Source of the DNA: Paraconexibacter antarcticus
Lineage (GTDB): Bacteria; Actinomycetota; Thermoleophilia; Solirubrobacterales; Solirubrobacteraceae
Assembly: GCF_024220175.1 (NCBI RefSeq)
Contig: NZ_CP098502.1
Coordinates: 620,001 to 684,000, forward strand
Length of the DNA stretch: 64,000 bases
Direction: 5' to 3'
Shown: positions 1 through 64,000 of the stretch, piece by piece
Layout of the letters: every line of letters begins with the position of its first letter
Position numbering within the stretch: the stretch's first letter is position 1
Position numbers and translations under genes: made by a program
The notes under the pieces: model-generated
Databases searched by the model: none
What the model was told of the DNA's origin: nothing
The model's input: the letters and a program-made list of their open reading frames with translations, nothing else

Positions 1-2
1 GG

Positions 3-1253
3 CACGAAGGCCTGCTCGAGGGCCGCGTGGGGGCGGGCAGCCGGATCGCTCCGGCCCCGCGGCCGTCCGGGGCCCCGGCCGCGCCCCCCGACCGGCGCTG
101 GGACCTGGACCTGCACCCCGAGGTGACCGACCTGGCCGCGTTCCCGCGGCGGGCCTGGCTGCGGGCCTACGGTGCCGCGGTCCACGATCTTCCTGACCGG
201 GCACTCGGGTACGAGGAGCCGCTCGGCCTGCGCGAGCTGCGCGAGGAGCTCTGCGTCTACCTGGCGCGTGCCCGCGGGGTGCGCTGCGACCCGGAGCAGA
301 TCGTGATCTGCGGCGGGCTGCTCGCCGGGCTGGCGATCGTCCGCCGGGCGCTCGCCGATACCGGTGTGCGCTGTCTGCACCGCGCGCGCGTCTCCCACCG
401 GGCCCTGGGTGAGCTCTCCCGCGGGACGGTCAGCGGCCCGGCCACCGGCTGGCTGGACGTGGACGGCGCGGGTCTGGTGGTCGACGCGCTCCCGCGGCGG
501 TCACGCCAGGCCGTGCTCGTGGAGCCGGCCGGCAGCTACCCGCTCGGAGCCCGCCTGTCGGCCGCGAGGCTCACCACGCTGACCGAGTGGGCCCGGCGGC
601 AGGACGCCGTCCTCGTGGAGTCCGACCTGAACGCCGAGCTCGACCACGACGGCGTCGGGCTGCCCGCGCTCCAGGGGAGCCTCCCGGAGCGGACCGTGCT
701 CATCGGCTCCACGAGCCGCGCGCTGGCGCCGGGCCTGCGCGTGGGCTGGATCGTGGCCCCGCCGGGCCTCGTCGGGGCGCTCACCGCCGCGCGCCGGGCC
801 ACCGAGCCCGGCCAGCCCGTGCTCGAGCAGCTGGCGCTGGCGCGGTTCCTGGCGGCCGGTGACCTGGATCGGCACCTCCGCCGCCTGCGCTCGACCTACC
901 GGACACGCGCCCGCACGTTCGCGAACCTGCTCGAGGATGCCGTCGAGGGCGGGCGCCTGGACGTCCCGGCCTGCGGCTTTCATCTCGTGATGGGCCTGCC
1001 GCCGGGCGCGGCCGACGAGTCCTCGGTCGTGGCCGCGGCCGCGGCTGCCGGGCATCGGGTGCGGCTGGTCGGGCTGGCCGGCCACGTCCTGCACGGCCCG
1101 CCGCTGCCGCCCGCGCTCGTCCTCGGCTACGGCGCGCTTCCGGAGGCGGCGATGGCCCGCGCGGTGCAGGCCCTCACCGGCGCGATGGCGGCGCGGGGCC
1201 GCCGGCCCGACGACGAGCCCGCCGGATCGGCCGCGACCCCTCCACGCGGCTGA
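3..1253 (+). CDS. MocR-type GntR-family regulator, aminotransferase-like domain (5' end outside window)
   Basis: The frame is open from base 3 and the first residues (GLLEGRVGAGSRIA) look like the wing of a GntR winged helix, so the DNA-binding domain lies mostly to the left of the window. The remaining ~400 residues follow the fold-type I aminotransferase domain of MocR/PdxR regulators (LRELREELCVYLARARG, APGLRVGW). Key positions have decayed: the PLP Schiff-base lysine expected in the S-K-x-L-A-P-G motif is arginine (TSRALAPG, codon 717-719), and the usual DDYD-type motif reads ESDLNAEL. It therefore probably cannot form the normal internal aldimine. MocR proteins normally regulate vitamin B6 or amino-acid genes; no such target is adjacent. 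Family assignment is good, function unknown. Confidence 0.8.
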   Translation, partial: HEGLLEGRVGAGSRIAPAPRPSGAPAAPPDRRWDLDLHPEVTDLAAFPRRAWLRAYGAAVHDLPDRALGYEEPLGLRELREELCVYLARARGVRCDPEQIVICGGLLAGLAIVRRALADTGVRCLHRARVSHRALGELSRGTVSGPATGWLDVDGAGLVVDALPRRSRQAVLVEPAGSYPLGARLSAARLTTLTEWARRQDAVLVESDLNAELDHDGVGLPALQGSLPERTVLIGSTSRALAPGLRVGWIVAPPGLVGALTAARRATEPGQPVLEQLALARFLAAGDLDRHLRRLRSTYRTRARTFANLLEDAVEGGRLDVPACGFHLVMGLPPGAADESSVVAAAAAAGHRVRLVGLAGHVLHGPPLPPALVLGYGALPEAAMARAVQALTGAMAARGRRPDDEPAGSAATPPRG

Positions 1254-1289
1254 CCCCAGGCGGCCCGCCCGCGGACCCCGCCGAACCTC

Positions 1290-2348
1290 TCAGCGCTGCA
1301 GCGACCCGCCCACCAGCAGCCCCACGAACCCGGGCAGGGAGGAGAAGAAGCCCGGGGCCCAGTCCTTGTAGTGGGAGTGCATGCCGGCAAGGAAGGCCTG
1401 AGCGACGGCGCCGCCGGTGGACTTCGACATGTCGCAGACGACGTCGTCGGCGAAGCAGACGTCGAGCTTGTAGGGCAGGGCGGCGGGCAGGCGCTTGGCG
1501 CCGAAGACGCCGTGCCCCTTGCGCCTGACGGGCGTGGAGCGGTTGGGGTTGAAGTAGTCGAAGTTGTAGGAGTACTTCGTCTGGCCCGCGGAGTAGGTGT
1601 CGGCGAAGAGGGCGGCGACACGCACGTGCCGGAAGGCGGAGGTCCGGAGCGAGCGCATCGTCTCGCTGGCGACGCCGGCCCCCTGGGAGTAGCCGATGAC
1701 CGCGATCTTCGAGCCGGGGCAGTCCTTGATGCGCCTCATGATCGCCTTGCGCAGGAGGATCTCACCGACCTGCATCGACAGCCGGAACTTCTGCGGGTCC
1801 TGGATCAGCGTCTCGACCGAGACGGCGGGGTAGGGGATGCCCTTCAGGAGCACGCTCTTGCCGCCGAGCTTGACCTTGGCCGCGTCGGCGGCCGGGCCGA
1901 CGGTGGCGCCCATCCCGTGGTTGCCCTTGCTCGACTCGCCGGACCCGCGCAGGCCGAAGATGGTGTACCGCTGGCAGCGCGGCGCGGGCGGCGGCGTGGC
2001 CGCCCCGCACGTCGGGGCGCCGGGGAGCCCACCGTCGGTGTAGGTCTTCAGCAGCTGGTCGGGGACGTAGTAGGCGCCGACCTTGTCCCACAGCGACGAG
2101 CCGTACGCGACCTGGCCCTGGACCTGGCAGGTGATGCGCACCCACTGGCCCTTGCGCACGGCGTTGATGAACGCGCGCGGCTCCAGCTGGGGCTTGCTGC
2201 GCCCGTCGATGTCGGCCTTGGCCACGTACGTGTTCGTGGGCGCCCACGGCACGAGCGAGTGGATCCGCTTCGCCTCGGCCCGGGACGCGGACAGCAGCGA
2301 CAAAAGCACGGTGGCGGTGAGCACGAGAGCGCGGCGGAACCTGGGCAT
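1290..2348 (-). CDS. Secreted cutinase-family serine esterase
   Basis: 352 residues with an N-terminal signal peptide (about residues 1-26, ending AEA). Residues ~28-100 form an SH3-like-looking region, followed by a proline-rich linker and a cutinase-like alpha/beta hydrolase domain. The nucleophile motif GYSQGAG lies near residue 220, the C-F-A-D-D-V-V-C-D segment near 300 carries the catalytic Asp between two cysteines as in cutinases, and a His is available in MHSHY near 324. Cutinases hydrolyse ester bonds of polyesters or lipids outside the cell; the actual substrate cannot be told. It is convergent with the MocR-like gene and lies downstream of the L,D-transpeptidase gene on the same strand. 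Confidence 0.85.
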   Translation of the reverse strand: MPRFRRALVLTATVLLSLLSASRAEAKRIHSLVPWAPTNTYVAKADIDGRSKPQLEPRAFINAVRKGQWVRITCQVQGQVAYGSSLWDKVGAYYVPDQLLKTYTDGGLPGAPTCGAATPPPAPRCQRYTIFGLRGSGESSKGNHGMGATVGPAADAAKVKLGGKSVLLKGIPYPAVSVETLIQDPQKFRLSMQVGEILLRKAIMRRIKDCPGSKIAVIGYSQGAGVASETMRSLRTSAFRHVRVAALFADTYSAGQTKYSYNFDYFNPNRSTPVRRKGHGVFGAKRLPAALPYKLDVCFADDVVCDMSKSTGGAVAQAFLAGMHSHYKDWAPGFFSSLPGFVGLLVGGSLQR

Positions 2349-2433
2349 GGCGCAGTCTGTACCCGCGCGCCGCGGCCTGGGCTCCGGTTCTCACGAAAGC
2401 TTCACGAAATCCCCCGGCCGGACGCGCGTGCGG

Positions 2434-3243
2434 TCAGTGGATGATGGTGACCGGGGTGCCGAGCGGGAGCATCCGGGCGAGCTTGCGGATGATCGCGTTC
2501 TTCACGCGGATGCAGCCGTGGCTGATGTCGGTGCCGATGGCGGCGGGGGCGTTCGTACCGTGGACGCCGACCTGTCCGTCGCCGCCCTCGAACGAGGTGT
2601 AGACGGTGGAGAACGCCGACAGCCCGAAGGCGTACGGACCGTAGAAGGGGTCGGTGGAGCGGATGAGATCGGTGAGGTAGTACGTGCCGGTCGGGGTCGG
2701 TGAGAGCGACCGGCCGACACCGATGCGCGCGTGGAGGATCGTCACCCGTCCTCGGCGCACGAGGATCCGGTGGCGGCGGAGCTGGACGGCGACGCGGAAG
2801 TTCGTCGCCGACGTGCTGACGGCCGACCGCTTGATCCAGCCCCGCGCGCCGTTCGGCCGCACGGGCAGGCGGACGCGGAACCAGCCCTTGTGCGCGTGAT
2901 CGGTGACGGCGAAGACGAGCGGGAGGCGGCGTCCGTCGAGCACGCGTGCGCGCAGCAGCCTGGTCCGCGGCGCGCCGCGATGCGGCCGGGCGTAGACGGG
3001 GATCGTCCTGCCGCGGGCGGTGGCGATGATCGTCGTGTACCGCGTCAGGGTCGGGACGCGGGCCGCGCGCGCGCTGAAGGAGGCGGGCGCCTGCCGCTCG
3101 CGCACCGCGGGGAACCGGGGTCCGGCCTGGGTGCTGCCGTGGAAGACCGCAGGCGCGAGGAAGAGCCCGGCGACCGCCGCGGCGAGCACGATGGCCACGC
3201 CGCGGGCCACGGCGACAGCGGAGAGTGAGCGGAGCGCCGTCAT
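2434..3243 (-). CDS. L,D-transpeptidase (YkuD domain), exported
   Basis: 269 residues. A hydrophobic N-terminal segment (~residues 12-33) acts as membrane anchor or signal peptide; residues ~65-140 resemble an SH3-like domain; the C-terminal ~125 residues carry the YkuD signature HGTN...SHGCIR with the catalytic Cys at about residue 243. Such enzymes cross-link peptidoglycan peptides (3-3 links) or attach proteins to the wall, in the periplasm/wall space. Start ATG at 3243 lacks a clear ribosome-binding site and sits 16 bases after a strong hairpin that separates it from the upstream ferritin-like genes, so it probably has its own transcript. Confidence 0.9.
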   Translation of the reverse strand: MTALRSLSAVAVARGVAIVLAAAVAGLFLAPAVFHGSTQAGPRFPAVRERQAPASFSARAARVPTLTRYTTIIATARGRTIPVYARPHRGAPRTRLLRARVLDGRRLPLVFAVTDHAHKGWFRVRLPVRPNGARGWIKRSAVSTSATNFRVAVQLRRHRILVRRGRVTILHARIGVGRSLSPTPTGTYYLTDLIRSTDPFYGPYAFGLSAFSTVYTSFEGGDGQVGVHGTNAPAAIGTDISHGCIRVKNAIIRKLARMLPLGTPVTIIH

Positions 3244-3258
3244 GCGAAGTGGGCGCGA

Positions 3259-3292
3259 CCGGCGGCCGGGAAAACGAGAACCCGGCCGCCGG
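3259..3292 (-). terminator. Perfect 12-bp GC-rich hairpin after the ferritin-like operon
   Basis: Arms CCGGCGGCCGGG (3259-3270) and CCCGGCCGCCGG (3281-3292) are perfectly complementary around a 10-base A-rich loop. It lies just downstream of the second ferritin-like gene and upstream of the L,D-transpeptidase on the same strand. No T-run follows, which is common for actinobacterial terminators; transcription termination is inferred from position and stem strength. Confidence 0.6.
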
Positions 3293-3310
3293 CGCTGCCC
3301 GCCACCGGTG

Positions 3311-4018
3311 TTATCCGGTGACGCTCGGGGAGCCGCTGGTGGCGGAGGACGGCGAGGCGCTCGCGAGCGCCGGGATGAAGCCCGTCCCCTTGACCGCCGC
3401 CAGGATCTGGTCCATGGTCGCGGAGCTCTGGAACGCTTCCGGAGCGGGCGAGACCTTCAGGACGTTCGCCACCCAGGAGGCGTGGCGGGCCTCGACGGAC
3501 AGGATCGACGCGGCGGCGGAGAGGATGTCCTTGCTCTTGATCGCGCCCGCCTGGCCGAGGTAGGCCTTCACGCCGGCGTCCTCGAGGGTCATCGACGTCT
3601 TCAGGAACGTGCCCTGGTCGGCGGTGGTGCCCTTGAAGTCGAACGACGGTGACTTCACCGCCGCCGATCCGAGCGCCTTCTTCAGCGCGACGACGTGCTG
3701 GGCCTCGTGCTCGCCGACGACCTTGGCGAGCTTCTTCGCCTCGCCGGAGAGGGCGCCCTTGTCGTTCGCCGACTTGTAGAACGCGGCCTCCAGGTACTCG
3801 AGCGTCAGCGCGTAGTTGAGGATCGCGACATCGCCCTTGGACGCGGCCGAGGCCAGCGCGGGCATGGCGAGGGAGCTCACGGCGGCGGTGCCGCCGACGA
3901 GCGCCGCGACCTTGCCCATGAAGGCGGCGCGGGTGTGGCCGTCGACGCGGGACGCGGCTTCGGCGATGGCGCCGTCGCGGTCCAGCTCGGCCAGGGTGGG
4001 GAAGAGGTGATCGGTCAT
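3311..4018 (-). CDS. Ferritin-like domain protein (copy 1)
   Basis: 235 residues. A hydrophobic segment (~residues 35-60) suggests export or membrane anchoring. It is followed by a four-helix ferritin-like domain (Ferritin_2 type) with candidate metal ligands in LEYLEAAFY (~73-81), EHEAQH (~103-108), LEDAG and EARHASW. ATG at 4018 was chosen because a GAGAGG ribosome-binding site precedes it; the open frame upstream of this start overlaps the other copy out of frame. Its start is 17 bases after the stop of copy 2, so the two are co-transcribed. The domains of the two copies are clearly paralogous (FDFKGTTAD shared). Likely role in iron binding or oxidative protection outside the cytoplasm; substrate unproven. 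Confidence 0.8.
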   Translation of the reverse strand: MTDHLFPTLAELDRDGAIAEAASRVDGHTRAAFMGKVAALVGGTAAVSSLAMPALASAASKGDVAILNYALTLEYLEAAFYKSANDKGALSGEAKKLAKVVGEHEAQHVVALKKALGSAAVKSPSFDFKGTTADQGTFLKTSMTLEDAGVKAYLGQAGAIKSKDILSAAASILSVEARHASWVANVLKVSPAPEAFQSSATMDQILAAVKGTGFIPALASASPSSATSGSPSVTG

Positions 4019-4035
4019 GTCGGTGGCCTCTCGCA

Positions 4036-4716
4036 CTAGGACTTGATGAACCCGGTCGCCTTGACGGCGGCCAGGATGGCGGACATGGGCTTGCCGGCGT
4101 CGAAGCCACCGGGCGCGGGCAGCGGCGAGGAGCCGGCGCCCTGGATGTCGCGGATCCACGCGGCGTGGCGGGATTCGATCGGGAGGATCGAGCCCGCGGC
4201 CATGAGGATCGCCGGCGTCTTGATCTTCGTGACCTGCCCGAGGTAGGCGGCGACGCCGGTGTCCTCGAGCGCCATCGCGGTCGCCGCGAACTTCTTCGGG
4301 TCGGCGGTCGTGCCCTTGAAGTCGAACGTCGGCTTCTTGACGGCCTTGCTTCCGAGCGCCTTCTGCAGCGCCGCGACGTGCTGGGCCTCGTGACCGGCGA
4401 CGGTCTGGGCGAAGGTCGCCAGGGAGCCCGTCAGCGCGCCCTTGGACACGGCCTCCGCGTAGAAGGCGGCCTCCAGGTACTCGAGCGTGAGCGCGTAGTT
4501 CAGGATCTTGATGTCGCTGGCCGGGACGCCGCCCTGGCCGATCGACAGCGCGACGGGCAGAGCGCCGATCGCCAGGCCCCCTCCGACGAGCACGCCGGTC
4601 CGCCGCAGCGCCTGGCTGCGGGTGTAGCTGTTCTCCGCAAGCTCGGACGCTTCGCGCAGGGCGCCGTCCGTGTCGAGCTCGTCGAGCGTGAGTCCGGTGT
4701 CGTCACGTGGGGACAT
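4036..4716 (-). CDS. Ferritin-like domain protein (copy 2)
   Basis: 226 residues, first gene of the two-gene ferritin-like operon. ATG at 4716 is preceded by a very strong ribosome-binding site (GGGAGGAGG), which fixes the start. A hydrophobic stretch (~residues 42-62) follows a basic segment (RSQALRRT), consistent with a signal or anchor. The ferritin-like helices show LEYLEAAFY, GHEAQH, LEDTGVAAY and ESRHAAW, matching copy 1 position by position. Tandem pairs of this kind are frequent in Thermoleophilia (from memory). Predicted extracytoplasmic four-helix metal-binding protein; no experimental function known to me. Confidence 0.8.
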   Translation of the reverse strand: MSPRDDTGLTLDELDTDGALREASELAENSYTRSQALRRTGVLVGGGLAIGALPVALSIGQGGVPASDIKILNYALTLEYLEAAFYAEAVSKGALTGSLATFAQTVAGHEAQHVAALQKALGSKAVKKPTFDFKGTTADPKKFAATAMALEDTGVAAYLGQVTKIKTPAILMAAGSILPIESRHAAWIRDIQGAGSSPLPAPGGFDAGKPMSAILAAVKATGFIKS

Positions 4717-5019
4717 GACGCCTCCTCCCATGGGGTTGGCTGGATGAATCCACAGGCCGTGTCGCGATGCCGGCAGGATCGGATCACCGGCCCGTCGCGT
4801 CGGCGTTCGCCCGCGATCCGTCACGATCCTCCCGGTGGCGGCGAGCAGACCGCCCACGTGGCCGCTCGCCGAGCGGACGGAGCGCGAACTCGCAGGAGTC
4901 GCAGGCCTCACCGCGCAGCTCCGCCCCCGGCGGAGGCGGCCGCGCTCCTACGGGCTTCTCGCGGCCTTCGCGTAGTTTGCGCGGTTCACGACCCGCCCCG
5001 GGGCGTCGATGATACGGAC
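4717..5019. other. Divergent intergenic region between ferritin-like operon and PAS-GGDEF gene
   Basis: About 300 bases without a supported gene. It must hold the promoters of both divergent transcripts. I see no clear -10/-35 pair, operator palindrome or riboswitch. The frames open across it have coding statistics of antisense shadows. Confidence 0.5.
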
Positions 5020-5934
5020 ATGTACGCATCCGACCGCGAGGTCTCGATCGACCCCACCGGGGCCGGCATCCCCGGCTGCGCCGTCCTCGAGCACCTCGCC
5101 GACGGCGTGATGGTCACCGACGCCGACCTGGAGACGCCGGGCGGGCCCCGAATCGTCTACGTCAACCCGTCGCTCTGCGAGATGACCGGGTACGCGGCGG
5201 AGGAGCTCCTCGGGCAGAGCCCGCGGATCCTGCAGGGCCCGGAGACCGATCCGGCGCTCGCCGAGCGGCTTCGCGCGGAGCTGCTCGCGGGCCGCTCGTT
5301 CCACGGCCAGGGGATCAACTACCGCAAGGACGGCAGCTCGTTCACGATGGAGTGGACGATCGCCGAGGTGCCCGACGAGCAGGGCACGCCCCGCTGGTTC
5401 GTCGCCGTGCAGCGGGACGCGACCCTCCCGGCCCGCCGGCTGCTGGAGGCCCGTCGGCAGGCCCACGTCGACGCGCTCACCGGCCTGCCCAACCGCCGGC
5501 ATGTCGAGGACGCGCTGCGCGGTGGCGCCTGGCTCTCCGCTCGGGCCCGGTCGGCGATCGTGCTCGACATCGACCACTTCAAGCAGGTGAACGACCGCTA
5601 CGGGCATCTGGTCGGCGACGCGGTGCTGCAGGAGGTCGGCCGGCGCCTGCAGGAGGCCGTGCGCGAGGACGATCTCATCGCGCGGTGGGGTGGCGAGGAG
5701 TTCTGTGTCCTCACGCTCGGTGCGCGGCAGACGCGGGTCCTGGCCGAGCGGCTCCACGCGGCGGTCCGGGCGGGCCCGGTCGCGACGTCCGCGGGCCCGA
5801 TCGACGTCAGCGTCTCCGTCGGCTGGGCGGCGGCGAGCGAGGACCGCACCACCGCCGAGGAGTTGCTCCAGGCGGCAGACACGGCCATGTACCGGGCCAA
5901 GCGCGACGGCCGGGACCGCGTCTGCGGCACCTGA
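5020..5934 (+). CDS. PAS (LOV-like)-GGDEF diguanylate cyclase
   Basis: 304 residues. A PAS domain (~20-135) is followed by a GGDEF domain with an intact active site GGEEF (~224-228) and an intact inhibitory site RxxD (R215-D218) five residues before it, so it should make cyclic-di-GMP and be product-inhibited. The PAS domain resembles LOV domains: the segment G-Q-S-P-R-I-L-Q-G aligns with G-R-N-C-R-F-L-Q-G of photoactive LOV, but the adduct-forming Cys is Pro68. It therefore is probably not a classical LOV photosensor; flavin, redox or other ligand sensing remains possible. No membrane segments. ATG at 5020 chosen because the PAS domain starts shortly after it; longer upstream frames lie antisense to the ferritin-like gene. 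Confidence 0.88.
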   Translation: MYASDREVSIDPTGAGIPGCAVLEHLADGVMVTDADLETPGGPRIVYVNPSLCEMTGYAAEELLGQSPRILQGPETDPALAERLRAELLAGRSFHGQGINYRKDGSSFTMEWTIAEVPDEQGTPRWFVAVQRDATLPARRLLEARRQAHVDALTGLPNRRHVEDALRGGAWLSARARSAIVLDIDHFKQVNDRYGHLVGDAVLQEVGRRLQEAVREDDLIARWGGEEFCVLTLGARQTRVLAERLHAAVRAGPVATSAGPIDVSVSVGWAAASEDRTTAEELLQAADTAMYRAKRDGRDRVCGT

Positions 5935-5988
5935 TCTGGCGCGCCGGCCGCGGGGGCGTCGCGTCGCGTGTGCCCGTGCCGCGAGCCG

Positions 5989-7293
5989 TCAGCCGGCGGC
6001 GACGAGCGCCCGCTCGTGCAGCGCCACCGCGACCTCGATCCCGGTGCGCCGGCCCGACGCGAGCGCGCCGTTGATGGACGCGGTGTCGCGATGGTCGCCG
6101 CACACCCACAGCCCGTCCTGCCGCCGGACCGGGCGCTGCGGTGGGTCGAGCGTCCCGGGCTCCTGCCTCGGCTGGGCGTGCGCGATGCGGTCCACCCGCA
6201 GGAGCCGCCAGGCGTCGACCTCATGCCCGAACCAGCCGTGCAGCTGCGCGCGGACCGCGTGCTCGAGGGCGTCGTCGTCGAGGCCGTCGCCGCGGCCGGC
6301 GGGCAGGCTCGCGTTGACGAGCGAGCGGCCCGCGGGCGCGTATCCGGGCGCGACGTCGGAGAGGACGGCCACGTTGTTGACCAGCGCGCCGGGGGCGCCG
6401 TCCCCCTCGAGCACGAGCAGCGGCCGCCCGCCCGTCGGGGAGACGGGCGCGTCGAACCACAACGCGACGGTGCTCACGCCGCCCGGGTCCGGCAGGCCGG
6501 GCAGCAGGCGCGCGGCGGCCGGGCCGTCGGTGGCGACGACGACCGCCGCCGCGTCCAGGCGCACGCCGCCGGTCAGGGTCACGCCGTCCTCCTCGACTCC
6601 GAGGACGCGCGCGCCGAGCCGCACGCACCCCGGCGGCAGCCCGGCGGCGAGCTGATCGGGGATCGCCTGCATCCCCGCGGCCGGGACGGCGGTCGGGCCG
6701 GCGAGAAACGAGCCGAGGACGAACCGCGCGAAGCGCGCGGAGACCCGCAGGTCCGGGTCGAGCGTGATGCCCGTGAGGAACGGGCGCAGGAAGCCGTCGA
6801 TCAGACGCTCGGAGATGCCGGCCGCGTGGAGCGCCGCGATCGTGCTCTGCGTGTCGCCGCCACCGTCGTGGTCCAGGCCCGAGCGCACGGCCGCGCGGCC
6901 CTGCCACAGCAGCCGCGCCATCGCCACGCCGTCGGCCGGCGTCGCGAGGCCCGCCCGCAGCGCGCCGAGCGCGGCCAGCGGATGCCTCCGCGGATCGGCG
7001 ACCTCGATCCGGCGCCCGCCGCGCTGCACGAGCGCGCCGGGGTGGAACGGCCGCAGGTCGAGCGCGTCGAGGTCGAGCTGGAGCTTGGCCTCCGGGTAGC
7101 CGGCGAGCAGGACCTGGAAGCCGCGATCCAGCAGGAAGCCGTCCTGCCGGTCGGTCCGCACGCGGCCGCCGACGGCGTCCGAGGCCTCGACGACGTGCAC
7201 CGGCACGCCGCGGCGGTGCAGTTCGCGGGCGCAGGCCAGGCCGGCGAGGCCGGCGCCGACGACGAGGACAGGCGGCTGGGAGGTGAGGCTCAC
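5989..7293 (-). CDS. FAD-dependent amine oxidase / phytoene desaturase-like oxidoreductase
   Basis: About 434 residues. Begins with a Rossmann FAD motif (VLVVGAGLAGLACA) followed by VVEASDAVGGRVRT, the hallmark of the flavin amine oxidase superfamily, and ends with a second FAD contact (LWVCGDHRDTASINGALASGRR). Such proteins oxidise amines, carotenoid precursors or porphyrinogens; the substrate is not evident from the context. GTG at 7293 is chosen since the FAD motif then begins near residue 8; a GTG at 7383 preceded by GGAAG is an alternative that would add 30 residues of low complexity. Divergent from the neighbouring alpha/beta hydrolase. Confidence 0.8.
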   Translation of the reverse strand: MSLTSQPPVLVVGAGLAGLACARELHRRGVPVHVVEASDAVGGRVRTDRQDGFLLDRGFQVLLAGYPEAKLQLDLDALDLRPFHPGALVQRGGRRIEVADPRRHPLAALGALRAGLATPADGVAMARLLWQGRAAVRSGLDHDGGGDTQSTIAALHAAGISERLIDGFLRPFLTGITLDPDLRVSARFARFVLGSFLAGPTAVPAAGMQAIPDQLAAGLPPGCVRLGARVLGVEEDGVTLTGGVRLDAAAVVVATDGPAAARLLPGLPDPGGVSTVALWFDAPVSPTGGRPLLVLEGDGAPGALVNNVAVLSDVAPGYAPAGRSLVNASLPAGRGDGLDDDALEHAVRAQLHGWFGHEVDAWRLLRVDRIAHAQPRQEPGTLDPPQRPVRRQDGLWVCGDHRDTASINGALASGRRTGIEVAVALHERALVAAG

Positions 7294-7406
7294 GAGAGGG
7301 GATACGGGCGACGCGCCAGGGGCGGTCAACGCGCCCGCCGGGGCGTCGCCGGCTGCGCTCCGCGCGCCGTGCCGCTTCGCCACCGGACTTCCGTGACACT
7401 CCCGGG

Positions 7407-8300
7407 ATGTCCACCGCCCGCCTGCACGGCCAAGAGGTCTCGTATCGCTTCGGTGGGGAGGGGCCGGCGATCGTGCTGATCCACGGCATCACCTCGAGCC
7501 TGCGCACCTGGGACGGGGTGTTCGAGGCGCTGACCGAGCGGCACACGGTGCTCGCGCCCGACATGCTCGGCCACGGTCGCTCGGGGAAGCCGCGCGGGGA
7601 CTACTCCCTCGGCGCGTACGCCAGCGGCGTCCGGGATCTCATGGCGCTGCTGGGTGTCGCGTCGGCCACGATGGTCGGCCACTCGCTCGGCGGCGGGATC
7701 GCGATGCAGTTCGCCTACCAGTTCCCCACGCGCCTGGACCGCCTCGTGCTCGTCGACAGCGGCGGCCTCGGTGCGGAGGTCAGCCCCGCGCTGCGGGCGG
7801 CCGCGCTGCCCGGGGCGGAGTTCGTCGTGCCCCTGATGTTCAACGCGCACACGCGGGCCGCCGGCCGTGCGGTGGGCAGCGTGCTCTCGCGCGTGGGCCT
7901 GCGCGCGACCCCGGAGCAGCACGAGGTGCTCGCGGGCCTCGACTCGCTGTCGTCCCCGGACGCGCGCGAGGCGTTCCTGCACACCGTGCGGTCGGTGATC
8001 GCGCCGTCGGGCCAGCGCGTGGACGCGCGTGACCGGCTGTACCTGTCGGCGGCGGTGCCGACCCTGCTCGTCTGGGGTGAGCGGGACCGCATCATCCCGC
8101 TGCACCACGGCCGGCGCGCCCACGAGCTCATGCCCGAGAGCCGGCTCGAGGTCTTCCCGGGCGCGGGGCACTTCCCGTTCCGCGACGACCCCGGGCGCTT
8201 CGTCGACGTGCTCACGCAGTTCGTCGCCGCGACCCAGCCCGCCGCGCTCACCGAGGAGAGCGTCAGCCGGCTCGTCCGCGACGCCGGCGCGGAGGGCTGA
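7407..8300 (+). CDS. Alpha/beta hydrolase
   Basis: 297 residues, cytoplasmic (no signal peptide). Shows the oxyanion segment LIHGITSS, nucleophile GHSLGGG (~95-101), acid in WGERDRI and catalytic His in GAGHFPF, i.e. a complete Ser-Asp-His triad with a cap domain between. Resembles the lipase/meta-cleavage-product hydrolase/haloperoxidase branch. Substrate unknown. It is convergent with the following secreted hydrolase (8-base gap). Confidence 0.85.
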   Translation: MSTARLHGQEVSYRFGGEGPAIVLIHGITSSLRTWDGVFEALTERHTVLAPDMLGHGRSGKPRGDYSLGAYASGVRDLMALLGVASATMVGHSLGGGIAMQFAYQFPTRLDRLVLVDSGGLGAEVSPALRAAALPGAEFVVPLMFNAHTRAAGRAVGSVLSRVGLRATPEQHEVLAGLDSLSSPDAREAFLHTVRSVIAPSGQRVDARDRLYLSAAVPTLLVWGERDRIIPLHHGRRAHELMPESRLEVFPGAGHFPFRDDPGRFVDVLTQFVAATQPAALTEESVSRLVRDAGAEG

Positions 8301-8308
8301 CGCGCCGC

Positions 8309-9670
8309 TCAGCGCCGGCCGATCCGGCGCAGGAACGGCTCGACGGTCTTCAGGAAGTCGTTCGTGCGGGCGTCGTCGAAGAGCGGGTCGCAGTGGGAGT
8401 ACTTCCTCGTGTCGTCGACGATCTTCACGTCCTTCGCGGAGACGTGCGAGCGGCGGGCCAGTGCGCGGGCGGCGCGCACGACGCGCTCGGCCCCGAGGCT
8501 CGTGGAGATCGCGTAGATCGGGAGGTGCACGTCGGCGCCGTGGGTCGCGTGCACGCCGAGCAGGCTCTGGGTCGGGTTGGCGACGCCGCCGGCGATCGCG
8601 CCCGCGTCCAGCGACAGGCGACGCGGGTGGAACCACGCGGTGCCGTCGCTCCCCCGGATCCCGTTCAGCGCGCGGGCGGCACGGTCGACGGTGGCGTAGC
8701 CGTCGTCGACCCAGCCGCGCGGATCGCCGGTGGCCGCGAGATGACCGATGTGCGCCTGCACGAGCGCGAGGTTCGCGGGGCCGGTCCTGCTGTCCAGCGC
8801 GTACCCGAAGCCGGCCCGGTTGGTCGCGAGGACCGGCGGCTTCAGGTCGGCCGGGAACAGCGGCCACTGCTGCAGGATCGAGGGCTGGTCGGGCTCCTTC
8901 AGCGCGAGCGTCGAGCCCACGGCGGAGAACGCGCCCGCCGACCAGACGATCGTGTTGCCGGCGAGGTCCAGGAACGGGGAGCCGTGGTCGATGTCGGCCA
9001 GGGTCTTCTTCGCGGCGGACACGGTCATCGCCCCGCCGCCGCTCCCGCCGTCGATGAGCACGAGGCCGGCGAGGTCCTTCGCGCCGGCGCGTCCCCTGAA
9101 GTCCCACGTGGCGTACGCGGTGGTGATCGAGCCGCCGAGCGAGTGGCCGCCGAGGACCACGCGGCGACCGCCCTTGCGGGCCGCGGTGACGACGCGGTGC
9201 AGGTCCTCGATCGCGACGTTCAGGCCCCACCGCCGCGCGAACGTCGTCTGCTCGGTCGTGGGCGGGCGGAAGTGATCGGTGATCGACGCGTCGCCGATCC
9301 AGCCGAGGTAGTAGTCGAAGAGCGCCTTCCCGGAGACCTGGCCGGCCATCGCCCGGTCGAGCATCGAGTGGTCCTCGAGCAGGTTCTCGCGGCGCTCGAC
9401 GAGCCAGACCTGCCACCCGGGCAGGGCCTTGACGAGGTCCCTCGCGTCGGGCACGAAGTAGCCGGCGCCGCCCGAGGTCCCGGGGCTGAGGACGAGCACG
9501 TTCCGCGCCGTCGACGGCCCCTCCTGCACGACCTGCACCTTGTCGTACTTCGCCGGCGTGCCGGGCGCCCGGAAGCCCGGCAGCGTGACGATCCGCTCCG
9601 CGTGCGCGACGGCGGGCGCGGCGCACACCGCCATGGCGGTCAGCAGGGCGACGGGCAGGGAGCGCTTCAT
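8309..9670 (-). CDS. Secreted alpha/beta hydrolase (lipase-like)
   Basis: 453 residues with a clear signal peptide (MKRSLPVALL..., cleavage near AHA, ~residues 1-24). The nucleophile motif is GGHSLGGS; candidate acid and His residues lie in the C-terminal third (DDTRKYSHCDPLF). The size and insertions suggest an extracellular esterase/lipase with a large cap region. It may act with the adjacent wax-ester synthase gene (same strand, 9 bases between the genes) in lipid turnover, but this is inferred only from proximity. Confidence 0.75.
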   Translation of the reverse strand: MKRSLPVALLTAMAVCAAPAVAHAERIVTLPGFRAPGTPAKYDKVQVVQEGPSTARNVLVLSPGTSGGAGYFVPDARDLVKALPGWQVWLVERRENLLEDHSMLDRAMAGQVSGKALFDYYLGWIGDASITDHFRPPTTEQTTFARRWGLNVAIEDLHRVVTAARKGGRRVVLGGHSLGGSITTAYATWDFRGRAGAKDLAGLVLIDGGSGGGAMTVSAAKKTLADIDHGSPFLDLAGNTIVWSAGAFSAVGSTLALKEPDQPSILQQWPLFPADLKPPVLATNRAGFGYALDSRTGPANLALVQAHIGHLAATGDPRGWVDDGYATVDRAARALNGIRGSDGTAWFHPRRLSLDAGAIAGGVANPTQSLLGVHATHGADVHLPIYAISTSLGAERVVRAARALARRSHVSAKDVKIVDDTRKYSHCDPLFDDARTNDFLKTVEPFLRRIGRR

Positions 9671-9679
9671 GCGGGCACG

Positions 9680-11131
9680 CTACCGCGGCGCGGGCTCGCG
9701 CGCCGGTCGAGCGGGGGCGGACGGCACGCGCGGCCGGAGCTCGGCGAAGGACCGCTCGATGCCCTCCGCGAGCACCGCGAGGTCCGGGGCGGAGAGGCGG
9801 TCGGCGTTGAGCCCGAAGACCATCTGCCCGGCGTAGCTGACGACCGCGATGCCGACCGAGTGGCCGGCGAACAGCGGCACGAGCGGGAGGACCTGCGTGA
9901 GCGGGGCGCCGAACGCGTAGAGCCGCTGCTGCGGTCCGGGCACGTTCGTGATCGTGAGGTTGAACATCCGCGTGCTGCCGAACATCGACCGGGCGAGCAG
10001 CCCTCCGGCGAGGGGCGGCCCCATGTCGGCGAGGTCGATGATCGTCTTGCCGCCGGCGCGCTGGGAGCCGGCCTTCAGGTCCTGCGCACGGTGCACGACG
10101 CGGCGGTAGCGGGTGATGGGGTCCGCCTCGCCGACCGGCAGCTCGACGAACAGCGAGGTCAGCTCGTTCCCGAGCGCGTGCTCCTTGTCCTCGCTGCGGA
10201 TGTTCACCGGCACCTGGGCCCGCAGGTCGGCCGTGGGGGTCTCGCCGCGGGACAGCAGCAGGTGGCGCAGGCCGCCCGCGCAGACCGCGAGCACGACGTC
10301 GTTGACGGTGCCGCCGAGGCGCTCCTTGACCGCCTTGACCTCGGCGAGGTCCACCGGCACGGAGGCGAAGTGACGCGTGCCGCTCATCGTCCCGTTGAGG
10401 CTCGAGGCGGGGGCCGCGATCACCTCGTCGCGGACGATGAGCTCGACGGCCGCCCGCGCGCGGTTGAGCGACTCGCGCGGGTGCAGCGCCGCGCCGAGGC
10501 CGGAGCGCGCCCCGCGCACGACCAGGCCGGGCGTGAGCCAGAAGCTCCCGCCGTGGGGCGGCTCCGCGTCCGCCCCGGTGCGGGTCGGGGGCGCCGTGGC
10601 CGGTGTGGATCCGTCGGTTGGCTCCGGCGTCGTCGTCGGCTGCGGAGAGGCGTCCAGCAGCACGTAGCCGATGTCGAGCGAGCCGACGCCGTCCACCAGG
10701 CAGTGGTGCGTCTTGGTCGCCATCGCCCAGCGGCCGCCCTCCAGGCCGTCGAGCAGGACCATCTCCCACAGCGGGCGGTGGCGGTCCAGGCGGTGGGACC
10801 AGAAGTCCCCGAGCCACGCGTGCAGCTCGGCCTCGCCGCCGGGGGACGGCAGCGTCGCGTGGTGCACGTGGGCGTCGAGGTCGTAGCCCTCGGCCGGCTC
10901 CCACGTCAGCCACGTCAGCGGCCCGGTGTGCACGGCGGAGAGCTGCTGGGTGAAGCGCGGCAGGCGTCCCACCCGTGCGCGCACGTGCTCGCGGAACGCG
11001 TCCGCGTCCGGGGTCCCGCCGTCCGGCAGCGGGTCGAACACGAGCGCAGCACCGATGTGCATGTGCGCGGTCTCGTCGAACTCCTCGAGCTCGAGGAACA
11101 TCGTGTCCAGCATGCTGAGCTGCTCGCCCAT
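9680..11131 (-). CDS. WS/DGAT-type wax ester synthase / diacylglycerol acyltransferase
   Basis: 483 residues. The acyltransferase active-site motif HHxxxDG is present as HHCLVDG (H142, H143, D147), and the C-terminal domain carries the conserved NITNVPGP-like segment (FNLTITNVPGPQ). These enzymes make triacylglycerols or wax esters from acyl-CoA at the membrane/lipid-body surface. ATG at 11131 is chosen for its strong GAGGGAGGA ribosome-binding site; the longer frame upstream is non-conserved. Common in oil-storing Actinobacteria. Confidence 0.92.
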   Translation of the reverse strand: MGEQLSMLDTMFLELEEFDETAHMHIGAALVFDPLPDGGTPDADAFREHVRARVGRLPRFTQQLSAVHTGPLTWLTWEPAEGYDLDAHVHHATLPSPGGEAELHAWLGDFWSHRLDRHRPLWEMVLLDGLEGGRWAMATKTHHCLVDGVGSLDIGYVLLDASPQPTTTPEPTDGSTPATAPPTRTGADAEPPHGGSFWLTPGLVVRGARSGLGAALHPRESLNRARAAVELIVRDEVIAAPASSLNGTMSGTRHFASVPVDLAEVKAVKERLGGTVNDVVLAVCAGGLRHLLLSRGETPTADLRAQVPVNIRSEDKEHALGNELTSLFVELPVGEADPITRYRRVVHRAQDLKAGSQRAGGKTIIDLADMGPPLAGGLLARSMFGSTRMFNLTITNVPGPQQRLYAFGAPLTQVLPLVPLFAGHSVGIAVVSYAGQMVFGLNADRLSAPDLAVLAEGIERSFAELRPRVPSAPARPAREPAPR

Positions 11132-11240
11132 GGGGTCCTCCCTCTCGGTGGGACGGTCTGGGGCGCACGCTACGACCGCGGCGGCGCGGCGGCATCGGGG
11201 ACGCCCCCGCTCCCGGCGTCCGTAGTTCCCCGAGGGGCCG

Positions 11241-11606
11241 TCAGTCGTCGGGGCCGGCGGGCCGGGACGGCGCCGCCGCGGGCACCGCATCGGCGACCAC
11301 GACCGCCGAGCCCGCGTTCGCGTGGCGCAGGGCGGCGCCGGCGATCGACGTCGGCGGGGCGACGACGACGAGCTCGCTGCCGTACCCGGCGAGCCGGCGC
11401 GCGAGCCGGAAGACGAGGTTGACCCCCGCGCTGTCGAAGTAGTCCACGTCGCTGATGTCGAGGATCGCGCGGGCGTCGCGGCCGGTGAAGAGGCGCCGCT
11501 CGATGGCCGCGAGCAGCGCGTTCGCGTTCGCGCTGTCGACGTCCCCGCGGACGGTGACGACGGTGCCGTCGGGCGGGTGCCGGAAGTCGAGCGTCGCGCC
11601 GGTCAT
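11241..11606 (-). CDS. STAS-domain anti-sigma factor antagonist
   Basis: 121 residues, single STAS domain. The phosphorylation-loop motif DISDVDYFDSAG matches the D-S-[ST/A]-G region of SpoIIAA/RsbV, so a serine is available to be phosphorylated by an RsbW-type kinase. ATG at 11606 overlaps the TGA of the upstream SpoIIE/HATPase gene by four bases (ATGA), indicating translational coupling. Expected to take part in a partner switch that frees or sequesters a sigma factor in the cytoplasm; the sigma factor is not encoded next to it. Confidence 0.88.
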   Translation of the reverse strand: MTGATLDFRHPPDGTVVTVRGDVDSANANALLAAIERRLFTGRDARAILDISDVDYFDSAGVNLVFRLARRLAGYGSELVVVAPPTSIAGAALRHANAGSAVVVADAVPAAAPSRPAGPDD

Positions 11607-13276
11607 GGTGCGGTGAGGGACCGGCGCAGGACGACCCGGGTCCCGAGCGCTTCGCGGGTGATCTCCACGTCGTCCATCGTCGAGCGCATGATCGCAAGGC
11701 CGCGACCACGGTCGGTCTCCAGGCGTGGCGGACGCCACGCGCCGTGGTCGATGACGGTGATCGAGACGGTGTCGCCGTCGAGCTCGGCCCGCAGCTGCAC
11801 GTCGCCGTCCCCGGACCGATAGGCGTGCTCGACGGCGTTCGCGAGGGCCTCGCCGGCGCCGAGGATGATGTCGTCGACGACGGTCCGATCGCCGCCGTGC
11901 TCGCGCAGCCAGGAGCGGAGGCTGCGCCGCACGGGGGACAGGGCCGAGGCGCGGGCGGAAATGCGCAGCTCGAGCATCGCGGTGAGCCGCGGGCGGCGGA
12001 AGGCGACGAGGGCGATGTCGTCGGGCGCGCGGGTGCCGTGGACGAGCTCGTCCAGCAGCCGCGAGCAGAGCCGTTCGGGGTCGAGCTCACCGACGGCCGC
12101 CTGCCGCAGGCGCTCCAGGCCGGTGTCGATCGTCTCGCCGCGGCGCTCGACGAGGCCGTCGGTGTAGAGGACGGCCGTCTCGCCGCGGGCCAGGTGGACG
12201 GTGTGGGCGGCGTAGTGCGGGAAGGGGACGGCGCCGATCGGCGGGCCGCCGCGGACGTCGTGCAGCGCCGCTGTCCCGTCGCCCACGAGCAGGAGCGGCG
12301 GGTGCCCGGCGACCGCCAGCGTGAGCGTCCCGTCCTCGGTGTCGAGGACCGCGTAGACGACGGTGGCCAGCCCGGTCGGGTGGGAGTGTTGGACGTACTT
12401 GTCGAGCAGCGTCAGCACGGTCGCCGGGTCCGGCTCGGTGAAGGCGTAGGCGCGCAGGACGGCGCGGAGCTGGGCCATCAGCGCGGCGGCCCGGACACCG
12501 TGGCCGACGACGTCCCCGATGGCGATGCCGACGCGGCCGGCGCGGAGCTCGACGACGTCGTACCAGTCACCGCCGACCTCGTCGATCGCGGGGACGTAGC
12601 GCGCGGCGACGTCGACATCCGGCAGCGTCGGGAGGCGGTCGGGGAGCAGGCCGCGCTGCAGGCTCTCGGCGACGCTCTGCTGGCGCCCGAGCTCGTCGAA
12701 CAGCCGGGCGCGCTCGATGCCGGGCGCGACCCGCGCGGCCGCGAGCGCGAGCAGCTCGGCGTCGTTCGCGGTGAACTCGCGCGGCGTGAGGCTGCCGACG
12801 TGCAGCACGCCGATGAGCTCGCCCTCGACGATGAGCGGCACGCCGAGCAGCGAGCGGATCCCGACCTCCCGGAGGATCGGGTTGACGACGTCCGCCTCGC
12901 TGACCTCGGGGACGAAGATGGGCCGGCGCGACGCCGCGATCCGCCCGGCGAAGCCGCGGCCGATCGGGATGCGGACCTTTTGCGCGACCTCCTCCTCGAG
13001 GCCCTTCGCGGCCCGCGCGATGAGCTCCGCGGCGCCCGGGAGCTTGAGCAGGATCGCGACCGTGTCGACGTGGAGGATCTCGCGGATCCGCCCGAGCACC
13101 GTGTCGAGCAGCTCCTCGAGGCCGACCTCCGACAGCAGCGGGTCGCTCAGCCGGTAGAGGTCGTCGGCGCGCGAAGCGCTCGCGGCGGCGTCGCCCGCGC
13201 CAGGCTCGTTGAGCGGGAGCGGCACGAGGCCGACGCCGGTGACGCCGACGTCGGCGGGGATCTGGTTGCTCGGCAT
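11603..13276 (-). CDS. GAF - SpoIIE phosphatase - RsbW-like HATPase fusion regulator
   Basis: 557 residues with three domains: GAF sensor (~50-190), PP2C-type SpoIIE phosphatase (~215-410, metal-binding acids in GGDWYD, GDVVGHG and PDDIALV) and a C-terminal GHKL ATPase of the RsbW kinase type (~430-557; N-box EALANAVEHAY, G-boxes IDHGAWRPP and RGRGLAIM). Phosphatase and kinase of a partner switch are thus in one chain, with the STAS substrate encoded by the overlapping downstream gene. The GAF domain would supply the signal. Start ATG 13276 precedes a poorly conserved N-terminus and could be later. Confidence 0.9.
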   Translation of the reverse strand: MPSNQIPADVGVTGVGLVPLPLNEPGAGDAAASASRADDLYRLSDPLLSEVGLEELLDTVLGRIREILHVDTVAILLKLPGAAELIARAAKGLEEEVAQKVRIPIGRGFAGRIAASRRPIFVPEVSEADVVNPILREVGIRSLLGVPLIVEGELIGVLHVGSLTPREFTANDAELLALAAARVAPGIERARLFDELGRQQSVAESLQRGLLPDRLPTLPDVDVAARYVPAIDEVGGDWYDVVELRAGRVGIAIGDVVGHGVRAAALMAQLRAVLRAYAFTEPDPATVLTLLDKYVQHSHPTGLATVVYAVLDTEDGTLTLAVAGHPPLLLVGDGTAALHDVRGGPPIGAVPFPHYAAHTVHLARGETAVLYTDGLVERRGETIDTGLERLRQAAVGELDPERLCSRLLDELVHGTRAPDDIALVAFRRPRLTAMLELRISARASALSPVRRSLRSWLREHGGDRTVVDDIILGAGEALANAVEHAYRSGDGDVQLRAELDGDTVSITVIDHGAWRPPRLETDRGRGLAIMRSTMDDVEITREALGTRVVLRRSLTAP

Positions 13277-13707
13277 GTGCGTTGGTGGTGGTGACGTGCA
13301 CCGCCGCGCCGACCCGCACGCGACAGCTGAGCCGGTGAGACGCCCGATCGGATCACCCCCGCGCCGGACCGTGGGGATGGGGTCCAGGGTAGCGGCTGGG
13401 TGCCATGACGGGGCGGGCTTCGGTCAGCTGGACGCCGTGTTGGCCAAGTGGCCGGCATCGGCGTAGGGTCGCGCCCATGACCCGCGTCGCCGTCGCGGGA
13501 GTACCACCGTGATCGCCCTCGGCGCCGCGACCATCGCGATCGCGGCGGGTCAGCAGTACAGGGCCGGCCGCGTCGGCGCCCGGCGCCCCGGGTGCGGGAA
13601 GGTGGATACGGGGGTTGTGCGAAGCGGACGGCGCCGAAGGTGGGGCGGGGCTAGAGAAGTTCGCGGGACCATTCGACGGGCTACGCCCGACGGGAGATAC
13701 TCGTCAC
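13277..13707. other. Intergenic stretch at the left edge of the accessory region
   Basis: About 430 bases separating the SpoIIE-type gene from the HNH endonuclease gene. It includes the divergent promoter region and a short frame starting ATG 13478 (MTRVAVAGVPP, then stop) that could be a remnant; I cannot assign it. Composition falls from very GC-rich to clearly lower GC toward the HNH gene. No direct repeat or tRNA that would mark an attachment site is visible. Confidence 0.4.
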
Positions 13708-14652
13708 GTGGAGACGGAACACGATCGCTTGCTGCGTCTGGCTGCTTTCGATCGCGCACGCGAGTTGTCCCGTCGTTACAACGATCTCGTGCCGTTGGAC
13801 GCGTTGAAGGAGGGGTTCACGTTTCAAGGCCGGCGCGTGAGCTTCGGGTCCTTCTACAGCGGAATCTTCCGGCCGAAAGAACTCGATGGTCCCGCCGCTC
13901 TCTCGCTCGTCACGGCGCCCGCCGTGGCGCGCAAGCCGGCACCTTACGAAGACACGTACGACGAAGCGAACGGGCAGTTCACGTATCGCTTCCGCGACCC
14001 TGGGAGTCAAACGACGCGAGCCACGCTTCAGGCCGAGGCTGACAACCGGAAGCTCATCGAGGCGCACCGCCTTGGCGTGCCCGTCATCTACTTCCGCGGG
14101 ATCGCTCCTGGGCAGTACACACCCGTGGTCCCGGCGTTTGTGACCCGCATCGACACCATGACGCGCACTGCAGCGCTTGAGGTCGGACTCCCGCTCGCCG
14201 ACACGACCGCCGTAGGGCTCGTCAGCAACGAGGACACTCGACGGTACGCGACGCGCGAAGCTGCGTACCGGCTGCACCAACATCGCTTCCGCCGGGCCGT
14301 GTTGCACGCCTACCGGACGCGATGCACCATCTGCTCGCTCAAGGAGGCGTCGCTCCTCCAGGCGGCCCACATCATCGAAGATCGCGATCCGCTCGGTGGC
14401 GCAGTCGTGATCAACGGCCTCGCCCTATGCGCGATTCATCACCTCGCCTACGACCGAAACCTGCTGGGCATCGACCCGGACGGTGTCGTGCACATCCACG
14501 AACGACTTCTCCACGAGATCGACGGGCCGATGCTGAAGAACGGCCTGCAGCGCTTCCACGGCGCTCACATTCTGGCGCCATCGCACGTCGGTGACCGGCC
14601 AGACCCCGACCGTCTCGCTCTTCGGTTCGAAGCGTTCCGGGCCGCGGCATAG
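13708..14652 (+). CDS. HNH endonuclease, probably modification-dependent restriction enzyme
   Basis: 314 residues. The C-terminal third holds an HNH_2-type nuclease core: CTICSLKEASLLQAAHI, then NGLALCAIHHLAYDRNLL. The first ~190 residues form a separate domain with YEDTYDE and PVIYFRGI segments, reminiscent of modified-DNA-reading (SRA-like or sulfur-binding) domains of type IV restriction proteins; this part is inference. GTG 13708 (GGGAG ribosome-binding site upstream) is preferred over the upstream ATG. GC content (~62% over a sampled 60 bases) is well below that of neighbours, a sign of recent transfer. Convergent with the ATPase/HEPN-like operon. Confidence 0.85.
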   Translation: METEHDRLLRLAAFDRARELSRRYNDLVPLDALKEGFTFQGRRVSFGSFYSGIFRPKELDGPAALSLVTAPAVARKPAPYEDTYDEANGQFTYRFRDPGSQTTRATLQAEADNRKLIEAHRLGVPVIYFRGIAPGQYTPVVPAFVTRIDTMTRTAALEVGLPLADTTAVGLVSNEDTRRYATREAAYRLHQHRFRRAVLHAYRTRCTICSLKEASLLQAAHIIEDRDPLGGAVVINGLALCAIHHLAYDRNLLGIDPDGVVHIHERLLHEIDGPMLKNGLQRFHGAHILAPSHVGDRPDPDRLALRFEAFRAAA

Positions 14653-14696
14653 CCCGACCCGCTCGGGTCGCTTCAAGACGGAATCTCGCCCATCTG

Positions 14697-15104
14697 TTAG
14701 CTGTCGGCTGGCCCTGAAGCGCTACCCACGCCTCGCGCGGTCGTGAGCGCTTGTGCGACCACCTCCCGGAACGCGTCCGCCGTCCGCAGATGCGCCCGCA
14801 GCTCCGCCTCCGTCAGCCCGACGTCGTACGCCCGCTGGTGGCACGCCTCCGAGAGCGCCGACCACGCGTACTCGGCCGCACGGATGACGGGGTCGCGCCC
14901 GAGGTAGGACGGCAGCGCGACCCAGCGGTCGGCCGCGCTGGCGAAGAGCATCTGCGAAGACGTCTTCCTCCAGTACGCGTCGAGCGTCGTCTCGATCGCC
15001 TGCCGGGTGAGGACGGCGGCGCCGCGCGGCCAGACGGTCGCGGTGTCCGGCTCGGGCTCGTCGAGCAGCGCGAGCGCAGCGCGGAGCAGGTCGGGGACCT
15101 TCAC
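14697..15104 (-). CDS. Small HEPN-like helical protein coupled to the Rad50-like ATPase
   Basis: 135 residues, all-alpha in appearance. The GTG start at 15104 overlaps the stop of the ATPase gene as GTGA, so the two products are made in a coupled way. The segments LTRQAIETTLDAYWR and ALSEACHQRAYDVG recall HEPN folds, where a helix-borne Arg/His pair can form an RNase site; the ATPase C-terminus contains a similar pair (LCRTAVEAACAE and LNAGSHGQY). I do not recognise a named family with certainty. It may be the toxic or binding partner of the ATPase. Confidence 0.7.
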   Translation of the reverse strand: MKVPDLLRAALALLDEPEPDTATVWPRGAAVLTRQAIETTLDAYWRKTSSQMLFASAADRWVALPSYLGRDPVIRAAEYAWSALSEACHQRAYDVGLTEAELRAHLRTADAFREVVAQALTTARGVGSASGPADS

Positions 15105-17461
15105 GCCGCGGACTCCATGAGCGACCGCACGAGGTCGCTCGTGCGGCGGTGGAGCTGCTCGACGGAGTCGGCGTACTGCCCGTGCGAGCCAGCGTTCAGC
15201 GCGCCGACGACGCCGTTCGCGTCGGGGCCGCCCTCGCGGCGCAGCGCCTCGGTGAGGTCGGCCTGGTCGCCGGCCGGCCCGAGCAGCGCGAGCGTCAGCA
15301 GGTCCCGCAGCGTGCGGGCGGCCTCGAGCTGCTCGTCCGCCGCCGCGGCGTCCAGCCCGTCGGCGACGACCCGCGCCCGGACGAGCTCCGCGCACGCGGC
15401 CTCGACCGCCGTCCGGCACAGCGTCGGGACGACGCGCTGCTGCACCTCGGCCGGCACGGCGTTCGACCGCATGAGCCGCCTGGCGTCGTCGAGGTGGCGG
15501 ACGAAGGGGCGCTTGGAGACGGTCACGCTCACCTGCGAGCGGCTGCGCCGGTTGACCTGCAGGATCGTCGCGGTGAGCTTCAGCCGGCGGATCGCCTCGG
15601 GCAGCCGGTCGTCGTGGGTGAAGACGACGACCTGCCGCGTCGCCGCGGCCTGGCTGAGGATCCGCGCGAGGCCGTCGACCTTCGCCGGGTCCATCGACTG
15701 CACGGGGTCGTCGATGATGGCGAAGCGGAAGGGGGACTCGTCGAGCGCGGCGCGGGGGAGGAAGACCGACACGCTCAGCGCGAGCAGCTCGCCCTGGGAC
15801 ATGACGCCGAGCGCGTTCGCGTCCTCGCCGTCGGCGCGCACGTCGAACATCGCCTCCTTGCGGCGGCCGACGCTCCGCAGCGTGATGTCGCGCAGCTCGA
15901 CGTTCGACTCGTGGCGCAGCAGCTCCCAGTTGGCGACCGCCTGCGCGGCGATCGGCGCGAAGCGCTCGTTGCGCAGCGTGTCGATCTCGGCCTTCAGCCA
16001 CTTCTCGGCCGCCTTCAGCGCGGTGAGGCGCCCGGCGTCCGCCGCCGCGCTCTCGGCCCCCGCGAGCCACGCGGTCGTCGCCTCAGCGTGCGCGCGCCAC
16101 ACGGCGTCCTGCGCGGCGAGGGACGCCTGGGCTGCGGCGACCGCGGTACGCGCGGCGGCAGCACGGGCGAGCACCGCGTCGAGGGCGCCGGCGTCCGGGT
16201 CGAGCGGCTCGCCGTCCACCGCCGCGACGGCGCCGGCGAGCGAGCGCCACGCGGCGGCCGCGCCGTCCCGCGCGCGCTCGGCCGCCGCGAGCTGGGCGGC
16301 CTGCGTGCGCAGCTCGTCCACCTGCGTCTGCGCGGCGGCCGCCCACCCGGCGTCGAGCACGTTCGCGGTCCGGCAGACCGGGCAGCCGTCGGTGAGCCGC
16401 GCGGGATCGCGGAGCCTCAGCGCACGGTTGAGCAGGTCGGCGGTGGCGAGCGCGCGGGAGGTGTCGGTCGTGGCGAGGCTCGTGACGGCCGCGGCCGCCG
16501 CGTCCCGCTCGGTGTGGGCGTCGCGGAGCGCGTCGTCGTCCGGGACCGGCGCGGCGGCGAGGCGGCGCGTCGCGGCGGTCGCGGGGTCGGCGCCCGTTCC
16601 GGCCCCGGGCGGGTGCGCGGCGAGGTGCGCGCGGACGTCGTCGAGCTTCGGCTTGCGCGCTGTGAGGAGCGCCGCGAGCGTGGCCTGCCGCTCGTCGCTG
16701 TCGTCGAGCCGCGCGACGATCGCGGCGGCCTCGGCCTTGGACTCCTTCGCCCGGCGCTCGATCGCCAGGCGCGTGTCGGCGAGCGACGCGGCGAGCCCGT
16801 CGAGCTCATCGAGCCCGAGGATCGGCGACAGCGCCGCGGGCAGGCTCGCGAGCTTGTCGAACATCGTCGCGAGCTCGGCGTAGGCGAGGAACGGGCGGAA
16901 GCTCGCGAGCGCGGCGTCCCATCCGTGCGCGCGGAGGACCGCGTCGGCGTCGGTGCGGCCGGACGCGTCCGTGTACTCGGCGCCGCGGCCCCACGCCTGC
17001 TCGAGGACGACCGGCGTATCGTCCCCCGCGACGACGAACTCGGCCTGCAGGCGCGTCGGGCCGCCGTGGTGCAGGCACTGCCACGTGTCGGTCCAGCCCC
17101 GCGACTTGCCCTCCCACCGCTTCGTCGCGCCGGTCGCGAGCAGCTCGAGCCCTTCGGCGAAGGAGGACTTCCCGCTGCCGTTGCGGCCGACGACGACGGT
17201 GAGGCCGGGGCGCGCGTCGAGCTCGAGGGTGGCGGCCGGCCCGATGCCGCGGAAGCCCTCGACGGTGACCGAGCGCAGGTAGACCTGCTCTCGAGTGGTG
17301 GCGGCGTCGCCGCTCGCCGCGGCCGCGTCGCTCCCGGCGGGGGCGGCGCCCGGGCCGAGCGCTCGGGTCACCTCGGCCTTGGCCTCGGGGGGCAGGTCGG
17401 CGGCGGCGTCGAGCCGGACGCGGAGGAGGGCGTCGAGGGCAGGGTCCATGGGTGAGGTCAT
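15101..17461 (-). CDS. Rad50/SMC-like AAA ATPase with zinc-hook motif and C-terminal HEPN-like domain
   Basis: 786 residues. Walker A GRNGSGKS (~91-98), alanine/glutamate-rich coiled-coil arms with a CPVC zinc-hook-like motif near residue 360, ABC-type signature MSQGELLALS (~552), Walker B IIDDP with D-loop SMDPAK (~580) and H-loop FTHDD (~614). Architecture is therefore that of Rad50/RecF-like DNA-handling ATPases. The last ~100 residues look like a HEPN-type helical bundle. No Mre11/SbcD nuclease is adjacent; instead a small HEPN-like protein is coupled by a 4-base overlap. ATG 17461 has a GGAG ribosome-binding site. Role in defence is inferred from architecture and context. Confidence 0.85.
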   Translation of the reverse strand: MTSPMDPALDALLRVRLDAAADLPPEAKAEVTRALGPGAAPAGSDAAAASGDAATTREQVYLRSVTVEGFRGIGPAATLELDARPGLTVVVGRNGSGKSSFAEGLELLATGATKRWEGKSRGWTDTWQCLHHGGPTRLQAEFVVAGDDTPVVLEQAWGRGAEYTDASGRTDADAVLRAHGWDAALASFRPFLAYAELATMFDKLASLPAALSPILGLDELDGLAASLADTRLAIERRAKESKAEAAAIVARLDDSDERQATLAALLTARKPKLDDVRAHLAAHPPGAGTGADPATAATRRLAAAPVPDDDALRDAHTERDAAAAAVTSLATTDTSRALATADLLNRALRLRDPARLTDGCPVCRTANVLDAGWAAAAQTQVDELRTQAAQLAAAERARDGAAAAWRSLAGAVAAVDGEPLDPDAGALDAVLARAAAARTAVAAAQASLAAQDAVWRAHAEATTAWLAGAESAAADAGRLTALKAAEKWLKAEIDTLRNERFAPIAAQAVANWELLRHESNVELRDITLRSVGRRKEAMFDVRADGEDANALGVMSQGELLALSVSVFLPRAALDESPFRFAIIDDPVQSMDPAKVDGLARILSQAAATRQVVVFTHDDRLPEAIRRLKLTATILQVNRRSRSQVSVTVSKRPFVRHLDDARRLMRSNAVPAEVQQRVVPTLCRTAVEAACAELVRARVVADGLDAAAADEQLEAARTLRDLLTLALLGPAGDQADLTEALRREGGPDANGVVGALNAGSHGQYADSVEQLHRRTSDLVRSLMESAA

Positions 17462-17579
17462 CAAGGCTCCAGGAGCGCGGCGGGCCCGCCGCGGCGCGAG
17501 TATCGAGGACGCGGCACGGCGCGTCCACGCGGGTTGTCGGGGGTGACGCCGGCGGGGCCGGCGCGGTGGGTGCTCGTCG

Positions 17580-17936
17580 TCAGCCGCGGGCTCGGCGCGC
17601 CGCCGCGACCTCGTCCTCCTGCAGACGGTGCATCACCGACCACACCTCCGCGTAGCGGTGTGCGCGGTCGCGGCCCTGGCGCTCGGCAACGGCGCTCTTG
17701 AAGTTGCCGTAGTCGATGGCGGCCGTCTGCTCGGCGACGTAGGTCGCGACGACGGCGGCGGGGACGGACGTGCGCCAGCGGTAGTCGCGGTCGGGACGCT
17801 CGGTCGGCGGCGGCGCCGCGGTGACGGCGACGAACGCCTCGATGTCCGCGCGGGCGCGGGCCCGGACGAGGAGGTTGCCGGGGTGCTCGCGGTCGGCGAC
17901 AACGGAGAGGAAGCCGGTGGGGGTGAAGAGCCACAT
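17580..17936 (-). CDS. Small conserved hypothetical protein (MWLFT-type)
   Basis: 118 residues beginning MWLFTPTGFLSVVAD and containing IDYGNFKSAV and YAEVWSVMHRLQ. I remember proteins with this pattern from bacterial and phage genomes as uncharacterised; no function is known to me. AAAGGA ribosome-binding site supports ATG 17936. It sits between the ARPP-1 and ATPase genes on the same strand (182 and 118 bases away), so it may belong to the same accessory cassette. Confidence 0.75.
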   Translation of the reverse strand: MWLFTPTGFLSVVADREHPGNLLVRARARADIEAFVAVTAAPPPTERPDRDYRWRTSVPAAVVATYVAEQTAAIDYGNFKSAVAERQGRDRAHRYAEVWSVMHRLQEDEVAAARRARG

Positions 17937-18118
17937 GGTCTGGTCCTTTGCGGTTCGGGGACGTGGGTCGGTGGCGTCGGGTCGCTCGCGCGTGGCCGGG
18001 TCTGACACGCGACGGGCGACGTCTCGGTGCGCTTGGCGGCGCCGCCCCGCCCCGCCGCGGCGCCGCGGGTCTGCGGCAGCGTCCGACCCGACCCGGCCGT
18101 CGCGCTCGCGGCCGCCCC

Positions 18119-19111
18119 TCACCGACGCGGCGACGGGCGGCGGATCCGCGACCCGCGCGGCCCGTCCTCGATGACGGGCGGGAAGCCGCTCAGCTGGATG
18201 AGCTCGCCGTCGAGGCACAGCGCGGTGCCGGTCGCTCCCATGCCGTGGCCGAGCGCGACGTCCTCGCCGAGGCCGGCGGCGCGGCGCGTGGTCGCCTCGA
18301 CCGGGTGCAGGAAGCCGTCGACCCAGTCCTGGACCCACGCCGTGTCGATGTTCTCGCCGACGACCGTCGCGAGCCCGGGGCCGCGCGCGTCGAGGGCGTC
18401 GAGCGCGTAGCCCTGCACGAGCGGGCCGTGGAGCGCAGCCCACACGTCCGACCGACTGACGTAGTCGAGGACCGCGACCCCGCCGTGCACGGCGGCGACC
18501 GCGCCGACCTGCCCGTCCTGGCGGGCGACGGCGGCGACCATCGCGTCGATCGCGCCGCGGTCGTGGTCGAAGACGTCCGCCATCGCGCCGGTCGGGCTGT
18601 GCGCGCCGCGTCGCGCGGACTTCGCGGCGACCTCGTCCCACACGGCGCTCTGGTCGGCGCGGGCCTCGGCCCCGAACGAGACGGCCGTCGTGACCTGGCG
18701 GTGCTTCATCGCGCGCAGCGACGGATAGGCCGCCTGGGGCGCGGGGGAGAAGGACTCGTCGTGGCGGGCGCCGTCCCAGCGGCCGGCCTCCACGCAGCTC
18801 ACGGGCACGGTCATCTCCGCGCCGGCGGGGACGAGGACGCTGCGGTCGAGCGTGCGGTTCTGCTGCGCGCCGCTGACCTCCTCGCCGTCGTAGAGCAGGA
18901 CCGCGACGCCGAGCGGGTTGTGGACGACGAGGTCGTTCACCGACGCGCCGTCCTTCAGCTCGCGGACGACGAAGCCCTCCGCGGCGGCCTGCGCGAAGGA
19001 GCGGTACTCCAGCCGGGGCGCGCCGGCGGCGAAGAGGGGGAAGACCGTGAGCGCGCCGCTGGTCTGCGGGGCGCCGACGCGGATCTCGGCGGTGAGGACG
19101 GGTGCGGGCAT
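18119..19111 (-). CDS. ARPP-1 family protein
   Basis: 330 residues matching the ARPP-1 domain across its length: NPLGVAVLLYDGEEVSGAQQNRTL, then SVLVPAGAEMTVPVSCVEAGRW and the C-terminal LCLDGELIQLSGFP. ARPP-1 was described by comparative genomics as a component linked to ADP-ribosylation and other conflict/immune gene neighbourhoods; its biochemical role is unknown. ATG 19111 has an AAGGAG ribosome-binding site. It is the first gene of the leftward set that continues with the MWLFT protein, the Rad50-like ATPase and the HEPN-like protein. Confidence 0.85.
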   Translation of the reverse strand: MPAPVLTAEIRVGAPQTSGALTVFPLFAAGAPRLEYRSFAQAAAEGFVVRELKDGASVNDLVVHNPLGVAVLLYDGEEVSGAQQNRTLDRSVLVPAGAEMTVPVSCVEAGRWDGARHDESFSPAPQAAYPSLRAMKHRQVTTAVSFGAEARADQSAVWDEVAAKSARRGAHSPTGAMADVFDHDRGAIDAMVAAVARQDGQVGAVAAVHGGVAVLDYVSRSDVWAALHGPLVQGYALDALDARGPGLATVVGENIDTAWVQDWVDGFLHPVEATTRRAAGLGEDVALGHGMGATGTALCLDGELIQLSGFPPVIEDGPRGSRIRRPSPRR

Positions 19112-19220
19112 CTCGGACTCCTTGGATCGGGACGTTGCGGTGGGAGTCGTCGTGCGGGGCGGTGGTCTGACGGCCGGGGGGCAGGGTGAGCGGCGGGAGG
19201 CGTAGCCCGCTCGCCCGGGC

Positions 19221-19484
19221 GTGCGGAAGGCCGGCGACGAGCTCCGCGTCTCGCTCGCGGACAAGCTCCACAACGCACGCGCGATCCTCCTCGACTACCG
19301 CACGGACGGCGAAGCGCCCTGGGTCCGCTTCAGCGCGCCTGGCGGCGGCGAGTCCGTCCGCTGGTACTACCGCGCCCTCACCGACGCCTTCATCGCGCGG
19401 GCGGACACGCTCGGTCGCGGGGCGGCGCCGTTCCTCGAGGAGCTGGGCGGACGGTGGCGCGGAGCTGGATCGGTTGGCGGGTGA
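19221..19484 (+). pseudogene. Truncated HD-domain (p)ppGpp hydrolase-like fragment
   Basis: An 87-residue frame shows SLADKLHNARAIL, then VRWYYRALTDAF, the C-terminal half of small HD phosphohydrolases of the RelA/SpoT-hydrolase (MESH1-like) type. The N-terminal half with the first metal-binding His and HD pair is absent, and an in-frame TAG lies immediately upstream (19203-19205), so the reading frame cannot extend. It is most likely a remnant left by a deletion or insertion at the edge of the ARPP-1 cassette. Confidence 0.7.
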
Positions 19485-19538
19485 GCGGGCGAACACGTCG
19501 GGGTTGAGCGTCGATGGCTGACGGCCGATCCGTCGCTG

Positions 19539-20663
19539 ATGTCCGACGACCGCAACGGCAAGGCCGGCGACGGCGCGCGCGAGGTGCGCGCGCGCCTCGC
19601 GGCTGCCCGTCTGCGCAGGCTGCACGCCGAGGGGGCCTCTGCGGACGAGCTCATCGCCGCGCTCGATGATGCGCCGGCTCACGAGCTCGCGTGGGCGCTC
19701 GGGGCCGAAGGTGAAGAGGTGGTCGCCGGCATCCTGGACGCAGCTGCGGAACTCCGCGGCTTCGGCGTCCTGCACGATCTCTCGATCCCCGGCAGCCGCG
19801 CCAACATCGACCATGTCGTGGTCGGTGCCGCGGGCGTCACTGTCATCGACACGAAGGCATGGTCGGGCGCTGTCCGGGTCAGCCACGGAGGGGTCCGCAT
19901 AGGGGGCTGGAACAAACGGGAGGACCTCGAGGCCATCGTCGACCAGGTCAAGCTCGTGGCCGACACTCTCCGCGACAGCGGCTTTGAGGTGCCGGTCCGC
20001 GGCGCCCTCTGCCTCGCCAATCGCAACGCCGGAGCGCCCGTCGTCGGCCGGGAGACGCGGGGAGTGACCATCGGGACCCCCGAGGCGGTCGTCGCGTCGG
20101 TGTCCCGCCCAGGCTCGACGACGCGCGTGGACGCGCTGACGATCATGGGCGTCTTGGAGCAGCGGTTCCGCCCCCGGGCCGTGGTGCCCGTCGGCAGCGT
20201 CCTGGTCGTAGTCCCGGCGACCTCGGCACCGCCCTCGCTACCGGCGACCCGGGCGCGGCGCGGCCCCACGCGGAAGCCTGCGACCGTCGCGCGTCAGCGA
20301 CGCCGGGGGCGGTCGTCGGGGCCGCGACGCCCGGTCAAGGGCGAGTCGCTCGGTGCGCTTCTCCTCAGGCTGGCTCTCGTGGGGGCGTTGTTCTGGGGAG
20401 CGCTGACGGCGCTTCACCACGCCGGCGAGCACTCCCGCCTGACGACCACGCAGGTGCTCGCCATGCGTCCCGGGCTGCGCGCCCGCGCGGTCGCGGCGGC
20501 CGGCGGCCCTGTGCACGGGCCGTCGATCGCCTGGACACCGGCGCGCGCTCGCCTGCGCTACCGCCGCGGGAGCTGCCACATCCGCATCGACGTCGAGCGG
20601 GCTTCTGCGCGCTCGGCGGCGGACGGCGTCCTGACCAGCGGGTCCGGGTGCCGCAGGTCCTGA
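19539..20663 (+). CDS. NERD (nuclease-related) domain membrane protein
   Basis: 374 residues. The NERD fold signature appears at ~86-112: R-A-N-I-D-H-V-V-V, then T-V-I-D-T-K-A-W-S-G, which keeps the D...D-x-K catalytic pattern of restriction-endonuclease-like nucleases. A basic linker (~235-268) precedes one transmembrane helix (~271-292) and a ~80-residue C-terminal domain with two cysteines. NERD proteins are thought to act on nucleic acids; membrane tethering would place the nuclease domain in the cytoplasm. ATG 19539. Convergent with the following small secreted-protein gene. Confidence 0.78.
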   Translation: MSDDRNGKAGDGAREVRARLAAARLRRLHAEGASADELIAALDDAPAHELAWALGAEGEEVVAGILDAAAELRGFGVLHDLSIPGSRANIDHVVVGAAGVTVIDTKAWSGAVRVSHGGVRIGGWNKREDLEAIVDQVKLVADTLRDSGFEVPVRGALCLANRNAGAPVVGRETRGVTIGTPEAVVASVSRPGSTTRVDALTIMGVLEQRFRPRAVVPVGSVLVVVPATSAPPSLPATRARRGPTRKPATVARQRRRGRSSGPRRPVKGESLGALLLRLALVGALFWGALTALHHAGEHSRLTTTQVLAMRPGLRARAVAAAGGPVHGPSIAWTPARARLRYRRGSCHIRIDVERASARSAADGVLTSGSGCRRS

Positions 20664-20671
20664 GTCGTTGA

Positions 20672-21031
20672 TCAATGGCAGTCCGGGCTGTAGATGAGCC
20701 GGCGGTTGTAGTACGTCGCGTGCTCGGTCACCCGGACGGTGATGTCGCACTCGACGTCGGTCGCGTATTCGAGCGTCACGGGGCAGTCGACGACGAGCGC
20801 GCCAGCGCGGGAGCACTCGTACGACAGGCCGGCCCGCACGCCGATGCAGTCGTCGAGCTGGTTGCAGAGGCGGCGCGCGAAGCCCGCGGCCTGCGTCTTC
20901 GCCTCGGGCTTGGACAGGTAGCTGTAGGCGGCGGCGGCGGTGGGAAGCGCGGTGGCGGCGAGGACCACCAGGAGGGTCAGGGGCCACGCGTGTCGGCGGC
21001 GACGAAGGACGGGGAAGGACGAGATGAACAC
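20672..21031 (-). CDS. Small exported cysteine-rich protein
   Basis: 119 residues. Basic N-terminus (PVLRRRRH), a hydrophobic helix and an A-A-A-A-Y-S-type cleavage region suggest a signal peptide of ~35 residues. The mature part contains six cysteines spread over ~75 residues (CNQLDDC, ECSRAG, VDCPV, VECDI, SPDCH), probably disulfide-bonded. GTG 21031 is supported by GAAGGAGA upstream. No family recognised. Confidence 0.65.
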   Translation of the reverse strand: MFISSFPVLRRRRHAWPLTLLVVLAATALPTAAAAYSYLSKPEAKTQAAGFARRLCNQLDDCIGVRAGLSYECSRAGALVVDCPVTLEYATDVECDITVRVTEHATYYNRRLIYSPDCH

Positions 21032-21222
21032 TTCGGGTCTCCTTCGACGGATCGTTGACGTTGACGTCGAGGTCGCGGGGCGCACCGCGTTTCTGACCGA
21101 CCACCCACCTCGCCCCGCCCGCCGCCGTATCCGCGCCCGGTTCGGCCCGGTTGGCGTCGATTCCGCAGACCCCTCCCGTCCGCCTGTCAGATCCACCCCA
21201 CACCGCACGACCCGCCCGTCCC

Positions 21223-21852
21223 GTGGCGTCTCCCGAACCACTTCCCGAACACGTCCTCGACGGCCTGACCGACGAGGAGCTCATCGCCTACATCGCCGCG
21301 ATGCGTTCCCGCGGGAACGCGGAGGCGGCCGCGACGGGGCTCGGGGTGCTCGTCTTCGGCCACTGGGAGAACGTGCGGCGCCGGGTGGCGCTGCGGGTGC
21401 CGCCGGTCGAGGTCGAGGACCTCACCGGGGAGATCATCACGAGCGCGGTGCGGTCGGCGTTCGACGGCACCTCGGAGGGCGAGTTCATCGTCTGGCTCGG
21501 GACGATCGTCAAGCGCCGGATCGCCGACTTCTACCGGCTGCGCGAGCGGCGCCTGGACACCGCATCGCTCGACTCGATCGCGGAGGGCGGGCGCGAGCCG
21601 GCGACGGACGGTGAGATCGACCTGGGCGGGTACCTCGAGGTCCAGGCCGTCATCGTCGACCTGCTCGGCTCGCGGTCGGACGCGCACCGTCGCGTCATCG
21701 AGATCATGGTCTTCGACGACCTGCCGGCGAGCCCCGCCGTCGCCGAGGTCGACGGCATGACCGCGGCGAACGCCTACCAGGTCGTGACGCGCTTCCGGGC
21801 GGAGCTCCGGCGGCGCCTGGCCGAGCGCGATGCTGACGCAGACCCGGCATGA
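21223..21852 (+). CDS. Sigma-70 (ECF-like) RNA polymerase sigma factor
   Basis: 209 residues. An N-terminal region (~45-110) resembles sigma region 2 (EVEDLTGEIITSAV, FIVWLGTIVKRRIADFYR, with R-R-x-x-D-F/Y-R reminiscent of the -10-recognition helix), and the C-terminal ~60 residues resemble region 4 (HRRVIEIMVFDDLPASPAVAEVDGMTAANAYQVVTRFR). The motifs are divergent, so assignment is moderate. GTG 21223 is chosen; TTG 21151 would extend it by 24 proline-rich residues. Its stop overlaps the next gene's ATG by four bases, forming an operon with an XRE protein and an ImmA-type peptidase. Confidence 0.7.
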   Translation: MASPEPLPEHVLDGLTDEELIAYIAAMRSRGNAEAAATGLGVLVFGHWENVRRRVALRVPPVEVEDLTGEIITSAVRSAFDGTSEGEFIVWLGTIVKRRIADFYRLRERRLDTASLDSIAEGGREPATDGEIDLGGYLEVQAVIVDLLGSRSDAHRRVIEIMVFDDLPASPAVAEVDGMTAANAYQVVTRFRAELRRRLAERDADADPA

Positions 21853-22553
21853 GCACCGTCGAGCGACTTCTCAAGCAGTTCATCGCCGCCGACCGGAACG
21901 GGGGCGACGCGCCGGACCCGGCGGCGTACGTCAAGCAGCTCACGGGCGCCGACCGCGAGGAGCTCATCGTCCTCATCGACGCCTACCTCGCCCGGGCGCC
22001 ACGCCGCGCCTTCGACCGCGACGCGTTCGCGGCGTCCGGAGCCAGTGCGCTCACCGACGACCTGCAGCAGGCGCTCGACAGCGACGCCGGCACATGGCCC
22101 GCGCTGCTGCCGCGCCTGCGTCACCGCGCACGCCTCACCCGCGCGCAGCTCGTCAGCCGCCTGGCCGCCGCCCTCGGCGTCCCCGCGCAGGAGCACACCG
22201 TCCATCGCTACTACCACGCGATGGAGCAGGGGACGCTCCCCGCGGACGGCGTCACGGACCGCGTCCTCGAGGCGCTCGCCGCGATCGTCGGGACGACGGC
22301 GGACACGCTCCGCAGAGCCGGCGAGCGGATCACGCCCCCGCCCGCCCCTGGGGGCCACGCCGCCTTCGCGCGCCACGCCCGCCCGGACCCGGCCTACCCG
22401 TCCTTCGCCGCGCCGCCGGCGATGTCGTCGCCGGGCTTCCACGCGTCCGACCTGCGGGCGACCCCGACGCCCGCCGGCACGCCCGACGAGCGCAGCACCG
22501 CCGGCGACGTCGACGCGCTCTTCACCGGCCGCCGCCGGTCAGGTCGCGGGTAG
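21849..22553 (+). CDS. XRE-like helix-turn-helix protein coupled to the sigma factor
   Basis: 234 residues. The middle (~90-160) looks like an XRE-type helix-turn-helix (RLTRAQLVSRLAAALG, then VLEALAAIVGTTADTLRRAG); the C-terminal third is proline/alanine-rich and probably disordered. ATG 21849 overlaps the sigma-factor stop (ATGA). Likely regulator or antagonist of the sigma factor; the downstream ImmA/IrrE-type peptidase would be the usual partner cleaving an XRE repressor. Confidence 0.65.
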   Translation: MSTVERLLKQFIAADRNGGDAPDPAAYVKQLTGADREELIVLIDAYLARAPRRAFDRDAFAASGASALTDDLQQALDSDAGTWPALLPRLRHRARLTRAQLVSRLAAALGVPAQEHTVHRYYHAMEQGTLPADGVTDRVLEALAAIVGTTADTLRRAGERITPPPAPGGHAAFARHARPDPAYPSFAAPPAMSSPGFHASDLRATPTPAGTPDERSTAGDVDALFTGRRRSGRG

Positions 22554-22572
22554 CGCCGGCGACTGTTCGGGG

Positions 22573-22776
22573 ATGGAGCACCGTCCCGACCCGCTGCGCG
22601 CCTACGCCAACGCGGTCCGCGCGGGAGACCGCCGGCTCGCCGGCCTCATCGCCGCGCGCGTCTTCCGCCGCGACCGCCGTCGTGCCGCCGCACCGCTACC
22701 ACCGGAGGCCGGGGGCGGCCCGACGCCCGCCGCCCGCGAGACCTTCCGCCGCCTGCGCGACCACCTCGGGATCTAG
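22573..22776 (+). CDS. Small arginine-rich hypothetical protein
   Basis: 67 residues (MEHRPDPLRAYANAVRAGDR...), highly basic, starting 19 bases after the XRE gene and ending 12 bases before the ImmA-type frame. The spacing and strand argue that it is translated as part of the operon. No recognised domain. Confidence 0.55.
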   Translation: MEHRPDPLRAYANAVRAGDRRLAGLIAARVFRRDRRRAAAPLPPEAGGGPTPAARETFRRLRDHLGI

Positions 22777-22788
22777 GCTGCGCAGACC

Positions 22789-23339
22789 GTGGAGGAGATC
22801 GAAGAGCGCGCGGATCGCATCCTCGCCGGGACCCCGGAGTACCTGTGGGACGGCGAGCGCCTCCCGGTCCCGATCGAGGACATCACGGACTCCGTCTTCG
22901 GCCTCCTGGTCCGCGACGTCGTGACCTGGCCGGGGCGCCCGGGGCGCCCGCGGTCGGCGTCGGCCAGTCGCTCAGCGGCCTGCTGCTCCCGTCGCGCGGT
23001 GAGATCTGGGTCAACGCCGACGAGGCCCGCCGCTGGCCGCCGCGCCGCCGCTTCACGATCGGCCACGAGGTCGGGCACTGGGTCCTGCACCGCCAGCCCG
23101 GGCAGCAGGCGCTCTTCTGCCGCCACACGAGCATCCACGAGCCCGAGCACCCGCCGGCCGAGCCCCCGCGCGACATCGAGGAGGAGGCGAGCGCCTTCGC
23201 GGCCGCGCTCCTCATGCCGCGCTGGCTCTTCGTCCGCGAGCACGCCCGCTGCGACGGCGACGTGGAGACGCTGTGCGAGACGTTCGGGACCTCGCGCGCG
23301 GCGACCGCGCGGCGGGTGGCGGCGCTGTTCGGCGGTTGA
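22789..23339 (+). pseudogene. ImmA/IrrE-family metallopeptidase, frameshifted
   Basis: The N-terminal part (GTG 22789; VEEIEERADRILAGTPEYLW, PVPIEDI, FGLLVRDV) and the C-terminal part (GQSLSGLLLPSRGEIWVNADE, then the zinc motif FTIGHEVGHWVLH and a helical end to 23339) are two halves of one ImmA/IrrE protein read in different frames. The switch lies in the repeat GGGGCGCCCGGGGCGCCC around 22932-22950 and is equivalent to one missing base. Either a genuine inactivating mutation or a sequencing/assembly slip in a GC repeat. If intact it would be a zinc protease that cleaves the partner XRE regulator. Confidence 0.8.
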
Positions 23340-23434
23340 GCGACGGGGACGCCGGACGGGAGCCGGCGGGCGCCCGTCCGTCCGCGGCGCCCCCGATCAG
23401 GCACGCGTCTCACGGGTCGTTCGCTCGCGTGCAC

Positions 23435-23487
23435 CCGCAGCGTGCGGTCAAACGTGGGTATATCCCTGTTTTGACCGCACGCTGCGG
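23435..23487. terminator. 18-bp perfect inverted repeat between convergent genes
   Basis: Arms CCGCAGCGTGCGGTCAAA (23435-23452) and its exact complement (23470-23487) enclose a 17-base loop that can pair further (GGG...CCC around TATAT). It lies between the rightward ImmA-type gene and the leftward glycosyltransferase remnant, so a bidirectional terminator is the simplest role. The stem is longer than usual for a terminator. Confidence 0.6.
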
Positions 23488-23541
23488 CAGGTCGACCGCT
23501 CGACCGCCCGCCCCCGCCGGCCCGCACCGGCCGCCCACCCG

Positions 23542-24658
23542 TCACTCCCTCAGCGCCTCGACACAGAACCCCCGGTTCCGCACCACCGCCTCCCGCACGT
23601 TCGCCGGCAGGTCGTCGCGCTCCAGCAGCGCGTCGCAGGCCTCGAGCGCCCGCCCCGTCTCGCCGACCCAGTACGCCGCGATCGAGAACTCGAAGCGGAT
23701 GCCCCAGCGGTAGACCCACGGCTCCACGAACAACACGTCGCTGGCGGGGACGGGGATGGTCAGCGCCCGCTCGGCGAGGACGAAGGCGAGCTGCCAGCGC
23801 GCGCGCTCCCGCAGGCCGCCGAGGTGGTCGTAGAGCGCCTCGACCCGCGAGGGCCGGTGCTCCCACGCGCGCTGGAAGAGGTCCGCCGCGAGCGGCCACT
23901 CGCCGAGCCGCGCCCGGGCGACGCCGGCCTGGCGCAGCGCGCAGTAGACCTCCTCGTCCCACCCGCCCATCCCGGCCCGCTGCTCGTAACGCTCCGCCGC
24001 GTCGGCCAAGCGCCGGAGGCCGAGGTACGTCTGCGCGAGGTAGAAGCACGACCGCGTGTCCCCCGGATTGCGCGCGAGCTCGGCCTCGAGCAGGCGCGCG
24101 TCCGCCTGCCAGCGCTGCTCGCGTCCGGTGCCCCCGTCCGCCCGGTCGGTGATCCGGAAGCCCTCCAGGGTCTCCGACACGTAGCCGGCGTCCGACGCGA
24201 GGTACTCGTGGACGACGCCCTCGAACCGCCACGCGCGGTCGTTGCGCACGAGGTTCGGCAGCTACCACTCGGCGGTGCCGTCCGCGCTCACGAGCCGCAC
24301 GTGGTACGCGTCCGCCGTGAGGGACGCCAGGGCGGCCGGGTCCCCCGAGGCGACGTGGTCGGCGTCGAGGACGAGCGTGTAGTCGGCCCGCCCGCGCGCG
24401 AGGGCCAGCGCCTCGGTCCGGTTCGCGCCGAAGCTCACCTACGGGCGCACATGCAGCTCGCCCGGCACCCCGGCGAGGGCCGCGCGCACGCGGTCGGGCG
24501 TGTCGTCGGTCGAGCCGGTGTCGCAGACGACCCACGCGTCGACGAACGGGCGCACGGCGGCGAGGCAGCGCTCGATCACCGCCGCCTCGTCCTTGACGAT
24601 GCGCCGCCTCGTCCTTGACGATCATCGCCAGGCAGACCGTCGTCCTCCCGCTGCTCAT
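23542..24658 (-). pseudogene. Family 2 glycosyltransferase with TPR-like region, disrupted
   Basis: The start (ATG 24658; TTVCLAMIVKDEA) and the following segment (VVCDTGSTDDT, VLDADHVA) are a GT2 catalytic domain; the downstream half (23542-24249) is a TPR-like helical region (AQTYLGLRRLADAAERYEQR). Three lesions break it: a 22-base tandem duplication (24580-24622) shifts the frame after residue ~19, and two in-frame TAG codons occur where Trp is expected (RP-stop-VSF near 24440 and EW-stop-LP near 24262). Without them a ~364-residue enzyme results. The C-terminal part alone is still open and could in principle be expressed. Confidence 0.85.
24580..24622. repeat. 22-bp tandem duplication inside the glycosyltransferase remnant
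   Basis: CGCCGCCTCGTCCTTGACGA starts at 24580 and again at 24602, with a period of 22 and 21 identical bases. Because 22 is not a multiple of three, the duplication frameshifts the gene just after the MIVKDEA motif. Confidence 0.9.
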
Positions 24659-24764
24659 CGAGGCAGACCCTAGCCGCGTGGGTCATGTGGCCGAAATCAC
24701 TTCCACCGGCCCACTCCGACGTGCGACCATCGACCGTGGCACCGGAAACCAGGGGGACCAGACC

Positions 24765-25193
24765 ATGTTCGACGTGATCGTTGTCGGGACCGACGGATCG
24801 GACACCGCGGAGGAGGCCACGAAGGCCGCGATCGAGCTCGCGGGGCAGCACGAGGCGACGCTGCACGTCGTCAGCTCCTACAAGCCGAAGGGCGCGGCCC
24901 ACGCGCAGGGCGGCGGGGGCGAGCACTGGGACGTGAAGCCGCGCGACGGCGTCGACGCGATCCTCGAGGCGGCCGCCGCGCGCGCTCGCCGCCAGGACGT
25001 CAGCGTCGAGGTGCACGCGTCCAAGCAGGACCCGGCGAAGGCGATCCTCGACGTCGCGGCGTCCGTCGACGCCGACCTCATCGTCGTCGGCAACCGCGGC
25101 ATGCAGGGGGCGAAGCGCCTCCTCCTCGGCAGCGTCCCGAACAGCATCGCCCACGGCGCGGGCTGCCACGTCCTCGTGCTCAAGACGACCTGA
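24765..25193 (+). CDS. Universal stress protein (UspA family)
   Basis: 142 residues, a single Usp domain. The N-terminus IVVGTDGSDTAEEA and the ATP-binding signature G-N-R-G-M-Q-G-A-K-R-L-L-L-G-S-V-P-N-S (~113-131, the G-2x-G-9x-G-S/T pattern) are complete, so it is of the nucleotide-binding type. ATG 24765 has a purine-rich AGGGGG upstream. Cytoplasmic stress protein of unspecified target. Confidence 0.93.
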   Translation: MFDVIVVGTDGSDTAEEATKAAIELAGQHEATLHVVSSYKPKGAAHAQGGGGEHWDVKPRDGVDAILEAAAARARRQDVSVEVHASKQDPAKAILDVAASVDADLIVVGNRGMQGAKRLLLGSVPNSIAHGAGCHVLVLKTT

Positions 25194-25243
25194 CGGCGGC
25201 GCTCGTCGCCGCGCTGCATCACGTCGCGCAGCACTCTGGATTT

Positions 25244-25260
25244 ACGCCGGATTCCGGCGT
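25244..25260. promoter_or_regulatory. 17-bp palindrome upstream of a small secreted-protein gene
   Basis: ACGCCGGATTCCGGCGT is a perfect 8+1+8 palindrome ending 12 bases before the ATG at 25273. Its position over the promoter/leader suggests an operator or a leader hairpin. No cognate regulator can be named. Confidence 0.4.
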
Positions 25261-25272
25261 AGTGTGCTGCGC

Positions 25273-25710
25273 ATGATGAGGGGCATCGGGACGAAGACGA
25301 CGGTGGCGCTCGCCGGGATGGCGGGCGCCGGACTCGCGGCGTCGGGCGGGCTCTCGCTCGCCGTCGCCGCGACGGCGGATCCTCCGCCCAGGCTCACCGA
25401 GCTGAAGTACGGCAAGATCCATCAGCCCGGGACGGCCGGCCGCGTCGACCAGTTCCGCCTGATGGTGAACGATCCGAACGGTCAGGTCGTGACGATCACG
25501 ATCGACTCCAAGGCGGGCGTGCTGAAGGCCAAGCGCGCCTGTGGTGCCGGCGGCCGCATCAACGGCGGCACGACGACGGCCTACATCCCGGCGGTCCTGC
25601 CGAAGGGCGCCCAGAAGGTCACCGTCACGCTCAGCTCGACGCACTGCAACGGCCGGAAGCCGGGCAGGCTCCAGCGCAGGACGTTCGTCCGCTATCTCAA
25701 GGTCCGGTAG
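25273..25710 (+). CDS. Small exported protein of unknown function
   Basis: 145 residues. Signal peptide-like N-terminus (TTVALAGMAGAGLAASGG... ending about residue 35 near AVAATA). The mature part is beta-rich in appearance with two cysteines and a basic C-terminus. No ribosome-binding site is evident for either ATG 25273 or 25276; a GTG at 25264 is a further option. No family recognised. Confidence 0.6.
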   Translation: MMRGIGTKTTVALAGMAGAGLAASGGLSLAVAATADPPPRLTELKYGKIHQPGTAGRVDQFRLMVNDPNGQVVTITIDSKAGVLKAKRACGAGGRINGGTTTAYIPAVLPKGAQKVTVTLSSTHCNGRKPGRLQRRTFVRYLKVR

Positions 25711-25776
25711 GGCCGCACGGCGGACGCATGACCGGACGGCGGGTCGCCATGCGACCCGCCGCCCGTGACGCGCGGG

Positions 25777-26514
25777 CTAGAAGATCGACCCGATGCGGAA
25801 GGCGAAGGCGAGCGCCTTCGACCTGTGCAGCTTCGGCCCCGCGTTGACGTAGAACCGGTAGGAGCCCCTCCGGTACCTGCGCGGCGCGATGACGCGCCGG
25901 GCGCTGACGTAGCCGCACGCGTTCGCGCGGCCGAGCGGGACCCGGCGCAGGACGACGCTGCTGCCCGGCTTCGTCACGAAGCCGTAGAGCGTCTGGTTCG
26001 CGAACGGGGTGCCCGAGACGGCAACCTTGCGGTGCGCGCGCGGGCTGCGCGGCGTGCTCGAGATGCTCAGCGCGAGGTTCGTGATGAGCGCGCTGCCGAT
26101 CGGGACCTCCTGGCCGCCCGTGCCGTAGTCCTGCACGGTGAGGTCGACCCTGCGACCGGCCGTCGGGTTGATCGTCCCGCCGGGCGGAGAGACGTCCTCG
26201 ATCTGCGCGGTCGCGTTGCCGGCGCCGTCGAACGTCCCGGTCGTCGACCCGGCCGAGCCGGTGCCCGGGCCGCCGGGGACGCTCGCCGCGAGGATGTAGT
26301 CGGCTCCGGGGGTGCCGCCGGTCAGGGCGACGACGAGCGGCTCGGAGCCCTTCGTCGGGATGTGCGAGAAGCACGGCTTGGCGACGGTGCCGGTGACGGC
26401 GAGCGCGGTCCCCGGGGCGGCGAGCCCCGCGACGACAGCCGCAGCGCCGGCGAGCAACGTGCGCCGGCGACGGGGCGCCGGGGCGATGGACGGGACGCAG
26501 AGGTTGAGGTTCAC
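25777..26514 (-). CDS. Exported hypothetical protein
   Basis: 245 residues. A basic stretch RRRRTLLAGAAAVVAGLAAPGTALA (about residues 15-40) resembles a signal peptide, possibly Tat-like because of the arginines. The mature domain is rich in Gly/Thr and beta-forming segments (DYILAASVPG, VDLTVQDYG), suggesting an Ig-like extracellular fold. GTG 26514 with AGGAAAG upstream. No family recognised. Confidence 0.6.
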   Translation of the reverse strand: MNLNLCVPSIAPAPRRRRTLLAGAAAVVAGLAAPGTALAVTGTVAKPCFSHIPTKGSEPLVVALTGGTPGADYILAASVPGGPGTGSAGSTTGTFDGAGNATAQIEDVSPPGGTINPTAGRRVDLTVQDYGTGGQEVPIGSALITNLALSISSTPRSPRAHRKVAVSGTPFANQTLYGFVTKPGSSVVLRRVPLGRANACGYVSARRVIAPRRYRRGSYRFYVNAGPKLHRSKALAFAFRIGSIF

Positions 26515-26669
26515 GGGACGACACTTTCCTAAGAACCGGATTCCGTCACCCGCGACGGCGTGTCGCGTGTATGTGCGCGAACCCCAATTCTCGCGCCTCG
26601 TCGTCGCGGACCGCCGCGCGCCGCCGCGCGCCGCGATGAGTTCCGCCCGCCCCGACCGTCAAGGACCCT

Positions 26670-27644
26670 ATGAGCGACGCCCCCGCCATCGCGACCCACG
26701 ACCTGCGCCGGACGTTCAAGGACGTCGACGCCGTCCGCGGCGTGAACCTCTCGATCGCCCCCGGCGAGGTCTTCGGCTTCCTCGGCCCCAACGGCGCCGG
26801 CAAGACGACGACCGTCCGGATGCTCTGCACGCTGCTGCCGCCGACCGGGGGCACCGCGACCGTCGCGGGGCTCGACGTCGTGAGGGACGCCGCGCAGGTC
26901 CGCCGGTCGATCGGCGTCGCGCTCCAGGAGATCGGCCTGGACCCCGTGCAGTCCGGCCGCGAGCTGCTCGAGCTGCAGTGCGGCCTCTACGGGATCCCGG
27001 CCGCGCGCGCGAGGACGCGGGCCCAGGAGCTGCTCGAGCTCGTCGGCCTCGCGGACGTCGGCGAGCGCCGCACGAAGACGTACTCCGGCGGCATGAAGCG
27101 CCGCCTGGACCTCGCGAGCGCGCTCGTCCACGAGCCGCAGGTCCTCTTCCTCGACGAGCCGACGACGGGGCTGGACCCCGCCTCGCGGCGCACGGTCTGG
27201 GACGAGGTCCGGCGCATCAACGAGGCGGGGACGACGGTCTTCCTCACGACGCAGTACCTCGAGGAGGCCGACCAGCTCTGCGACCGCCTCGCGATCATCG
27301 ACGCCGGGACGATCGTCGCGGACGGCACGCCGGAGGAGCTGAAGGCCCGGATGGGCCACGACGTCGTCGCCCTCACCTTCGACGACCCGGGCAACGGCAC
27401 CGTCACCGCGGCGGAGAGGGCGGTCGCGGGCCTCGAGGGCCTCGAGCGCACCGTCACCGAGCGCGACGGCACCGCCCTGTACGTCCGGGACGGCGCCGCC
27501 GCCATCACCGAGATCGTCCGCCTGCTCGACGCCGCCGGTCTGCGGGCGAAGACGATCAACCTCGCCCGCCCGTCGCTCGACGACGTCTTCCTGCAAGCCA
27601 CCGGTCGACGCCTGGAAGGCGCCGAGAAGGAGACCGCCGCATGA
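26670..27644 (+). CDS. ABC exporter ATP-binding protein (DrrA/CcmA type)
   Basis: 324 residues. Walker A GPNGAGKTT, signature YSGGMKRRLDLA, Walker B VLFLDEPTTGLDP and H-loop TTQYLEEAD, plus the ~100-residue C-terminal extension typical of daunorubicin-resistance-type ATPases. Its TGA overlaps the ATG of the permease gene, so together they form a two-gene exporter for drugs, lipids or other hydrophobic compounds. Substrate unknown. Confidence 0.92.
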   Translation: MSDAPAIATHDLRRTFKDVDAVRGVNLSIAPGEVFGFLGPNGAGKTTTVRMLCTLLPPTGGTATVAGLDVVRDAAQVRRSIGVALQEIGLDPVQSGRELLELQCGLYGIPAARARTRAQELLELVGLADVGERRTKTYSGGMKRRLDLASALVHEPQVLFLDEPTTGLDPASRRTVWDEVRRINEAGTTVFLTTQYLEEADQLCDRLAIIDAGTIVADGTPEELKARMGHDVVALTFDDPGNGTVTAAERAVAGLEGLERTVTERDGTALYVRDGAAAITEIVRLLDAAGLRAKTINLARPSLDDVFLQATGRRLEGAEKETAA

Positions 27645-28396
27645 CCGAGATCGCCCTGCTCGCCCGCCGCTCCGTCCGCGAGATCCTCCGCTACCCCGAG
27701 GCGACGATCCCCGGCCTCTTCATCCCGCTCTTCTTCCTCGCCGTGAACGTCGGCCAGGTCGCCAAGACGTTCCCGTCCACGACGCCCTTCCTCCACGGCC
27801 AGGGCTACGTCGCCTTTCAGCTGCCGGTCTCGCTCATGTTCGCGGTCGCGACCGCGGCGTCCGGCCTCGCGCTCGTCACCGAGATCGACATCGGCTACTT
27901 CGACAAGCTCCTCGCCGCCCCGATCCGCCGCTCGTCGATCATCTTCGGCCGCCTCGCCGCCGACTTCGTGCGCGGCCTCGTCGGCTCGACGTTCGTGCTC
28001 CTCGCGGGCTTCGCCTTCGGCGCCCACATCGAGGCCGGCCCGCTCGGGGCGGTGCTGCTCGTCTTCCTCGCCGCCTGCTTCGGCGTCGGCTACGCGGGGT
28101 TCGGCGTCCTCGTCGCGCTGCGGACCCGCAACGTCCAGGCGACGAACACGAGCTTCCTCCTGTTCTTCCCGCTGCTCTTCCTCTCGCCGAACTTCGTCCC
28201 CTTCGACCGCCTCTCCCCGGTCATGGAGGCGCTCGCGCGCGCGAACCCGGTGAGCTACGTCATCGACGGCCTGCGCTCGCTCGTCATCGAGGGCTGGGAG
28301 TGGGACAAGCTCGCCTACTGCACGCTCGTCATCGTCGGCCTCATCGCCATCCTCACGACGCTGTCGCTGCGCGCGATCGAGCAGTACGACCGGTAG
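27641..28396 (+). CDS. ABC-2 type permease
   Basis: 251 residues with about six hydrophobic segments and the ABC-2 loop motif near the C-terminus (ARANPVSYVIDGLRSL). ATG 27641 overlaps the ATPase stop (ATGA). Membrane half of the DrrAB-like exporter. Confidence 0.92.
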   Translation: MTEIALLARRSVREILRYPEATIPGLFIPLFFLAVNVGQVAKTFPSTTPFLHGQGYVAFQLPVSLMFAVATAASGLALVTEIDIGYFDKLLAAPIRRSSIIFGRLAADFVRGLVGSTFVLLAGFAFGAHIEAGPLGAVLLVFLAACFGVGYAGFGVLVALRTRNVQATNTSFLLFFPLLFLSPNFVPFDRLSPVMEALARANPVSYVIDGLRSLVIEGWEWDKLAYCTLVIVGLIAILTTLSLRAIEQYDR

Positions 28397-28418
28397 GACG
28401 CGCGGCCGGCCCGACCCC

Positions 28419-28449
28419 GCGCGGGTGCCCGGTCGCGGAGCACCCGCGC
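28419..28449 (+). terminator. 10-bp hairpin after the ABC exporter genes
   Basis: Arms GCGCGGGTGC (28419-28428) and GCACCCGCGC (28440-28449) are perfectly complementary with an 11-base loop, 23 bases after the permease stop. Probable terminator without T-run. Confidence 0.5.
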
Positions 28450-28473
28450 CGCGGTCGGTCATCATGGGGGTCG

Positions 28474-29475
28474 ATGCTGCAGCGTTACCGAGCGACGGGG
28501 GCCGATCTCCCCTTCGCGGACCTCCGGCGTGCCCACGGCGTCGCGATGGAGGGGTACTTCTGGCGGCTCAGCGACCCGGCGTCCGGTCGCGTCATCGTCG
28601 CGCTCTGCGGCATCCACCGCGGGCGCGCCGGGTCGCCGTGGGCGAACGTCGCCATCGCGGCGCACCCGGGGGACTTCATCGCCGCCGCCGACCTCGCCGG
28701 CGGGACGGCGGACCCGGCCGGCCTCGGCGTCCTCGTGGGCGAGGGGGCCTTCGAGGCCGGGCCGGCGCGCGTGCGCGCAGATCTCGGCGAGCGCGGCGCC
28801 CTGGACCTCACGCTCCACGACGTGCACGCCTGGCCGCGCCGCGTGCTCGGCGGGATGGGGACCGGGCAGGTCGTCCCCGGCCTGAGCCAGCACTGGCACC
28901 CGCACGTGCTCGGCGCCCGCGCGAGCGGCACCGTCCGCCTCGGCGTGGAGACCATCGACCTCGACGGCTTCCGCGTCTACGCCGAGAAGAACTGGGGCCG
29001 GGACGGCTTCCCCGACCGCTGGTGGTGGGGTCACGCGCAGCACTTCGAGGACGCGCCCGACACGTGCGTCGCGTTCGCCGGCGGCGCGGTCACCGTCGGC
29101 CCGTTCGACACGACGGCGACCGCGCTCGTCGTCCGCCGCGGCGACACCCTCATCCGCCTCGGCGACCCGGTCCTGTCGCCCGTGCGCGCGGAGGTGGGCG
29201 GCGGCTCCTGGCACCTGAGGGCCCGCGGCCCGCGCTGGGGCGTCGAGCTCACGGCGACCGCCGACCCGCAGGACGCGCACGTGCTCCCGGTCCCGCTGCC
29301 CGCGCGCGGGTACAGCGTCGCGGGCGCGCTGCAGCAGTTCGCGGGGGACCTGCACCTCGTCCTGCGCCGGCGCGGGCGGATCGTCTACGCGGGCCGCTCG
29401 CCGCTCGCCGGCCTCGAGGACGGCGGCCGCGACGCCGTCGAGCGCGAGATCGAGCGGCGGAAGGTGACGGCGTGA
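28474..29475 (+). CDS. Tocopherol cyclase-like protein
   Basis: 333 residues. Contains F-R-V-Y-A-E-K-N-W-G and D-R-W-W-W-G-H-A, the conserved core of the tocopherol cyclase family, and HWHPHVLG upstream of it. Plant members close the chroman ring of tocopherols; bacterial relatives in organisms without tocopherol have unknown roles. ATG 28474 follows GGGGG. Its stop overlaps the next GTG by four bases (GTGA). Confidence 0.75.
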   Translation: MLQRYRATGADLPFADLRRAHGVAMEGYFWRLSDPASGRVIVALCGIHRGRAGSPWANVAIAAHPGDFIAAADLAGGTADPAGLGVLVGEGAFEAGPARVRADLGERGALDLTLHDVHAWPRRVLGGMGTGQVVPGLSQHWHPHVLGARASGTVRLGVETIDLDGFRVYAEKNWGRDGFPDRWWWGHAQHFEDAPDTCVAFAGGAVTVGPFDTTATALVVRRGDTLIRLGDPVLSPVRAEVGGGSWHLRARGPRWGVELTATADPQDAHVLPVPLPARGYSVAGALQQFAGDLHLVLRRRGRIVYAGRSPLAGLEDGGRDAVEREIERRKVTA

Positions 29476-30029
29476 GCGCCGCCGGCCACCGTCCCGACCT
29501 CGACGCCTGGCTCGCGGACCCGGCGATCCGCACGCGCCACCGGCGCGCCGCGGCGGCCGAGCCGGACGCGGTGTGGGACGCGGCGGCGTCCGTCCGCCTC
29601 GACGAGACGCGCACGCTCGGTCGGCTCGTGCAGTGGCGCATCCCGACGACGAAGCCGGACGTCGGCTTCCGCGAGCTGCTGTCCTCGCCGCCGTTCACGG
29701 TCCTCGCCGAGGGCGAGCGCTGGTCGGTCTCCGGCCTCTGCGGCCAGATCTGGACGACGAGCGTCGACTACCCGCGCGTCGACGAGCACGCCTTCCGGAC
29801 CTGGGACCGCTCGCGGACCGTGCGCGTCCTCTTCGGCCACTGGGTCGAGCCCGACGGGGACGGCCGCCACGCGATCGTCAGCGAGGCGCGCGTGGAGCCG
29901 GTCGACCGCGCGGCGCGGTGGGCGCTGCGCTCGCTGTGGCTCGGCGTGCGGCCGTTCGAGCGGCTCATCGGCGCCGAGCCGCTGAGCCTCGTCGCGCGCC
30001 GCGCCGAGCAGCAGGGCGCCTCGGCGTGA
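29472..30029 (+). CDS. SRPBCC-like hypothetical protein
   Basis: 185 residues. The pattern (FRELLSSPPFTVLAEGERWSVSG, AIVSEARVEPVDRAARWALRSLW) resembles START/SRPBCC-type lipid- or ligand-binding proteins of the DUF2867 kind; assignment is weak. Translationally coupled to the tocopherol cyclase-like gene and followed 26 bases later by the ABC1 kinase gene, so a shared isoprenoid/lipid role is possible. Confidence 0.55.
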   Translation: MSAAGHRPDLDAWLADPAIRTRHRRAAAAEPDAVWDAAASVRLDETRTLGRLVQWRIPTTKPDVGFRELLSSPPFTVLAEGERWSVSGLCGQIWTTSVDYPRVDEHAFRTWDRSRTVRVLFGHWVEPDGDGRHAIVSEARVEPVDRAARWALRSLWLGVRPFERLIGAEPLSLVARRAEQQGASA

Positions 30030-30055
30030 CGCGCGGCGGCTAGCCTCGGACCCCG

Positions 30056-31447
30056 ATGGCCGACGACGACTCCACCCCGACCTCGCGCCTGCAGCGCACC
30101 GCGCGCCTCGGCGGCCTCGTCGCCGGGCAGGGCGCCCGCGTCGCCGGCGGCCGCGCGATCGACCGCGTCCGCTCCGACGACGCGAAGGCGCGCGCGCAGC
30201 GCAAGCGGACCGCCGCCGTCGTCGAGCAGATCGTCGTCCAGCTCGGCCAGATGAAGGGCGCGGCGATGAAGCTCGGGCAGGTGCTCTCGACGATCGAGCT
30301 GCCCGGCCTGGAGCCCGAGGACGCCGAGCGCATCAAGGCCCGGCTTGCCGAGCTGCGCGACCAGGCGCCGCGCGTCGACTACCCGCGCCTGGAGAAGCTC
30401 ATGGCGCAGGAGTGGGGCGAGCCGGTCGGCCGCGTCATGGCGGACATCGACCCGGTCGCGGTCGCCGCCGCGTCGATCGGGCAGGTGCACCGCGCGCAGA
30501 CGAAGGACGGGCGCGACGTCGCAATCAAGGTCCAGTACCCGGGGATCGCCGAGGCGGTCGAGACCGACCTGCGCAACCTCAAGCTCCTCATGCCGCTGCT
30601 CGGCCGGATCGCTCCCGGGCTCGACACGAAGGCGCTCGCGCGGGAGCTCGCCGAGCGGATCTCCGAGGAGCTCGACTACGAGCTCGAGGCGCAGTCCCAG
30701 CGGCGCGTCGCGCGCGGCTGGCGCGACCACCCGCACGTCGCGGTGCCCGGCGTCCTCACCGACGTGTCGACCCGCCGCGTCCTCGTCACCGAGTACGTCG
30801 AGAGCGAGGGCTTCGGCGTCATGCGCACCCACGACGAGCCCGCGCGCGACCGCTACGCCGAGGTCATCCACCGCTTCTTCCACGACACGGCGGGGCGGCT
30901 CGGCCTCGCGCTCGGGGACCCGCACCCGGGCAACGTCCTGCTCGCGCGCGACGGGCGGCTGACCTTCATCGACTTCGGGATGCTGCGCCGGCTGCCGCCG
31001 GACTACCTCGCGCGCGAGGGGGACGTCTACCGGGCCCTCCGAGCCGACGACACGGGCGCGCTGCGGCGCACGATGGACGAGCTCGGCTACCTGCCGCCGC
31101 CGTGGCGCCACCCGGACGAGCTGCTCTTCGCGTACATGCGCACCGCGGCGGCGTGGATGCTCGACGACCCGCAGCCGCGGCGGCTCTCGGGCACGACCGG
31201 CTACGAGATCGCCGACGCGATCTTCGCGCTGCCGGCGGGCTGGCTCGACATGGTGAAGTCCTTCACGCTCCCGTCCGAGGCGGTGCTCCTGCGCCGGATG
31301 GAGAACGTCGTCTTCTCGGTCTGCTGCGACCTGCGCGCGAGCGGCGACTGGCGCGCGCTCGCCGACGAGCTGCTCGCGCGCGAGGAGCCGCGCACCGTGC
31401 TCGGGCAGGAGCACGCGGAGTGGGTCGCAGGCGGGCGCGGGCGCTGA
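30056..31447 (+). CDS. ABC1/UbiB-family atypical kinase
   Basis: 463 residues. The family-defining K-x-G-Q motif is at K72 (MKLGQ), followed by the alanine-rich nucleotide loop AAASIGQVH, the Lys in VAIKVQYP, catalytic GDPHPGN and metal-binding IDFG. These kinases (UbiB/ADCK) support quinone and isoprenoid lipid handling. No transmembrane helix is obvious at the C-terminus. Its neighbourhood with a tocopherol cyclase-like gene fits prenyl-lipid metabolism. Confidence 0.9.
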
Positions 31448-31449
31448 GC

Positions 31450-31484
31450 GTGGCTCAGGTTCGCGCTGCGGGAACCTGAGCCAC
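31450..31484. terminator. 13-bp perfect inverted repeat after the ABC1 kinase gene
   Basis: GTGGCTCAGGTTC (31450-31462) pairs with GAACCTGAGCCAC (31472-31484) around a 9-base loop, beginning two bases after the kinase stop codon. Probable terminator. Confidence 0.6.
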
Positions 31485-31610
31485 ACTCGGGCGGCGGCCT
31501 CGGGGTGTGCCCTATCGCCCTGTCAAGACGGCGTGTCGGCGGCCGCATGTGTGCGTTCGCGGGCGCACACGGGCCGGGCCGGGGCGGGGCGCGACGGGCA
31601 CCTTGGAGGG

Positions 31611-32237
31611 GTGCATCCGTCCGTCCTGAAGCTCGTGCATCCCTCGGCGCACGCGGCGCTCGAGGCGATCGTGCGGCACGACGCCGCGGCGATCCTCGCC
31701 TGCCTCGACGCGGCCGCCCCCCTCGTCGACGGCCCCGTCCACGCCGCGGCCGTCGACCACGACCGCGGTGAGGACGCGCTCGCGCCGGCGTCCGTCCGCT
31801 TCGGCCTCGCGGCCGACCGGGACGCCGCCCTCGCCGCCGAGTCGCCCTTCGGCGCCTTCGCGCGCACCTGGGACGCGAGCGCGTTCGCCGGCCCGCGCCT
31901 CGTCCCCGACCCCGACCCGCGGGCGGACTTCGAGTTCGTCGAGGAGCGCGAGCGCGTCCTCGAGCAGCTCGGCGAGGGGACGACGCTCACCCGCCACGTC
32001 CTCAACGCCGCCGCGCTCGAGGTCAACCGGGCGCTCGCGGACGGCGCCGTGACCGCCCTCCCGCGCACCGAGGACTTCGTCGTCTTCGTCCCGGACGAGG
32101 AGCCCGGGGCGCGCCTCATCGCGAACCTCCGCCTCGCGACCCCCGAGCCGGTGGCCGCGCGGCTGCGCGCGCACGGCCTGCTCCCCGACCGCGTCACCGA
32201 GCTCGAGGGCTTCTACACGGCCGGCGGGCGAGCGTGA
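31611..32237 (+). CDS. Hypothetical protein
   Basis: 208 residues from GTG 31611 (GGAGGG lies almost directly before it, an unusually short spacing, so a start upstream at ATG/GTG around 31533 is possible). Acidic, no signal or membrane segment. A segment E-R-E-R-V-L-E-Q-L-G-E-G-T-T-L-T-R-H is notable, but no family is recognised. Followed 28 bases later by the MBL hydrolase gene. Confidence 0.5.
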   Translation: MHPSVLKLVHPSAHAALEAIVRHDAAAILACLDAAAPLVDGPVHAAAVDHDRGEDALAPASVRFGLAADRDAALAAESPFGAFARTWDASAFAGPRLVPDPDPRADFEFVEERERVLEQLGEGTTLTRHVLNAAALEVNRALADGAVTALPRTEDFVVFVPDEEPGARLIANLRLATPEPVAARLRAHGLLPDRVTELEGFYTAGGRA

Positions 32238-32265
32238 GGCCTGCGGGCGGGTAGCATCGAGCCCC

Positions 32266-32910
32266 GTGGATCAACTCGCAGACGGGGTGTGGCAGCTCAA
32301 GGGCTTCCCGCCGAACAACATCAACGTGTACGTCCTGGGCGACGTCCTCGTCGACGCGGGGCTCGCGTTCGACAAGGGGCGCATCCTCAAGCAGCTGAAG
32401 GGCCGCACGATCAGCGCCCACGCCCTCACGCACGCGCACTTCGACCACTACGGCGCGAGCCACGCGGTCTGCGAGGCGCTGTCGATCCCGTTCTGGGTCG
32501 GCGAGAAGGACGTCGAGGCGGTCGAGAGCGGCAAGATGGTCGGCCTCGGCGACCGGATGCTCCCGGCGGCCCGCGCGCAGCGCGTCGCGCGTGTCCTCAA
32601 GGAGGGCGACGAGGTCGGCGGCTTCACCGTGCTCGACACGCCGGGGCACTCGCCGGGCCACGTCTCCTACTGGCGCGAGAGCGACCGCACGCTCGTCTGC
32701 GGCGACGTCATGTGGGGCTACAACCCGTTCCGCATGGGCGGCCCGATCATGGAGCCGTTCTCCTTCGTCAGCCCCGACCACAAGCGCAACCGCGAGTCGG
32801 CGCGCCGCCTCGCGGGGCTGAACCCGGCGCTCATCTGCTTCGGCCACGGCGCACCCTGCCGCGACCCGCAGCGCTTCTTCGACGCGGTTGCAAAGCTGCC
32901 GGCGGGGTAG
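32266..32910 (+). CDS. Metallo-beta-lactamase fold hydrolase (glyoxalase II-like)
   Basis: 214 residues. Zinc-binding motif HAHFDH (~56-61), second-site His in TPGHSPGH, bridging Asp in CGDVM and terminal His in FGHG are all present, so a binuclear hydrolase is expected. The group includes glyoxalase II and other thioester or lactone hydrolases; substrate not determinable. GTG 32266. Confidence 0.88.
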   Translation: MDQLADGVWQLKGFPPNNINVYVLGDVLVDAGLAFDKGRILKQLKGRTISAHALTHAHFDHYGASHAVCEALSIPFWVGEKDVEAVESGKMVGLGDRMLPAARAQRVARVLKEGDEVGGFTVLDTPGHSPGHVSYWRESDRTLVCGDVMWGYNPFRMGGPIMEPFSFVSPDHKRNRESARRLAGLNPALICFGHGAPCRDPQRFFDAVAKLPAG

Positions 32911-32919
32911 ACCTGCCGG

Positions 32920-34578
32920 GTGGCTGCCTGCACCCTCCTCCTCGGTCCCCTCCTGCGGCACGTCGGCGAGACCGACGCGACCGTATGGGTCGAGACCGAC
33001 CGGCCGTGCACGGTGGAGGTCCTCGGTCAGACCGAGACGACCTTCACCGTCGCCGGTCACCACTACGCGCTGCTCGTCCTCGACGGGCTGGAGCCGGCGA
33101 GCGCCACCGCCTACGACGTGCGGCTCGACGGCGCCGTCGCGTGGCCGGCGGAGGGTGAGCCCGGTGGCCTCATCCGGACGCTGGGCGGCGACGGCGGCTT
33201 CACGCTCGCCTTCGGCTCCTGCCGCGTCTCGCTCCCGCACGAGGAGCCGTACACGCTGACGAAGGACGAGGACCCCGCGGGCCGCGAGGTCGACGCGCTC
33301 GTCGCGCTCGGGCGGCGCATGGGCGGCCAGCCGCCGGGCCGCTGGCCGGACGCGCTGCTGCTCGTCGGGGACCAGGTCTACGCCGACGAGGTCTCCCCGG
33401 CGATCGCCGAGCGCATCGCCGCGCGGCGTGACCCGACGGTCGGCGCCGGCGAGGAGGTCGCCGACTTCGAGGAGTACACGTGGCTCTACCGCGAGGCGTG
33501 GGGCGACCCCGCGCTGCGCTGGATGCTCAGCGTCCTGCCGACGTCGATGATCTTCGACGACCACGACGTCCACGACGACTGGAACACCTCCGGCACCTGG
33601 GAGCGCCAGATGCGCGCGACCGACTGGTGGGAGGACCGCATCATCGGCGCGTACGTCTCCTACTGGATCTACCAGCACCTCGGGAACCTCGCCCCGGCGG
33701 ACCTGCGCGAGCACGACCTCTTCCAGCGCGTGCGCGCGATGGGCGACGAGGACGCCTGGCCGGAGCTGCGGCGGTACGCGTGCGAGGCGCGGGACGAGGT
33801 GGCCGGGACGCGCTGGAGCTTCGTGCGCGACTTCGGCACGGCGCGGATGGTCGTCCTCGACTCGCGCGCGGGGCGCATCATCGCCGACGACACGCAGCGC
33901 CAGATGCTGTCCGACGAGCAGTGGGCGTGGGCGGCCGAGCACCTCACGGGCGACGTCGACCACCTCCTCGTCGCCACGACGCTGCCGCTCTTCCTCGCGC
34001 CCGGGCTGCACGCCCTGGAGGGCTGGAACGAGGCGGTCTGCGCCGGCGCATGGGGGCGCGGGGCGGCGTGGGCCGGCGAGAAGATCCGGCAGGCGCTCGA
34101 CCTCGAGCACTGGGCGGCCTTCCGCTCCTCCTTCGACCACCTCGTCGACGAGCTGCGCGCGGTCGGGGCGGGGGAGCGCGGCGCGCCGCCCGCGTCGATC
34201 GTCCTCCTCTCCGGGGACGTGCACCATGCGTACCTCGCGGAGGTCGGCTACCCGCGGGCGGCCGGCGTGCAGAGCGCGGTCGTGCAGGCCGTCTGCTCGC
34301 CGGTCCGCAACCCGCTCGACCACCGCGAGCGGCGGATGCTCCGCGGCGCGCTGTCGACGTCGGCGAGCATCGCGGCGGGGACGCTCGCGCGGCTCGCGGG
34401 CGTCCGCGAGCCGGCCGTGCGCTGGCGCTTCCCCGAGGCCCCGACCTTCGACAACCAGATCGCGTCGCTGTCCCTGCGCGGTCGCGCGGCGCGGCTGACG
34501 ATCGAGAAGACCTCGGTGGAGGACCGCGCCGCGCCGCGCCTGCACTGCTCGCTGGACCGCATCATCACGGGCGGCTGA
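32920..34578 (+). CDS. PhoD-like alkaline phosphatase family protein
   Basis: 552 residues. An N-terminal beta domain (~1-80) is followed by a metallophosphatase domain with GSCRVSLPH, VGDQVYADE, IFDDHDVHDDWN and LSGDVHHAYL, matching the PhoD metal ligands. Unlike classical PhoD there is no Tat signal peptide, so this member probably stays in the cytoplasm; mycobacterial and actinobacterial homologues of this type are uncharacterised. GTG 32920 begins nine bases after the MBL gene stop. Confidence 0.85.
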   Translation: MAACTLLLGPLLRHVGETDATVWVETDRPCTVEVLGQTETTFTVAGHHYALLVLDGLEPASATAYDVRLDGAVAWPAEGEPGGLIRTLGGDGGFTLAFGSCRVSLPHEEPYTLTKDEDPAGREVDALVALGRRMGGQPPGRWPDALLLVGDQVYADEVSPAIAERIAARRDPTVGAGEEVADFEEYTWLYREAWGDPALRWMLSVLPTSMIFDDHDVHDDWNTSGTWERQMRATDWWEDRIIGAYVSYWIYQHLGNLAPADLREHDLFQRVRAMGDEDAWPELRRYACEARDEVAGTRWSFVRDFGTARMVVLDSRAGRIIADDTQRQMLSDEQWAWAAEHLTGDVDHLLVATTLPLFLAPGLHALEGWNEAVCAGAWGRGAAWAGEKIRQALDLEHWAAFRSSFDHLVDELRAVGAGERGAPPASIVLLSGDVHHAYLAEVGYPRAAGVQSAVVQAVCSPVRNPLDHRERRMLRGALSTSASIAAGTLARLAGVREPAVRWRFPEAPTFDNQIASLSLRGRAARLTIEKTSVEDRAAPRLHCSLDRIITGG

Positions 34579-34656
34579 GCGGGGGCGGCGCGAGGGGTCG
34601 CCCGACGCCCGGGCGCGCCTCCACACAACAGAGCACCTGTTTGGTAAATTCGATTC

Positions 34657-35826
34657 ATGTCCACCACCATGCCGTCGCCCGCGAAGCGGACGATCTTCGA
34701 GCCGGAGCACGACGACCTCCGCGAGAGCTACGCCACGTTCCTCCAGAAGGAGGTCGTCCCGAAGTACGACGAGTGGCACAAGGCGCAGCTCGTCGGGCGC
34801 GAGCTCTTCACGAAGAGCGCCGAGCACGGGTTCCTCGCGATGGAGGTGCCGGACGAGTACGGCGGCCCCGGCGTGGAGGACTGGCGCTTCAACGTCGTGC
34901 TCGCCGAGGAGGCGGTCAAGGCCGGCGTCGGCGACGCGATGGCGGGTCCGCTGCTGCACTCCGATGTCGTCCTGCCGTACATCATGGCCTCGGCCGACGA
35001 CGAGCAGAAGCAGCGCTGGCTGCCCGGCATCGCCTCCGGCGAGCAGGTCCTCGCGATCGCGATGACGGAGCCCGGCACGGGCTCGGACCTCGCGGGCATC
35101 AAGTCGACGGCGAAGCGCGACGGCGACTCCTACATCCTCAACGGCGCGAAGACGTTCATCACGAACGGCATCAACGCCGACCTCGTCGTCGTCGCGGCGC
35201 GCACGAGCGAGGACCCGCATCGCGGGCTCTCGATGTTCGTCGTGGAGCGCGGGATGGACGGCTTCGAGCGCGGCAAGCAGATCGAGAAGCTCGGTCAGCA
35301 CGCGTCCGACACCGCGGAGCTCTTCTTCACCGACGTGCGCCTCCCGGCGGAGAACCTCCTCGGCGAGGAGGGCACCGGCTTCTTCCAGCTCGTCGGGCGC
35401 CTCGTCCCCGAGCGCCTCATCCTCGCGGTGAGCTCGACCGCCGGCTGCGAATCCGCGTTCGCGATGACGATGGACTACATCAAGGAGCGCAAGGCGTTCG
35501 GCAAGCCGATCGGCTCCTTCCAGAACTCGCGCTTCGCGATGGCCGAGCTCGCGACGAAGATCGAGCTCACCCGCTGCTTCGTCGACCGCTGCATCGACCG
35601 CTACGTCGCGGGCACCTGCACCGTGCAGGAGGCGGCGATGGCGAAGTACTGGGCGACCGACCTGCTCTGCGAGGTCACCGACGTCGGCGTCCAGCTCCAC
35701 GGCGGCTACGGCTACACGATGGAGTACCCGATCGGGAAGGCGTGGGTCGACGCGCGCATCGGCAAGATCTACGCGGGGACGAACGAGATCATGAAGGAGC
35801 TCATCGGCAAGACGATGGGCCTGTGA
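34657..35826 (+). CDS. Acyl-CoA dehydrogenase (long-chain/isovaleryl-like)
   Basis: 389 residues with the full three-domain ACAD layout: AMTEPGTGSDLAGI (FAD/substrate), TFITNGINADLVVV, and the C-terminal HGGYGYTMEYPI and Y-A-G-T-N-E-I-M. The usual catalytic Glu of the Y-E-G-T motif is Ala, but a Glu is present in PERLIL at the alternative position used by long-chain and isovaleryl-CoA dehydrogenases. Oxidises acyl-CoA at the alpha-beta bond with FAD. ATG 34657 follows an AT-rich short leader. Confidence 0.9.
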   Translation: MSTTMPSPAKRTIFEPEHDDLRESYATFLQKEVVPKYDEWHKAQLVGRELFTKSAEHGFLAMEVPDEYGGPGVEDWRFNVVLAEEAVKAGVGDAMAGPLLHSDVVLPYIMASADDEQKQRWLPGIASGEQVLAIAMTEPGTGSDLAGIKSTAKRDGDSYILNGAKTFITNGINADLVVVAARTSEDPHRGLSMFVVERGMDGFERGKQIEKLGQHASDTAELFFTDVRLPAENLLGEEGTGFFQLVGRLVPERLILAVSSTAGCESAFAMTMDYIKERKAFGKPIGSFQNSRFAMAELATKIELTRCFVDRCIDRYVAGTCTVQEAAMAKYWATDLLCEVTDVGVQLHGGYGYTMEYPIGKAWVDARIGKIYAGTNEIMKELIGKTMGL

Positions 35827-35925
35827 CGACCTCGCGCAGGGCGCTCGGTTGCCACTGCGAGTTCCTCGCCCAGAGGCTCGGAACATCGCGGCGGTGACGT
35901 GACGCATCGCGGCTAGGGTGGTGCC

Positions 35926-36918
35926 ATGAGCACCCCTCAGCGGCGGACGAACTCCGGCTTCGGCCCGAGGACCACGGCGGCGGAGGTCATCGCCGGCACC
36001 GACCTGTCGGGCCGGACCGTGATCGTCACCGGCGGCTACTCGGGCCTCGGCCTCGAGACGGTACGGGCGCTCGCGGGGGCGGGCGCCCATCCCGTCGTTC
36101 CCGCGCGCCGCCCGGACCACGCGCGCGCGGCGCTGGCGGACGCCGGGCTCGGGGGCGACGCGGTCGAGGTCGACGAGCTCGACCTCGCCGACCTCGAGAG
36201 CGTCGCCGCCTTCGCGGAGCGCTTCCTCGCGACCGGCCGCCCGCTGGCGATCCTCATCAACAACGCGGCGGTCATGGCCTGCCCGGAGACGCGGGTCGGC
36301 GACGGGTGGGAGGCGCAGCTCGCGACGAACCACCTCGGGCACTTTGCGCTGACGAACCGCCTGTGGCCGGCGCTCGCGGCCGCGAACGGCGCGCGGGTCG
36401 TCGCGCTCTCCTCGACCGGGCACAAGCTCTCGCCGTTCCGCTTCGACGACCCGTGGTTCCGCGAGCGGCCCTACGACAAGTGGCAGGCCTACGGCCAGGC
36501 GAAGACCGCCAACAGCCTCTTCGCGGTCCGCCTCGATGCGCTCGGCCGCGACCACGGCGTCCGTGCGTTCGCCGTCCACCCCGGCGGGATCATGACCCCG
36601 CTGCAGCGCCACCTCACCCGCGAGGAGATGATCGTCAGCGGCTGGATGGACGAGGAGGGCAACCTGCACGAGCGCTTCAAGACCGTCGAGCAGGGGGCGG
36701 CGACCTCGGTGTGGGCGGCGACGTCGACGGCGCTCGACGGCGAGGGCGGTGTCTACTGCGAGGACTGCGACGTCGCGGACCCGACCGAGGTCGGGTCGCC
36801 CGAGGCGCGCATCCGCGGCGTGGACGCGCACGCGATCGACCCGGACGCGGCCGCGCGCCTGTGGGCATGGTCGGCGGAGGTCACCGGCGTGGACGCCTTC
36901 GCGGGCGCGCCGTCGTAG
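35926..36918 (+). CDS. Short-chain dehydrogenase/reductase
   Basis: 330 residues. Rossmann motif TGGYSGLG, NNAAVMA, catalytic Ser in ALSSTGH and Y-x-x-x-K (YGQAK), as in the classical/extended SDR group that also contains retinol and protochlorophyllide reductase-like enzymes. NAD(P)-dependent oxidoreductase of unknown substrate. The PNPOx-like gene follows after 11 bases. Confidence 0.9.
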   Translation: MSTPQRRTNSGFGPRTTAAEVIAGTDLSGRTVIVTGGYSGLGLETVRALAGAGAHPVVPARRPDHARAALADAGLGGDAVEVDELDLADLESVAAFAERFLATGRPLAILINNAAVMACPETRVGDGWEAQLATNHLGHFALTNRLWPALAAANGARVVALSSTGHKLSPFRFDDPWFRERPYDKWQAYGQAKTANSLFAVRLDALGRDHGVRAFAVHPGGIMTPLQRHLTREEMIVSGWMDEEGNLHERFKTVEQGAATSVWAATSTALDGEGGVYCEDCDVADPTEVGSPEARIRGVDAHAIDPDAAARLWAWSAEVTGVDAFAGAPS

Positions 36919-36929
36919 GGGCGGCTCGC

Positions 36930-37520
36930 ATGGCCCGCGTCTACGAGGAGCTCTCCGACGCCCAGCGCGAGTGGATCGCCGCGCAGGCGGTCTTCTTCGT
37001 GGGGACCGCGCCCCTCGCCGCCGACGGGCACCTGAACCTCTCGCCGAAGGGGCCGATCGGGTCGCTCGCCGTGCTCGGCCCGCGCGAGGTCGCCTACCTC
37101 GACGTCGTCGGTAGCGGCGCCGAGACGATCGCGCACCTGCGGGAGAACGGCCGCATCGTCCTCATGCTCTGCGCGTTCAGCGGACCGCCGCGGATCCTGC
37201 GCCTGCACGGGACGGGGACGGTGGCGCTCCCGGGCGAGGCGGCGTACGACGAGCTGCTGGCCCGGGGGGCGTTCGCCGACCCCTCGCGCCCGGAGGCCCG
37301 TCGCGCGATCGTCCACGTCGCGGTGCAGCGGATCGCCGACGCGTGCGGCTACGGCGTCCCGCTCATGGACCACGTCGGCGAGCGCGAGCACGCCGTGAAG
37401 TGGGCGGACAAGAAGCTCGCCGTCGGCGGGACCGGGGCGCTCGACGAGTACATCGAGGAGAAGAACCTGCGCTCGATCGACGGGTTGCCCGCGCTCGACG
37501 CGCCGCCCCCGCGCCCCTGA
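36930..37520 (+). CDS. Pyridoxamine 5'-phosphate oxidase-like flavin/F420-binding protein
   Basis: 196 residues. Split beta-barrel pattern with FFVGTAPLAADGHLNLSPKG and HLRENGRIVLMLCAF typical of the PNPOx-like superfamily (COG3576-type). Probably binds FMN or F420 and reduces or detoxifies a small molecule; true vitamin B6 synthesis is unlikely for this subgroup. Ends at the palindromic repeat copy A. Confidence 0.8.
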   Translation: MARVYEELSDAQREWIAAQAVFFVGTAPLAADGHLNLSPKGPIGSLAVLGPREVAYLDVVGSGAETIAHLRENGRIVLMLCAFSGPPRILRLHGTGTVALPGEAAYDELLARGAFADPSRPEARRAIVHVAVQRIADACGYGVPLMDHVGEREHAVKWADKKLAVGGTGALDEYIEEKNLRSIDGLPALDAPPPRP

Positions 37521-37524
37521 CGCG

Positions 37525-37571
37525 CCGAAACCCGTTCTTGGTCCCCCAGTTGGGCTGTTATCGGGTCTCGG
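37525..37571. repeat. 47-bp palindromic repeat, copy A
   Basis: Begins CCGAAACCCG and ends CGGGTCTCGG, with GTCCCCCAGTTGGGC in the middle. It fills the gap between the convergent PNPOx-like and TetR genes, five bases from one stop and four from the other. Same family as 49215-49261 and 52269-52315. Can fold into a hairpin, so it may also terminate transcription. Confidence 0.85.
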
Positions 37572-37575
37572 CGGG

Positions 37576-38196
37576 TCAGGGGGCTGCGCTGCGCAGCATC
37601 CGCTCGAGCTCGGCGCGCATCGCCGGCCACGGGCTGCGGGCGGGCGGCTGCTCGCGCGGCTCGAACGCCTCGGTCAGCGCGAGCCCGCGCATCGCGGTGA
37701 GGACGAGGTTCAGGCGCGACTCCCAGCCGGGCACCGCGATGAGGTCGCCGCCGATGTCCGCCGCGTGGGCGAGCACCTGCCGGCGCATCTCCTTCTCCAC
37801 GGGCAGCAGGCGACGGTGCAGGTCCTCGTCGTCGGCGGCCGCGATCCAGAGCTTCACGAAGATCGTGAACATCGGGCTCGAGAAGTGCTCCCACAGCAGG
37901 TCCAGGAGCGCGCCGCTGCGGGTCTCCGGGTCGGTCGGCAGCTCACGAGCGTGGGCGGCGATCTCCGCGATCTGCTGGTCGGCGAGCCGCTCGATCGCCG
38001 CGCCGACGAGGTCGACCCGATACGGGAAGTGGTGCGTCTGCGCGCCCTGGGAGACGCCCGCGAGCTCGGTCACGCGGCGGGTCGTCGTCGCCGCGTAGCC
38101 GACGTCGAGGACGCTCTGGATCGTCGCGTCGAGGAGCCGTCCGCGCGTCTCGGCGGTGCGTTCCTCCTGGGTGCGGCGGGCGGGCGGGGCGGTCAC
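37576..38196 (-). CDS. TetR-family transcriptional regulator
   Basis: 206 residues. N-terminal helix-turn-helix (RLLDATIQSVLDVGYAATTT, then ELAGVSQGAQTHHFPYR) and an all-helical ligand domain. GTG 38196. Divergently transcribed from an aldo/keto reductase gene with 57 bases between starts, so it likely controls that gene and itself. Confidence 0.9.
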   Translation of the reverse strand: MTAPPARRTQEERTAETRGRLLDATIQSVLDVGYAATTTRRVTELAGVSQGAQTHHFPYRVDLVGAAIERLADQQIAEIAAHARELPTDPETRSGALLDLLWEHFSSPMFTIFVKLWIAAADDEDLHRRLLPVEKEMRRQVLAHAADIGGDLIAVPGWESRLNLVLTAMRGLALTEAFEPREQPPARSPWPAMRAELERMLRSAAP

Positions 38197-38206
38197 CGGG
38201 GGCGAT

Positions 38207-38243
38207 GCTAGCCCGCCGGGCCGCGGCGCGCGGGCGGCGCTAG
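38207..38243. promoter_or_regulatory. Imperfect inverted repeat between TetR and aldo/keto reductase genes
   Basis: CTAGCCCGCC (from 38208) faces GGGCGGCGCTAG (to 38243) with a one-base offset, centred in the 57-base divergent region. A plausible operator for the adjacent TetR protein; based on position only. Confidence 0.35.
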
Positions 38244-38253
38244 TTTGGGGCGC

Positions 38254-39213
38254 ATGCCCGCACTTGCATCGACCGGCCTGCACGTCCACCCCCTCTGCCT
38301 CGGCGGCAACGTCTTCGGCTGGACCGCCGACGAGGAGACCTCGTTCGCGATCCTCGACCGCTACACCGAGGCGGGAGGCAACTTCGTCGACACCGCCGAC
38401 GTCTACTCCGCCTGGGTCCCCGGCCACGCCGGCGGCGAGTCGGAGGCGACGATCGGCCGCTGGATCGCCGCCCGCCGCCCCGACCTCGACGAGCTGACGA
38501 TCGCCACGAAGGTCGGCATGCTCGGTGCGGCGGACCTCGGGAACCTGCGCCCGGAGACGATCCGCACCGCGTGCGACGCGTCGCTGCGCCGCCTCGGCGT
38601 CGAGCGCATCGACCTCTACTACCAGCACCGCGACGACGAGGACGTCCCGCTCGAGGAGTCGCTCGGCGCGATGAACGAGCTGCTGCAGGCGGGGAAGATC
38701 GCGCACATCGGCGTCTCGAACGTCGGGCCCGAGCGGCTGCGGCGGATGGTCGAGGTCTGCGCCGCCGAGGGCTACGCGCCGATCGCCGCGCTGCAGCCGC
38801 GCTACAACCTCCTCGACCGCGCGGAGTTCGAGGACGAGCTGCAGGCGGTCTGCGCCGAGCACGACATCGCGTGCGTCCCGTTCTACGGCCTCGCGATGGG
38901 CGTCCTCACCGGGAAGTACACCCGCGAGTCCGACAAGGCGAGCATCGGCTCGCCGCGGGCCGGCGGGGCGCTGAAGACGTACGGCGGGCAGGAGCGCACG
39001 TGGAGGACGCTCGACGTCCTGCGCGAGGTCGCGGCCGCGCACGGCGTCCCGCCCGCCGCCGTCGCCCTCGCCTGGCTCGGCGGCCGCGAGACCGTCGCCG
39101 CGCCGATCGCGAGCGCGACGAGCGTCGCCCAGCTCGACGAGCTGCTCGCGCTGACGGACGTCGAGCTCACCGGCGAGCAGGCCGCCGCCCTCGACGACGT
39201 CTCGGCGGGGTAG
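38254..39213 (+). CDS. Aldo/keto reductase
   Basis: 319 residues, (beta/alpha)8 type. Catalytic Asp/Tyr in FVDTADVYSAW (D-x-x-D/Y), Lys in IATKVGM and His in YYQHRDD; C-terminal cofactor region APIASATSVAQL. NADPH-dependent oxidoreductase. ATG 38254. Its expression is probably governed by the divergent TetR gene. The rhodanese gene follows after 10 bases. Confidence 0.9.
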   Translation: MPALASTGLHVHPLCLGGNVFGWTADEETSFAILDRYTEAGGNFVDTADVYSAWVPGHAGGESEATIGRWIAARRPDLDELTIATKVGMLGAADLGNLRPETIRTACDASLRRLGVERIDLYYQHRDDEDVPLEESLGAMNELLQAGKIAHIGVSNVGPERLRRMVEVCAAEGYAPIAALQPRYNLLDRAEFEDELQAVCAEHDIACVPFYGLAMGVLTGKYTRESDKASIGSPRAGGALKTYGGQERTWRTLDVLREVAAAHGVPPAAVALAWLGGRETVAAPIASATSVAQLDELLALTDVELTGEQAAALDDVSAG

Positions 39214-39223
39214 CGTCGCGGCC

Positions 39224-40045
39224 GTGATCCCGCCGATCGTCGACCTCGCCTGGTGGCAGCGCCGCCGCGAGGATGTCGTCACCGCCGACTGCCGCTTCTA
39301 CCTCGACGGGCGCTCGGCCCGCGAGGCGTATGACCGCGGCCACATCCCGCGCGCGGTGTTCGTCGACCTCGACCGGTACCTCGCGGGGCACGGCGAGCCC
39401 CACGAGGGCCGGCATCCGCTCCCGGCGCCGGAGCGCTTCGCGGAGGGCCTGAGCGGCGCGGGGATCGGGGACGCGACGACGGTCGTCGCCTACGACGATG
39501 CGGGCGGCGCGATCGCGGCGCGGCTCGTCTGGATGCTGCGGGCGCTCGGGCAGGACGCGGCGCTCCTCGACGGCGGCCTCGCCGCCTACGACGGCGAGCT
39601 CTCGACCGAGGACGTCGTCCCCGCGCCGGCGGTCACGAACGTCCGCGCGTGGCCCGAAGCGGCGCTCGCCGACATCGACGCTGCGACCGACCGCCGCAGC
39701 GTCGTCCTCGACGCGCGCGACGGTGCGCGGTACCGCGGTGAGACCGAGCCGGTCGACCCCGCCGCCGGGCACATCCCCGGCGCACTGAGCCTGCCGACCC
39801 GCGAGCACCTCGACCAGGACTGGCGCTTCCTCCCCGTGGTCGAGCTGCGGCGGCGGTTCGCCGCGGTCGGCGTCGAGGAGGGCACGCCGGTCGTCTCCTA
39901 CTGCGGCTCGGGCGTCACCGCCTGCCACGCGCTGCTCGCGCTCGAGCACGCCGGCCTCGGGCGCGGACGCCTGTACGCCGGCTCGTGGTCGGCGTACAGC
40001 AACACGCCGGGCCGGCCGGTCGCGACCGGGCCCGAGCCGGGGTAG
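39224..40045 (+). CDS. Two-domain sulfurtransferase (rhodanese / thiosulfate or mercaptopyruvate type)
   Basis: 273 residues with two rhodanese domains. The second holds the active-site loop SYCGSGVTA with the catalytic Cys; the first is the inactive structural copy (YDRGHIPRAVFVDLD). The CGSGVTA loop is closer to mercaptopyruvate sulfurtransferase (CG[ST]GVT) than to thiosulfate rhodanese. GTG 39224. Confidence 0.9.
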   Translation: MIPPIVDLAWWQRRREDVVTADCRFYLDGRSAREAYDRGHIPRAVFVDLDRYLAGHGEPHEGRHPLPAPERFAEGLSGAGIGDATTVVAYDDAGGAIAARLVWMLRALGQDAALLDGGLAAYDGELSTEDVVPAPAVTNVRAWPEAALADIDAATDRRSVVLDARDGARYRGETEPVDPAAGHIPGALSLPTREHLDQDWRFLPVVELRRRFAAVGVEEGTPVVSYCGSGVTACHALLALEHAGLGRGRLYAGSWSAYSNTPGRPVATGPEPG

Positions 40046-40058
40046 CCGCGGCGGGTGG

Positions 40059-40087
40059 GCGAACCCCACCGCATGGGTGGGTCTCGC
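40059..40087. terminator. Imperfect hairpin between convergent genes
   Basis: GCGAACCCCACC (40059-40070) and GGTGGGTCTCGC (40076-40087) pair with two mismatches around a 5-base loop, between the rhodanese stop and a leftward hypothetical gene stop. Probable bidirectional terminator. Confidence 0.5.
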
Positions 40088-40114
40088 TGCCGGACGGGCG
40101 CCGCCGGCGCCCGC

Positions 40115-40465
40115 TCAGCCCGTGGCGGCGAGCAGCGGGTCGCCGGGCAGCTCCATGCCGCGCGGCACGAGCACGTAGTCGACCGGGCCGGTGCTGAAGC
40201 GCGCGATCGCACCGGGGACGATCGGCTCCCCGGAGAGCTCCGGCATCGACTCGATGCCGGGCGCGCGCAGCCCAAAGAAGCGGTGCGCGCTCTTGGCGGC
40301 GTACGTCCGCAGCGCGCGGTCGGCGCCGGCCTTGCTGCTGCACCAGCCGGTCGCGTGGAGCGTCGCGCCGTGCCACAGCTCCCAGCGCCAGCGGCGGTAG
40401 CCGATGCGCCCGGCGGCGAGCTCGTGGAGGGCGTAGTGGAACTGCAGGCCTTGGACGGGGAACAC
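40115..40465 (-). CDS. Hypothetical protein
   Basis: 116 residues. GTG 40465 has a GGTGGAGG ribosome-binding site. Contains RWRWELWHGATLHATGWCSSKAG and a second conserved-looking stretch (YAAKSAHRFFGL). No domain recognised. Divergent from the small gene at 40502 with 36 bases between the starts. Confidence 0.6.
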   Translation of the reverse strand: MFPVQGLQFHYALHELAAGRIGYRRWRWELWHGATLHATGWCSSKAGADRALRTYAAKSAHRFFGLRAPGIESMPELSGEPIVPGAIARFSTGPVDYVLVPRGMELPGDPLLAATG

Positions 40466-40501
40466 GCACCCTCCACCGTAGCGGCCGAGTACCGTCTTTT
40501 C

Positions 40502-40726
40502 ATGCGCCCGAGCCGCCTCATGCCCCGGATCGGCATGGCCGCGCACGTCCACGGCGCCGCCGGGGACCTCACGGTCGTCCGCGTCGACGGCGCCCGGCTC
40601 GTCGTCGCCGACGAGGACGGGGACGAGACGGCGTTCGTCATCCACCGCCTGACGGGCCACTGGGTCCGGGAGGGCGACCCGTACTGGGGCCGGCGGCTTC
40701 AGCTCTCCGACGAGCGGGCGGGCTGA
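40502..40726 (+). CDS. Small hypothetical protein
   Basis: 74 residues. Short beta-rich sequence (HVHGAAGDLTVVRVDGARLVVADEDGD) that may form an SH3-like barrel. Its last 28 bases overlap the 3' end of the Nei-type glycosylase gene on the other strand. Supported by ATG, frame and spacing only. Confidence 0.5.
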   Translation: MRPSRLMPRIGMAAHVHGAAGDLTVVRVDGARLVVADEDGDETAFVIHRLTGHWVREGDPYWGRRLQLSDERAG

Positions 40727-41541
40727 CAGGCCGGGCACCACCAGAGGGTCCGGCCGGTGAGCGGCTGCTGGCGGACCGGGCCGCCGCAGCGGCGGCACGT
40801 GTCGCGCCGGTAGACCTGCACGCGGTCGCGGCCGCGCAGCTTCGAGCGGGGGACGCCGCCCGCCTCGTCCGCCGGCACCGTGACGATCTTCCCGGCGCGC
40901 TCGCCGTCGCGCAGCTGCGCGGTGAGGACGTCCCACAGCTCGGTGACCTCGTCCGGCGTGAGGTCCCGCGCCGGCGTGAACGGGTCCAGGCCGACCGCGA
41001 AGAGCGACTCCGCGCGGTAGACGTTGCCGACGCCCGCGAGCACCGACTGGTCCATGAGCGCCGCGGCGATCGAGATGCGGCGGCGAACGAGGGCGGCGGT
41101 GAACCTCGCCGGATCAGCGTCCGCCCGCAGTGGGTCGGGCCCCAGGCGGGCGAGGAGCGCGTCCTCCTCCGGCGGCTCGAGGAGCGTGGAGGCGACGGCG
41201 CCGCTGAGGTCCCAGGCGACGTCGCCCGCGTCAACGCGCAGGCGGCAGGTCGGGCGGGGTGGCGTGGCGTCCGGGTGGGGACGACGGACGAAGCGGCCGA
41301 AGAGCCCGAGGTGCACGTGGAGGGTCAGGTCCCCCTCGTAGCGCTGGAGCAGGTGCTTGCCGTAGGCGTCGATGCGCTCCAGGCGGCGCCCGTCGAGCTC
41401 CTGGGCCGCGCGCGCGGCGGCGAGCGAGGCGCGCACGGGCGCGTCGCCGGTCCCCTGGGGTGAGGACGTCGTGACGACCCGGCCCTGCAGGTCGGCCCGC
41501 TGGCAGCGGGCGAGGCGGTGGATCGTGTGGCCTTCGGGCAT
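40699..41541 (-). CDS. Fpg/Nei-family DNA glycosylase (endonuclease VIII-like)
   Basis: 280 residues. N-terminus PEGHTIH gives the catalytic Pro2 and Glu3; the helix-two-turn-helix segment (SVLAGVGNVYRAE) and the C-terminal zinc finger (CRRCGG...CPAC) are intact. Resembles mycobacterial Nei2-type enzymes that remove oxidised pyrimidines and nick the abasic site. Cytoplasmic base-excision repair. Confidence 0.92.
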   Translation of the reverse strand: MPEGHTIHRLARCQRADLQGRVVTTSSPQGTGDAPVRASLAAARAAQELDGRRLERIDAYGKHLLQRYEGDLTLHVHLGLFGRFVRRPHPDATPPRPTCRLRVDAGDVAWDLSGAVASTLLEPPEEDALLARLGPDPLRADADPARFTAALVRRRISIAAALMDQSVLAGVGNVYRAESLFAVGLDPFTPARDLTPDEVTELWDVLTAQLRDGERAGKIVTVPADEAGGVPRSKLRGRDRVQVYRRDTCRRCGGPVRQQPLTGRTLWWCPACQPARSSES

Positions 41542-41624
41542 GCGTGACGGGTACGGGGGCGGAGCGGGCCCGGCTCTCGGCCGGGACGCCCTCCGCCGCC
41601 CGGCCCCCTACCCTGGCAGGCCGA

Positions 41625-42149
41625 ATGCCGCCCGCGAAGAGCCCGTACCGCCGCCGTCCCGCCGCGAAGTCCAAGTCCCTGCCGGACGTCCCGCCCGAGC
41701 GCGCGCTCGGCGAGACGCTCATCTGGACCGACGGCGCCTGCCAGGGCAACCCGGGCCCCGGCGGCTGGGCCGCCCTCGTGACGACGAGCGACGACGAGGC
41801 GCCGATAGAGCTGTCCGGCGGCGCGCCGCACACGACGAACAACATCATGGAGATGACCGCCGCGCTGGAGGGCCTGCGGTCGCTCCCGGACGGCTCGACG
41901 GTCTGCGTCGTCACCGACTCGCGCTACCTCCTCGACGGCATGACCTCGTGGATGGCGGGCTGGAAGAAGCGCGGCTGGAAGACCGCCGGCGGCGACCCGG
42001 TGAAGAACCGCGCCATCTGGGAGGCGCTCGACGCCGAGGTCGGCCGGCACGCGTCCGTCCGCTGGCACTGGGTGCGCGGCCACGTCGGCAACGCCCTGAA
42101 CGAGCGGGCGGACGAGCTCGCCGTGGCCGCCGCCGCGGCGAACGCCTGA
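41625..42149 (+). CDS. rnhA: Ribonuclease HI
   Basis: 174 residues. All four catalytic acids are in place (D36 in WTDGACQGNPGPGG, E76 in MEMTAAL, D98 in TDSRY, D163 in ERADELA) and the catalytic His in RGHVGNALNE. Degrades the RNA strand of RNA-DNA hybrids. ATG 41625 is used; a start at 41544 would add 27 non-conserved residues. A basic N-terminal tail (~1-20) precedes the domain. Confidence 0.93.
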   Translation: MPPAKSPYRRRPAAKSKSLPDVPPERALGETLIWTDGACQGNPGPGGWAALVTTSDDEAPIELSGGAPHTTNNIMEMTAALEGLRSLPDGSTVCVVTDSRYLLDGMTSWMAGWKKRGWKTAGGDPVKNRAIWEALDAEVGRHASVRWHWVRGHVGNALNERADELAVAAAAANA

Positions 42150-42167
42150 GCGGCCCGGCGGCGGGCC

Positions 42168-42560
42168 GTGCGCACCTTCACGCTGACGGTGCAGCCGGGG
42201 CTGCTGGCGATCTGCCGGCTTCCGTCCGCGGCGCCGGTGCCTCCCGTCCCGCCCGATGCGCACCCGCTCCACGCGGTCACCCGGACGGCCGACGAGCTGT
42301 CGATCGTCTGCGCGGAGGAGGACGTCCCGGACGGCGCGATCGCGGACGGCGGCTGGCGGGCCCTGACGCTGGCGGGCCCCTTCGACCTCACGACCGAGGC
42401 CGGCGTGCTCGTGGCGGTGCTGACGCCGCTGGCCGACGCGGGGGTGGGCATCTTCGCGGTGTCGACGTACGACACCGACCATGTGCTCGTGCGCGCGGGG
42501 TCGCTGGAGGTTGCGGTGGGCGCGCTGCGCGGGGCGGGGCATGAGGTGGTCGTGGGCTGA
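42168..42560 (+). CDS. ACT-domain protein (ACT_7/CASTOR-like)
   Basis: 130 residues made of two ACT-like halves; the second carries L-A-D-A-G-V-G-I-F-A-V-S-T-Y-D-T-D-H. Such proteins bind amino acids and are small stand-alone regulators in bacteria. GTG 42168, 18 bases after rnhA. Confidence 0.8.
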   Translation: MRTFTLTVQPGLLAICRLPSAAPVPPVPPDAHPLHAVTRTADELSIVCAEEDVPDGAIADGGWRALTLAGPFDLTTEAGVLVAVLTPLADAGVGIFAVSTYDTDHVLVRAGSLEVAVGALRGAGHEVVVG

Positions 42561-42905
42561 GGCGGCTGGCCTGCTGTGGCCTGTCCTGCCGGGTCGTCGC
42601 GCTTACAGCGGTCGGTTACGGAAGAGGGAGGCCGGCGGTCTGCCGCGGAGTCGCACGAACACCACGTCATCCGTGCAGTTCGTGCGCCACCGAGGGGCGA
42701 ACGCCGCTGGAGTCGCACGAACACCACGTCATCCGTGCAGTTCGTGCGCCACCGAGGGAGCGCACGACGAAATGGTCGCTGAGCGACCTCTTCGTCGGTC
42801 GCGCGCGCTCGGAGCGCCTCCCCTCCGCCGTAAACCAGCCCGCCGTAGACGCCGGCGCCCCGCAGGCTCCGCACGCGCCGGCGCCGCAAGCGCCCGCGCT
42901 CCGGC
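42561..42905. other. Intergenic region with repeats, left of the insertion sequence
   Basis: About 345 bases with no supported gene. It contains two perfect 50-bp direct repeats (42647-42696 and 42709-42758), a 7-bp-arm palindrome GGTCGCTGAGCGACC at 42774-42788, and runs into the left target-site duplication of the IS701-type element. Confidence 0.7.
42647..42758. repeat. Two perfect 50-bp direct repeats (period 62) with internal inverted repeat
   Basis: Each copy starts GGAGTCGCACGAACACCACG and ends GCCACCGAGGG; copies at 42647-42696 and 42709-42758. Within each, CGCACGAAC and GTTCGTGCG form 9-bp arms around a 17-base loop. Only two copies and a 12-base spacer, so not a CRISPR. Confidence 0.9.
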
Positions 42906-42909
42906 CTAA

Positions 42910-44345
42910 TAGTGCTCCGTTAGGTGTCGTTGAGGTAGGGGGTGTCGGGCGGCAGCCGTCTGCGGCAGGTCGGGCATGTCCCGTGCCAGCAGGCCAAGAG
43001 CGTTTGCAGCTCCCGAACGACCTCGAACAGTGAGGTCAGGCGGCCGCCCGGCGTTGAGGTCGCCGCAGTCGTTCCAGGGTCAGGAAGCCGTGCGCGACGG
43101 AGACGAGGGTTGTGTGGTGGTGCCAGCCGGGCCAGGAGCGGCCTTCGAAGTGGTCTAGGCCGAGGGCGTCTTTGAGCTCGCGGTAGTCCTGCTCGATCCG
43201 CCAGCGCAGCTTCGCCAGCGCGACGAGGTCCGCGATCGGCGTGTCGTCGGGGAGGTCGCTGATCCAGAAGTCGGTCGGGGCGCTCTTGCCTTCGGGCCAC
43301 TCCGCCAGCAGCCACCGGACCGGCAGATTGCCGTCTGCGTGGGCGCTGCGCAGCTTGATGTTGCAGAGCTTCACGCGGATCGCGGTGAAGCGCGAGGCCA
43401 GCTCGCCCTTGGTGCCCTGGCGCCAGCAGATCCGCAGATAGGCGTCCTCGCCGACCTCGGCCGCCAAAGCCGCGACGCTGCTGAACGGTCGGCGGTAGCG
43501 CGGCGCGGGCGGCCGTCCTTTGCCGGCGTAGGTCGGCGTCTGCGGCTCGGTGCTGGCCGGGAGCGCCGACGTGGTGCCCTTGACGTCCAGCACGTAGCGG
43601 ATGTCGCGCTCTTCCAGGCCGATGCGCAGCTCCGTCACGTCACCGTAGGCGGCGTCGCCGAGCACCGGCGGAGCCTGCAGCCCCCACGCCTGAAGCTCGT
43701 CGATCATGTCCAACGCGAGCTGCCACTTCGGCCGATGCACGACGTCGTCGGGGACTTTGCAGCCGGCGCGGCGCGGGTCCTCGTTCCACGACTCGGGCAG
43801 GAACAGACGCCAGTCGATCGGGCACGACGCGTGCACGGTGGCGGCGGTGATCGAGACCCCGATCTGGCAGTTGCCGACCTTCCCCAAAGCGCCGGAGTAC
43901 TGGCGCGCCACGCCGACTGACTTGTCGCCGAACTTCGGAAAGCCGGTGTCGTCAATCACCCAAGCCGCCGGCACGATCGCCTCGCTGAGCCGGACCGCCA
44001 AGCGCTTACGCACCGGTTCCCACCGCCACGGCGACTGGTTGACGAACTGCTGCAAGCACTGCTCATCGCCATCTTCCAGGCGGGCAGCCATCGGCTCGAT
44101 GCTCTTGCGCTTGCCATCGAGCATCAACCCCCGCAGATACACGCCGCCCCACCGCCGCTGATCGCGACGCACCATTGGCTCGAACATGTCCTCCGCGAAC
44201 GCCTCAAGCCGCGGCCGCACCCGCGCCAGCTGCTTGTCCGAGAGACCGGCCACCGACCCGATCTTGACCTGCCCCGCCGACGAACTCATGCACAAGAAGT
44301 TCGCCAAGACTCCATAACCTCCTGCAACAACCTAACGGAGCACTA
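42910..44345 (-). mobile_element. Complete IS701-type insertion sequence
   Basis: 1436 bp bounded by inverted repeats TAGTGCTCCGTTAGGT (left, 42910) and its complement (right, ending 44345). The 4-bp target duplication CTAA occurs at 42906-42909 and 44346-44349 and fits the YTAR target rule of the IS701 family. One transposase gene fills most of it. It lies between the ACT-domain gene region and the end of an aminotransferase gene. Confidence 0.92.
43036..44307 (-). CDS. IS701-family DDE transposase
   Basis: 423 residues. DDE-type core: VIDDTGFPKFGDKSVGVARQY (first Asp), LGDAAYGDV (second Asp) and the C-terminal KLRWRIEQDYRELKDALGLDHFEGRSWPGWHHH, diagnostic of IS701 transposases. TTG 44307 has AGGAGG ten bases upstream; ATG 44289 is an alternative. 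No frameshift or stop is seen, so the element may be active. Lower GC than its surroundings. Confidence 0.93.
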   Translation of the reverse strand: MANFLCMSSSAGQVKIGSVAGLSDKQLARVRPRLEAFAEDMFEPMVRRDQRRWGGVYLRGLMLDGKRKSIEPMAARLEDGDEQCLQQFVNQSPWRWEPVRKRLAVRLSEAIVPAAWVIDDTGFPKFGDKSVGVARQYSGALGKVGNCQIGVSITAATVHASCPIDWRLFLPESWNEDPRRAGCKVPDDVVHRPKWQLALDMIDELQAWGLQAPPVLGDAAYGDVTELRIGLEERDIRYVLDVKGTTSALPASTEPQTPTYAGKGRPPAPRYRRPFSSVAALAAEVGEDAYLRICWRQGTKGELASRFTAIRVKLCNIKLRSAHADGNLPVRWLLAEWPEGKSAPTDFWISDLPDDTPIADLVALAKLRWRIEQDYRELKDALGLDHFEGRSWPGWHHHTTLVSVAHGFLTLERLRRPQRRAAA

Positions 44346-45572
44346 CTAAGAGCCCGCCGACTCGGCCTCCGCCACCGCATCCGCCAGGCGCCCGAGCCCC
44401 TCGCGGATCTCGCCGGCGTCGTGGGCGGTGAAGGACAGCCGCAGCGTCGCCGCGTCCGCCGGACCCGCGAAGAACGGGAAGCCGGGCACGAACGCCACGT
44501 CGCGCTGCAGCGCACGGTCGAGCAGGGCGGCCGCGTCCCATCCGTCGGGCAGGCGCGCCCAGACGAACATGCCACCCTCGGGCCGGTTGTGGACCGAGCC
44601 GGCGGGCAGGGCGGCCGCGAGGCCGTCGAGCAGCGCGTCGCGGCGGGCGCCGTACTCGTGGCAGAGGACGGCGACGTGCGCGTCGACGTCGGTGTGCGCC
44701 AGCCAGTGCGCGGCGGCGGCCTGGTCGACCGTCGAGGAGTGCAGGTCGGCCGCCTGCTTGGCGACGGTGAGGGGACGGCGGAGCTCCTCGGGCGTCCGGA
44801 CCCAGCCGATGCGCAGCCCCGGGGCGACGACCTTCGACAGCGTCGACAGCGCGAGCGTGCGGTCCTCGGCGCCGGGCAGCGTCGCGAGCGCGGGGAGCGG
44901 GTCGCCGGCGTAGCGCAGCTCGCTGTACGGGTCGTCCTCGACGAGCCACAGGCCGGTGCGCCCGGCGAGGGCGGCGAGGGCGCGGCGGCGCTCGAGCGGC
45001 AGCGTGCGCCCGGTCGGGTTGTGGAAGGTCGGGACGGTGTAGAGGAGCTTCGCGCCGTGGGCGGTCGCGAGGCGCTCGACCTCCTCGACGATCAGGCCGT
45101 CCTCGTCGCACGGGACCGGGATCGCCTCGGCGCCGGCGAGCGCGAAGGCCTGCAGGGCCGCGAGGTAGGACGGCTCCTCGACGAGGATGCGGTCGCCCGG
45201 CTCGAGCAGGACGGTGGCCAGCAGCGTCAGCGCCTGCTGCGAGCCGCTGCAGATGAGCAGGTCGTCGGGCCCGGTCGGGAGCCCGCGGACGGTGAGCCGG
45301 GCGGCGACGGCCTCGCGGAGCGCCGGGTCCCCCTCGGTCGTCGAGTACTGCAGCGAGCGGCCGGCGGCGCCGTCGGCCAGCACCGCCGCGTAGGCGGCGC
45401 GGATGCCCGCTGCGTCGAAGAGCTCGGGGGCGGGGAGGCCACCGGCGAAGGAGATGACGCCGGGCCGCGCGGTGAGCGCGAGGATCTCGCGCACCGGCGA
45501 GCTCTTGACGTCGCGCAGGCGGGCGGCGAGCGGCGGGACAGCGGCGCGGGTGGTGACGGACGACGGCTCCAC
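44346..45572 (-). CDS. PLP-dependent aminotransferase (class I/II, 2-aminoadipate/LysN-like)
   Basis: 408 residues, no winged-helix domain. Fold-type I features: NPTGRTLP, EDDPYSEL, and the PLP lysine in LSTLSKVVAPGLRIGW. Close to the stand-alone relatives of MocR (LysN/kynurenine aminotransferase type). The stop codon TAG at 44348-44346 lies within the CTAA target duplication of the insertion sequence, so the IS landed exactly at the gene end without changing the protein. Confidence 0.9.
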   Translation of the reverse strand: MEPSSVTTRAAVPPLAARLRDVKSSPVREILALTARPGVISFAGGLPAPELFDAAGIRAAYAAVLADGAAGRSLQYSTTEGDPALREAVAARLTVRGLPTGPDDLLICSGSQQALTLLATVLLEPGDRILVEEPSYLAALQAFALAGAEAIPVPCDEDGLIVEEVERLATAHGAKLLYTVPTFHNPTGRTLPLERRRALAALAGRTGLWLVEDDPYSELRYAGDPLPALATLPGAEDRTLALSTLSKVVAPGLRIGWVRTPEELRRPLTVAKQAADLHSSTVDQAAAAHWLAHTDVDAHVAVLCHEYGARRDALLDGLAAALPAGSVHNRPEGGMFVWARLPDGWDAAALLDRALQRDVAFVPGFPFFAGPADAATLRLSFTAHDAGEIREGLGRLADAVAEAESAGS

Positions 45573-45599
45573 GGGACCGCGAACGGTACCGGTCGCGGG

Positions 45600-46202
45600 C
45601 TACGCGCCGGAGGCCGGTGCGGCGGCCGCCGCGTCGAGCGCGTCGTCCCCGAAGTGGACGGTGCCGTCGACGGTGAACGAGGGGACGCCGATGACGCCGC
45701 GCGCGATCGCCGCCGCGGTCGTCGCCCGCAGGGCGTCCTTGACGGCCTGGTCCCCGGCCGCGACGAGCAGGCCGCCGCCCGCGCCGAGCCCCGCGCGCTC
45801 CGCCGCGGCGCCGATACCGTCCGCGGCCGCGAGGTCCGCCCCCTCGGTGAAGGCGACCCGGTAGGCGGCGAGCGTGAAGCGGCGCAGCGCGTCCTGCCCA
45901 CCCGCGCGGAGGACCGCCGTCGCGACGCGCATGACCGTGAGGTAGCTGCCCGGCCACGGGTCCGGCCAGACGAGCGGCGGCAGCCCGCGCTCGCGCGCCC
46001 GACGCTCGATCTCGGCGATGCCGTCGGCCCGCGACGCGTCGCCCGCGAGCGCCCACGAGGAGCGACCGGTCGCGCCGAAGATCCCGCCGAGCAGCACCGG
46101 CTCCCACACGACCGCGCGGGGCGCGAAGGCGCCGTCGACGCGCTCGGCGGCGAGCCACCCGTAGGGGCTGCCGAGGTCGAAGCTGAAGATCACGTCGGCC
46201 AT
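45600..46202 (-). CDS. DsbA-family protein, 2-hydroxychromene-2-carboxylate isomerase-like
   Basis: 200 residues. N-terminus FSFDLGSPYGWLA with SPY in place of the CxxC redox motif, and the C-terminal G-V-P-S-F-T-V-D cis-Pro loop, as in the HCCA isomerase branch of the thioredoxin/GST-kappa fold. Glutathione- or thiol-dependent isomerase of unknown substrate. Divergent from the acyl-CoA dehydrogenase pair; 48 bases between starts. Confidence 0.8.
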   Translation of the reverse strand: MADVIFSFDLGSPYGWLAAERVDGAFAPRAVVWEPVLLGGIFGATGRSSWALAGDASRADGIAEIERRARERGLPPLVWPDPWPGSYLTVMRVATAVLRAGGQDALRRFTLAAYRVAFTEGADLAAADGIGAAAERAGLGAGGGLLVAAGDQAVKDALRATTAAAIARGVIGVPSFTVDGTVHFGDDALDAAAAAPASGA

Positions 46203-46250
46203 GCGCCGAATCCTCGCAAACGGGGGCCGTGTACCCGTAAGGTACGCAGC

Positions 46251-47390
46251 ATGGATCTCACCTTCGCGCCGAACGAGGCGCAGTTCCGCGACGAGCTGCG
46301 CGGGTGGCTCGCCGCCAACGGCCCCGGCCCCGAGCCGGAGGGGGAGGACGCGCAGTACGCGTGGCGCCGCGACTGGCAGCGGAAGCTGCACGAGGGCGGC
46401 TGGGCGGGCGTCCACTGGCCGGTCGAGTACGGCGGCCGCGGCGCGACGCTCGTCGAGTCGGCGATCTTCTACGAGGAGCTGGCGCGGTCCGGCCATCCGC
46501 TCCCCGCGAACGTCCTCGGCCTGCTCCTCGGCGGCCCGACCCTCATGGTCTGGGGGACGGACGAGCAGAAGGAGCGCTACCTCACGCCGATCCTCAGCGC
46601 CGAGGAGATCTGGTGCCAGGGCTTCTCCGAGCCGGACGCCGGCAGCGACTTCGCGGCGGTGAAGACGCGCGCGGTGGAGCAGCCCGACGGCTCCTTCCGC
46701 GTCACCGGGCAGAAGGTGTGGACGAGCGGCGCGCAGTACTCGAAGTGGTGCATGCTCGTCGCCCGCACGGACTCAGGCGCTGCGAAGCACAAGGGCCTGA
46801 CCTACTTCCTCATGGACATGGGCCAGCCGCAGGTCCAGGTCCGCCCGCTCGTGCAGATCACCGGCGAGTCGGAGTTCAACGAGCTCTTCCTCGAGGACGC
46901 CGTCATCCCGGCGGAGAACGTCGTCGGGGGCGTCGGCAACGGCTGGAAGGTCGCGCTGACGACGCTCATGAACGAGCGCGCCGGCCTCGCCTTCGGCCTG
47001 CAGGTGCGCCTGCGGGTGATGATCGACGAGCTCACCCAGATCGCCGCCGAGAACGGGCAGCTCGAGGACCCGCGCGTCGCCGACCAGCTCGGCGAGCTGC
47101 ACCTGCGCTGCGAGATCCTCCGCCTCACCGCCTACCGCGGGCTGACGGCGACGATGAAGTACGGCCAGCCCGGTCCCGAGGGCTCGCTGACGAAGTGGAT
47201 GTGGTCGGAGACGAACCAGATGCTCACGCAGTTCGCGGCGGACGTCGTCGGGCCGGAGGCGCTGACGATGGGGACGAAGTGGTCCTACGAGCTGCTCCGC
47301 GCCCGCGGCAACACCATCGAGGGCGGCACGACCGAGATCCTCAAGAACATCGTGGCCGAGCGCGTGCTCGGCCTTCCCAAGGCGAAGTAG
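46251..47390 (+). CDS. Acyl-CoA dehydrogenase, first subunit of a probable heteromer
   Basis: 379 residues. FSEPDAGSDFAAVKT, GQKVWTSGAQYSKW and the C-terminal RGNTIEGGTTEILKNIVAERVLGL are typical of actinobacterial FadE proteins that work in alpha2-beta2 pairs. ATG 46251 with AAGG upstream. The second, shorter ACAD gene starts 13 bases after the stop. Confidence 0.9.
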   Translation: MDLTFAPNEAQFRDELRGWLAANGPGPEPEGEDAQYAWRRDWQRKLHEGGWAGVHWPVEYGGRGATLVESAIFYEELARSGHPLPANVLGLLLGGPTLMVWGTDEQKERYLTPILSAEEIWCQGFSEPDAGSDFAAVKTRAVEQPDGSFRVTGQKVWTSGAQYSKWCMLVARTDSGAAKHKGLTYFLMDMGQPQVQVRPLVQITGESEFNELFLEDAVIPAENVVGGVGNGWKVALTTLMNERAGLAFGLQVRLRVMIDELTQIAAENGQLEDPRVADQLGELHLRCEILRLTAYRGLTATMKYGQPGPEGSLTKWMWSETNQMLTQFAADVVGPEALTMGTKWSYELLRARGNTIEGGTTEILKNIVAERVLGLPKAK

Positions 47391-47402
47391 GAGCACGACG
47401 AC

Positions 47403-48434
47403 ATGAACTTCGACTTCACCGAGGACCAGCACGAGATCCGCCGCACCGCGCGCGAGCTGCTCGCCGCGCGGTCCCCGTTCGCGCGGGTGCGTGAGCACGC
47501 CGAGGCCGGGACGTACGACGACGCGCTGTCCCAGGAGCTCGGCGAGCTCGGGTGGCCCGGCATCGCCGTCGCCGAGGAGCACGGCGGGCAGGGGCTCGGG
47601 CTCGTCGAGCTCGTCATCCTCCTCGAGGCGCTCGGCGAGGCGTGCGCCGCCGTCCCGCTGCGCGGGTCCGCCCTCGCCGCGCTCTTCATCGAGTACGCAG
47701 GGTCGTCCGACCAGCAGGCGCAATGGCTGCCCGGGCTCGCCTCCGGCGCGCTGCGCGGCGCGGTCGGCGAGTGGTCCGACGGCGTCGCGCCGCTCGTGCC
47801 CGACGCGGTCGGCGCGGACGTCCTCGTCCTCCTGGACCCCGACGGCATGGCGTCGCTCGTCGCGGCCGCCGACGCGAGCATCGAGCCGGTGAACGCGATC
47901 GACCCGACGCGCCGTTACGGGAAGGTCGTCGTCGCCGACGAGGGCGGCATGGACCTCCTGGCCGCGGACACGAGCGAGGCGCTGCGCTGCGCCGAGGTCG
48001 CCGTCGCCGCCGGGCTCGTCGGCGCCTCCCAGCGGGCGCTCGACCTCACCGTCGCCTACGTGAAGGACCGCAAGCAGTTCGGCGTCCCGATCGGCTCCTT
48101 CCAGGCCGTCGGTCACAAGGCCGCGCAGATGCTCTTCGACACGGAGGGCGCGCGCTCGGCGACGCTCTTCGGCGCGTGGGCCGCGGACGCAGACCAGGAC
48201 CAGCTGCCGCTCGCGGCGGCGATCGCGAAGGCGGCGGCGTCCGCGGGCGGCCGCGCGACGACGGCGGCGGCGATCCAGCTGCACGGCGGCATCGGCTTCA
48301 CGTGGGAGGCCGACCTGCATTGGCTCTACAAGCGCGCGCAGCTCGACGCCGCGTTCCTCGGGGGCCCGGGGACGCACCGCGCCCGCGTCGCCGCGCTGTC
48401 GGCCGAGCGGGTGGCGGCGGCCGGGACCCGCTGA
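47403..48434 (+). CDS. Acyl-CoA dehydrogenase, second subunit
   Basis: 343 residues, shorter than canonical ACADs. Has DRKQFGVPIGSFQAVGHKAAQ and IQLHGGIGFTWEADLHWLYKRAQ but a weakly conserved middle domain, as in the beta chains of mycobacterial FadE heterotetramers acting on sterol or branched acyl-CoA. GGAG ribosome-binding site before ATG 47403. Confidence 0.9.
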   Translation: MNFDFTEDQHEIRRTARELLAARSPFARVREHAEAGTYDDALSQELGELGWPGIAVAEEHGGQGLGLVELVILLEALGEACAAVPLRGSALAALFIEYAGSSDQQAQWLPGLASGALRGAVGEWSDGVAPLVPDAVGADVLVLLDPDGMASLVAAADASIEPVNAIDPTRRYGKVVVADEGGMDLLAADTSEALRCAEVAVAAGLVGASQRALDLTVAYVKDRKQFGVPIGSFQAVGHKAAQMLFDTEGARSATLFGAWAADADQDQLPLAAAIAKAAASAGGRATTAAAIQLHGGIGFTWEADLHWLYKRAQLDAAFLGGPGTHRARVAALSAERVAAAGTR

Positions 48435-48452
48435 GTGGCCCCGCGCGCCGCG

Positions 48453-48502
48453 CGTCGACCGTCCGTCTGCCCGGACATGCCCGGGCAGATGGACGTTCGA
48501 CG
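48453..48502. terminator. Long inverted repeat between ACAD pair and TetR gene
   Basis: 22-base arms (48453-48474 and 48481-48502) pair with two mismatches around the loop ACATGC; the core is TCTGCCCGG/CCGGGCAGA. It begins 19 bases after the ACAD stop and ends 23 bases before the TetR start. Probably a terminator; operator function cannot be excluded. Confidence 0.5.
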
Positions 48503-48524
48503 GTGAGAGGGGCGGTCGTCCGCC

Positions 48525-49208
48525 GTGCCGATCCCTTACGACCGCGACGCCTCGCTCGTCAGCCACCACCCGTCGCTGCTCACCCCGCCTCGGGCGAGCG
48601 GTGACGACGACGCGCCGACCGCGGCCGCCGTCGAGGCCGGCCAGCGTGCGCGCATCCTCGAGGCGATGGTGCAGACCGTCGCCGCGCAGGGCTACCCGCG
48701 CACGACGGTCGCCGACGTCGTGCGCGCGGCGGGTGTCTCGCGGTCGACGTTCTACGCGCTGCTCGCCGGCAAGGAGGAGTGCTTCCTCGAGGCCTACCGC
48801 CTGGGGACAGAGGTGCTCGAGGACCACATCGACACGGCGATGGACCTCGCGACCGACGGCTGGCGCGGCCGCCTGCAGGACGGCATCCGCGCGTACCTCC
48901 GCGTCCTCGAGGACGACCGCATCTTCGCGCGGACGTTCCTCGTCGAGATCCATCAGGGGTCACCCGCGACGGCGCTCGCGCGGGACGCGGTGCTCGACCG
49001 CTTCGCAGCGCGCTTCCTCGCCTCGCACGCCGCCGCCGTCCGCGCCGGCGAGGGGGAGGGGACGCCGGCGCTCGAGGTCTTCGCGATCCTCGCCCACGGC
49101 ATCGACGCGCTCGTCGCCCGGGCGCTGCGGACGGGCGAGCCCGAGGCGCTCCCGGCGCTCGAACCCGTCATCCTCGACGCGGCCCTCCGCGTCCTGCGCG
49201 GCGCCTGA
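48525..49208 (+). CDS. TetR-family transcriptional regulator
   Basis: 227 residues. Helix-turn-helix QGYPRTTVADVVRAAGVSRSTFYALLAGKEE near residues 55-85, helical effector domain after it. GTG 48525; the first ~40 residues are non-conserved. Lies just downstream of the ACAD pair on the same strand and likely regulates it. Followed by palindromic repeat copy B. Confidence 0.9.
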   Translation: MPIPYDRDASLVSHHPSLLTPPRASGDDDAPTAAAVEAGQRARILEAMVQTVAAQGYPRTTVADVVRAAGVSRSTFYALLAGKEECFLEAYRLGTEVLEDHIDTAMDLATDGWRGRLQDGIRAYLRVLEDDRIFARTFLVEIHQGSPATALARDAVLDRFAARFLASHAAAVRAGEGEGTPALEVFAILAHGIDALVARALRTGEPEALPALEPVILDAALRVLRGA

Positions 49209-49214
49209 CCGCGG

Positions 49215-49261
49215 CCGAAACCCGTTTTTCGTCCCCCAGTCGGGCGCTTGTCGGGTCTCGG
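49215..49261. repeat. 47-bp palindromic repeat, copy B
   Basis: Starts CCGAAACCCG and ends CGGGTCTCGG, with CGTCCCCCAGTCGGGC in the middle; differs from copy C mainly in the bases before the right arm. It fills the gap between the convergent TetR and hydrolase genes, six and four bases from their stops. Confidence 0.85.
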
Positions 49262-49265
49262 CGGC

Positions 49266-50129
49266 TCAGAGGAAGCGCTGCAGGAAGGCGACCTGCGACG
49301 CCGCGACCTGCGCGGGCAGCTCGCCCTGGAACGGGGCGAAGTGGTCCCCCGGGAAGTCGTGCAGCTCCGCGTCCGGCGCCGTCGCGGCGAGCCGCCCGAT
49401 CGCGCCGAAGTCGGCGGAGACGTCGTCCGCGCAGCGGCCGACCCACAGCGGGACCCGGATCCTCGCCGCCTTCGTCACCGGCCGGAAGAGCCCGATGGTC
49501 GCGAACAGGCCGGGCGAGATCTCGTTGCGCCACCGCGATCCGGGGTGCCGGGAGGCCGCGAAGCCGGCTGCCTCGCCGGGGAGGGTCATCGCCGCCCGGC
49601 CGCCCGGCTCCGCGGTGACCGGGATGAGGTTGTGGCGTCCCGCGAGGTCGGCGAGCGCGCGCGGCAGGATCCACGCGACGACCGACGGCGGGGTGACGAG
49701 GACGCGCCGCAGCCCGTCGACGAAGGGGCAGACGAGGAACGCGCCCGCGACGTCCGCGCCGTCGACGAGGAGCTTCGCGACGTGTCCGCCCGAGAACGAG
49801 AAGCCCCACAGGAGGATGCGCCGCGGGTCGACCTCGGGCCGCGCGCGGGCGTACGCGATCGCGCTGCGCCAGTCCTCCCGCTGGCGGGGCGCGCGGAAGC
49901 GTTGCCGGGGCTCGCCGCCGGAGTCCCCGAGATGGCGGAAGTCGAAGACGAGGACGTGCGCCCCGGCGGCCGCGAGCGCCTCGGCGTAGAACGCGAGGCC
50001 GTCGCCGCGGGTCATCGAGAAGCCGTGCGCCATGACGACGCACGGGGCGGGGCCGTCCGCGGCGGCGGGGTAGAACCAGGCGGCGCACTGCGCGTCGCCC
50101 GACGGGAACTCGACGTCCTCGCGGGTCAC
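49266..50129 (-). CDS. Alpha/beta hydrolase (dienelactone hydrolase/peptidase S9-like)
   Basis: 287 residues from GTG 50129. Oxyanion region VVMAHGFSMTRG, nucleophile GFSFSGGH, and C-terminal DHFAPF with the His. No signal peptide. Similar to uncharacterised X-Pro dipeptidyl-peptidase-like hydrolases of Actinobacteria. Divergent from another hydrolase gene. Confidence 0.8.
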   Translation of the reverse strand: MTREDVEFPSGDAQCAAWFYPAAADGPAPCVVMAHGFSMTRGDGLAFYAEALAAAGAHVLVFDFRHLGDSGGEPRQRFRAPRQREDWRSAIAYARARPEVDPRRILLWGFSFSGGHVAKLLVDGADVAGAFLVCPFVDGLRRVLVTPPSVVAWILPRALADLAGRHNLIPVTAEPGGRAAMTLPGEAAGFAASRHPGSRWRNEISPGLFATIGLFRPVTKAARIRVPLWVGRCADDVSADFGAIGRLAATAPDAELHDFPGDHFAPFQGELPAQVAASQVAFLQRFL

Positions 50130-50217
50130 GGGGAGATCTGACCACGAACGGGCGGTCCGCGTCCACCTGGCGCCGCCGCGGTCACCCGGAGGCAGGCGCC
50201 CCGCTAGCGTTGCGCCG

Positions 50218-50973
50218 ATGCCCGTCACCCGTCACGCCTACGGCCCCGAGCGCGACCAGTTCGCCGAGCTCCACCTCCCCGAGACCGCGCCCGGCGCGCC
50301 GCTCCCCGTCGCGGTCGTCGTCCACGGCGGCTTCTGGACGACCGAGAACGGCGGGGTGGACCGGATGACCGGCCTCTGCGAGGACCTCGTCGCGCGCGGC
50401 TGGGCGGCCTGGAACGTCGAGTACCGGCGGCTCGGCGGCGGCAGCGGGGGCGGCTGGCCGCAGACCGCCCAGGACGTGTCGGCGGCGATCGACCACCTCG
50501 TGACCCTCGAAGACGCGCCGCTCGACCTCGCCCGCGTCGTGAGCATCGGGCACTCCGCGGGCGGCCACCTGACCCTCCTCGACGCCGCCCGGGCGAGCGC
50601 CGCCGTCCGCGTCGCCGCGACCGTCGGCCAGGCGCCGCTGACGGACGTGCAGTTCGCGCACGATCTCGGCGGGCCGGCGACGCAGGTCGTCGAGGCGTTC
50701 ATGGGCGGCGCGCCCGGCGCGGTCGGCGACACCTACGCGCAGGCCTCGCCCGTGCGGCTCGTCCCGCTCGGCGTCCCGATCCTCCTCGTCCAGGGAGAGC
50801 TCGACGACCTCGTCCCGCCCCGGATGGTCGCGGCGTTCGCCGACGCCGCGCGCGCCGCGGGGGACGACGTGACGCTCGAGCTGCGCCCGCACGACGGGCA
50901 CTTCGACCACCTCGATCCGCTGCGCGGCGCCTGGGCGACGACGGCCGACTGGCTTCAGGCGCGCCTGGGCTGA
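50218..50973 (+). CDS. Alpha/beta hydrolase (BD-FAE/kynurenine formamidase-like)
   Basis: 251 residues. HGGFW motif for the oxyanion hole, nucleophile GHSAGGH, acid in LDDLVPP and His in DGHFDHL. The HGG(F/A)W + GHSAGG combination is typical of arylformamidases and BD-FAE esterases. Its 3' end overlaps the 3' end of pabAB by 19 bases (convergent). Confidence 0.85.
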   Translation: MPVTRHAYGPERDQFAELHLPETAPGAPLPVAVVVHGGFWTTENGGVDRMTGLCEDLVARGWAAWNVEYRRLGGGSGGGWPQTAQDVSAAIDHLVTLEDAPLDLARVVSIGHSAGGHLTLLDAARASAAVRVAATVGQAPLTDVQFAHDLGGPATQVVEAFMGGAPGAVGDTYAQASPVRLVPLGVPILLVQGELDDLVPPRMVAAFADAARAAGDDVTLELRPHDGHFDHLDPLRGAWATTADWLQARLG

Positions 50974-53219
50974 GCGGGGCCGGAGGCGGGGGCAGCGGCG
51001 GGGGCCGGGGCGCCGAGGTCATGCGCGCCCGCGTCCCCCCGGGCGCAGAGCGCGACGGCCTCGACGACGGCGCGCGCCTTCAGCAGCAGCTCCTCGACCT
51101 CGCCCGCGGGGTCGGACTGCAGGACGATCGCCCCGCCCGCGCCGATCCGTACCTCGCCCGCGGTGCAGACCGCGGTGCGGATCGTCACCGCGAGGTCGGC
51201 GGCGCCGTTCAGCGCGAGGTAGCCGACGGCGCCGGCGTAAGGCCCGCGCGGGCGGTCCTCGAGCGCGTCGAGCAGCTCCATCGTCCGCTCCTTCGGCGCG
51301 CCCGTCATCGACCCGGGCGGGAACGCGGCGCGCACCGCGTCGGTCGCGTCGAGGCCGGGCGCGAGCGTCCCCCGCACCGACGAGACGAGCTGGTGCACCG
51401 TCGCGTACGGCTCGACGACCATGAGCTCGGGGACGTGGACGGAGCCGACGGCGCAGACGGCGCCGAGATCGTGCCGCGCGAGGTCGACGATCATGAGGTG
51501 CTCGGCGCGGTCCTTCGCCGAGGCGGCGAGCGCGGCGCGCGCACGCGCGTCCTCCGCGGGGTCGGCGCCGCGCGGCGCGGTGCCCTTGATCGGCCGCGAC
51601 TCGACGGCGCCCGCCCGGTCCACCGAGAGGAACCGCTCGGGCGAGGAGCTGACGAGCGTCACGCCCCCGATGCGGACGAACGACGCGTGCGGGGCGGGGC
51701 TGCGGCGGCGCAGGACGCGGTGGAGCGTCAGGGGGTCCAGGCCCGTCGTGATGCGCAGCTCGTCGGTGAGGCAGAGCTCGTAGGACTCGCCGCGGCGGAT
51801 CGCGGCCTGGCAGTCGGCGATGCGGGCCGCGTACTCGGCGCGGCTGCGGGTGGCGCGCACGTGCAGGGGCGGCGCCAGCGGGTCCGGCGCGGGCAGGACG
51901 GGGTCGGGCGCGGCGCCCCGGGGGAGCTTCGCGAGGACGGCCGCCGTCGCGTCGAACCACGCGCTCGCGGCCGCGCCGTCCCCCGCCGCGGTGAGGCAGA
52001 CGAGGTGCAGCTCGCCGCTCTCGTGGTCGAAGGCGAGCAGGCGGTCGGCGAGGATGAGGGCGGCGTCGGGCAGGTCGCTGCGGTGGACGGCCGGCCGGTC
52101 GGGCCCGCCCGCGCCGCCGCCGCCGCCGGTGAGCTCGTAGCCGAGCCAGCCGACGTACCCGCCGGTGAGGCCGAAGGGCGCGGCGGGCGCGTCGCAGCGC
52201 AGCGCCCGCAGCCGCTCGGAGAGGTGCAGGAGGAGGTCGCCGTGGTACTCGATGACCCCCTCCTCGAGCCGAGACCCGTTTTCGGCCCGACTGGGGGACG
52301 GAAAACGGGTTTCGGCGGGGGAGGGGTGCTCGCGCTCGCGCGTGACGCCCGCCGCCGCGTCGTGCGTGAGGACGCGGGCGAGCGGCCCGCGCGCGTCCCC
52401 CATGAACGAGAAGCGCGCGACCGTCGCGCCGGCGAGGCTCGAGTCGAGCCAGAAGCAGTCGGGGGCGTCGGCGTACAGCGCGAGGAACGCGGTCTCGGGC
52501 TCGGGCGGGTGGGGCAGCCGGCGCAGGTGGACCTCGAGCGCCGGCGGGCCGGCCGGCTCGCGGTGGGGCGGCGCCGGGCGGCCCTGCTGGGGCGGCAGCC
52601 GCGCGCCGCGGGCGCGGCGCCCGTCGACCGGTCGCGCGGAGGCGTGCGCGCGCGTGAGGTCGCGGAAGTTCTCCAGCAGCCGCAGCCCGTGCTCCGAGGC
52701 GACCGACTCGGGGTGGAACTGCACGCCATGCCGCGGCCGCGCAGGGTCGGCGAGGCCCATGACGACGCCGTCCTCCGTCCACGCGGTGCGGCGCAGCGAC
52801 GGCGGCACCCGGCGCACCGCGAGCGAGTGGTAGCGGACGGCCCCGAAGCCCTGCGGCAGCCCCGCGAAGACGCCCGTCCCGTCGTGGAAGACGCGGCTGA
52901 CGCGGCCGTGGACGGGCTCGTCGGCCTCCGCGACGAGGCCGCCGGCGACCTCCGCGAGGCCCTGATGGCCGAGGCACACGCCGAGCACGGGGACGTCCGC
53001 GTGCTCGAGCGCCGCCCGGCAGATGCCGAAGTCCCGCCGCTGCCCGGGGTGCCCCGGCCCGGGTGAGAGGACGATGTTGTCGAAGGCCCAGCGCTCGACC
53101 TCCTCCCACGCCCGCGCGTCGTTGCGCACGACGATCGGCTCGACGCCGTTGACCTCCGCCAGCCCGTGGAAGAGGTTGAACGTGTAGGAATCGTGGTTGT
53201 CGATGAGCAGCGTGAGCAT
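50955..53219 (-). CDS. pabAB: Aminodeoxychorismate synthase, fused PabA-PabB
   Basis: 754 residues. The N-terminal glutamine amidotransferase has NHDSYTFN, the catalytic Cys (C82 in GVCLGHQ) and VQFHPES; the C-terminal chorismate-binding domain has RPIKGTAPRG with the PabB-type nucleophilic Lys and GSMTGAPKERTMELLD. Converts chorismate and glutamine to 4-amino-4-deoxychorismate for folate. Residues ~302-317 are encoded by an in-frame palindromic repeat (copy C). Divergent from the pabC-like gene, whose proposed start overlaps this start. Confidence 0.93.
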   Translation of the reverse strand: MLTLLIDNHDSYTFNLFHGLAEVNGVEPIVVRNDARAWEEVERWAFDNIVLSPGPGHPGQRRDFGICRAALEHADVPVLGVCLGHQGLAEVAGGLVAEADEPVHGRVSRVFHDGTGVFAGLPQGFGAVRYHSLAVRRVPPSLRRTAWTEDGVVMGLADPARPRHGVQFHPESVASEHGLRLLENFRDLTRAHASARPVDGRRARGARLPPQQGRPAPPHREPAGPPALEVHLRRLPHPPEPETAFLALYADAPDCFWLDSSLAGATVARFSFMGDARGPLARVLTHDAAAGVTREREHPSPAETRFPSPSRAENGSRLEEGVIEYHGDLLLHLSERLRALRCDAPAAPFGLTGGYVGWLGYELTGGGGGAGGPDRPAVHRSDLPDAALILADRLLAFDHESGELHLVCLTAAGDGAAASAWFDATAAVLAKLPRGAAPDPVLPAPDPLAPPLHVRATRSRAEYAARIADCQAAIRRGESYELCLTDELRITTGLDPLTLHRVLRRRSPAPHASFVRIGGVTLVSSSPERFLSVDRAGAVESRPIKGTAPRGADPAEDARARAALAASAKDRAEHLMIVDLARHDLGAVCAVGSVHVPELMVVEPYATVHQLVSSVRGTLAPGLDATDAVRAAFPPGSMTGAPKERTMELLDALEDRPRGPYAGAVGYLALNGAADLAVTIRTAVCTAGEVRIGAGGAIVLQSDPAGEVEELLLKARAVVEAVALCARGDAGAHDLGAPAPAAAPASGPAQPRRA
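52269..52315. repeat. 47-bp palindromic repeat, copy C, inside pabAB
   Basis: On the minus strand it reads CCGAAACCCGTTTTCCGTCC, continues through CCCAGTCGGGCCGAAAACGG and ends with the CGGGTCTCGG arm, matching copies A and B. It is translated in the pabAB frame as roughly A-E-T-R-F-P-S-P-S-R-A-E-N-G-S-R without a stop, in a variable stretch of the PabB N-terminal region. Confidence 0.88.
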
Positions 53220-54045
53220 CAGCGGGTCGGGGGAGGACGGGCCGCTGGCCTGGAGCCCCCGCACGGGACGATGGCAGACCCCCGCCCCCGCGCCCGGCGA
53301 GCCGCGCTACGCCGCCGTCGACTCCTGGCTCGTCGAGGACGGCCGCGTGCGCGGCCTCGCGCGCCATCACGCCCGCTTCGCCGCGGCGGTCGCGGCGTCG
53401 GCGGCGCTCCCGACGGGCGCGGCGTTCCCGGGCGACGCGGACGTGCAGCGCTTCCTCGCGGCGAGCACCGCGCGGATCCCGGGCGCCGGGCGCTGGTTCC
53501 CCCGCGTCGAGCTCACGACGGACGGCGAGCTGCGCCTGCGCGTCCGCCCGGCGCCCGCGCCGCAGCCCGAGGTCGTCGTCCAGGTCGCCCCGCTCTTCGA
53601 CCGCCGCCGGCTGCCGCGCATCAAGGGGCCCGACCTCGACCGTCAGCTCGCCTGGCGCGCGCAGGCCGAGGCGGCCGAGGCGGGCGAGGCGCTGCTGACC
53701 GGGCCGGACGGCAACGTGACCGAGGGGATCTGGACGACGCCGGTGTGGTGGGACGGCGACGTCCTCTGCGCGCTGCCGCGCGACGCGCCGGTGCTCGACT
53801 CGGTGACGCGCGCGCTGCTCCTCGGGCTCGCGCGCGAGCACGGCGTGGAGGTCGGGCGGGACACGCCGTCGGTCGCCCGCCTGCGCGACTGCGAGACGTG
53901 GCTGCTCAGCGCGCTGCACGGCCTGCGCCTCGTCACCGGCTGGCTGCTCGTCCCCGGCCGCGAGCCCGAGCCGGCGCCCTTCGTGCCGGGCCGCGCGGAG
54001 ACGTGGCGCGCGCGGCTGGAGGCGCTCGCGACCCCTACGCGGTGA
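53203..54045 (+). CDS. pabC: Class IV aminotransferase, probable aminodeoxychorismate lyase
   Basis: About 280 residues. The actinobacterial PabC-like pattern AAVDSWLVEDGRVRGL...HHARF, PLP lysine in RIKGPDLD, and the cofactor loop NVTEGIWTTP are present. It would split aminodeoxychorismate into pyruvate and 4-aminobenzoate, which matches its pairing with pabAB. The start is uncertain: ATG 53203 or GTG 53212 overlap the pabAB start on the other strand, and neither has a ribosome-binding site. Confidence 0.8.
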   Translation: MSSVSISGSGEDGPLAWSPRTGRWQTPAPAPGEPRYAAVDSWLVEDGRVRGLARHHARFAAAVAASAALPTGAAFPGDADVQRFLAASTARIPGAGRWFPRVELTTDGELRLRVRPAPAPQPEVVVQVAPLFDRRRLPRIKGPDLDRQLAWRAQAEAAEAGEALLTGPDGNVTEGIWTTPVWWDGDVLCALPRDAPVLDSVTRALLLGLAREHGVEVGRDTPSVARLRDCETWLLSALHGLRLVTGWLLVPGREPEPAPFVPGRAETWRARLEALATPTR

Positions 54046-54793
54046 TGCGGTGCTCGAGGTGCACCGCGGCGGCGGCCGCGAGGTCCTCGAGCAGCGCGAC
54101 CTGCTCGCGCTCCCACATCCGCGGCACGTGGTCGATGACGCAGAGCGTGCCGAGGACGGTCCCGTCCGACGTCGCGAGCGGGATGCCGAGGTAAGCGACG
54201 ACGCCGAGCTCGGCGATCGCCGGGTTGTCGCGCAGGTCCGGGTGCTGGCGGGCGTCCCCGACGACGAGCGGCGCGCGCCGGACGACCGCGTGCCGGCAGA
54301 AGGAGTGCGAGATCGGCGTCTGCCGCCGCGTCGCCCACGGCTCGCCGAGCCCCAGCGCGCACGCGAAGACCTGCCGGTCCGAGTCGACGAGCGACACGAG
54401 CGCGACCGGTGCGCGCAGGACCCGCCGGGCCGCCTCGCCGAGCCGGTCGAGCGCCGGGTCGCGGGCGCCGCCCATGAGGCCGGTCCGGCGCAGGAGCGAG
54501 AGGCGCTGCGCCCCGGCGAGGTCCGCCTGGTCCGCCGGGAGCGGGACCGCGCGCGGGCGCGTCGGCGAGGCCGCGGGCTTCTTGCGGGCGCCGGCCCGCA
54601 GCAGGCCGCGGGCGATGCCCTCGAGGTCGGCGACCTCCTCCTCGTCGCCGCGCCGACCGACGAGCGTCGCCGCCCGCCAGAGCGCCGCGTCCCGGACGAA
54701 CTGCGCGGCGGAGATCCGCTGCGCGGCGGCCTCCCGCGCGACGAGCTCCCAGACATCGTCGGAGAACCGGACCGTCATCGCGCGCATCGCCAT
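54035..54793 (-). CDS. RHH-like and GAF domain fusion protein
   Basis: 252 residues. The first ~45 residues (MTVRFSDDVWELVAREAAAQ...) resemble a ribbon-helix-helix DNA-binding unit; after a basic/proline linker a GAF domain follows (~115-250: VALVSLVDSDRQVFACALGL, SHSFCRHAV, YLGIPLATSDGTVLGTLCVID). This suggests a ligand-sensing regulator; GAF class resembles those in phytochrome-like kinases. Overlaps the pabC 3' end by 11 bases. Divergent from an ECF sigma-factor gene, which may be its partner. Confidence 0.7.
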   Translation of the reverse strand: MAMRAMTVRFSDDVWELVAREAAAQRISAAQFVRDAALWRAATLVGRRGDEEEVADLEGIARGLLRAGARKKPAASPTRPRAVPLPADQADLAGAQRLSLLRRTGLMGGARDPALDRLGEAARRVLRAPVALVSLVDSDRQVFACALGLGEPWATRRQTPISHSFCRHAVVRRAPLVVGDARQHPDLRDNPAIAELGVVAYLGIPLATSDGTVLGTLCVIDHVPRMWEREQVALLEDLAAAAAVHLEHRITA

Positions 54794-54908
54794 GGACGAG
54801 AGCCTACGCGCCCTGCGCCATCGGATCCGACGTCGGCTGGCGCGAAAGCCTCACACATACGCGCAGGGCCGAGGGATCAGGGCGGTTCTCGACCGAATCT
54901 CCGACCAG

Positions 54909-55481
54909 ATGCCCGAATCCCACCGTCGTCTGCCCACCGCCGCCTCCGACGACGCGCTCATCGAGCGCAGCCGCACCGGCGACGCGGCCGCCTTCGCGCG
55001 CCTCGTCGAGCGCCACCGGGTCCGCGTCCTCGCCGTCGCCCGGTCGATCGCGCCGCACGCCGCGGAGGACGTGACGCAGCAGACGTTCCTCAGCGCCTGG
55101 CTCGCGCTCGGGCGGTACGACGCGACCCGCGGGTCCGTCGCGACCTGGCTGTGCGGGATCGCGCGCAACCGCTCGATCGACGCGCTGCGCGCGGAGGGCC
55201 GCCGCCCGCTCCTCGCCCGGATCGAGGATGCGGCCGCCCACCTCGTCTGCCAGGAGGAGACCCCCTTCGACGTCGTCGAGCGCCGGACGGCCGCGGCCGG
55301 GGTGCGCCGCGCCCTGCTCACCCTCGGGCCCGAGCAGCGGACGGCGCTGACGCTCGCGTACTACGGCGGCCTGAGCCAGCAGGAGATCCAGGTGCGCACC
55401 GAGGTGCCGCTCGGGACGGTCAAGGGCCGTACACGGCTCGGCCTCCGGGCGATGCGGGTGCAGCTCGGCGTCGCGGCCTGA
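54909..55481 (+). CDS. ECF sigma-70 factor
   Basis: 190 residues. Region 2 (DALIERSRTGDAAAFARLVERH, AEDVTQQTFLSAWLAL, GSVATWLCGIARNRSIDALR) and region 4 (LLTLGPEQRTALTLAYYGGLSQQEI, PLGTVKGRTRLGLRAMR) are canonical. No anti-sigma gene is adjacent. ATG 54909 is used; in-frame ATG 54792 would add 39 residues and overlap the start of the divergent gene. Confidence 0.93.
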   Translation: MPESHRRLPTAASDDALIERSRTGDAAAFARLVERHRVRVLAVARSIAPHAAEDVTQQTFLSAWLALGRYDATRGSVATWLCGIARNRSIDALRAEGRRPLLARIEDAAAHLVCQEETPFDVVERRTAAAGVRRALLTLGPEQRTALTLAYYGGLSQQEIQVRTEVPLGTVKGRTRLGLRAMRVQLGVAA

Positions 55482-55490
55482 CCGGGGCGC

Positions 55491-56747
55491 CTACCGCAGC
55501 ACGAGCGGCAGGCCGAGCAGCTCGTTCACGGTGACGAGCCGGTAGCCCCGGCGGCGCAGCTCGTGGATGACGCCGGGCAGCGCGGCGAGCGTCTGCCCGC
55601 GCGGGCCACCGCCGTCGTGCGAGATGACGATCGCGCCTGGGTGCGCCTCGCGGAAGATGGTGTCCGTGATCGCGGCGACGCCCGGGGTGCGCCAGTCCTG
55701 CGGGTCGTCGTCCCACAGGACCGACGTCAGGTGCTGCGCGCCCGCCGCCGCGACGAGCGCGGGTGACGTCCCGCCGTAGGGCGGGCGGAAGAGGCACGGC
55801 GTGAAGCCCGACTCGCGGCGGATGGCGTCCTGCGTCCGGCGCAGCTCGTCCGCCGCCGCGCCCCCGCCGGCGGCGAGGTTCGCGTGGGTGAACGAGTGGT
55901 TCCCGATCATGTCGCCGTCGGCGAGCATCCGGCGCAGGAGCGCGCCGCGGCCGGCGACGTTGCGGCCGACGACGAAGAACGTCGCGGGCGCGTGCTCGCG
56001 CTCGAGGACGTCGAGGAACCGGCTCGTGATCGCCGCGGGCCCGTCGTCGAAGGTCAGCGCGATGCGGTTGCCGGTGCCGCGGCGCACCTCGCGCGCGCCG
56101 GTGTAGGCGCAGCCGACGGGGACGGGCGGGGCGACGCGGAGCGGGAACGTCCCCGCGTCCGGGACGAGGTCGACGCAGGGTGAGACGTCCGGCGCCTGCG
56201 GACGGCAGGTGCGCGTGTCCTGCCAGTGCGACACGGCCTGCCAGGTGTGACGACCCGGCCCCAGGTGGAGCTTCGCGAGCGGCACGTCGGCGGCGACCGT
56301 GCGGGCGTCCGGCCGGGCGACGCGCGACGGCAGGTCGGCGATCGACGCGACGCCCCCGGCGGCGGTCAGGCGCGTCAGCCGCAGGTGCAGCGGCTGCGGG
56401 CCGCGCAGGTCCCCGACGACGCAGAGGCGCTCGGTGCGCGGCGCCGGGCCGGCGAGCATCAGGACGAGGCAGAGCGAGCGGCCGTTGCCGGGGGTGAGGG
56501 CGACGGGCGGCAGCGGCCGGACCGTGCGGAGCGCGAGGTGGACCTCGTCCCCGGCCTGGGTCAGCTGCGCGGCGGCGAGGTCGAGGCGGCTCGTGCCCTC
56601 GGCGGGATCGGCGTGGGCCCGCGGCGCCGGTGTCCGGGCCGTCGCCGCGCTCGTGGCCGCCCCCGGCAGCAGCGCGACGGCCGCGAGCCCGGCGGCGGCG
56701 CTCGCGAGCAGGGCGCGGGCGGCCGGGCGGTGACGGCGGCCGTTCAC
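55491..56747 (-). CDS. Exported polysaccharide deacetylase with N-terminal extension
   Basis: 418 residues. Signal peptide (about residues 1-36), a ~170-residue beta-rich domain of unknown type with cysteines, then a NodB deacetylase domain with TFDDGP, NHSFTHANL, FRPPYG and ISHDGGG. Predicted zinc-dependent deacetylase of peptidoglycan or other wall glycans. GTG 56747 overlaps the stop of the upstream deacetylase gene by four bases. Confidence 0.88.
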   Translation of the reverse strand: MNGRRHRPAARALLASAAAGLAAVALLPGAATSAATARTPAPRAHADPAEGTSRLDLAAAQLTQAGDEVHLALRTVRPLPPVALTPGNGRSLCLVLMLAGPAPRTERLCVVGDLRGPQPLHLRLTRLTAAGGVASIADLPSRVARPDARTVAADVPLAKLHLGPGRHTWQAVSHWQDTRTCRPQAPDVSPCVDLVPDAGTFPLRVAPPVPVGCAYTGAREVRRGTGNRIALTFDDGPAAITSRFLDVLEREHAPATFFVVGRNVAGRGALLRRMLADGDMIGNHSFTHANLAAGGGAAADELRRTQDAIRRESGFTPCLFRPPYGGTSPALVAAAGAQHLTSVLWDDDPQDWRTPGVAAITDTIFREAHPGAIVISHDGGGPRGQTLAALPGVIHELRRRGYRLVTVNELLGLPLVLR

Positions 56748-57496
56748 CGGCGCGTGACGGAGAGGCCGAGCAGGTCGGTCACCGTGACGAAGTGGTACCC
56801 GCGGGCCTTCAGCGTGCGGATGATCGTCCGGTAGGCGGCGAGCGTCTGCTGGCGTGGACCGCCGCCGTCGTGGGAGAGGATGATCGCGCCGGGCCGCACG
56901 CCCGCGAGGACCCGGGAGCGGATCTTCGCGGTGCCCGGGCGCGTGAAGTCCTGCGGGTTGACGGACCAGAGGGTCGGGGTCAGGCCCTCGCTGTCGGCCA
57001 GGCGGATGAGGCTCCGGCTGCTGAGGCCGTAGGGCGGCCGCAGGAGGCACGGCGTGAAGCCCGTCGCGTCGCGGATCGCCCTCTGCGTGTCCTCGATCTG
57101 GGCGACGGCGTCCGCGTCCGCCTTCTGGAGGCTCACGTGGTCGAAGGAGTGGTTGCCGAGCATGTCGCCGTCGGCGAGCGCGCGCCGGAGCGTCGCCTCG
57201 CGCCCGGCGACGCGGCGACCGACGATGAAGAACGTCGCGGGGACGTGCTCGTGCTCGAGCAGCGTGAGGAACTGCGGGGTGATCGCGGCCGGCCCGTCGT
57301 CGAAGGTCAGCGCGACGCGCCGGCCGGTCGTCGGGCCGTGGCGGACCTGGGTGCCGGCGACATGCGCGCAGCCGGTCGGCAACGTGGCGCCCGTGTCCTG
57401 CGCCCGGCCGCGCGGAGCGGCGACGGCGAGCAGCACGCCGAGGACGAGGAGCGTCGCGGCGAGCAGGGCGGGGTGGCGAGGAAGCCGACGGGACAC
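56744..57496 (-). CDS. Exported polysaccharide deacetylase (NodB domain)
   Basis: 250 residues. N-terminal hydrophobic signal (residues ~8-30), then NodB motifs TFDDGP, GNHSFDHVSL, LRPPYG, LSHDGGG. Shares motif order with the downstream deacetylase, so the pair arose by duplication with the downstream copy gaining an extra domain. GTG 57496. Confidence 0.9.
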   Translation of the reverse strand: MSRRLPRHPALLAATLLVLGVLLAVAAPRGRAQDTGATLPTGCAHVAGTQVRHGPTTGRRVALTFDDGPAAITPQFLTLLEHEHVPATFFIVGRRVAGREATLRRALADGDMLGNHSFDHVSLQKADADAVAQIEDTQRAIRDATGFTPCLLRPPYGLSSRSLIRLADSEGLTPTLWSVNPQDFTRPGTAKIRSRVLAGVRPGAIILSHDGGGPRQQTLAAYRTIIRTLKARGYHFVTVTDLLGLSVTRR

Positions 57497-57518
57497 GGTC
57501 GCCGGTAGCGTCCCACAG

Positions 57519-58277
57519 ATGCCCAGCGCGTACGCCGACATCCGCGTCGAGCAGGAGGGTGGCGTCGCCCGCCTCGTCCTCGACGCCCCCGCCCGCCGCA
57601 ACGCCCTCACCGTCGAGATGGCACAGGCGATGGTCCGGGCCTGCGACGACCTCGACGCCGACCCGTCGGTCGGGGCGGTCGTCGTCTGCGGCGCGGGGGA
57701 GTACTTCTGCGCGGGCGGGGACCGGCCGACGCTCGCGGCCGTCGGGGAGGACCCGGCCGACCCCGAGCGCTACGACGGCATGGGGGACATCTACCGCGCC
57801 TTCGCGCGGGTCGGCGAGCTGCGCGCCCCGACGATCGCGGCGATCCGCGGCGGCGCGGTCGGCGCCGGGATGAACCTCGCGATGGCGACGGACGTGCGCA
57901 TCGCCGCGCGCGACGCGAAGCTCGCGAGCGGCTTCATCCCGATCGGCCTGCACCCCGGCGGCGGGCACGGCGTCCTCCTCGGGCGCACGGGCGCCCGCGA
58001 GGCGGCGGCCGCCCTGATGCTCTTCGGCGAGCGGGTGAGCGGCGAGCGCTTCGCGGAGCTCGGGATGGCGTGGGCGGCGGTGGACGCCGCCGACGTCGAG
58101 GACGTCGCGATGACCCTCGCGGCCCGGCCGGGCGCCGACCCCGACCTCGCCCGCCGCACCGCCGCCTCGATGCGGATGGAGCTCGGGCCGCCGGCGATGA
58201 CCTGGGCCGCCGCCCTCCAGCTCGAGCGCCCCGAGCAGATGTGGTCGATGCGGCGCAAGGCGCAGGGCGGGTCGTAG
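57519..58277 (+). CDS. Enoyl-CoA hydratase/isomerase family protein
   Basis: 252 residues. Crotonase fold: ARRNALTVEMAQAM, the oxyanion segment FCAGGD, and IAAIRGGAVGAGMNLAMATD. The Glu usually found at the first catalytic position is not evident (HPGGGHGVLLG), so hydratase activity is uncertain. Divergent from the deacetylase operon (22 bases between starts). Confidence 0.85.
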   Translation: MPSAYADIRVEQEGGVARLVLDAPARRNALTVEMAQAMVRACDDLDADPSVGAVVVCGAGEYFCAGGDRPTLAAVGEDPADPERYDGMGDIYRAFARVGELRAPTIAAIRGGAVGAGMNLAMATDVRIAARDAKLASGFIPIGLHPGGGHGVLLGRTGAREAAAALMLFGERVSGERFAELGMAWAAVDAADVEDVAMTLAARPGADPDLARRTAASMRMELGPPAMTWAAALQLERPEQMWSMRRKAQGGS

Positions 58278-58408
58278 CGCGGCCGGCCGCGGCCGCCGCG
58301 GGCCGCCGGGCCGCGGTGCCGAGCCGCCGCGCCGTGCCCTGCCGCACCGGGAGAGCGGCGACGCGCCAGCTCGTGAGACGAACGGCGTCCGCGCGTGTCG
58401 CAACCGGC

Positions 58409-59050
58409 ATGAAGCGACTTCTCACCATGACCCTCCTCCCGCTCGGCGCTGCCGGGGTGCTTGCGTTCGGCGCCGGCGGCGTGCTCGCCGACGAGGGCGC
58501 GCACGAGGACGACGTCGCCTGCGTGGCGACGACCAACGGCACCGCGCCGACGACCACCGGCGACGACCACGGCGCCGACACCCGCGCGATCACCGCGACG
58601 GCGGCGGACGACCACGGCACGAGCGGTGACGATCACGTCGACGGGACGAGCGGCGACGACCACGTCCAGGGTCAGGCCGGCGACGACGACATCAACGGCG
58701 ACCAGGGCGACGACGACCTCTGCGGCGACGACGGCAACGACCACCTCAAGGGCGGCGCCGGCAACGACAACCTCACGGGCGGCAACGGCAACGACGACAT
58801 CGAGGGCCAGTCGGGCGCCGACCACGAGTTCGGCGACGCGGGCGACGACATCGTGGACGGCAACGCGGGCAACGACGTCATCGTCGGCGGCGCGGGTCGC
58901 GACCACCTGAACGGCGGCGCGGGCAACGACCGCATCAACGCCCGTGACGGCCGCAAGGACGTCGTCACCTGCGGCACCGGCAGCGACACCGTGAAGGCCG
59001 ACAAGGCCGACGTCGTCGCGAAGAGCTGCGAGCACGTCTCGCGCCGCTAG
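58409..59050 (+). CDS. Exported RTX-type calcium-binding repeat protein
   Basis: 213 residues. Signal peptide (1-28, ending VLA). Residues ~65-190 are a run of nonapeptide GGxGxDxxx-type repeats (GGAGNDNLT, GGNGNDDIE, GGAGRDHLN, GGAGNDRIN) that bind calcium as a parallel beta-roll. Two cysteines occur near the C-terminus (VTCGTGSD, KSCEHV). No catalytic domain, so it is probably a calcium-dependent surface or matrix protein. Confidence 0.85.
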   Translation: MKRLLTMTLLPLGAAGVLAFGAGGVLADEGAHEDDVACVATTNGTAPTTTGDDHGADTRAITATAADDHGTSGDDHVDGTSGDDHVQGQAGDDDINGDQGDDDLCGDDGNDHLKGGAGNDNLTGGNGNDDIEGQSGADHEFGDAGDDIVDGNAGNDVIVGGAGRDHLNGGAGNDRINARDGRKDVVTCGTGSDTVKADKADVVAKSCEHVSRR

Positions 59051-59104
59051 CCCCCAGGACCCACCCACACCCACACCCACCGCCACCCCAGCCCCGCAGG
59101 ACCG

Positions 59105-59169
59105 CGCCGGCGGGTGAACGGACATCCGGCGGGCCGTGAGCCCGCGGAGCCTCCGTTCACCTCCCGGCG
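59105..59169. terminator. Inverted repeat with nested stem after the RTX gene
   Basis: 18-base arms (59105-59122 and 59152-59169) pair with two mismatches around GTGAACGGA/TCCGTTCAC; a second stem GCGGGC/GCCCGC lies inside. Located 55 bases after the RTX-protein stop; probable terminator. Confidence 0.5.
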
Positions 59170-59187
59170 CGGGGCCGGACGCGCCGC

Positions 59188-59218
59188 GTCGGACCGGGAC
59201 TCCCCATCCCGGTCCGAC
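59188..59218. terminator. 12-bp perfect hairpin upstream of the riboswitch
   Basis: GTCGGACCGGGA (59188-59199) and TCCCGGTCCGAC (59207-59218) are exact complements around CTCCCCA. It would insulate the riboswitch operon from upstream transcription. Confidence 0.5.
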
Positions 59219-59292
59219 CGCGTGTACAAACCCCGCCTCGTGATGTTGGACCGCCGCGTGTAGATCGCCGCAGCGTCGTCCAGCACCATGGG

Positions 59293-59401
59293 TGTCGCCC
59301 TAGGGTTCCGCCGTCGCACACCGCGACGGGTCTGGTCCGAGAGGGCAGGCGAGGCACCGTACATAGCCCCGCTGACACGGAGGGACAAAAGCCCGGGAGA
59401 C
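59293..59401 (+). promoter_or_regulatory. Guanidine-I (ykkC subtype 1) riboswitch
   Basis: The conserved blocks of the ykkC aptamer occur in order and spacing: CTAGGGTTCCG (59300-59310), then a short stem GTCGC...GCGAC, CTGGTCCGAGAG (59332-59343), a variable stem, and ACACGGAGGGACAAAAGCCC followed by GGGAGA (to 59400). In known cases guanidinium binding prevents termination and turns on genes for guanidine export, carboxylation or uptake. Here it precedes the hydrolase/ABC importer operon. Confidence 0.95.
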
Positions 59402-59429
59402 ATTTCGTCTGCCGGGCATTTCGCGTTTT
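59391..59429 (+). terminator. Riboswitch expression-platform terminator hairpin
   Basis: GCCCGGGAGAC (59391-59401) pairs with GTCTGCCGGGC (59407-59417), with one G-G mismatch, followed by ATTTCGCGTTTT. The left arm is the last conserved aptamer block, so ligand-bound aptamer and terminator are mutually exclusive, the usual ykkC on-switch arrangement. Confidence 0.85.
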
Positions 59430-59443
59430 CAGGGGGTTTTCCC

Positions 59444-60088
59444 ATGCAGCTCCACGGCCGTACCGCACTGATCGTCATCGATGTCCAGAAGGGCGAGACC
59501 GCTCCCTCGATGGACGGCGGGATCCCGATCATGGCTGGGGGCGCGGAGCGCCACGAGCGCATCCGGGCCATCATCGCCGCGGCCCGTGCGGCCGGTGTGC
59601 CGCCGGTCTTCATCCAGGAGGTCCACAAGCCGTCGCTCGTCGACTTCGGCCGCGAGCTCGACGGCACCGAGGGCGTGCACTGCGTCGAGGGGGACGTCCT
59701 CACTGAGCTCGCCGAGGGCGTCGGCCCGGAGGGCGACGAATACCTCATCCGCAAGCGGCGCTACTCGGCCTTCTACGCGACCGAGCTCGAGCTCATCCTC
59801 AAGTCCTACAAGGCCGAGACGCTCATCCTGCTCGGCGCGCTGACCGACGTCTGCGTCCATTACACGTTCGCCGACGCGCACCAGGGCGACTACCACTGCC
59901 GCGTCGTCACCGACTGCGTCGGGGGATCCTCGCAGGCGGCGCACGACGCGTCGCTCAACGCGATGGCCTACCTCCAGCGCGACGCGCTCGTGACGAGCGA
60001 CGACGTCCTCCTCACGCTCCGCACCCTCGCCCCCGAGCACGCCTGCGTGGAACCGGCGGCCGCGGCCCGCGACGAGGCGGCGGCGTGA
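59444..60088 (+). CDS. Isochorismatase-family cysteine hydrolase, guanidine-riboswitch controlled
   Basis: 214 residues. The catalytic triad of the family is present: D13 (IVIDVQKG), a Lys near 104 (LIRKRRYSAF) and C137 (GALTDVCVHYT). This Cys-hydrolase group includes amidases for biuret, triuret and related C-N compounds, so a guanidine-related amide or amidine substrate is a reasonable inference, not shown. ATG 59444 has AGGGGG seven bases upstream. The next gene's GTG overlaps its stop (GTGA). Confidence 0.88.
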   Translation: MQLHGRTALIVIDVQKGETAPSMDGGIPIMAGGAERHERIRAIIAAARAAGVPPVFIQEVHKPSLVDFGRELDGTEGVHCVEGDVLTELAEGVGPEGDEYLIRKRRYSAFYATELELILKSYKAETLILLGALTDVCVHYTFADAHQGDYHCRVVTDCVGGSSQAAHDASLNAMAYLQRDALVTSDDVLLTLRTLAPEHACVEPAAAARDEAAA

Positions 60089-61974
60089 AGACCGCAGCTC
60101 TCCCAAGCCTGGGCGAAGGAGCCGCAGGCGAGTTCGCCCGGCGGATGTCCGACGCGAGCGAGCCGCCAGGCGAGCTGGCGTTGGACATCCGCGACCTCCA
60201 CGTCACCTTCAAGGCCCACGGCGGCGACGTGCACGCCGTCCGCGGCGCGACGCTCCAGGTCGCCCCGGGGGAGATCGTCGGCCTCGTCGGCGAGTCCGGC
60301 TCGGGCAAGTCGGTCCTCGGGCTCGCCGCGCTCGGGCTGCTGCCGGCCGACCCGCCGCCGGTGGCGTCCGGGCAGGTCCTCCTCGACGGCGTCGACATGC
60401 TCACGGCGAGCGAGGCCGAGCGCCGCACCCGTCGCGGCGTCGCGATCGGTGCCGTCTTCCAGGACCCGATGAGCTCGCTGAACCCGTCGATGCGCATCGG
60501 CCGCCAGGTCGGCGAGGCCGCGCGTACCGACGACGACGCGGTCATCCATCAGCTCCTGGCTCACACCGGCATCCCCGAGCCGGAGAACAAGGCGCGCGCC
60601 TTCCCGCACGAGCTCTCCGGCGGCCTGCGCCAGCGCGTCATGATCGCGATGGCGCTCGCCCGTCACCCGCGGCTCATCGTCGCCGACGAGCCGACGACCG
60701 CCCTCGACGTCACCGTCCAGGCACGCGTCCTCGACCTCCTCGCCGCGGCCGCCCGCGAGCGCGACGTCGCCCTGCTCCTCGTCACCCACGACCTCGGTGT
60801 CGCCGCCCGCGTCTGCGACCGCATCGCCGTCGCCTACGCCGGGCGCATCGTGGAGACCGGCCCCGCCGCCGAGGTCCTCGGCGCGCCGCGCCACCCGTAC
60901 ACCGTCGGCCTCCTCGCGAGCCGCCCGCGCCTGGACGGCACGATCGCCGGCGGCGACCTGCCGACCCTGCCCGGCCGCCCGCCGGACCCGCGCACGCCGC
61001 CCGCCGGCTGCGCCTTCGCGCCGCGCTGCCCCGCGGCGGACCCGGTCTGCGCGACGACGACGCCGGTCCACCTGACCGACACGCATCGCGACGAGTGCCA
61101 CCACCCCGGTGTCCTCGGCCGCTGGCCGGAGGGCGGCCCGCACGTCTCCCAGCCGAGCCGCCTGCTGCTCGTCGCCCCGACCCCGGCCGACGCGCCGGCG
61201 ATGATCCCGGCGGTCCCGCCGGAGCCCGCGCTCGTCGTCGCCGACGTGACGAAGGCGTTCGCCCGCCCGAAGAAGCACCTCTTCGCCTCACGGCCCGAGC
61301 CGCTGATGGCCGTCGACGGCGTGTCGCTCACCATCCCGGCGGGCGGCTCGCTCGCGCTCGTCGGCGAGTCGGGCTCGGGCAAGTCGACGCTCCTGCGCAT
61401 GGTCGTCGGCCTCCACGCCCCGACGAGCGGCACGGTCACGATCGGGACGGGCGCGCCGCCGCAGATGATCTTCCAGGACGCCGGCGCGTCCCTCACGCCG
61501 TGGCTGCCGGTCGGCGAGCTCATCGGCGAGCGGCTCGCCGCGCTCGGCGTCCCGAAGGACGAGCGCAAGGCCCGGGTCGACGCCGTGCTGGAGGCGGTCG
61601 GCCTGCCCGCCGAGGCCGCGTCCGCCGTCCCCCGCAAGCTCTCCGGCGGCCAGCGCCAGCGCGCCGCCATCGCCCGCGCGATCGCCGTCCCGCCCGCGCT
61701 GCTCGCCTGCGACGAGCCGGTCTCCGCCCTCGACGTGAGCCTCGCCGCCCAGGTGCTGAACCTCCTCTGCCACCTGCGCCAGACGCTCGGCATCGCGCTG
61801 CTCTTCGTCACCCACGACCTCGCCGCCGCCCGCGCCGTCGCCGACGACGTCGCCGTCATGCAGCGCGGGAAGATCGTCGAGCACGCCCCGGCCGAGCAGC
61901 TCTTCACGAGCCCCCGGCACGAGTACACGCAGGAGCTCCTCGCCGCCGTCCCCGAGATCGGCGCGGTGGCCTGA
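60085..61974 (+). CDS. Opp/Dpp-type ABC transporter, two fused ATP-binding domains
   Basis: 629 residues: DppD-like half (Walker A GESGSGKS ~69-76, signature LSGGLRQRV, DEPTTALDV) ending in the oligopeptide/dipeptide C-terminal region (HPYT, C-A-F-A-P-R-C), then a DppF-like half (GESGSGKS ~427-434, LSGGQRQR, DEPVSALDV). Both sites are intact. Energises import via the permease and lipoprotein encoded downstream. GTG 60085 is coupled to the hydrolase gene; an internal ATG at 60145 is an alternative start. Confidence 0.92.
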   Translation: MKTAALPSLGEGAAGEFARRMSDASEPPGELALDIRDLHVTFKAHGGDVHAVRGATLQVAPGEIVGLVGESGSGKSVLGLAALGLLPADPPPVASGQVLLDGVDMLTASEAERRTRRGVAIGAVFQDPMSSLNPSMRIGRQVGEAARTDDDAVIHQLLAHTGIPEPENKARAFPHELSGGLRQRVMIAMALARHPRLIVADEPTTALDVTVQARVLDLLAAAARERDVALLLVTHDLGVAARVCDRIAVAYAGRIVETGPAAEVLGAPRHPYTVGLLASRPRLDGTIAGGDLPTLPGRPPDPRTPPAGCAFAPRCPAADPVCATTTPVHLTDTHRDECHHPGVLGRWPEGGPHVSQPSRLLLVAPTPADAPAMIPAVPPEPALVVADVTKAFARPKKHLFASRPEPLMAVDGVSLTIPAGGSLALVGESGSGKSTLLRMVVGLHAPTSGTVTIGTGAPPQMIFQDAGASLTPWLPVGELIGERLAALGVPKDERKARVDAVLEAVGLPAEAASAVPRKLSGGQRQRAAIARAIAVPPALLACDEPVSALDVSLAAQVLNLLCHLRQTLGIALLFVTHDLAAARAVADDVAVMQRGKIVEHAPAEQLFTSPRHEYTQELLAAVPEIGAVA

Positions 61975-61975
61975 G

Positions 61976-62896
61976 ATGAGCACCGTCACCCCCACGCTCC
62001 CGCCGGCCTCCGCGTCGCCGCCGAGCGGCCTCGCCCGCGCCCGCCGCCGTCTCGGCCGCACGGAGGCCGATGCGGCGGCGGCCGCCCTCGCCGCGCCCGG
62101 AGGCCTCCGCAAGGTCCTCGCGCCCGTCGTGATCATCACGCTGCTCGCGCTCCTCGCCCCGCTCGCGGCGCCCCACGGAAGCCTCGACATCGTGGCCGCC
62201 GGCCCGCTGCACAAGCCGTCCTTCGGCAACCTCCTCGGCACCGACGAGATCGGGCGCGACGTGTTCTCCCGCGTCCTCTACGGCATCCGCTCGAGTTGGC
62301 TCGCGGCGGTCGGCGTCATCGTCGTCGGCGCGGCCTTCGGCTCGCTGGTGGGGGCGCTGGCCGGGGCCTTCGGCGGCTGGACGGACACGATCCTCATGCG
62401 GCTGACGGACCTCTTCCTCGCGCTGCCGGCCCCGGTCCTCGCGATCGCCGTCATCGCCTCGCTCGGGCCGAGCCTCATGCACACGCTGCTCGCGCTGAGC
62501 ATCGTGTGGTGGCCGTGGTACGCGCGGATCGTCCGCGGCGAGGTCCGCGCGCTCGCCGCCCGTCCGCACGCCGAGGCCGCGCGGCTGGCCGGCGTCTCGC
62601 GCTCGCGCCTCGTCCGCCGCCACCTGCTGCCCGGCGCGATCACGCCCGTCGTCGTGACGATGTCGCTCGACGTCGGCAACCTCATCCTGTCGCTCGCCGG
62701 CCTGTCGTTCATCGGCCTCGGCGCACCCGCCCCCGCGGCCGAGCTCGGCGCCATGAGCGCCCGCGGCCTGGACTACCTCTTCGGCCACCCCTGGGTGCCG
62801 ATCGCCCCCGCCGCCGCCGTCGCGCTCCTCGCGCTCACGGCAAACCTCCTCGGCGACCACGTCAACCGCACCCTCGACCAAAGGACGACCCGATGA
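61976..62896 (+). CDS. Opp/Dpp-type ABC transporter permease (DppC-like)
   Basis: 306 residues with about five to six transmembrane helices after an ~45-residue cytoplasmic tail. The EAA loop (AEAARLAGVSRSRLVRRHLLPGAI) and LGTDEIGRDVFSR near the N-terminus are DppC hallmarks. Start ATG 61976 is one base after the ATPase stop; its own stop overlaps the next ATG. The partner DppB-like permease is not inside the window and may follow the lipoprotein gene. Confidence 0.92.
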   Translation: MSTVTPTLPPASASPPSGLARARRRLGRTEADAAAAALAAPGGLRKVLAPVVIITLLALLAPLAAPHGSLDIVAAGPLHKPSFGNLLGTDEIGRDVFSRVLYGIRSSWLAAVGVIVVGAAFGSLVGALAGAFGGWTDTILMRLTDLFLALPAPVLAIAVIASLGPSLMHTLLALSIVWWPWYARIVRGEVRALAARPHAEAARLAGVSRSRLVRRHLLPGAITPVVVTMSLDVGNLILSLAGLSFIGLGAPAPAAELGAMSARGLDYLFGHPWVPIAPAAAVALLALTANLLGDHVNRTLDQRTTR

Positions 62897-64000
62897 CCAC
62901 CGTCTCCCGACCCCGACTGCTCCTCGCCGGAGCGGCCGCGCTCGCGCTGGCCGTCACCGGCTGCGGGGCCAAGACGAAGGACGAGGCCGCGACGGCCGCC
63001 GGCACGAGCACCGCCGCCGGCGGCAGCGACGTCCTCACGATCCCCTACCTCGCCGACATGAGCGTCCCGGACCCGGACGTCTTCTACGACATCGAGGGCA
63101 ACTCGGTCATCCTCAACACCTACCAGGGGCTCGTGAAGTACGCCCCGGACTCGACGACGATCGTCGGCGCGCTCGCGCAGTCGTTCACGGAGTCCAAGGA
63201 CCGCCTGACCTACACGTTCAAGCTCAAGCCCGGGGTGACGTTCCACTCCGGCGCGAAGATGACGTCCGCCGACGTGAAGGCGTCCTTCGAGCGCCGCCTG
63301 AAGGTGAACCAGGCGCCCGCGTACATGCTCGCGAACGTCAAGACGATGAGCACGCCGGACCCGCTGACGTTCGTCGTGAAGCTCAAGTCGCCGGTCGACC
63401 CGTTCATGGCCTACATGGCGTCCTCGTGGGGTCCGAAGGTCATCGGCCCCGCCGCGCTGAAGACCCACGCCGGCAGTGACTTCGGGCAGAAGTGGATGCG
63501 CACGCACGAGGACGGCACCGGGCCCTTCGAGCTGACGTCCTTCCAGCGCGGGCGGCAGTACACGCTCACGCGCTACCCCGGCTACTACGGCGCCAAGCCG
63601 TTCTTCCGCGAGGTCGACATCAAGATCACGCCGGACATCGGGACCCAGCGCCTGGAGCTGCAGAACGGCGATCTCGACGCGGTCCTGCACTCCTTCCCCG
63701 CGTCCGAGCTCGCGTCGCTCCCGTCGAGCCTGCAGATCAAGCGCGAGAACTCCTTCCTGCGCCTGCTCATGTACGTCAACACGAACAAGGCGCCGTTCAA
63801 CGATCCGGCGGTGCGCCGCGGGCTGCGCAGCGCACTGGACATCGACCAGCTCGTGACCCAGGCCTACAGCGACACGGCGACGAAGTCGGTCGGCCCGTAC
63901 CCGACCGCGCTGCTCAGCGGTCAGCCGGCGCTGCCGTACAAGCCGGACCCGGCGGCGGCGAAGGCCGCGGCGTCCAAGGCGTCGACGAAGTCGATCGTCA
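62893..64000 (+). CDS. Extracellular solute-binding lipoprotein, SBP_bac_5 family (cut off at window end)
   Basis: At least 369 residues; the frame runs off the right edge. Lipoprotein signal with lipobox V-T-G-C (Cys ~24). Family 5 features: LTYTFKLKPGVTFHSG, DVKASFERRL, G-T-G-P-F-E-L and N-K-A-P-F-N-D-P-A-V-R. Binds peptides, opines, nickel or other cationic solutes; in this operon a guanidine derivative is a candidate ligand. ATG 62893 overlaps the permease stop. Confidence 0.9.
   Translation, partial: MTTVSRPRLLLAGAAALALAVTGCGAKTKDEAATAAGTSTAAGGSDVLTIPYLADMSVPDPDVFYDIEGNSVILNTYQGLVKYAPDSTTIVGALAQSFTESKDRLTYTFKLKPGVTFHSGAKMTSADVKASFERRLKVNQAPAYMLANVKTMSTPDPLTFVVKLKSPVDPFMAYMASSWGPKVIGPAALKTHAGSDFGQKWMRTHEDGTGPFELTSFQRGRQYTLTRYPGYYGAKPFFREVDIKITPDIGTQRLELQNGDLDAVLHSFPASELASLPSSLQIKRENSFLRLLMYVNTNKAPFNDPAVRRGLRSALDIDQLVTQAYSDTATKSVGPYPTALLSGQPALPYKPDPAAAKAAASKASTKSIV

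Follow-up and report, generated by a model that had tools for sequence, protein, structure and literature searches.

Results

Layout of the two-gene locus

The window, a 64,000-nucleotide stretch of the Paraconexibacter antarcticus genome (contig NZ_CP098502.1, positions 620,001 to 684,000), carries on its minus strand a gene for an SMC/Rad50-type ATPase followed by a gene of 135 codons. The stop codon of the first gene and the start codon of the second overlap in the four bases GTGA at 15101-15104, confirming the overlap described in the sequence-only reading of this DNA. The host genome is a single contig of 5.14 Mb and the ATPase is present in it once. The ATPase gene ends with the stop codon at 15101-15103 and could begin at TTG 17464, ATG 17461 or ATG 17449, the last being, by sequence comparison, the most likely start because relatives begin with MDPVLRTLLLERL, in agreement with that ATG; residues of the ATPase are nevertheless counted here from TTG 17464. 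The features are the following.

15101..17449, minus strand: Rad50/SMC-like ABC ATPase with a predicted fused C-terminal HEPN domain, about 782 aa from ATG 17449 (SMC_N 49.1 bits, AAA_23 36 bits)
17165..17188, minus strand: Walker A GRNGSGKS (residues 93-100), by motif and conservation among relatives
16373..16384, minus strand: CPVC zinc-hook-type motif (residues 361-364) in the coiled-coil insert, C361 and C364 each in 104 of 104 relatives
15788..15802, minus strand: ABC signature MSQGE (residues 555-559), by motif and conservation among relatives
15704..15724, minus strand: Walker B FAIIDDP (residues 581-587), D-loop next to it, by motif and conservation among relatives
15614..15616, minus strand: H-loop His617, in 105 of 105 relatives
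15104..15517, minus strand: predicted fused C-terminal HEPN domain of the ATPase (residues ~650-787), by AlphaFold2 model and VIA alignment rows
15401..15415, minus strand: R684-x3-E688 of the fused domain (Arg at 15415-15413, Glu at 15403-15401), by conservation, in register with the R-x3-E of RloC
15182..15184, minus strand: His761 of the fused domain, in the motif NxG[SA]H, by conservation
14697..15104, minus strand: predicted free-standing HEPN protein, 135 aa, GTG start at 15104 and stop at 14697, by open reading frame, conservation and predicted fold
14991..15005, minus strand: R34-x3-E38 of the free-standing protein, by conservation
14838..14840, minus strand: His89 of the free-standing protein, in 106 of 106 relatives

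The ATPase motifs proposed from the sequence are all present. Among 105 ATPases there is essentially no variation in Walker A, the hook (CPxC), the signature, Walker B with the D-loop (IIDDPVQSMD, residues 583-592) or the H-loop, apart from a few inner positions (for example, S97 in 99 of 104). In Pfam, the ATPase scores above the cut-offs of SMC_N, AAA_21 and AAA_23 and below that of AAA_13, and a profile search of the PDB returned only Rad50, SMC and RecF heads. For the small partner, Pfam, PADLOC and NCBIfam returned no match and the PDB profile search nothing credible; 27 members of its family gave only scattered Pfam matches, at E 0.03 or worse.

Two conserved triads

The alignments comprised 106 small proteins (A1) and 105 ATPases (A2), together with two non-redundant selections of 58 and 61 sequences (A3 and A4). 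Duplicates (L019, L053), a locus with the ATPase cut by the contig end (L022) and one with a broken ATPase (L065) were dropped, and two loci with frameshifted or truncated ATPases (L015, L064) were left out of A2 and kept in A1. Five positions of the small protein are conserved in at least 95% of the 106 sequences: R34 (105), E38 (104, the other 2 being Asp), W81 (105), L84 (103) and H89 (106). At the C-terminus of the ATPase, R684 and E688 are each found in all 105 sequences and H761 in 104, counts that take in L014 and L062 despite their broken fused domains, so that one of the 104 histidines, that of L062, is an accident of alignment. Across 61 non-redundant ATPase C-domains, R40, E44 and H117, which correspond to R684, E688 and H761, are invariant. 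Ranking by sequence-weighted entropy likewise placed Arg, His and Glu, with W81, at the top in the small family and Arg, Glu and His, with a glycine, at the top in the C-domain.

The echo of Arg and His positions between the two proteins is thus stronger than originally claimed, R-x3-E and His being the top conserved positions in both. The proposed shared domain also finds support in a profile alignment (hhalign) of the small family with the ATPase C-domain (E 6.9e-5, probability 63%), which places RxxxE on RxxxE and the histidines one column apart. The spacing from Glu to His amounts to 72 residues between E688 and H761 in the fused domain and x50 in the small protein. No conserved arginine lies 4-6 residues ahead of H89 or H761, the arrangement of the Rx4-6H motif; both domains instead follow the pattern R-x3-E...H, the published triad of PrrC and RloC, two anticodon nucleases (PMC2610378, in excerpt).

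Predicted HEPN fold

AlphaFold2 modelled both regions with high pLDDT: the small protein reached 95.0 and ATPase residues 645-787 reached 95.2. In the VIA comparison, the small protein aligned best with the HEPN structure 2hsb (Z 13.1, rmsd 2.6, 113 residues aligned); 12 of the first 22 titles were HEPN or HepT (‘HpeT’), most others were structural-genomics entries, and the first clearly unrelated row, a designed protein, came at rank 23 with Z 8.6. The structural-genomics entries 1ylm and 1jog have been classed as HEPN (PMC3710099, in excerpt). For the ATPase C-domain, HEPN proteins again filled the top rows, the best being 1o3u (Z 9.7, rmsd 3.0, 103 residues aligned), with Csm6 at ranks 19-21; for this aligner, Z below about 13 can reflect a mere common helical arrangement. 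Foldseek found no match in the PDB at E<=0.001 for either model; its best rows for the small protein were largely HEPN proteins (E 0.1-0.5), and the best for the C-domain was a predicted or probable transcriptional regulator (E 0.34).

We predict HEPN-type helical domains for both the small protein and the C-terminus of the ATPase, because of the ordering of the VIA rows taken together with the triads, not because of Z alone. The HEPN fold first suggested for the partner therefore agrees with the models and extends to the ATPase C-domain. What changed is the signature, R-x3-E...H instead of Rx4-6H, and the kinship with RloC and PrrC, which the sequence-only reading had not named.

The two genes travel together

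Among 232 genomes of the order, 10 contain an ATPase relative, and in a phylum sample of 396 genomes 19 do (the window's genome counted in both). Relatives also occur on 4 plasmid records, the fourth of which is a short 39% match. A scan of genome contigs with the single sequence recovered no relatives; an alignment-based scan found them. In a profile search of the genome collection, at least 487 of at least 588 pattern-matching stretches encode an ATPase relative, and 80 loci were kept. Their titles name Actinomycetota, Acidobacteriota, Dormiibacterota, Chloroflexi, Spirochaetaceae and Proteobacteria, although several are metagenome bins and single phylum labels may be wrong. Viral contigs yielded 6 weak matches, confined to the ATPase motifs.

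In a first set of 31 loci, the small gene adjoins or follows the ATPase gene in 29, the exceptions being the truncated and broken ATPase loci L022 and L065; in a second set of 80 it follows in 79, and the one exception (L084) is a contig end. The two sets overlap partly, L066, L067, L068 and L094 being first-set genomes again. In 45 of the 79 loci the small gene starts 3 bases ahead of the last base of the ATPase stop codon. All 19 ATPase-bearing genomes of the 396 also contain the small gene, and three further genomes have the small gene: one with the end of an ATPase at a contig edge (G248) and two with remnants (G419, G273). Because the arrangement recurs in this way in both sets, conservation of the pair exceeds chance.

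Three loci combine an intact small HEPN with a broken fused one: in L014 and L015 the ATPase is frameshifted, and in L062 the fused HEPN is lost or truncated. The breaks may mean that some loci can do without the fused domain, or they may be errors of sequencing or binning; if real, they may fit a small HEPN with a function of its own.

Neighbourhoods and residence in Nocardia

Neighbouring genes were surveyed at 103 loci with simple frame-model gene calls, one or two members per cluster being annotated. Recurring neighbours include GmrSD restriction (5), ResIII-DUF3427 type IV-like restriction (5), HsdM (5) and a helicase with an RNase H-like domain (6), and in three loci the pair is immediately followed by a UvrD-like helicase. 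Taken together, the three restriction clusters reach 14 of the 103 loci, as a raw count. In the window itself, the neighbour across a gap of 44 bases is a convergent gene predicted to encode an HNH protein, which partially matches a phosphorothioated-DNA restriction enzyme. In the empty-site comparison of synteny with G171, the G171 contig ends at 7669 bases.

Nocardia shows a different pattern. The ATPase is near-core in this genus (51 of 59 genomes), and about 30 loci share a mostly constant neighbourhood with an AAA_5/DUF5682/DUF5691 cluster upstream and a carboxylesterase as a further conserved neighbour. This is the pattern of long-term residence, not of a mobile gene. A conserved housekeeping-like neighbourhood, which had been named in advance as evidence against a defence role, was hence found in part, in this one genus. 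The Nocardia pair reads as a retained guard function, and a housekeeping role is possible.

Comparison with RloC and PrrC

In its published description, RloC combines a Rad50-like ABC ATPase and its CxxC hook with the motif Arg-X3-Glu-X36-52-His, in which Ser often precedes His; in the G. kaustophilus protein, cleavage of tRNA requires each of R692, E696 and H737, and mutating the hook makes the enzyme hyperactive (excerpts of PMC2610378). Inducers of DNA breaks activate RloC (PMC3874168), and the nuclease domains of PrrC and RloC are classed as HEPN (PMC3710099). As a reference set we used L156, which matches AAA_13 over its full length (510.5 bits), and nine plasmid homologues; L194, with a stop in the reference, was dropped. 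All 10 aligned RloC-type proteins have the hook CPFC and invariant R663, E667 and H705 (L156 numbering).

Alignment of the ATPase family with these 10 proteins (hhalign, probability 89%, E 2.1e-6) runs from the signature region of the ATPase lobe into the C-domain and sets R684 and E688 on R663 and E667. With isolated C-domains, RloC gave only a short, weak match (E 0.018, probability 2.6%) in which NAGSH of the His motif pairs with HEGSH, and there was no profile signal between the small HEPN and the HEPN of the 10 RloC-type proteins. The window ATPase scores 19.3 bits against AAA_13 (PF13166; cut-off 36) with no full-length match, and 15 of 25 members of its family match AAA_13 at E<=0.001. 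Among the best 25 of 73 PADLOC rows, its second-best match is the candidate PDC-S06 (59.4 bits), to which L156 (702 bits) and L196 (810 bits) belong.

The window's family and RloC accordingly have in common the Rad50-like ABC ATPase, the coiled coil with a CxxC hook, the C-terminal R-x3-E...H HEPN with Arg and Glu in register, and a similar NxGSH. Unlike RloC, nearly all loci of this family have a second HEPN gene, the ATPase has an N-terminal extension of about 60 residues ahead of its core, and the spacing from Glu to His in the fused domain lies outside the published 36-52, whereas that of the small protein falls within it. None of 9 annotated RloC-type loci has an overlapping small gene; in L191 a hypothetical gene of 117 codons lies 380 bases downstream, and L198 has a 255-codon DCL-family gene directly after. 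PrrC likewise joins an ABC ATPase to a HEPN domain, with the triad Arg320-Glu324-His356, but a linked type I restriction enzyme keeps it silent, and the excerpt of PMC2610378 mentions no separate HEPN protein for it; the Rad50-like zinc-hook insert is a feature of RloC (PMC2610378). By these sequence criteria, the anticodon nuclease RloC, along with PrrC, comes closest among known systems, and the pair resembles RloC in anatomy without being, by the features compared, RloC proper. That the locus is merely an ordinary RloC with a chance neighbour, the fused HEPN alone being important, draws on the resemblance of the ATPase to RloC and PDC-S06 and is very improbable, given that the neighbour follows in 79 of 80 loci with a near-invariant triad of its own and that the RloC loci lack an overlapping small gene.

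Comparison with other systems

The pair had been put forward as a distinct combination of ATPase and HEPN with no DNA nuclease gene, and this description holds. SbcCD or Rad50-Mre11 was rejected, there being no flanking Mre11/SbcD phosphoesterase: the flanks encode the HNH protein and proteins with no such match. Lamassu models matched the ATPase partially, with LmuB at 40-46 bits in the ATPase motifs only, and left the partner unmatched. HEPN-MNT toxin-antitoxin modules (HepT-MntA) have a small HEPN of similar size, and HepT appears among the structural rows; they were set aside in that the partner here is an ATPase, not a nucleotidyltransferase, and the small protein lacks a conserved Rx4-6H. 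DndD or a CxC ABC-ATPase with DndE also places an SMC-like ATPase and a small protein in tandem, but there the hook is CxC or absent and DndE consists of two ribbon-helix-helix domains (PMC10853773, in excerpt), as against CPVC and an all-helical, HEPN-like partner here. An unnamed fused ABC-HEPN ATPase of the L154 type has a CPLC hook and a fused C-terminal RQSVE...CHYKPGDPAPTESDL resembling the small partner; in L154, however, this HEPN is fused, and it matches the profile of the small family only weakly (10.9 bits). Pfam, NCBIfam and PADLOC, as scanned, do not name the pair, and the literature searches listed no paper recognisable as describing it; the ABC-ATPase classification of Krishnan et al. 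2020, which lay outside that coverage, may mention it.

Discussion

Comparison of the sequences indicates that this pair is a real, widespread and unnamed two-gene variant of the ABC-HEPN (RloC/PrrC) kind. We consider it reasonably likely that the pair is a HEPN ribonuclease gated by its ATPase, related to RloC but equipped with a second HEPN as a subunit of its own. By analogy with RloC, the Rad50-like head and zinc-hook coiled coil would serve as a sensor, most likely of DNA ends or abnormal DNA such as accompany entry of a phage or plasmid. HEPN domains usually act as dimers, and we therefore propose that ATP turnover would alter the ATPase dimer so as to bring the fused C-terminal HEPN together with its separate partner in a physical complex. 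The R-x3-E...H triads would then cut RNA without a metal, most likely in tRNA anticodon loops, and cleavage would stop translation and arrest growth, as abortive defence or dormancy; the role is probably abortive defence. The pairing, both predicted folds, both triads, the register with RloC and the restriction genes nearby outside Nocardia all point in this direction. The absence of a Foldseek match at E<=0.001, the long 72-residue spacing, the lack of profile signal between the small HEPN and RloC, and the near-core status in Nocardia, unlike that of a typical accessory system, point away from it.

An alternative is that the pair works in the manner of a toxin and antitoxin, with the ATPase-HEPN as the toxin and the small HEPN as an inhibitor or chaperone that covers the dimer surface until a trigger arrives. 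The overlapping operon order and obligate pairing are as expected of such a module, and the small gene stays open where the ATPase has lost its HEPN (L062) or is frameshifted (L014, L015). A pure inhibitor would have no need of the three triad residues that the small protein keeps in nearly all 106 sequences, and we regard this alternative as unlikely. We give similarly little weight to a lineage-specific housekeeping complex in which an ATPase for chromosome maintenance or DNA repair carries non-catalytic HEPN domains that bind RNA or nucleotides. The presence in 51 of 59 Nocardia genomes beside conserved AAA_5, DUF5682, DUF5691 and carboxylesterase neighbours would suit such a complex, as would an ATPase of the Rad50/SMC type. 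Yet outside Nocardia the distribution is patchy, with 10 carriers among the 232 genomes of the order and 19 among the 396 sampled from the phylum, the catalytic-type triads are near-invariant in both HEPN domains, and the window pair has no Mre11/SbcD-type gene beside it.

Returning to the gated ribonuclease, a more specific form of it can be offered only tentatively, namely, that hetero-HEPN ribonucleases constitute a distinct class of defence in which one half-site rides on a Rad50-like sensor of DNA and a separate protein supplies the other, the active site being assembled only when the ATPase engages DNA. Such an enzyme could have been retained in Nocardia as a near-core genome guard. RloC couples the sensing of DNA breaks to tRNA cleavage, and a natural version with a second HEPN gene would allow the control exerted by the ATPase to be tested by adding or removing a single subunit.

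Variation in the HEPN domains and gene neighbourhood

In three loci of other genomes carrying relatives of the pair (L014, L015 and L062), the end of the ATPase gene is frameshifted or deleted, so that the fused HEPN domain is broken past the RxxxE helix; the small, free-standing HEPN protein is nevertheless intact in all three. The HEPN-like end of a separate ABC ATPase is similar to this small partner:

L154 985-3210, minus strand: ABC ATPase with a CPLC hook, its end a fused HEPN-like domain

In the window, the following genes lie on the small HEPN side (first line) and the ATPase side:

13615-14652, plus strand: HNH_2 protein, convergent with the small HEPN gene
18119-19273, minus strand: ARPP-1 domain protein (PF20208, E 4.7e-79)
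19539-23339, plus strand: NERD-domain protein, weak sigma-70 region 2 match, ImmA/IrrE-type peptidase

The HNH_2 protein matches a phosphorothioated-DNA restriction endonuclease only partially (57 bits against a cut-off of 180). The genes at 19539-23339 might form a small island; GC content showed no clear shift.

Upstream of the pair, Nocardia loci (e.g., L073, L108 and L093) share a conserved cluster of AAA_5, DUF5682 and SWIM/DUF5691 genes, and one literature search on the domain names of this cluster in combination found no paper. Directly 3′ of the pair, three loci encode a UvrD-like helicase of ~1,120-1,190 aa:

L013 10794-14351: UvrD-like helicase
L014 10796-14347: UvrD-like helicase
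L064: UvrD-like helicase

The L013 helicase had no match in PADLOC. In these loci, the pair and the helicase possibly constitute a three-gene form.

What the first reader, a model, noticed from the sequence alone, without database searches (positions are those of the whole stretch)
52269..52315. Palindromic repeat inserted in frame within the pabAB coding sequence
A 47-bp palindromic element that is intergenic elsewhere (37525, 49215) lies inside the PabAB gene, is read without stops and adds about 16 residues in a variable part of the PabB half. This resembles the Rickettsia palindromic elements that create new peptide segments in proteins, but in an actinobacterial folate enzyme.
Basis: partly seen in the sequence, partly recalled or inferred. 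Interest (0 to 1): 0.75.

Follow-up and report, generated by a model that had tools for sequence, protein, structure and literature searches.

The report
Repeat insert inside a folate enzyme
A short palindromic repeat, present about 25 times in this actinobacterial genome, has landed in frame inside the gene for a folate-making enzyme and adds 20 amino acids at the tip of a surface hairpin; this is a clear new case of a known phenomenon (translated palindromic repeats, as in Rickettsia), in a bacterial group where I found no earlier report.

Summary
A 47-bp palindrome at 52269-52315 lies in frame inside an intact pabAB gene (50955-53219, minus strand). The same element sits between convergent genes at 37525 and 49215, and 25 copies exist in the 5.14-Mb genome: 21 intergenic (14 between convergent genes), 3 inside genes (pabAB, a cobU-cobC fusion linker, the cbiB C-terminus) and 1 read through after ygjP.

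The insert is 20 residues, not 16: 84 residues lie between two conserved anchors, against at most 68 (mode 64) in 78 orthologues, including the closest one (71% identical, same genus). Conserved flanks show that the element is about 72 bp, not 47. AlphaFold2 places the insert as a low-confidence loop at a beta-hairpin tip.

Reading frames differ between genes, so no particular peptide is favoured. Two congeners carry their own palindromic families: one shares the core loop, with compensated arm changes; the other has two copies in the same cobU-cobC linker. No RAYT-type transposase was found in this genome.

Best reading: a REP-like, probably mobile palindromic family whose rare in-frame insertions survive at permissive protein surfaces. 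It works like Rickettsia palindromic elements and intragenic REPs, but is not a member of those sequence families.

The parts
52269..52315 (-). 47-bp palindromic core of the repeat, in frame in pabAB; encodes (A)ETRFPSPSRAENGSR
52256..52327 (-). approximate full element (about 72 bp) including conserved C-rich left and G-rich right flanks; net insertion versus orthologues 60 nt
   Evidence: flank conservation over 23 copies; 84 vs 64 residues between anchors; boundaries inferred
50955..53219 (-). pabAB, bifunctional aminodeoxychorismate synthase (754 aa; GATase + Anth_synt_I_N + Chorismate_bind), intact
   Evidence: Pfam, NCBIfam pabB, closest solved structure 8hx6 ADC synthase
37525..37571 (+). 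sister copy between convergent genes 36930-37520 (+) and 37576-38196 (-)
49215..49261 (+). sister copy between convergent genes 48525-49208 (+) and 49266-50129 (-)

Best explanation
The segment is one copy of a REP-like, non-autonomous palindromic repeat (about 72 bp with a 47-bp imperfect hairpin core) that has spread to about 25 sites in this genome. It mostly settles just past stop codons between convergent genes. One copy inserted into pabAB after this lineage split from its sampled congener. Because the GC-rich element is open in most reading frames and the net insertion is a multiple of three (60 nt), the gene stayed open and gained 20 residues at the tip of a beta-hairpin in the N-terminal PabB domain, where they are tolerated. 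Shown: the repeat family, the in-frame insertion, its absence in orthologues, and its predicted loop position. Inferred: that it moved by transposition (mobiliser unknown), and that the insert is translated and roughly neutral for enzyme activity.
For: 25 copies, mostly intergenic. 14 of 21 intergenic copies lie between convergent genes, against about 21% of intergenic bases in the window (binomial p about 7e-6); only 3-4 of 25 are in genes although 86% of the window is coding. Orthologues lack 20 residues at this point: 84 against 42-68, mode 64, n = 78, including the 71%-identical same-genus gene. Both domains and signature motifs are intact. AlphaFold2 (mean pLDDT 88) shows strands 292-297 and 315-319 either side of a loop with pLDDT about 53. 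Other in-gene copies lie in permissive places: the CobU-CobC inter-domain linker (residues 176-191 between Pfam domains 4-173 and 221-526) and the C-terminal tail of CbiB. The reading frames and strands differ between genes. Matching precedent for REP placement and intragenic REPs: PMC3733652.
Against: No mobilising enzyme was identified: Y1_Tnp is absent from this genome and present only in one congener, G006. No target-site duplication could be recognised. No expression or protein data exist here. Gene calls in this GC-rich genome come from a simple codon-usage caller of mine.
Confidence: 0.85

Rival explanations
1. The element is primarily a functional bidirectional terminator or mRNA 3'-end hairpin spread by duplication and kept by selection between convergent genes; the pabAB copy is a stray.
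For: Strong preference for convergent gene ends, usually directly next to the stop codon; stable hairpin; paired columns kept with compensated changes between two congeners' families.
Against: No U-tract follows the hairpin in nearly all copies (sequence). It lies inside three genes. The unpaired core loop is more conserved than a terminator needs. Sites at convergent ends may simply be where insertions are harmless. No Rfam match.
Confidence: 0.3
2. The inserted residues have been co-opted and have a positive function in the enzyme (for example regulation or partner binding).
For: The copy is intact in what appears to be the only pabAB-type gene of the genome (the second match is TrpE-like in coverage).
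Against: No orthologue has it; loop of low predicted confidence; different genes use different frames, hence unrelated peptides; near-consensus DNA suggests a young insertion.
Confidence: 0.05
3. An ordinary variable loop that happens to be palindromic in GC-rich DNA, not a repeat insertion.
For: Such chance palindromes do occur: the G003 CobU-CobC linker is palindromic but has no second copy in its genome.
Against: The pabAB segment aligns with the other copies over its whole length with hardly a gap; no such match is expected by chance.
Confidence: 0.01

Closest known systems
Rickettsia palindromic elements (RPE)
   Same: Short palindromic repeats found both between genes and in frame inside conserved protein genes at tolerated positions (PMC2229807).
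   Different: RPEs are given as 105-146 bp in Rickettsia; this element is about 72 bp, GC-rich, in Solirubrobacterales, with no tested sequence relation; here few copies (3-4 of 25) are in genes.
GTAG- and CGTC-tagged REPs, including intragenic REPs (Di Nocera 2013, PMC3733652)
   Same: Small stem-loop repeats, mostly less than 20 bp past stop codons of convergent or unidirectional genes; some inside genes encoding 20-30 residues; different REPs found at about the same site of recB in two Xanthomonas species, like the cobU-cobC linker here.
   Different: No unpaired terminal GTAG or CGTC tag; longer core (47 bp); no RAYT in the genome; actinobacteria are not mentioned in that survey.
MITE-type small repeats (ERIC, NEMIS) fused in frame to genes
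   Same: Non-autonomous small mobile repeats that can be translated in frame (PMC2229807).
   Different: No recognised target-site duplication or parent transposon; smaller.

Membership tests
Translated palindromic repeat insertion (functional class) | Repeat family with intergenic and in-frame genic copies | tested here: met
   25 copies; pabAB, cobU-cobC and cbiB in frame
Translated palindromic repeat insertion (functional class) | Orthologous proteins lack the residues | tested here: met
   pabAB: 84 vs at most 68 residues in 78 orthologues. For cobU-cobC and cbiB the site is variable in length, so weaker
Translated palindromic repeat insertion (functional class) | Insert is translated in the living cell | not testable with these tools
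   no proteome or transcript data
Rickettsia palindromic element (sequence family) | Sequence and length (105-146 bp) of RPE, in Rickettsia | tested here: not met
   about 72 bp, GC-rich, Solirubrobacterales-like relatives; RPE sequences themselves not compared
GTAG/CGTC REP | Unpaired GTAG or CGTC at one end of the stem-loop | tested here: not met
   no conserved tetranucleotide at either end beyond G/C at -1/+1; flanks are C-rich and G-rich
GTAG REP with RAYT | Y1 (IS200/IS605-like) transposase in the genome | tested here: not met
   PF01797 absent in own genome, with working controls; present in one congener, G006
MITE | Terminal inverted repeats and target-site duplication | tested here: inconclusive
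   palindromic ends present (CCCC...GGGG); no duplication seen against the G007 empty site, but 71% protein identity is too distant
Intrinsic terminator | GC-rich hairpin followed by a U-run | tested here: not met
   no T-run after nearly all copies; U-less termination in actinobacteria cannot be excluded

The most novel reading that the evidence does not exclude
Solirubrobacterales carry a fast-diverging class of palindromic mobile repeats without a RAYT, in which each species has its own arms around a conserved core loop (GTCCMCCAGTYGGGC in two congeners). These species-specific families invade the same permissive protein positions independently, as in the cobU-cobC linker of two congeners. 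This would imply an unknown mobilising enzyme that recognises the core and hairpin shape rather than the arm sequence.
Probability: 0.3. Interest if true: 0.55.

Novelty: new member of a known kind. Interest (0 to 1): 0.4.

Why it matters
It extends translated palindromic repeats to an actinobacterial lineage and to a well-studied enzyme with a solved close homologue (8hx6), so the cost or benefit of such an insert can be tested directly. Congeneric families with a shared core and compensated arms also give a handle on how RAYT-less palindromic repeats spread, which the 2013 REP survey left open.

Tried and rejected
A core-only search in 100 family genomes gave mostly chance coding matches; only G002 had real palindromic relatives. 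The idea that every congener has a palindromic family in the cobU-cobC linker was rejected for G003: its linker palindrome has no second copy. RAYT mobilisation was rejected for this genome. Rfam gave no match. The first covariance model was mis-registered by one base and was not used. Shared insertion sites between this genome and the G007 copies examined: only the cobU-cobC locus. The ygjP read-through (residues 230-245) was not counted as a firm genic copy, because its ORF continues antisense over a convergent gene.

Full report
What is there. The minus-strand ORF 50955-53219 (754 aa from the ATG) is a fused PabA-PabB aminodeoxychorismate synthase: Pfam GATase 4-185, Anth_synt_I_N 240-406, Chorismate_bind 460-714, NCBIfam pabB above its cut-off. 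The closest solved relative is the Streptomyces venezuelae ADC synthase 8hx6. Between 52269 and 52315 it contains CCGAAACCCGTTTTCCGTCCCCCAGTCGGGCCGAAAACGGGTCTCGG (reading strand), an imperfect hairpin with z = -4.8 against shuffles. Similar copies at 37525 and 49215 lie between the stop codons of convergent genes.

A repeat family. A covariance model built from four copies finds 25 distinct places in the 5.14-Mb single-contig genome at E below 0.01. An independent core-motif scan of the same genome found 15 matches, 14 of them already in that list, so the count is probably near complete for close copies. My codon-usage gene calls around each copy give 14 copies between convergent genes, 6 between unidirectional genes, 1 between divergent genes, 3 in genes, and 1 (ygjP) read through after the domain. 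Convergent spacers make up about 21% of intergenic bases in the window, so the bias is strong (p about 7e-6). Position-by-position counts show that conservation extends to a C-box at -12 to -8 and a G-box at +8 to +13, so the element is about 72 bp.

The insertion. Between the anchors RFSFMG and LGYEL this protein has 84 residues. In 78 orthologues with the region aligned the number is 42-68, with a mode of 64; the same-genus orthologue (71% identical; locus L031, with the same residues as L249 from Solirubrobacterales bacterium RYN_252) has 64. The net insertion is therefore 20 codons. AlphaFold2 with 36 sequences (mean pLDDT 88.3, pTM 0.89) shows strand 292-297, a low-confidence stretch (block 301-310 mean pLDDT 53), then strands 315-319 and 322-326: the insert is the tip of a beta-hairpin. 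The gene is otherwise intact and codon use is normal on both sides of the repeat.

Other genic copies. L005 encodes a CobU-CobC fusion (Pfam CobU 4-173, Aminotran_1_2 221-526); the repeat is residues 176-191, in the inter-domain linker. L021 encodes CbiB; the repeat forms residues about 317-333, beyond the Pfam domain (end 289), in a tail that varies among orthologues. L014 (YgjP) reads through a copy after its domain (orthologues end at 220-234), but its extension runs antisense over a convergent gene, so it is doubtful. pabAB reads one strand of the element (AETRFPSPSRAENGSR); the other genes read the opposite strand, in more than one frame (GRNPISARLGDEKRVSA, PRPDKSPIGGQRTGLG). No particular peptide is therefore selected; what matters is that the element lacks stops in most frames.

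Relatives. G002 (same genus) has palindromic repeats of the same 49-bp length with the core GTCCACCAGTCGGGC and different arms, often in tandem at 59-60 bp. Aligned without gaps to 21 copies from this genome, 92% of cells pair, 6 pairs change on both sides, and cells changed on both sides number 25 against 10 in shuffles (0 of 500 reach it). Sliding the partner by one column drops pairing to 45-51%. Most of these changes separate the two families once, so they count as few events. G007 has its own family (consensus near GCGACGTCGATCCTGCGCCCCCCAGAGGGCACACGAACGACGTCGC, more than 20 copies, often at 72-77 bp spacing), and two copies sit in frame in its CobU-CobC linker. This is either independent invasion of the same permissive linker or turnover of an ancestral copy. 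The G003 linker is palindromic too, but that sequence is not repeated in its genome. No RAYT-type transposase was found in this genome, G002 or G007.

Comparison with the literature. Palindromic repeats translated in frame are established for Rickettsia RPEs (reviewed in PMC2229807) and for GTAG/CGTC REPs in many, mainly proteobacterial, species. In that survey convergent REPs are mostly less than 20 bp from the stop codons, more than half of the intragenic inserts are dimers or groups that encode 20-30 residues, and two Xanthomonas species carry different REPs at about the same site of recB (PMC3733652). My searches of the held library found no report for Solirubrobacterales; that library is incomplete. 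The finding is therefore a new family and a well-documented new instance, not a new kind.

Limits. Translation and enzymatic effect are not shown. The mobiliser and exact ends of the element are unknown. The species name was not available. Gene calls are heuristic.

Noticed in passing
L095 1467-1519 and 1539-1591 (congener G007): Two tandem copies of a different, G007-specific palindromic repeat family lie in frame in the CobU-CobC linker, the same linker that holds a copy of the window's family in this genome.
   Followed up: yes
L088 1162/1222, L089 1586/1645, L090 1463/1523 (congener G002): Tandem 49-bp palindromes (period 59-60 bp) with the same core loop as the window's repeat but other, compensated arms.
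   Followed up: partly
L206 1421-1616, L199 1514-1704 (G007): Clusters of three palindromic units at 72-77 bp spacing in apparently intergenic DNA, resembling REP clusters.
   Followed up: no
L014 1136-2236 (minus): YgjP metallopeptidase ORF seems to have lost its usual stop and reads through a repeat copy into the antisense of a convergent gene.
   Followed up: partly
window 53212-54045 (+): By eye an aminotransferase class IV (pabC-like) gene, divergent from and overlapping the start of pabAB; not tested with profiles.
   Followed up: no
window 50955-50973: The 3' ends of pabAB and the convergent hydrolase-like ORF 50218-50973 overlap by 19 bp.
   Followed up: no
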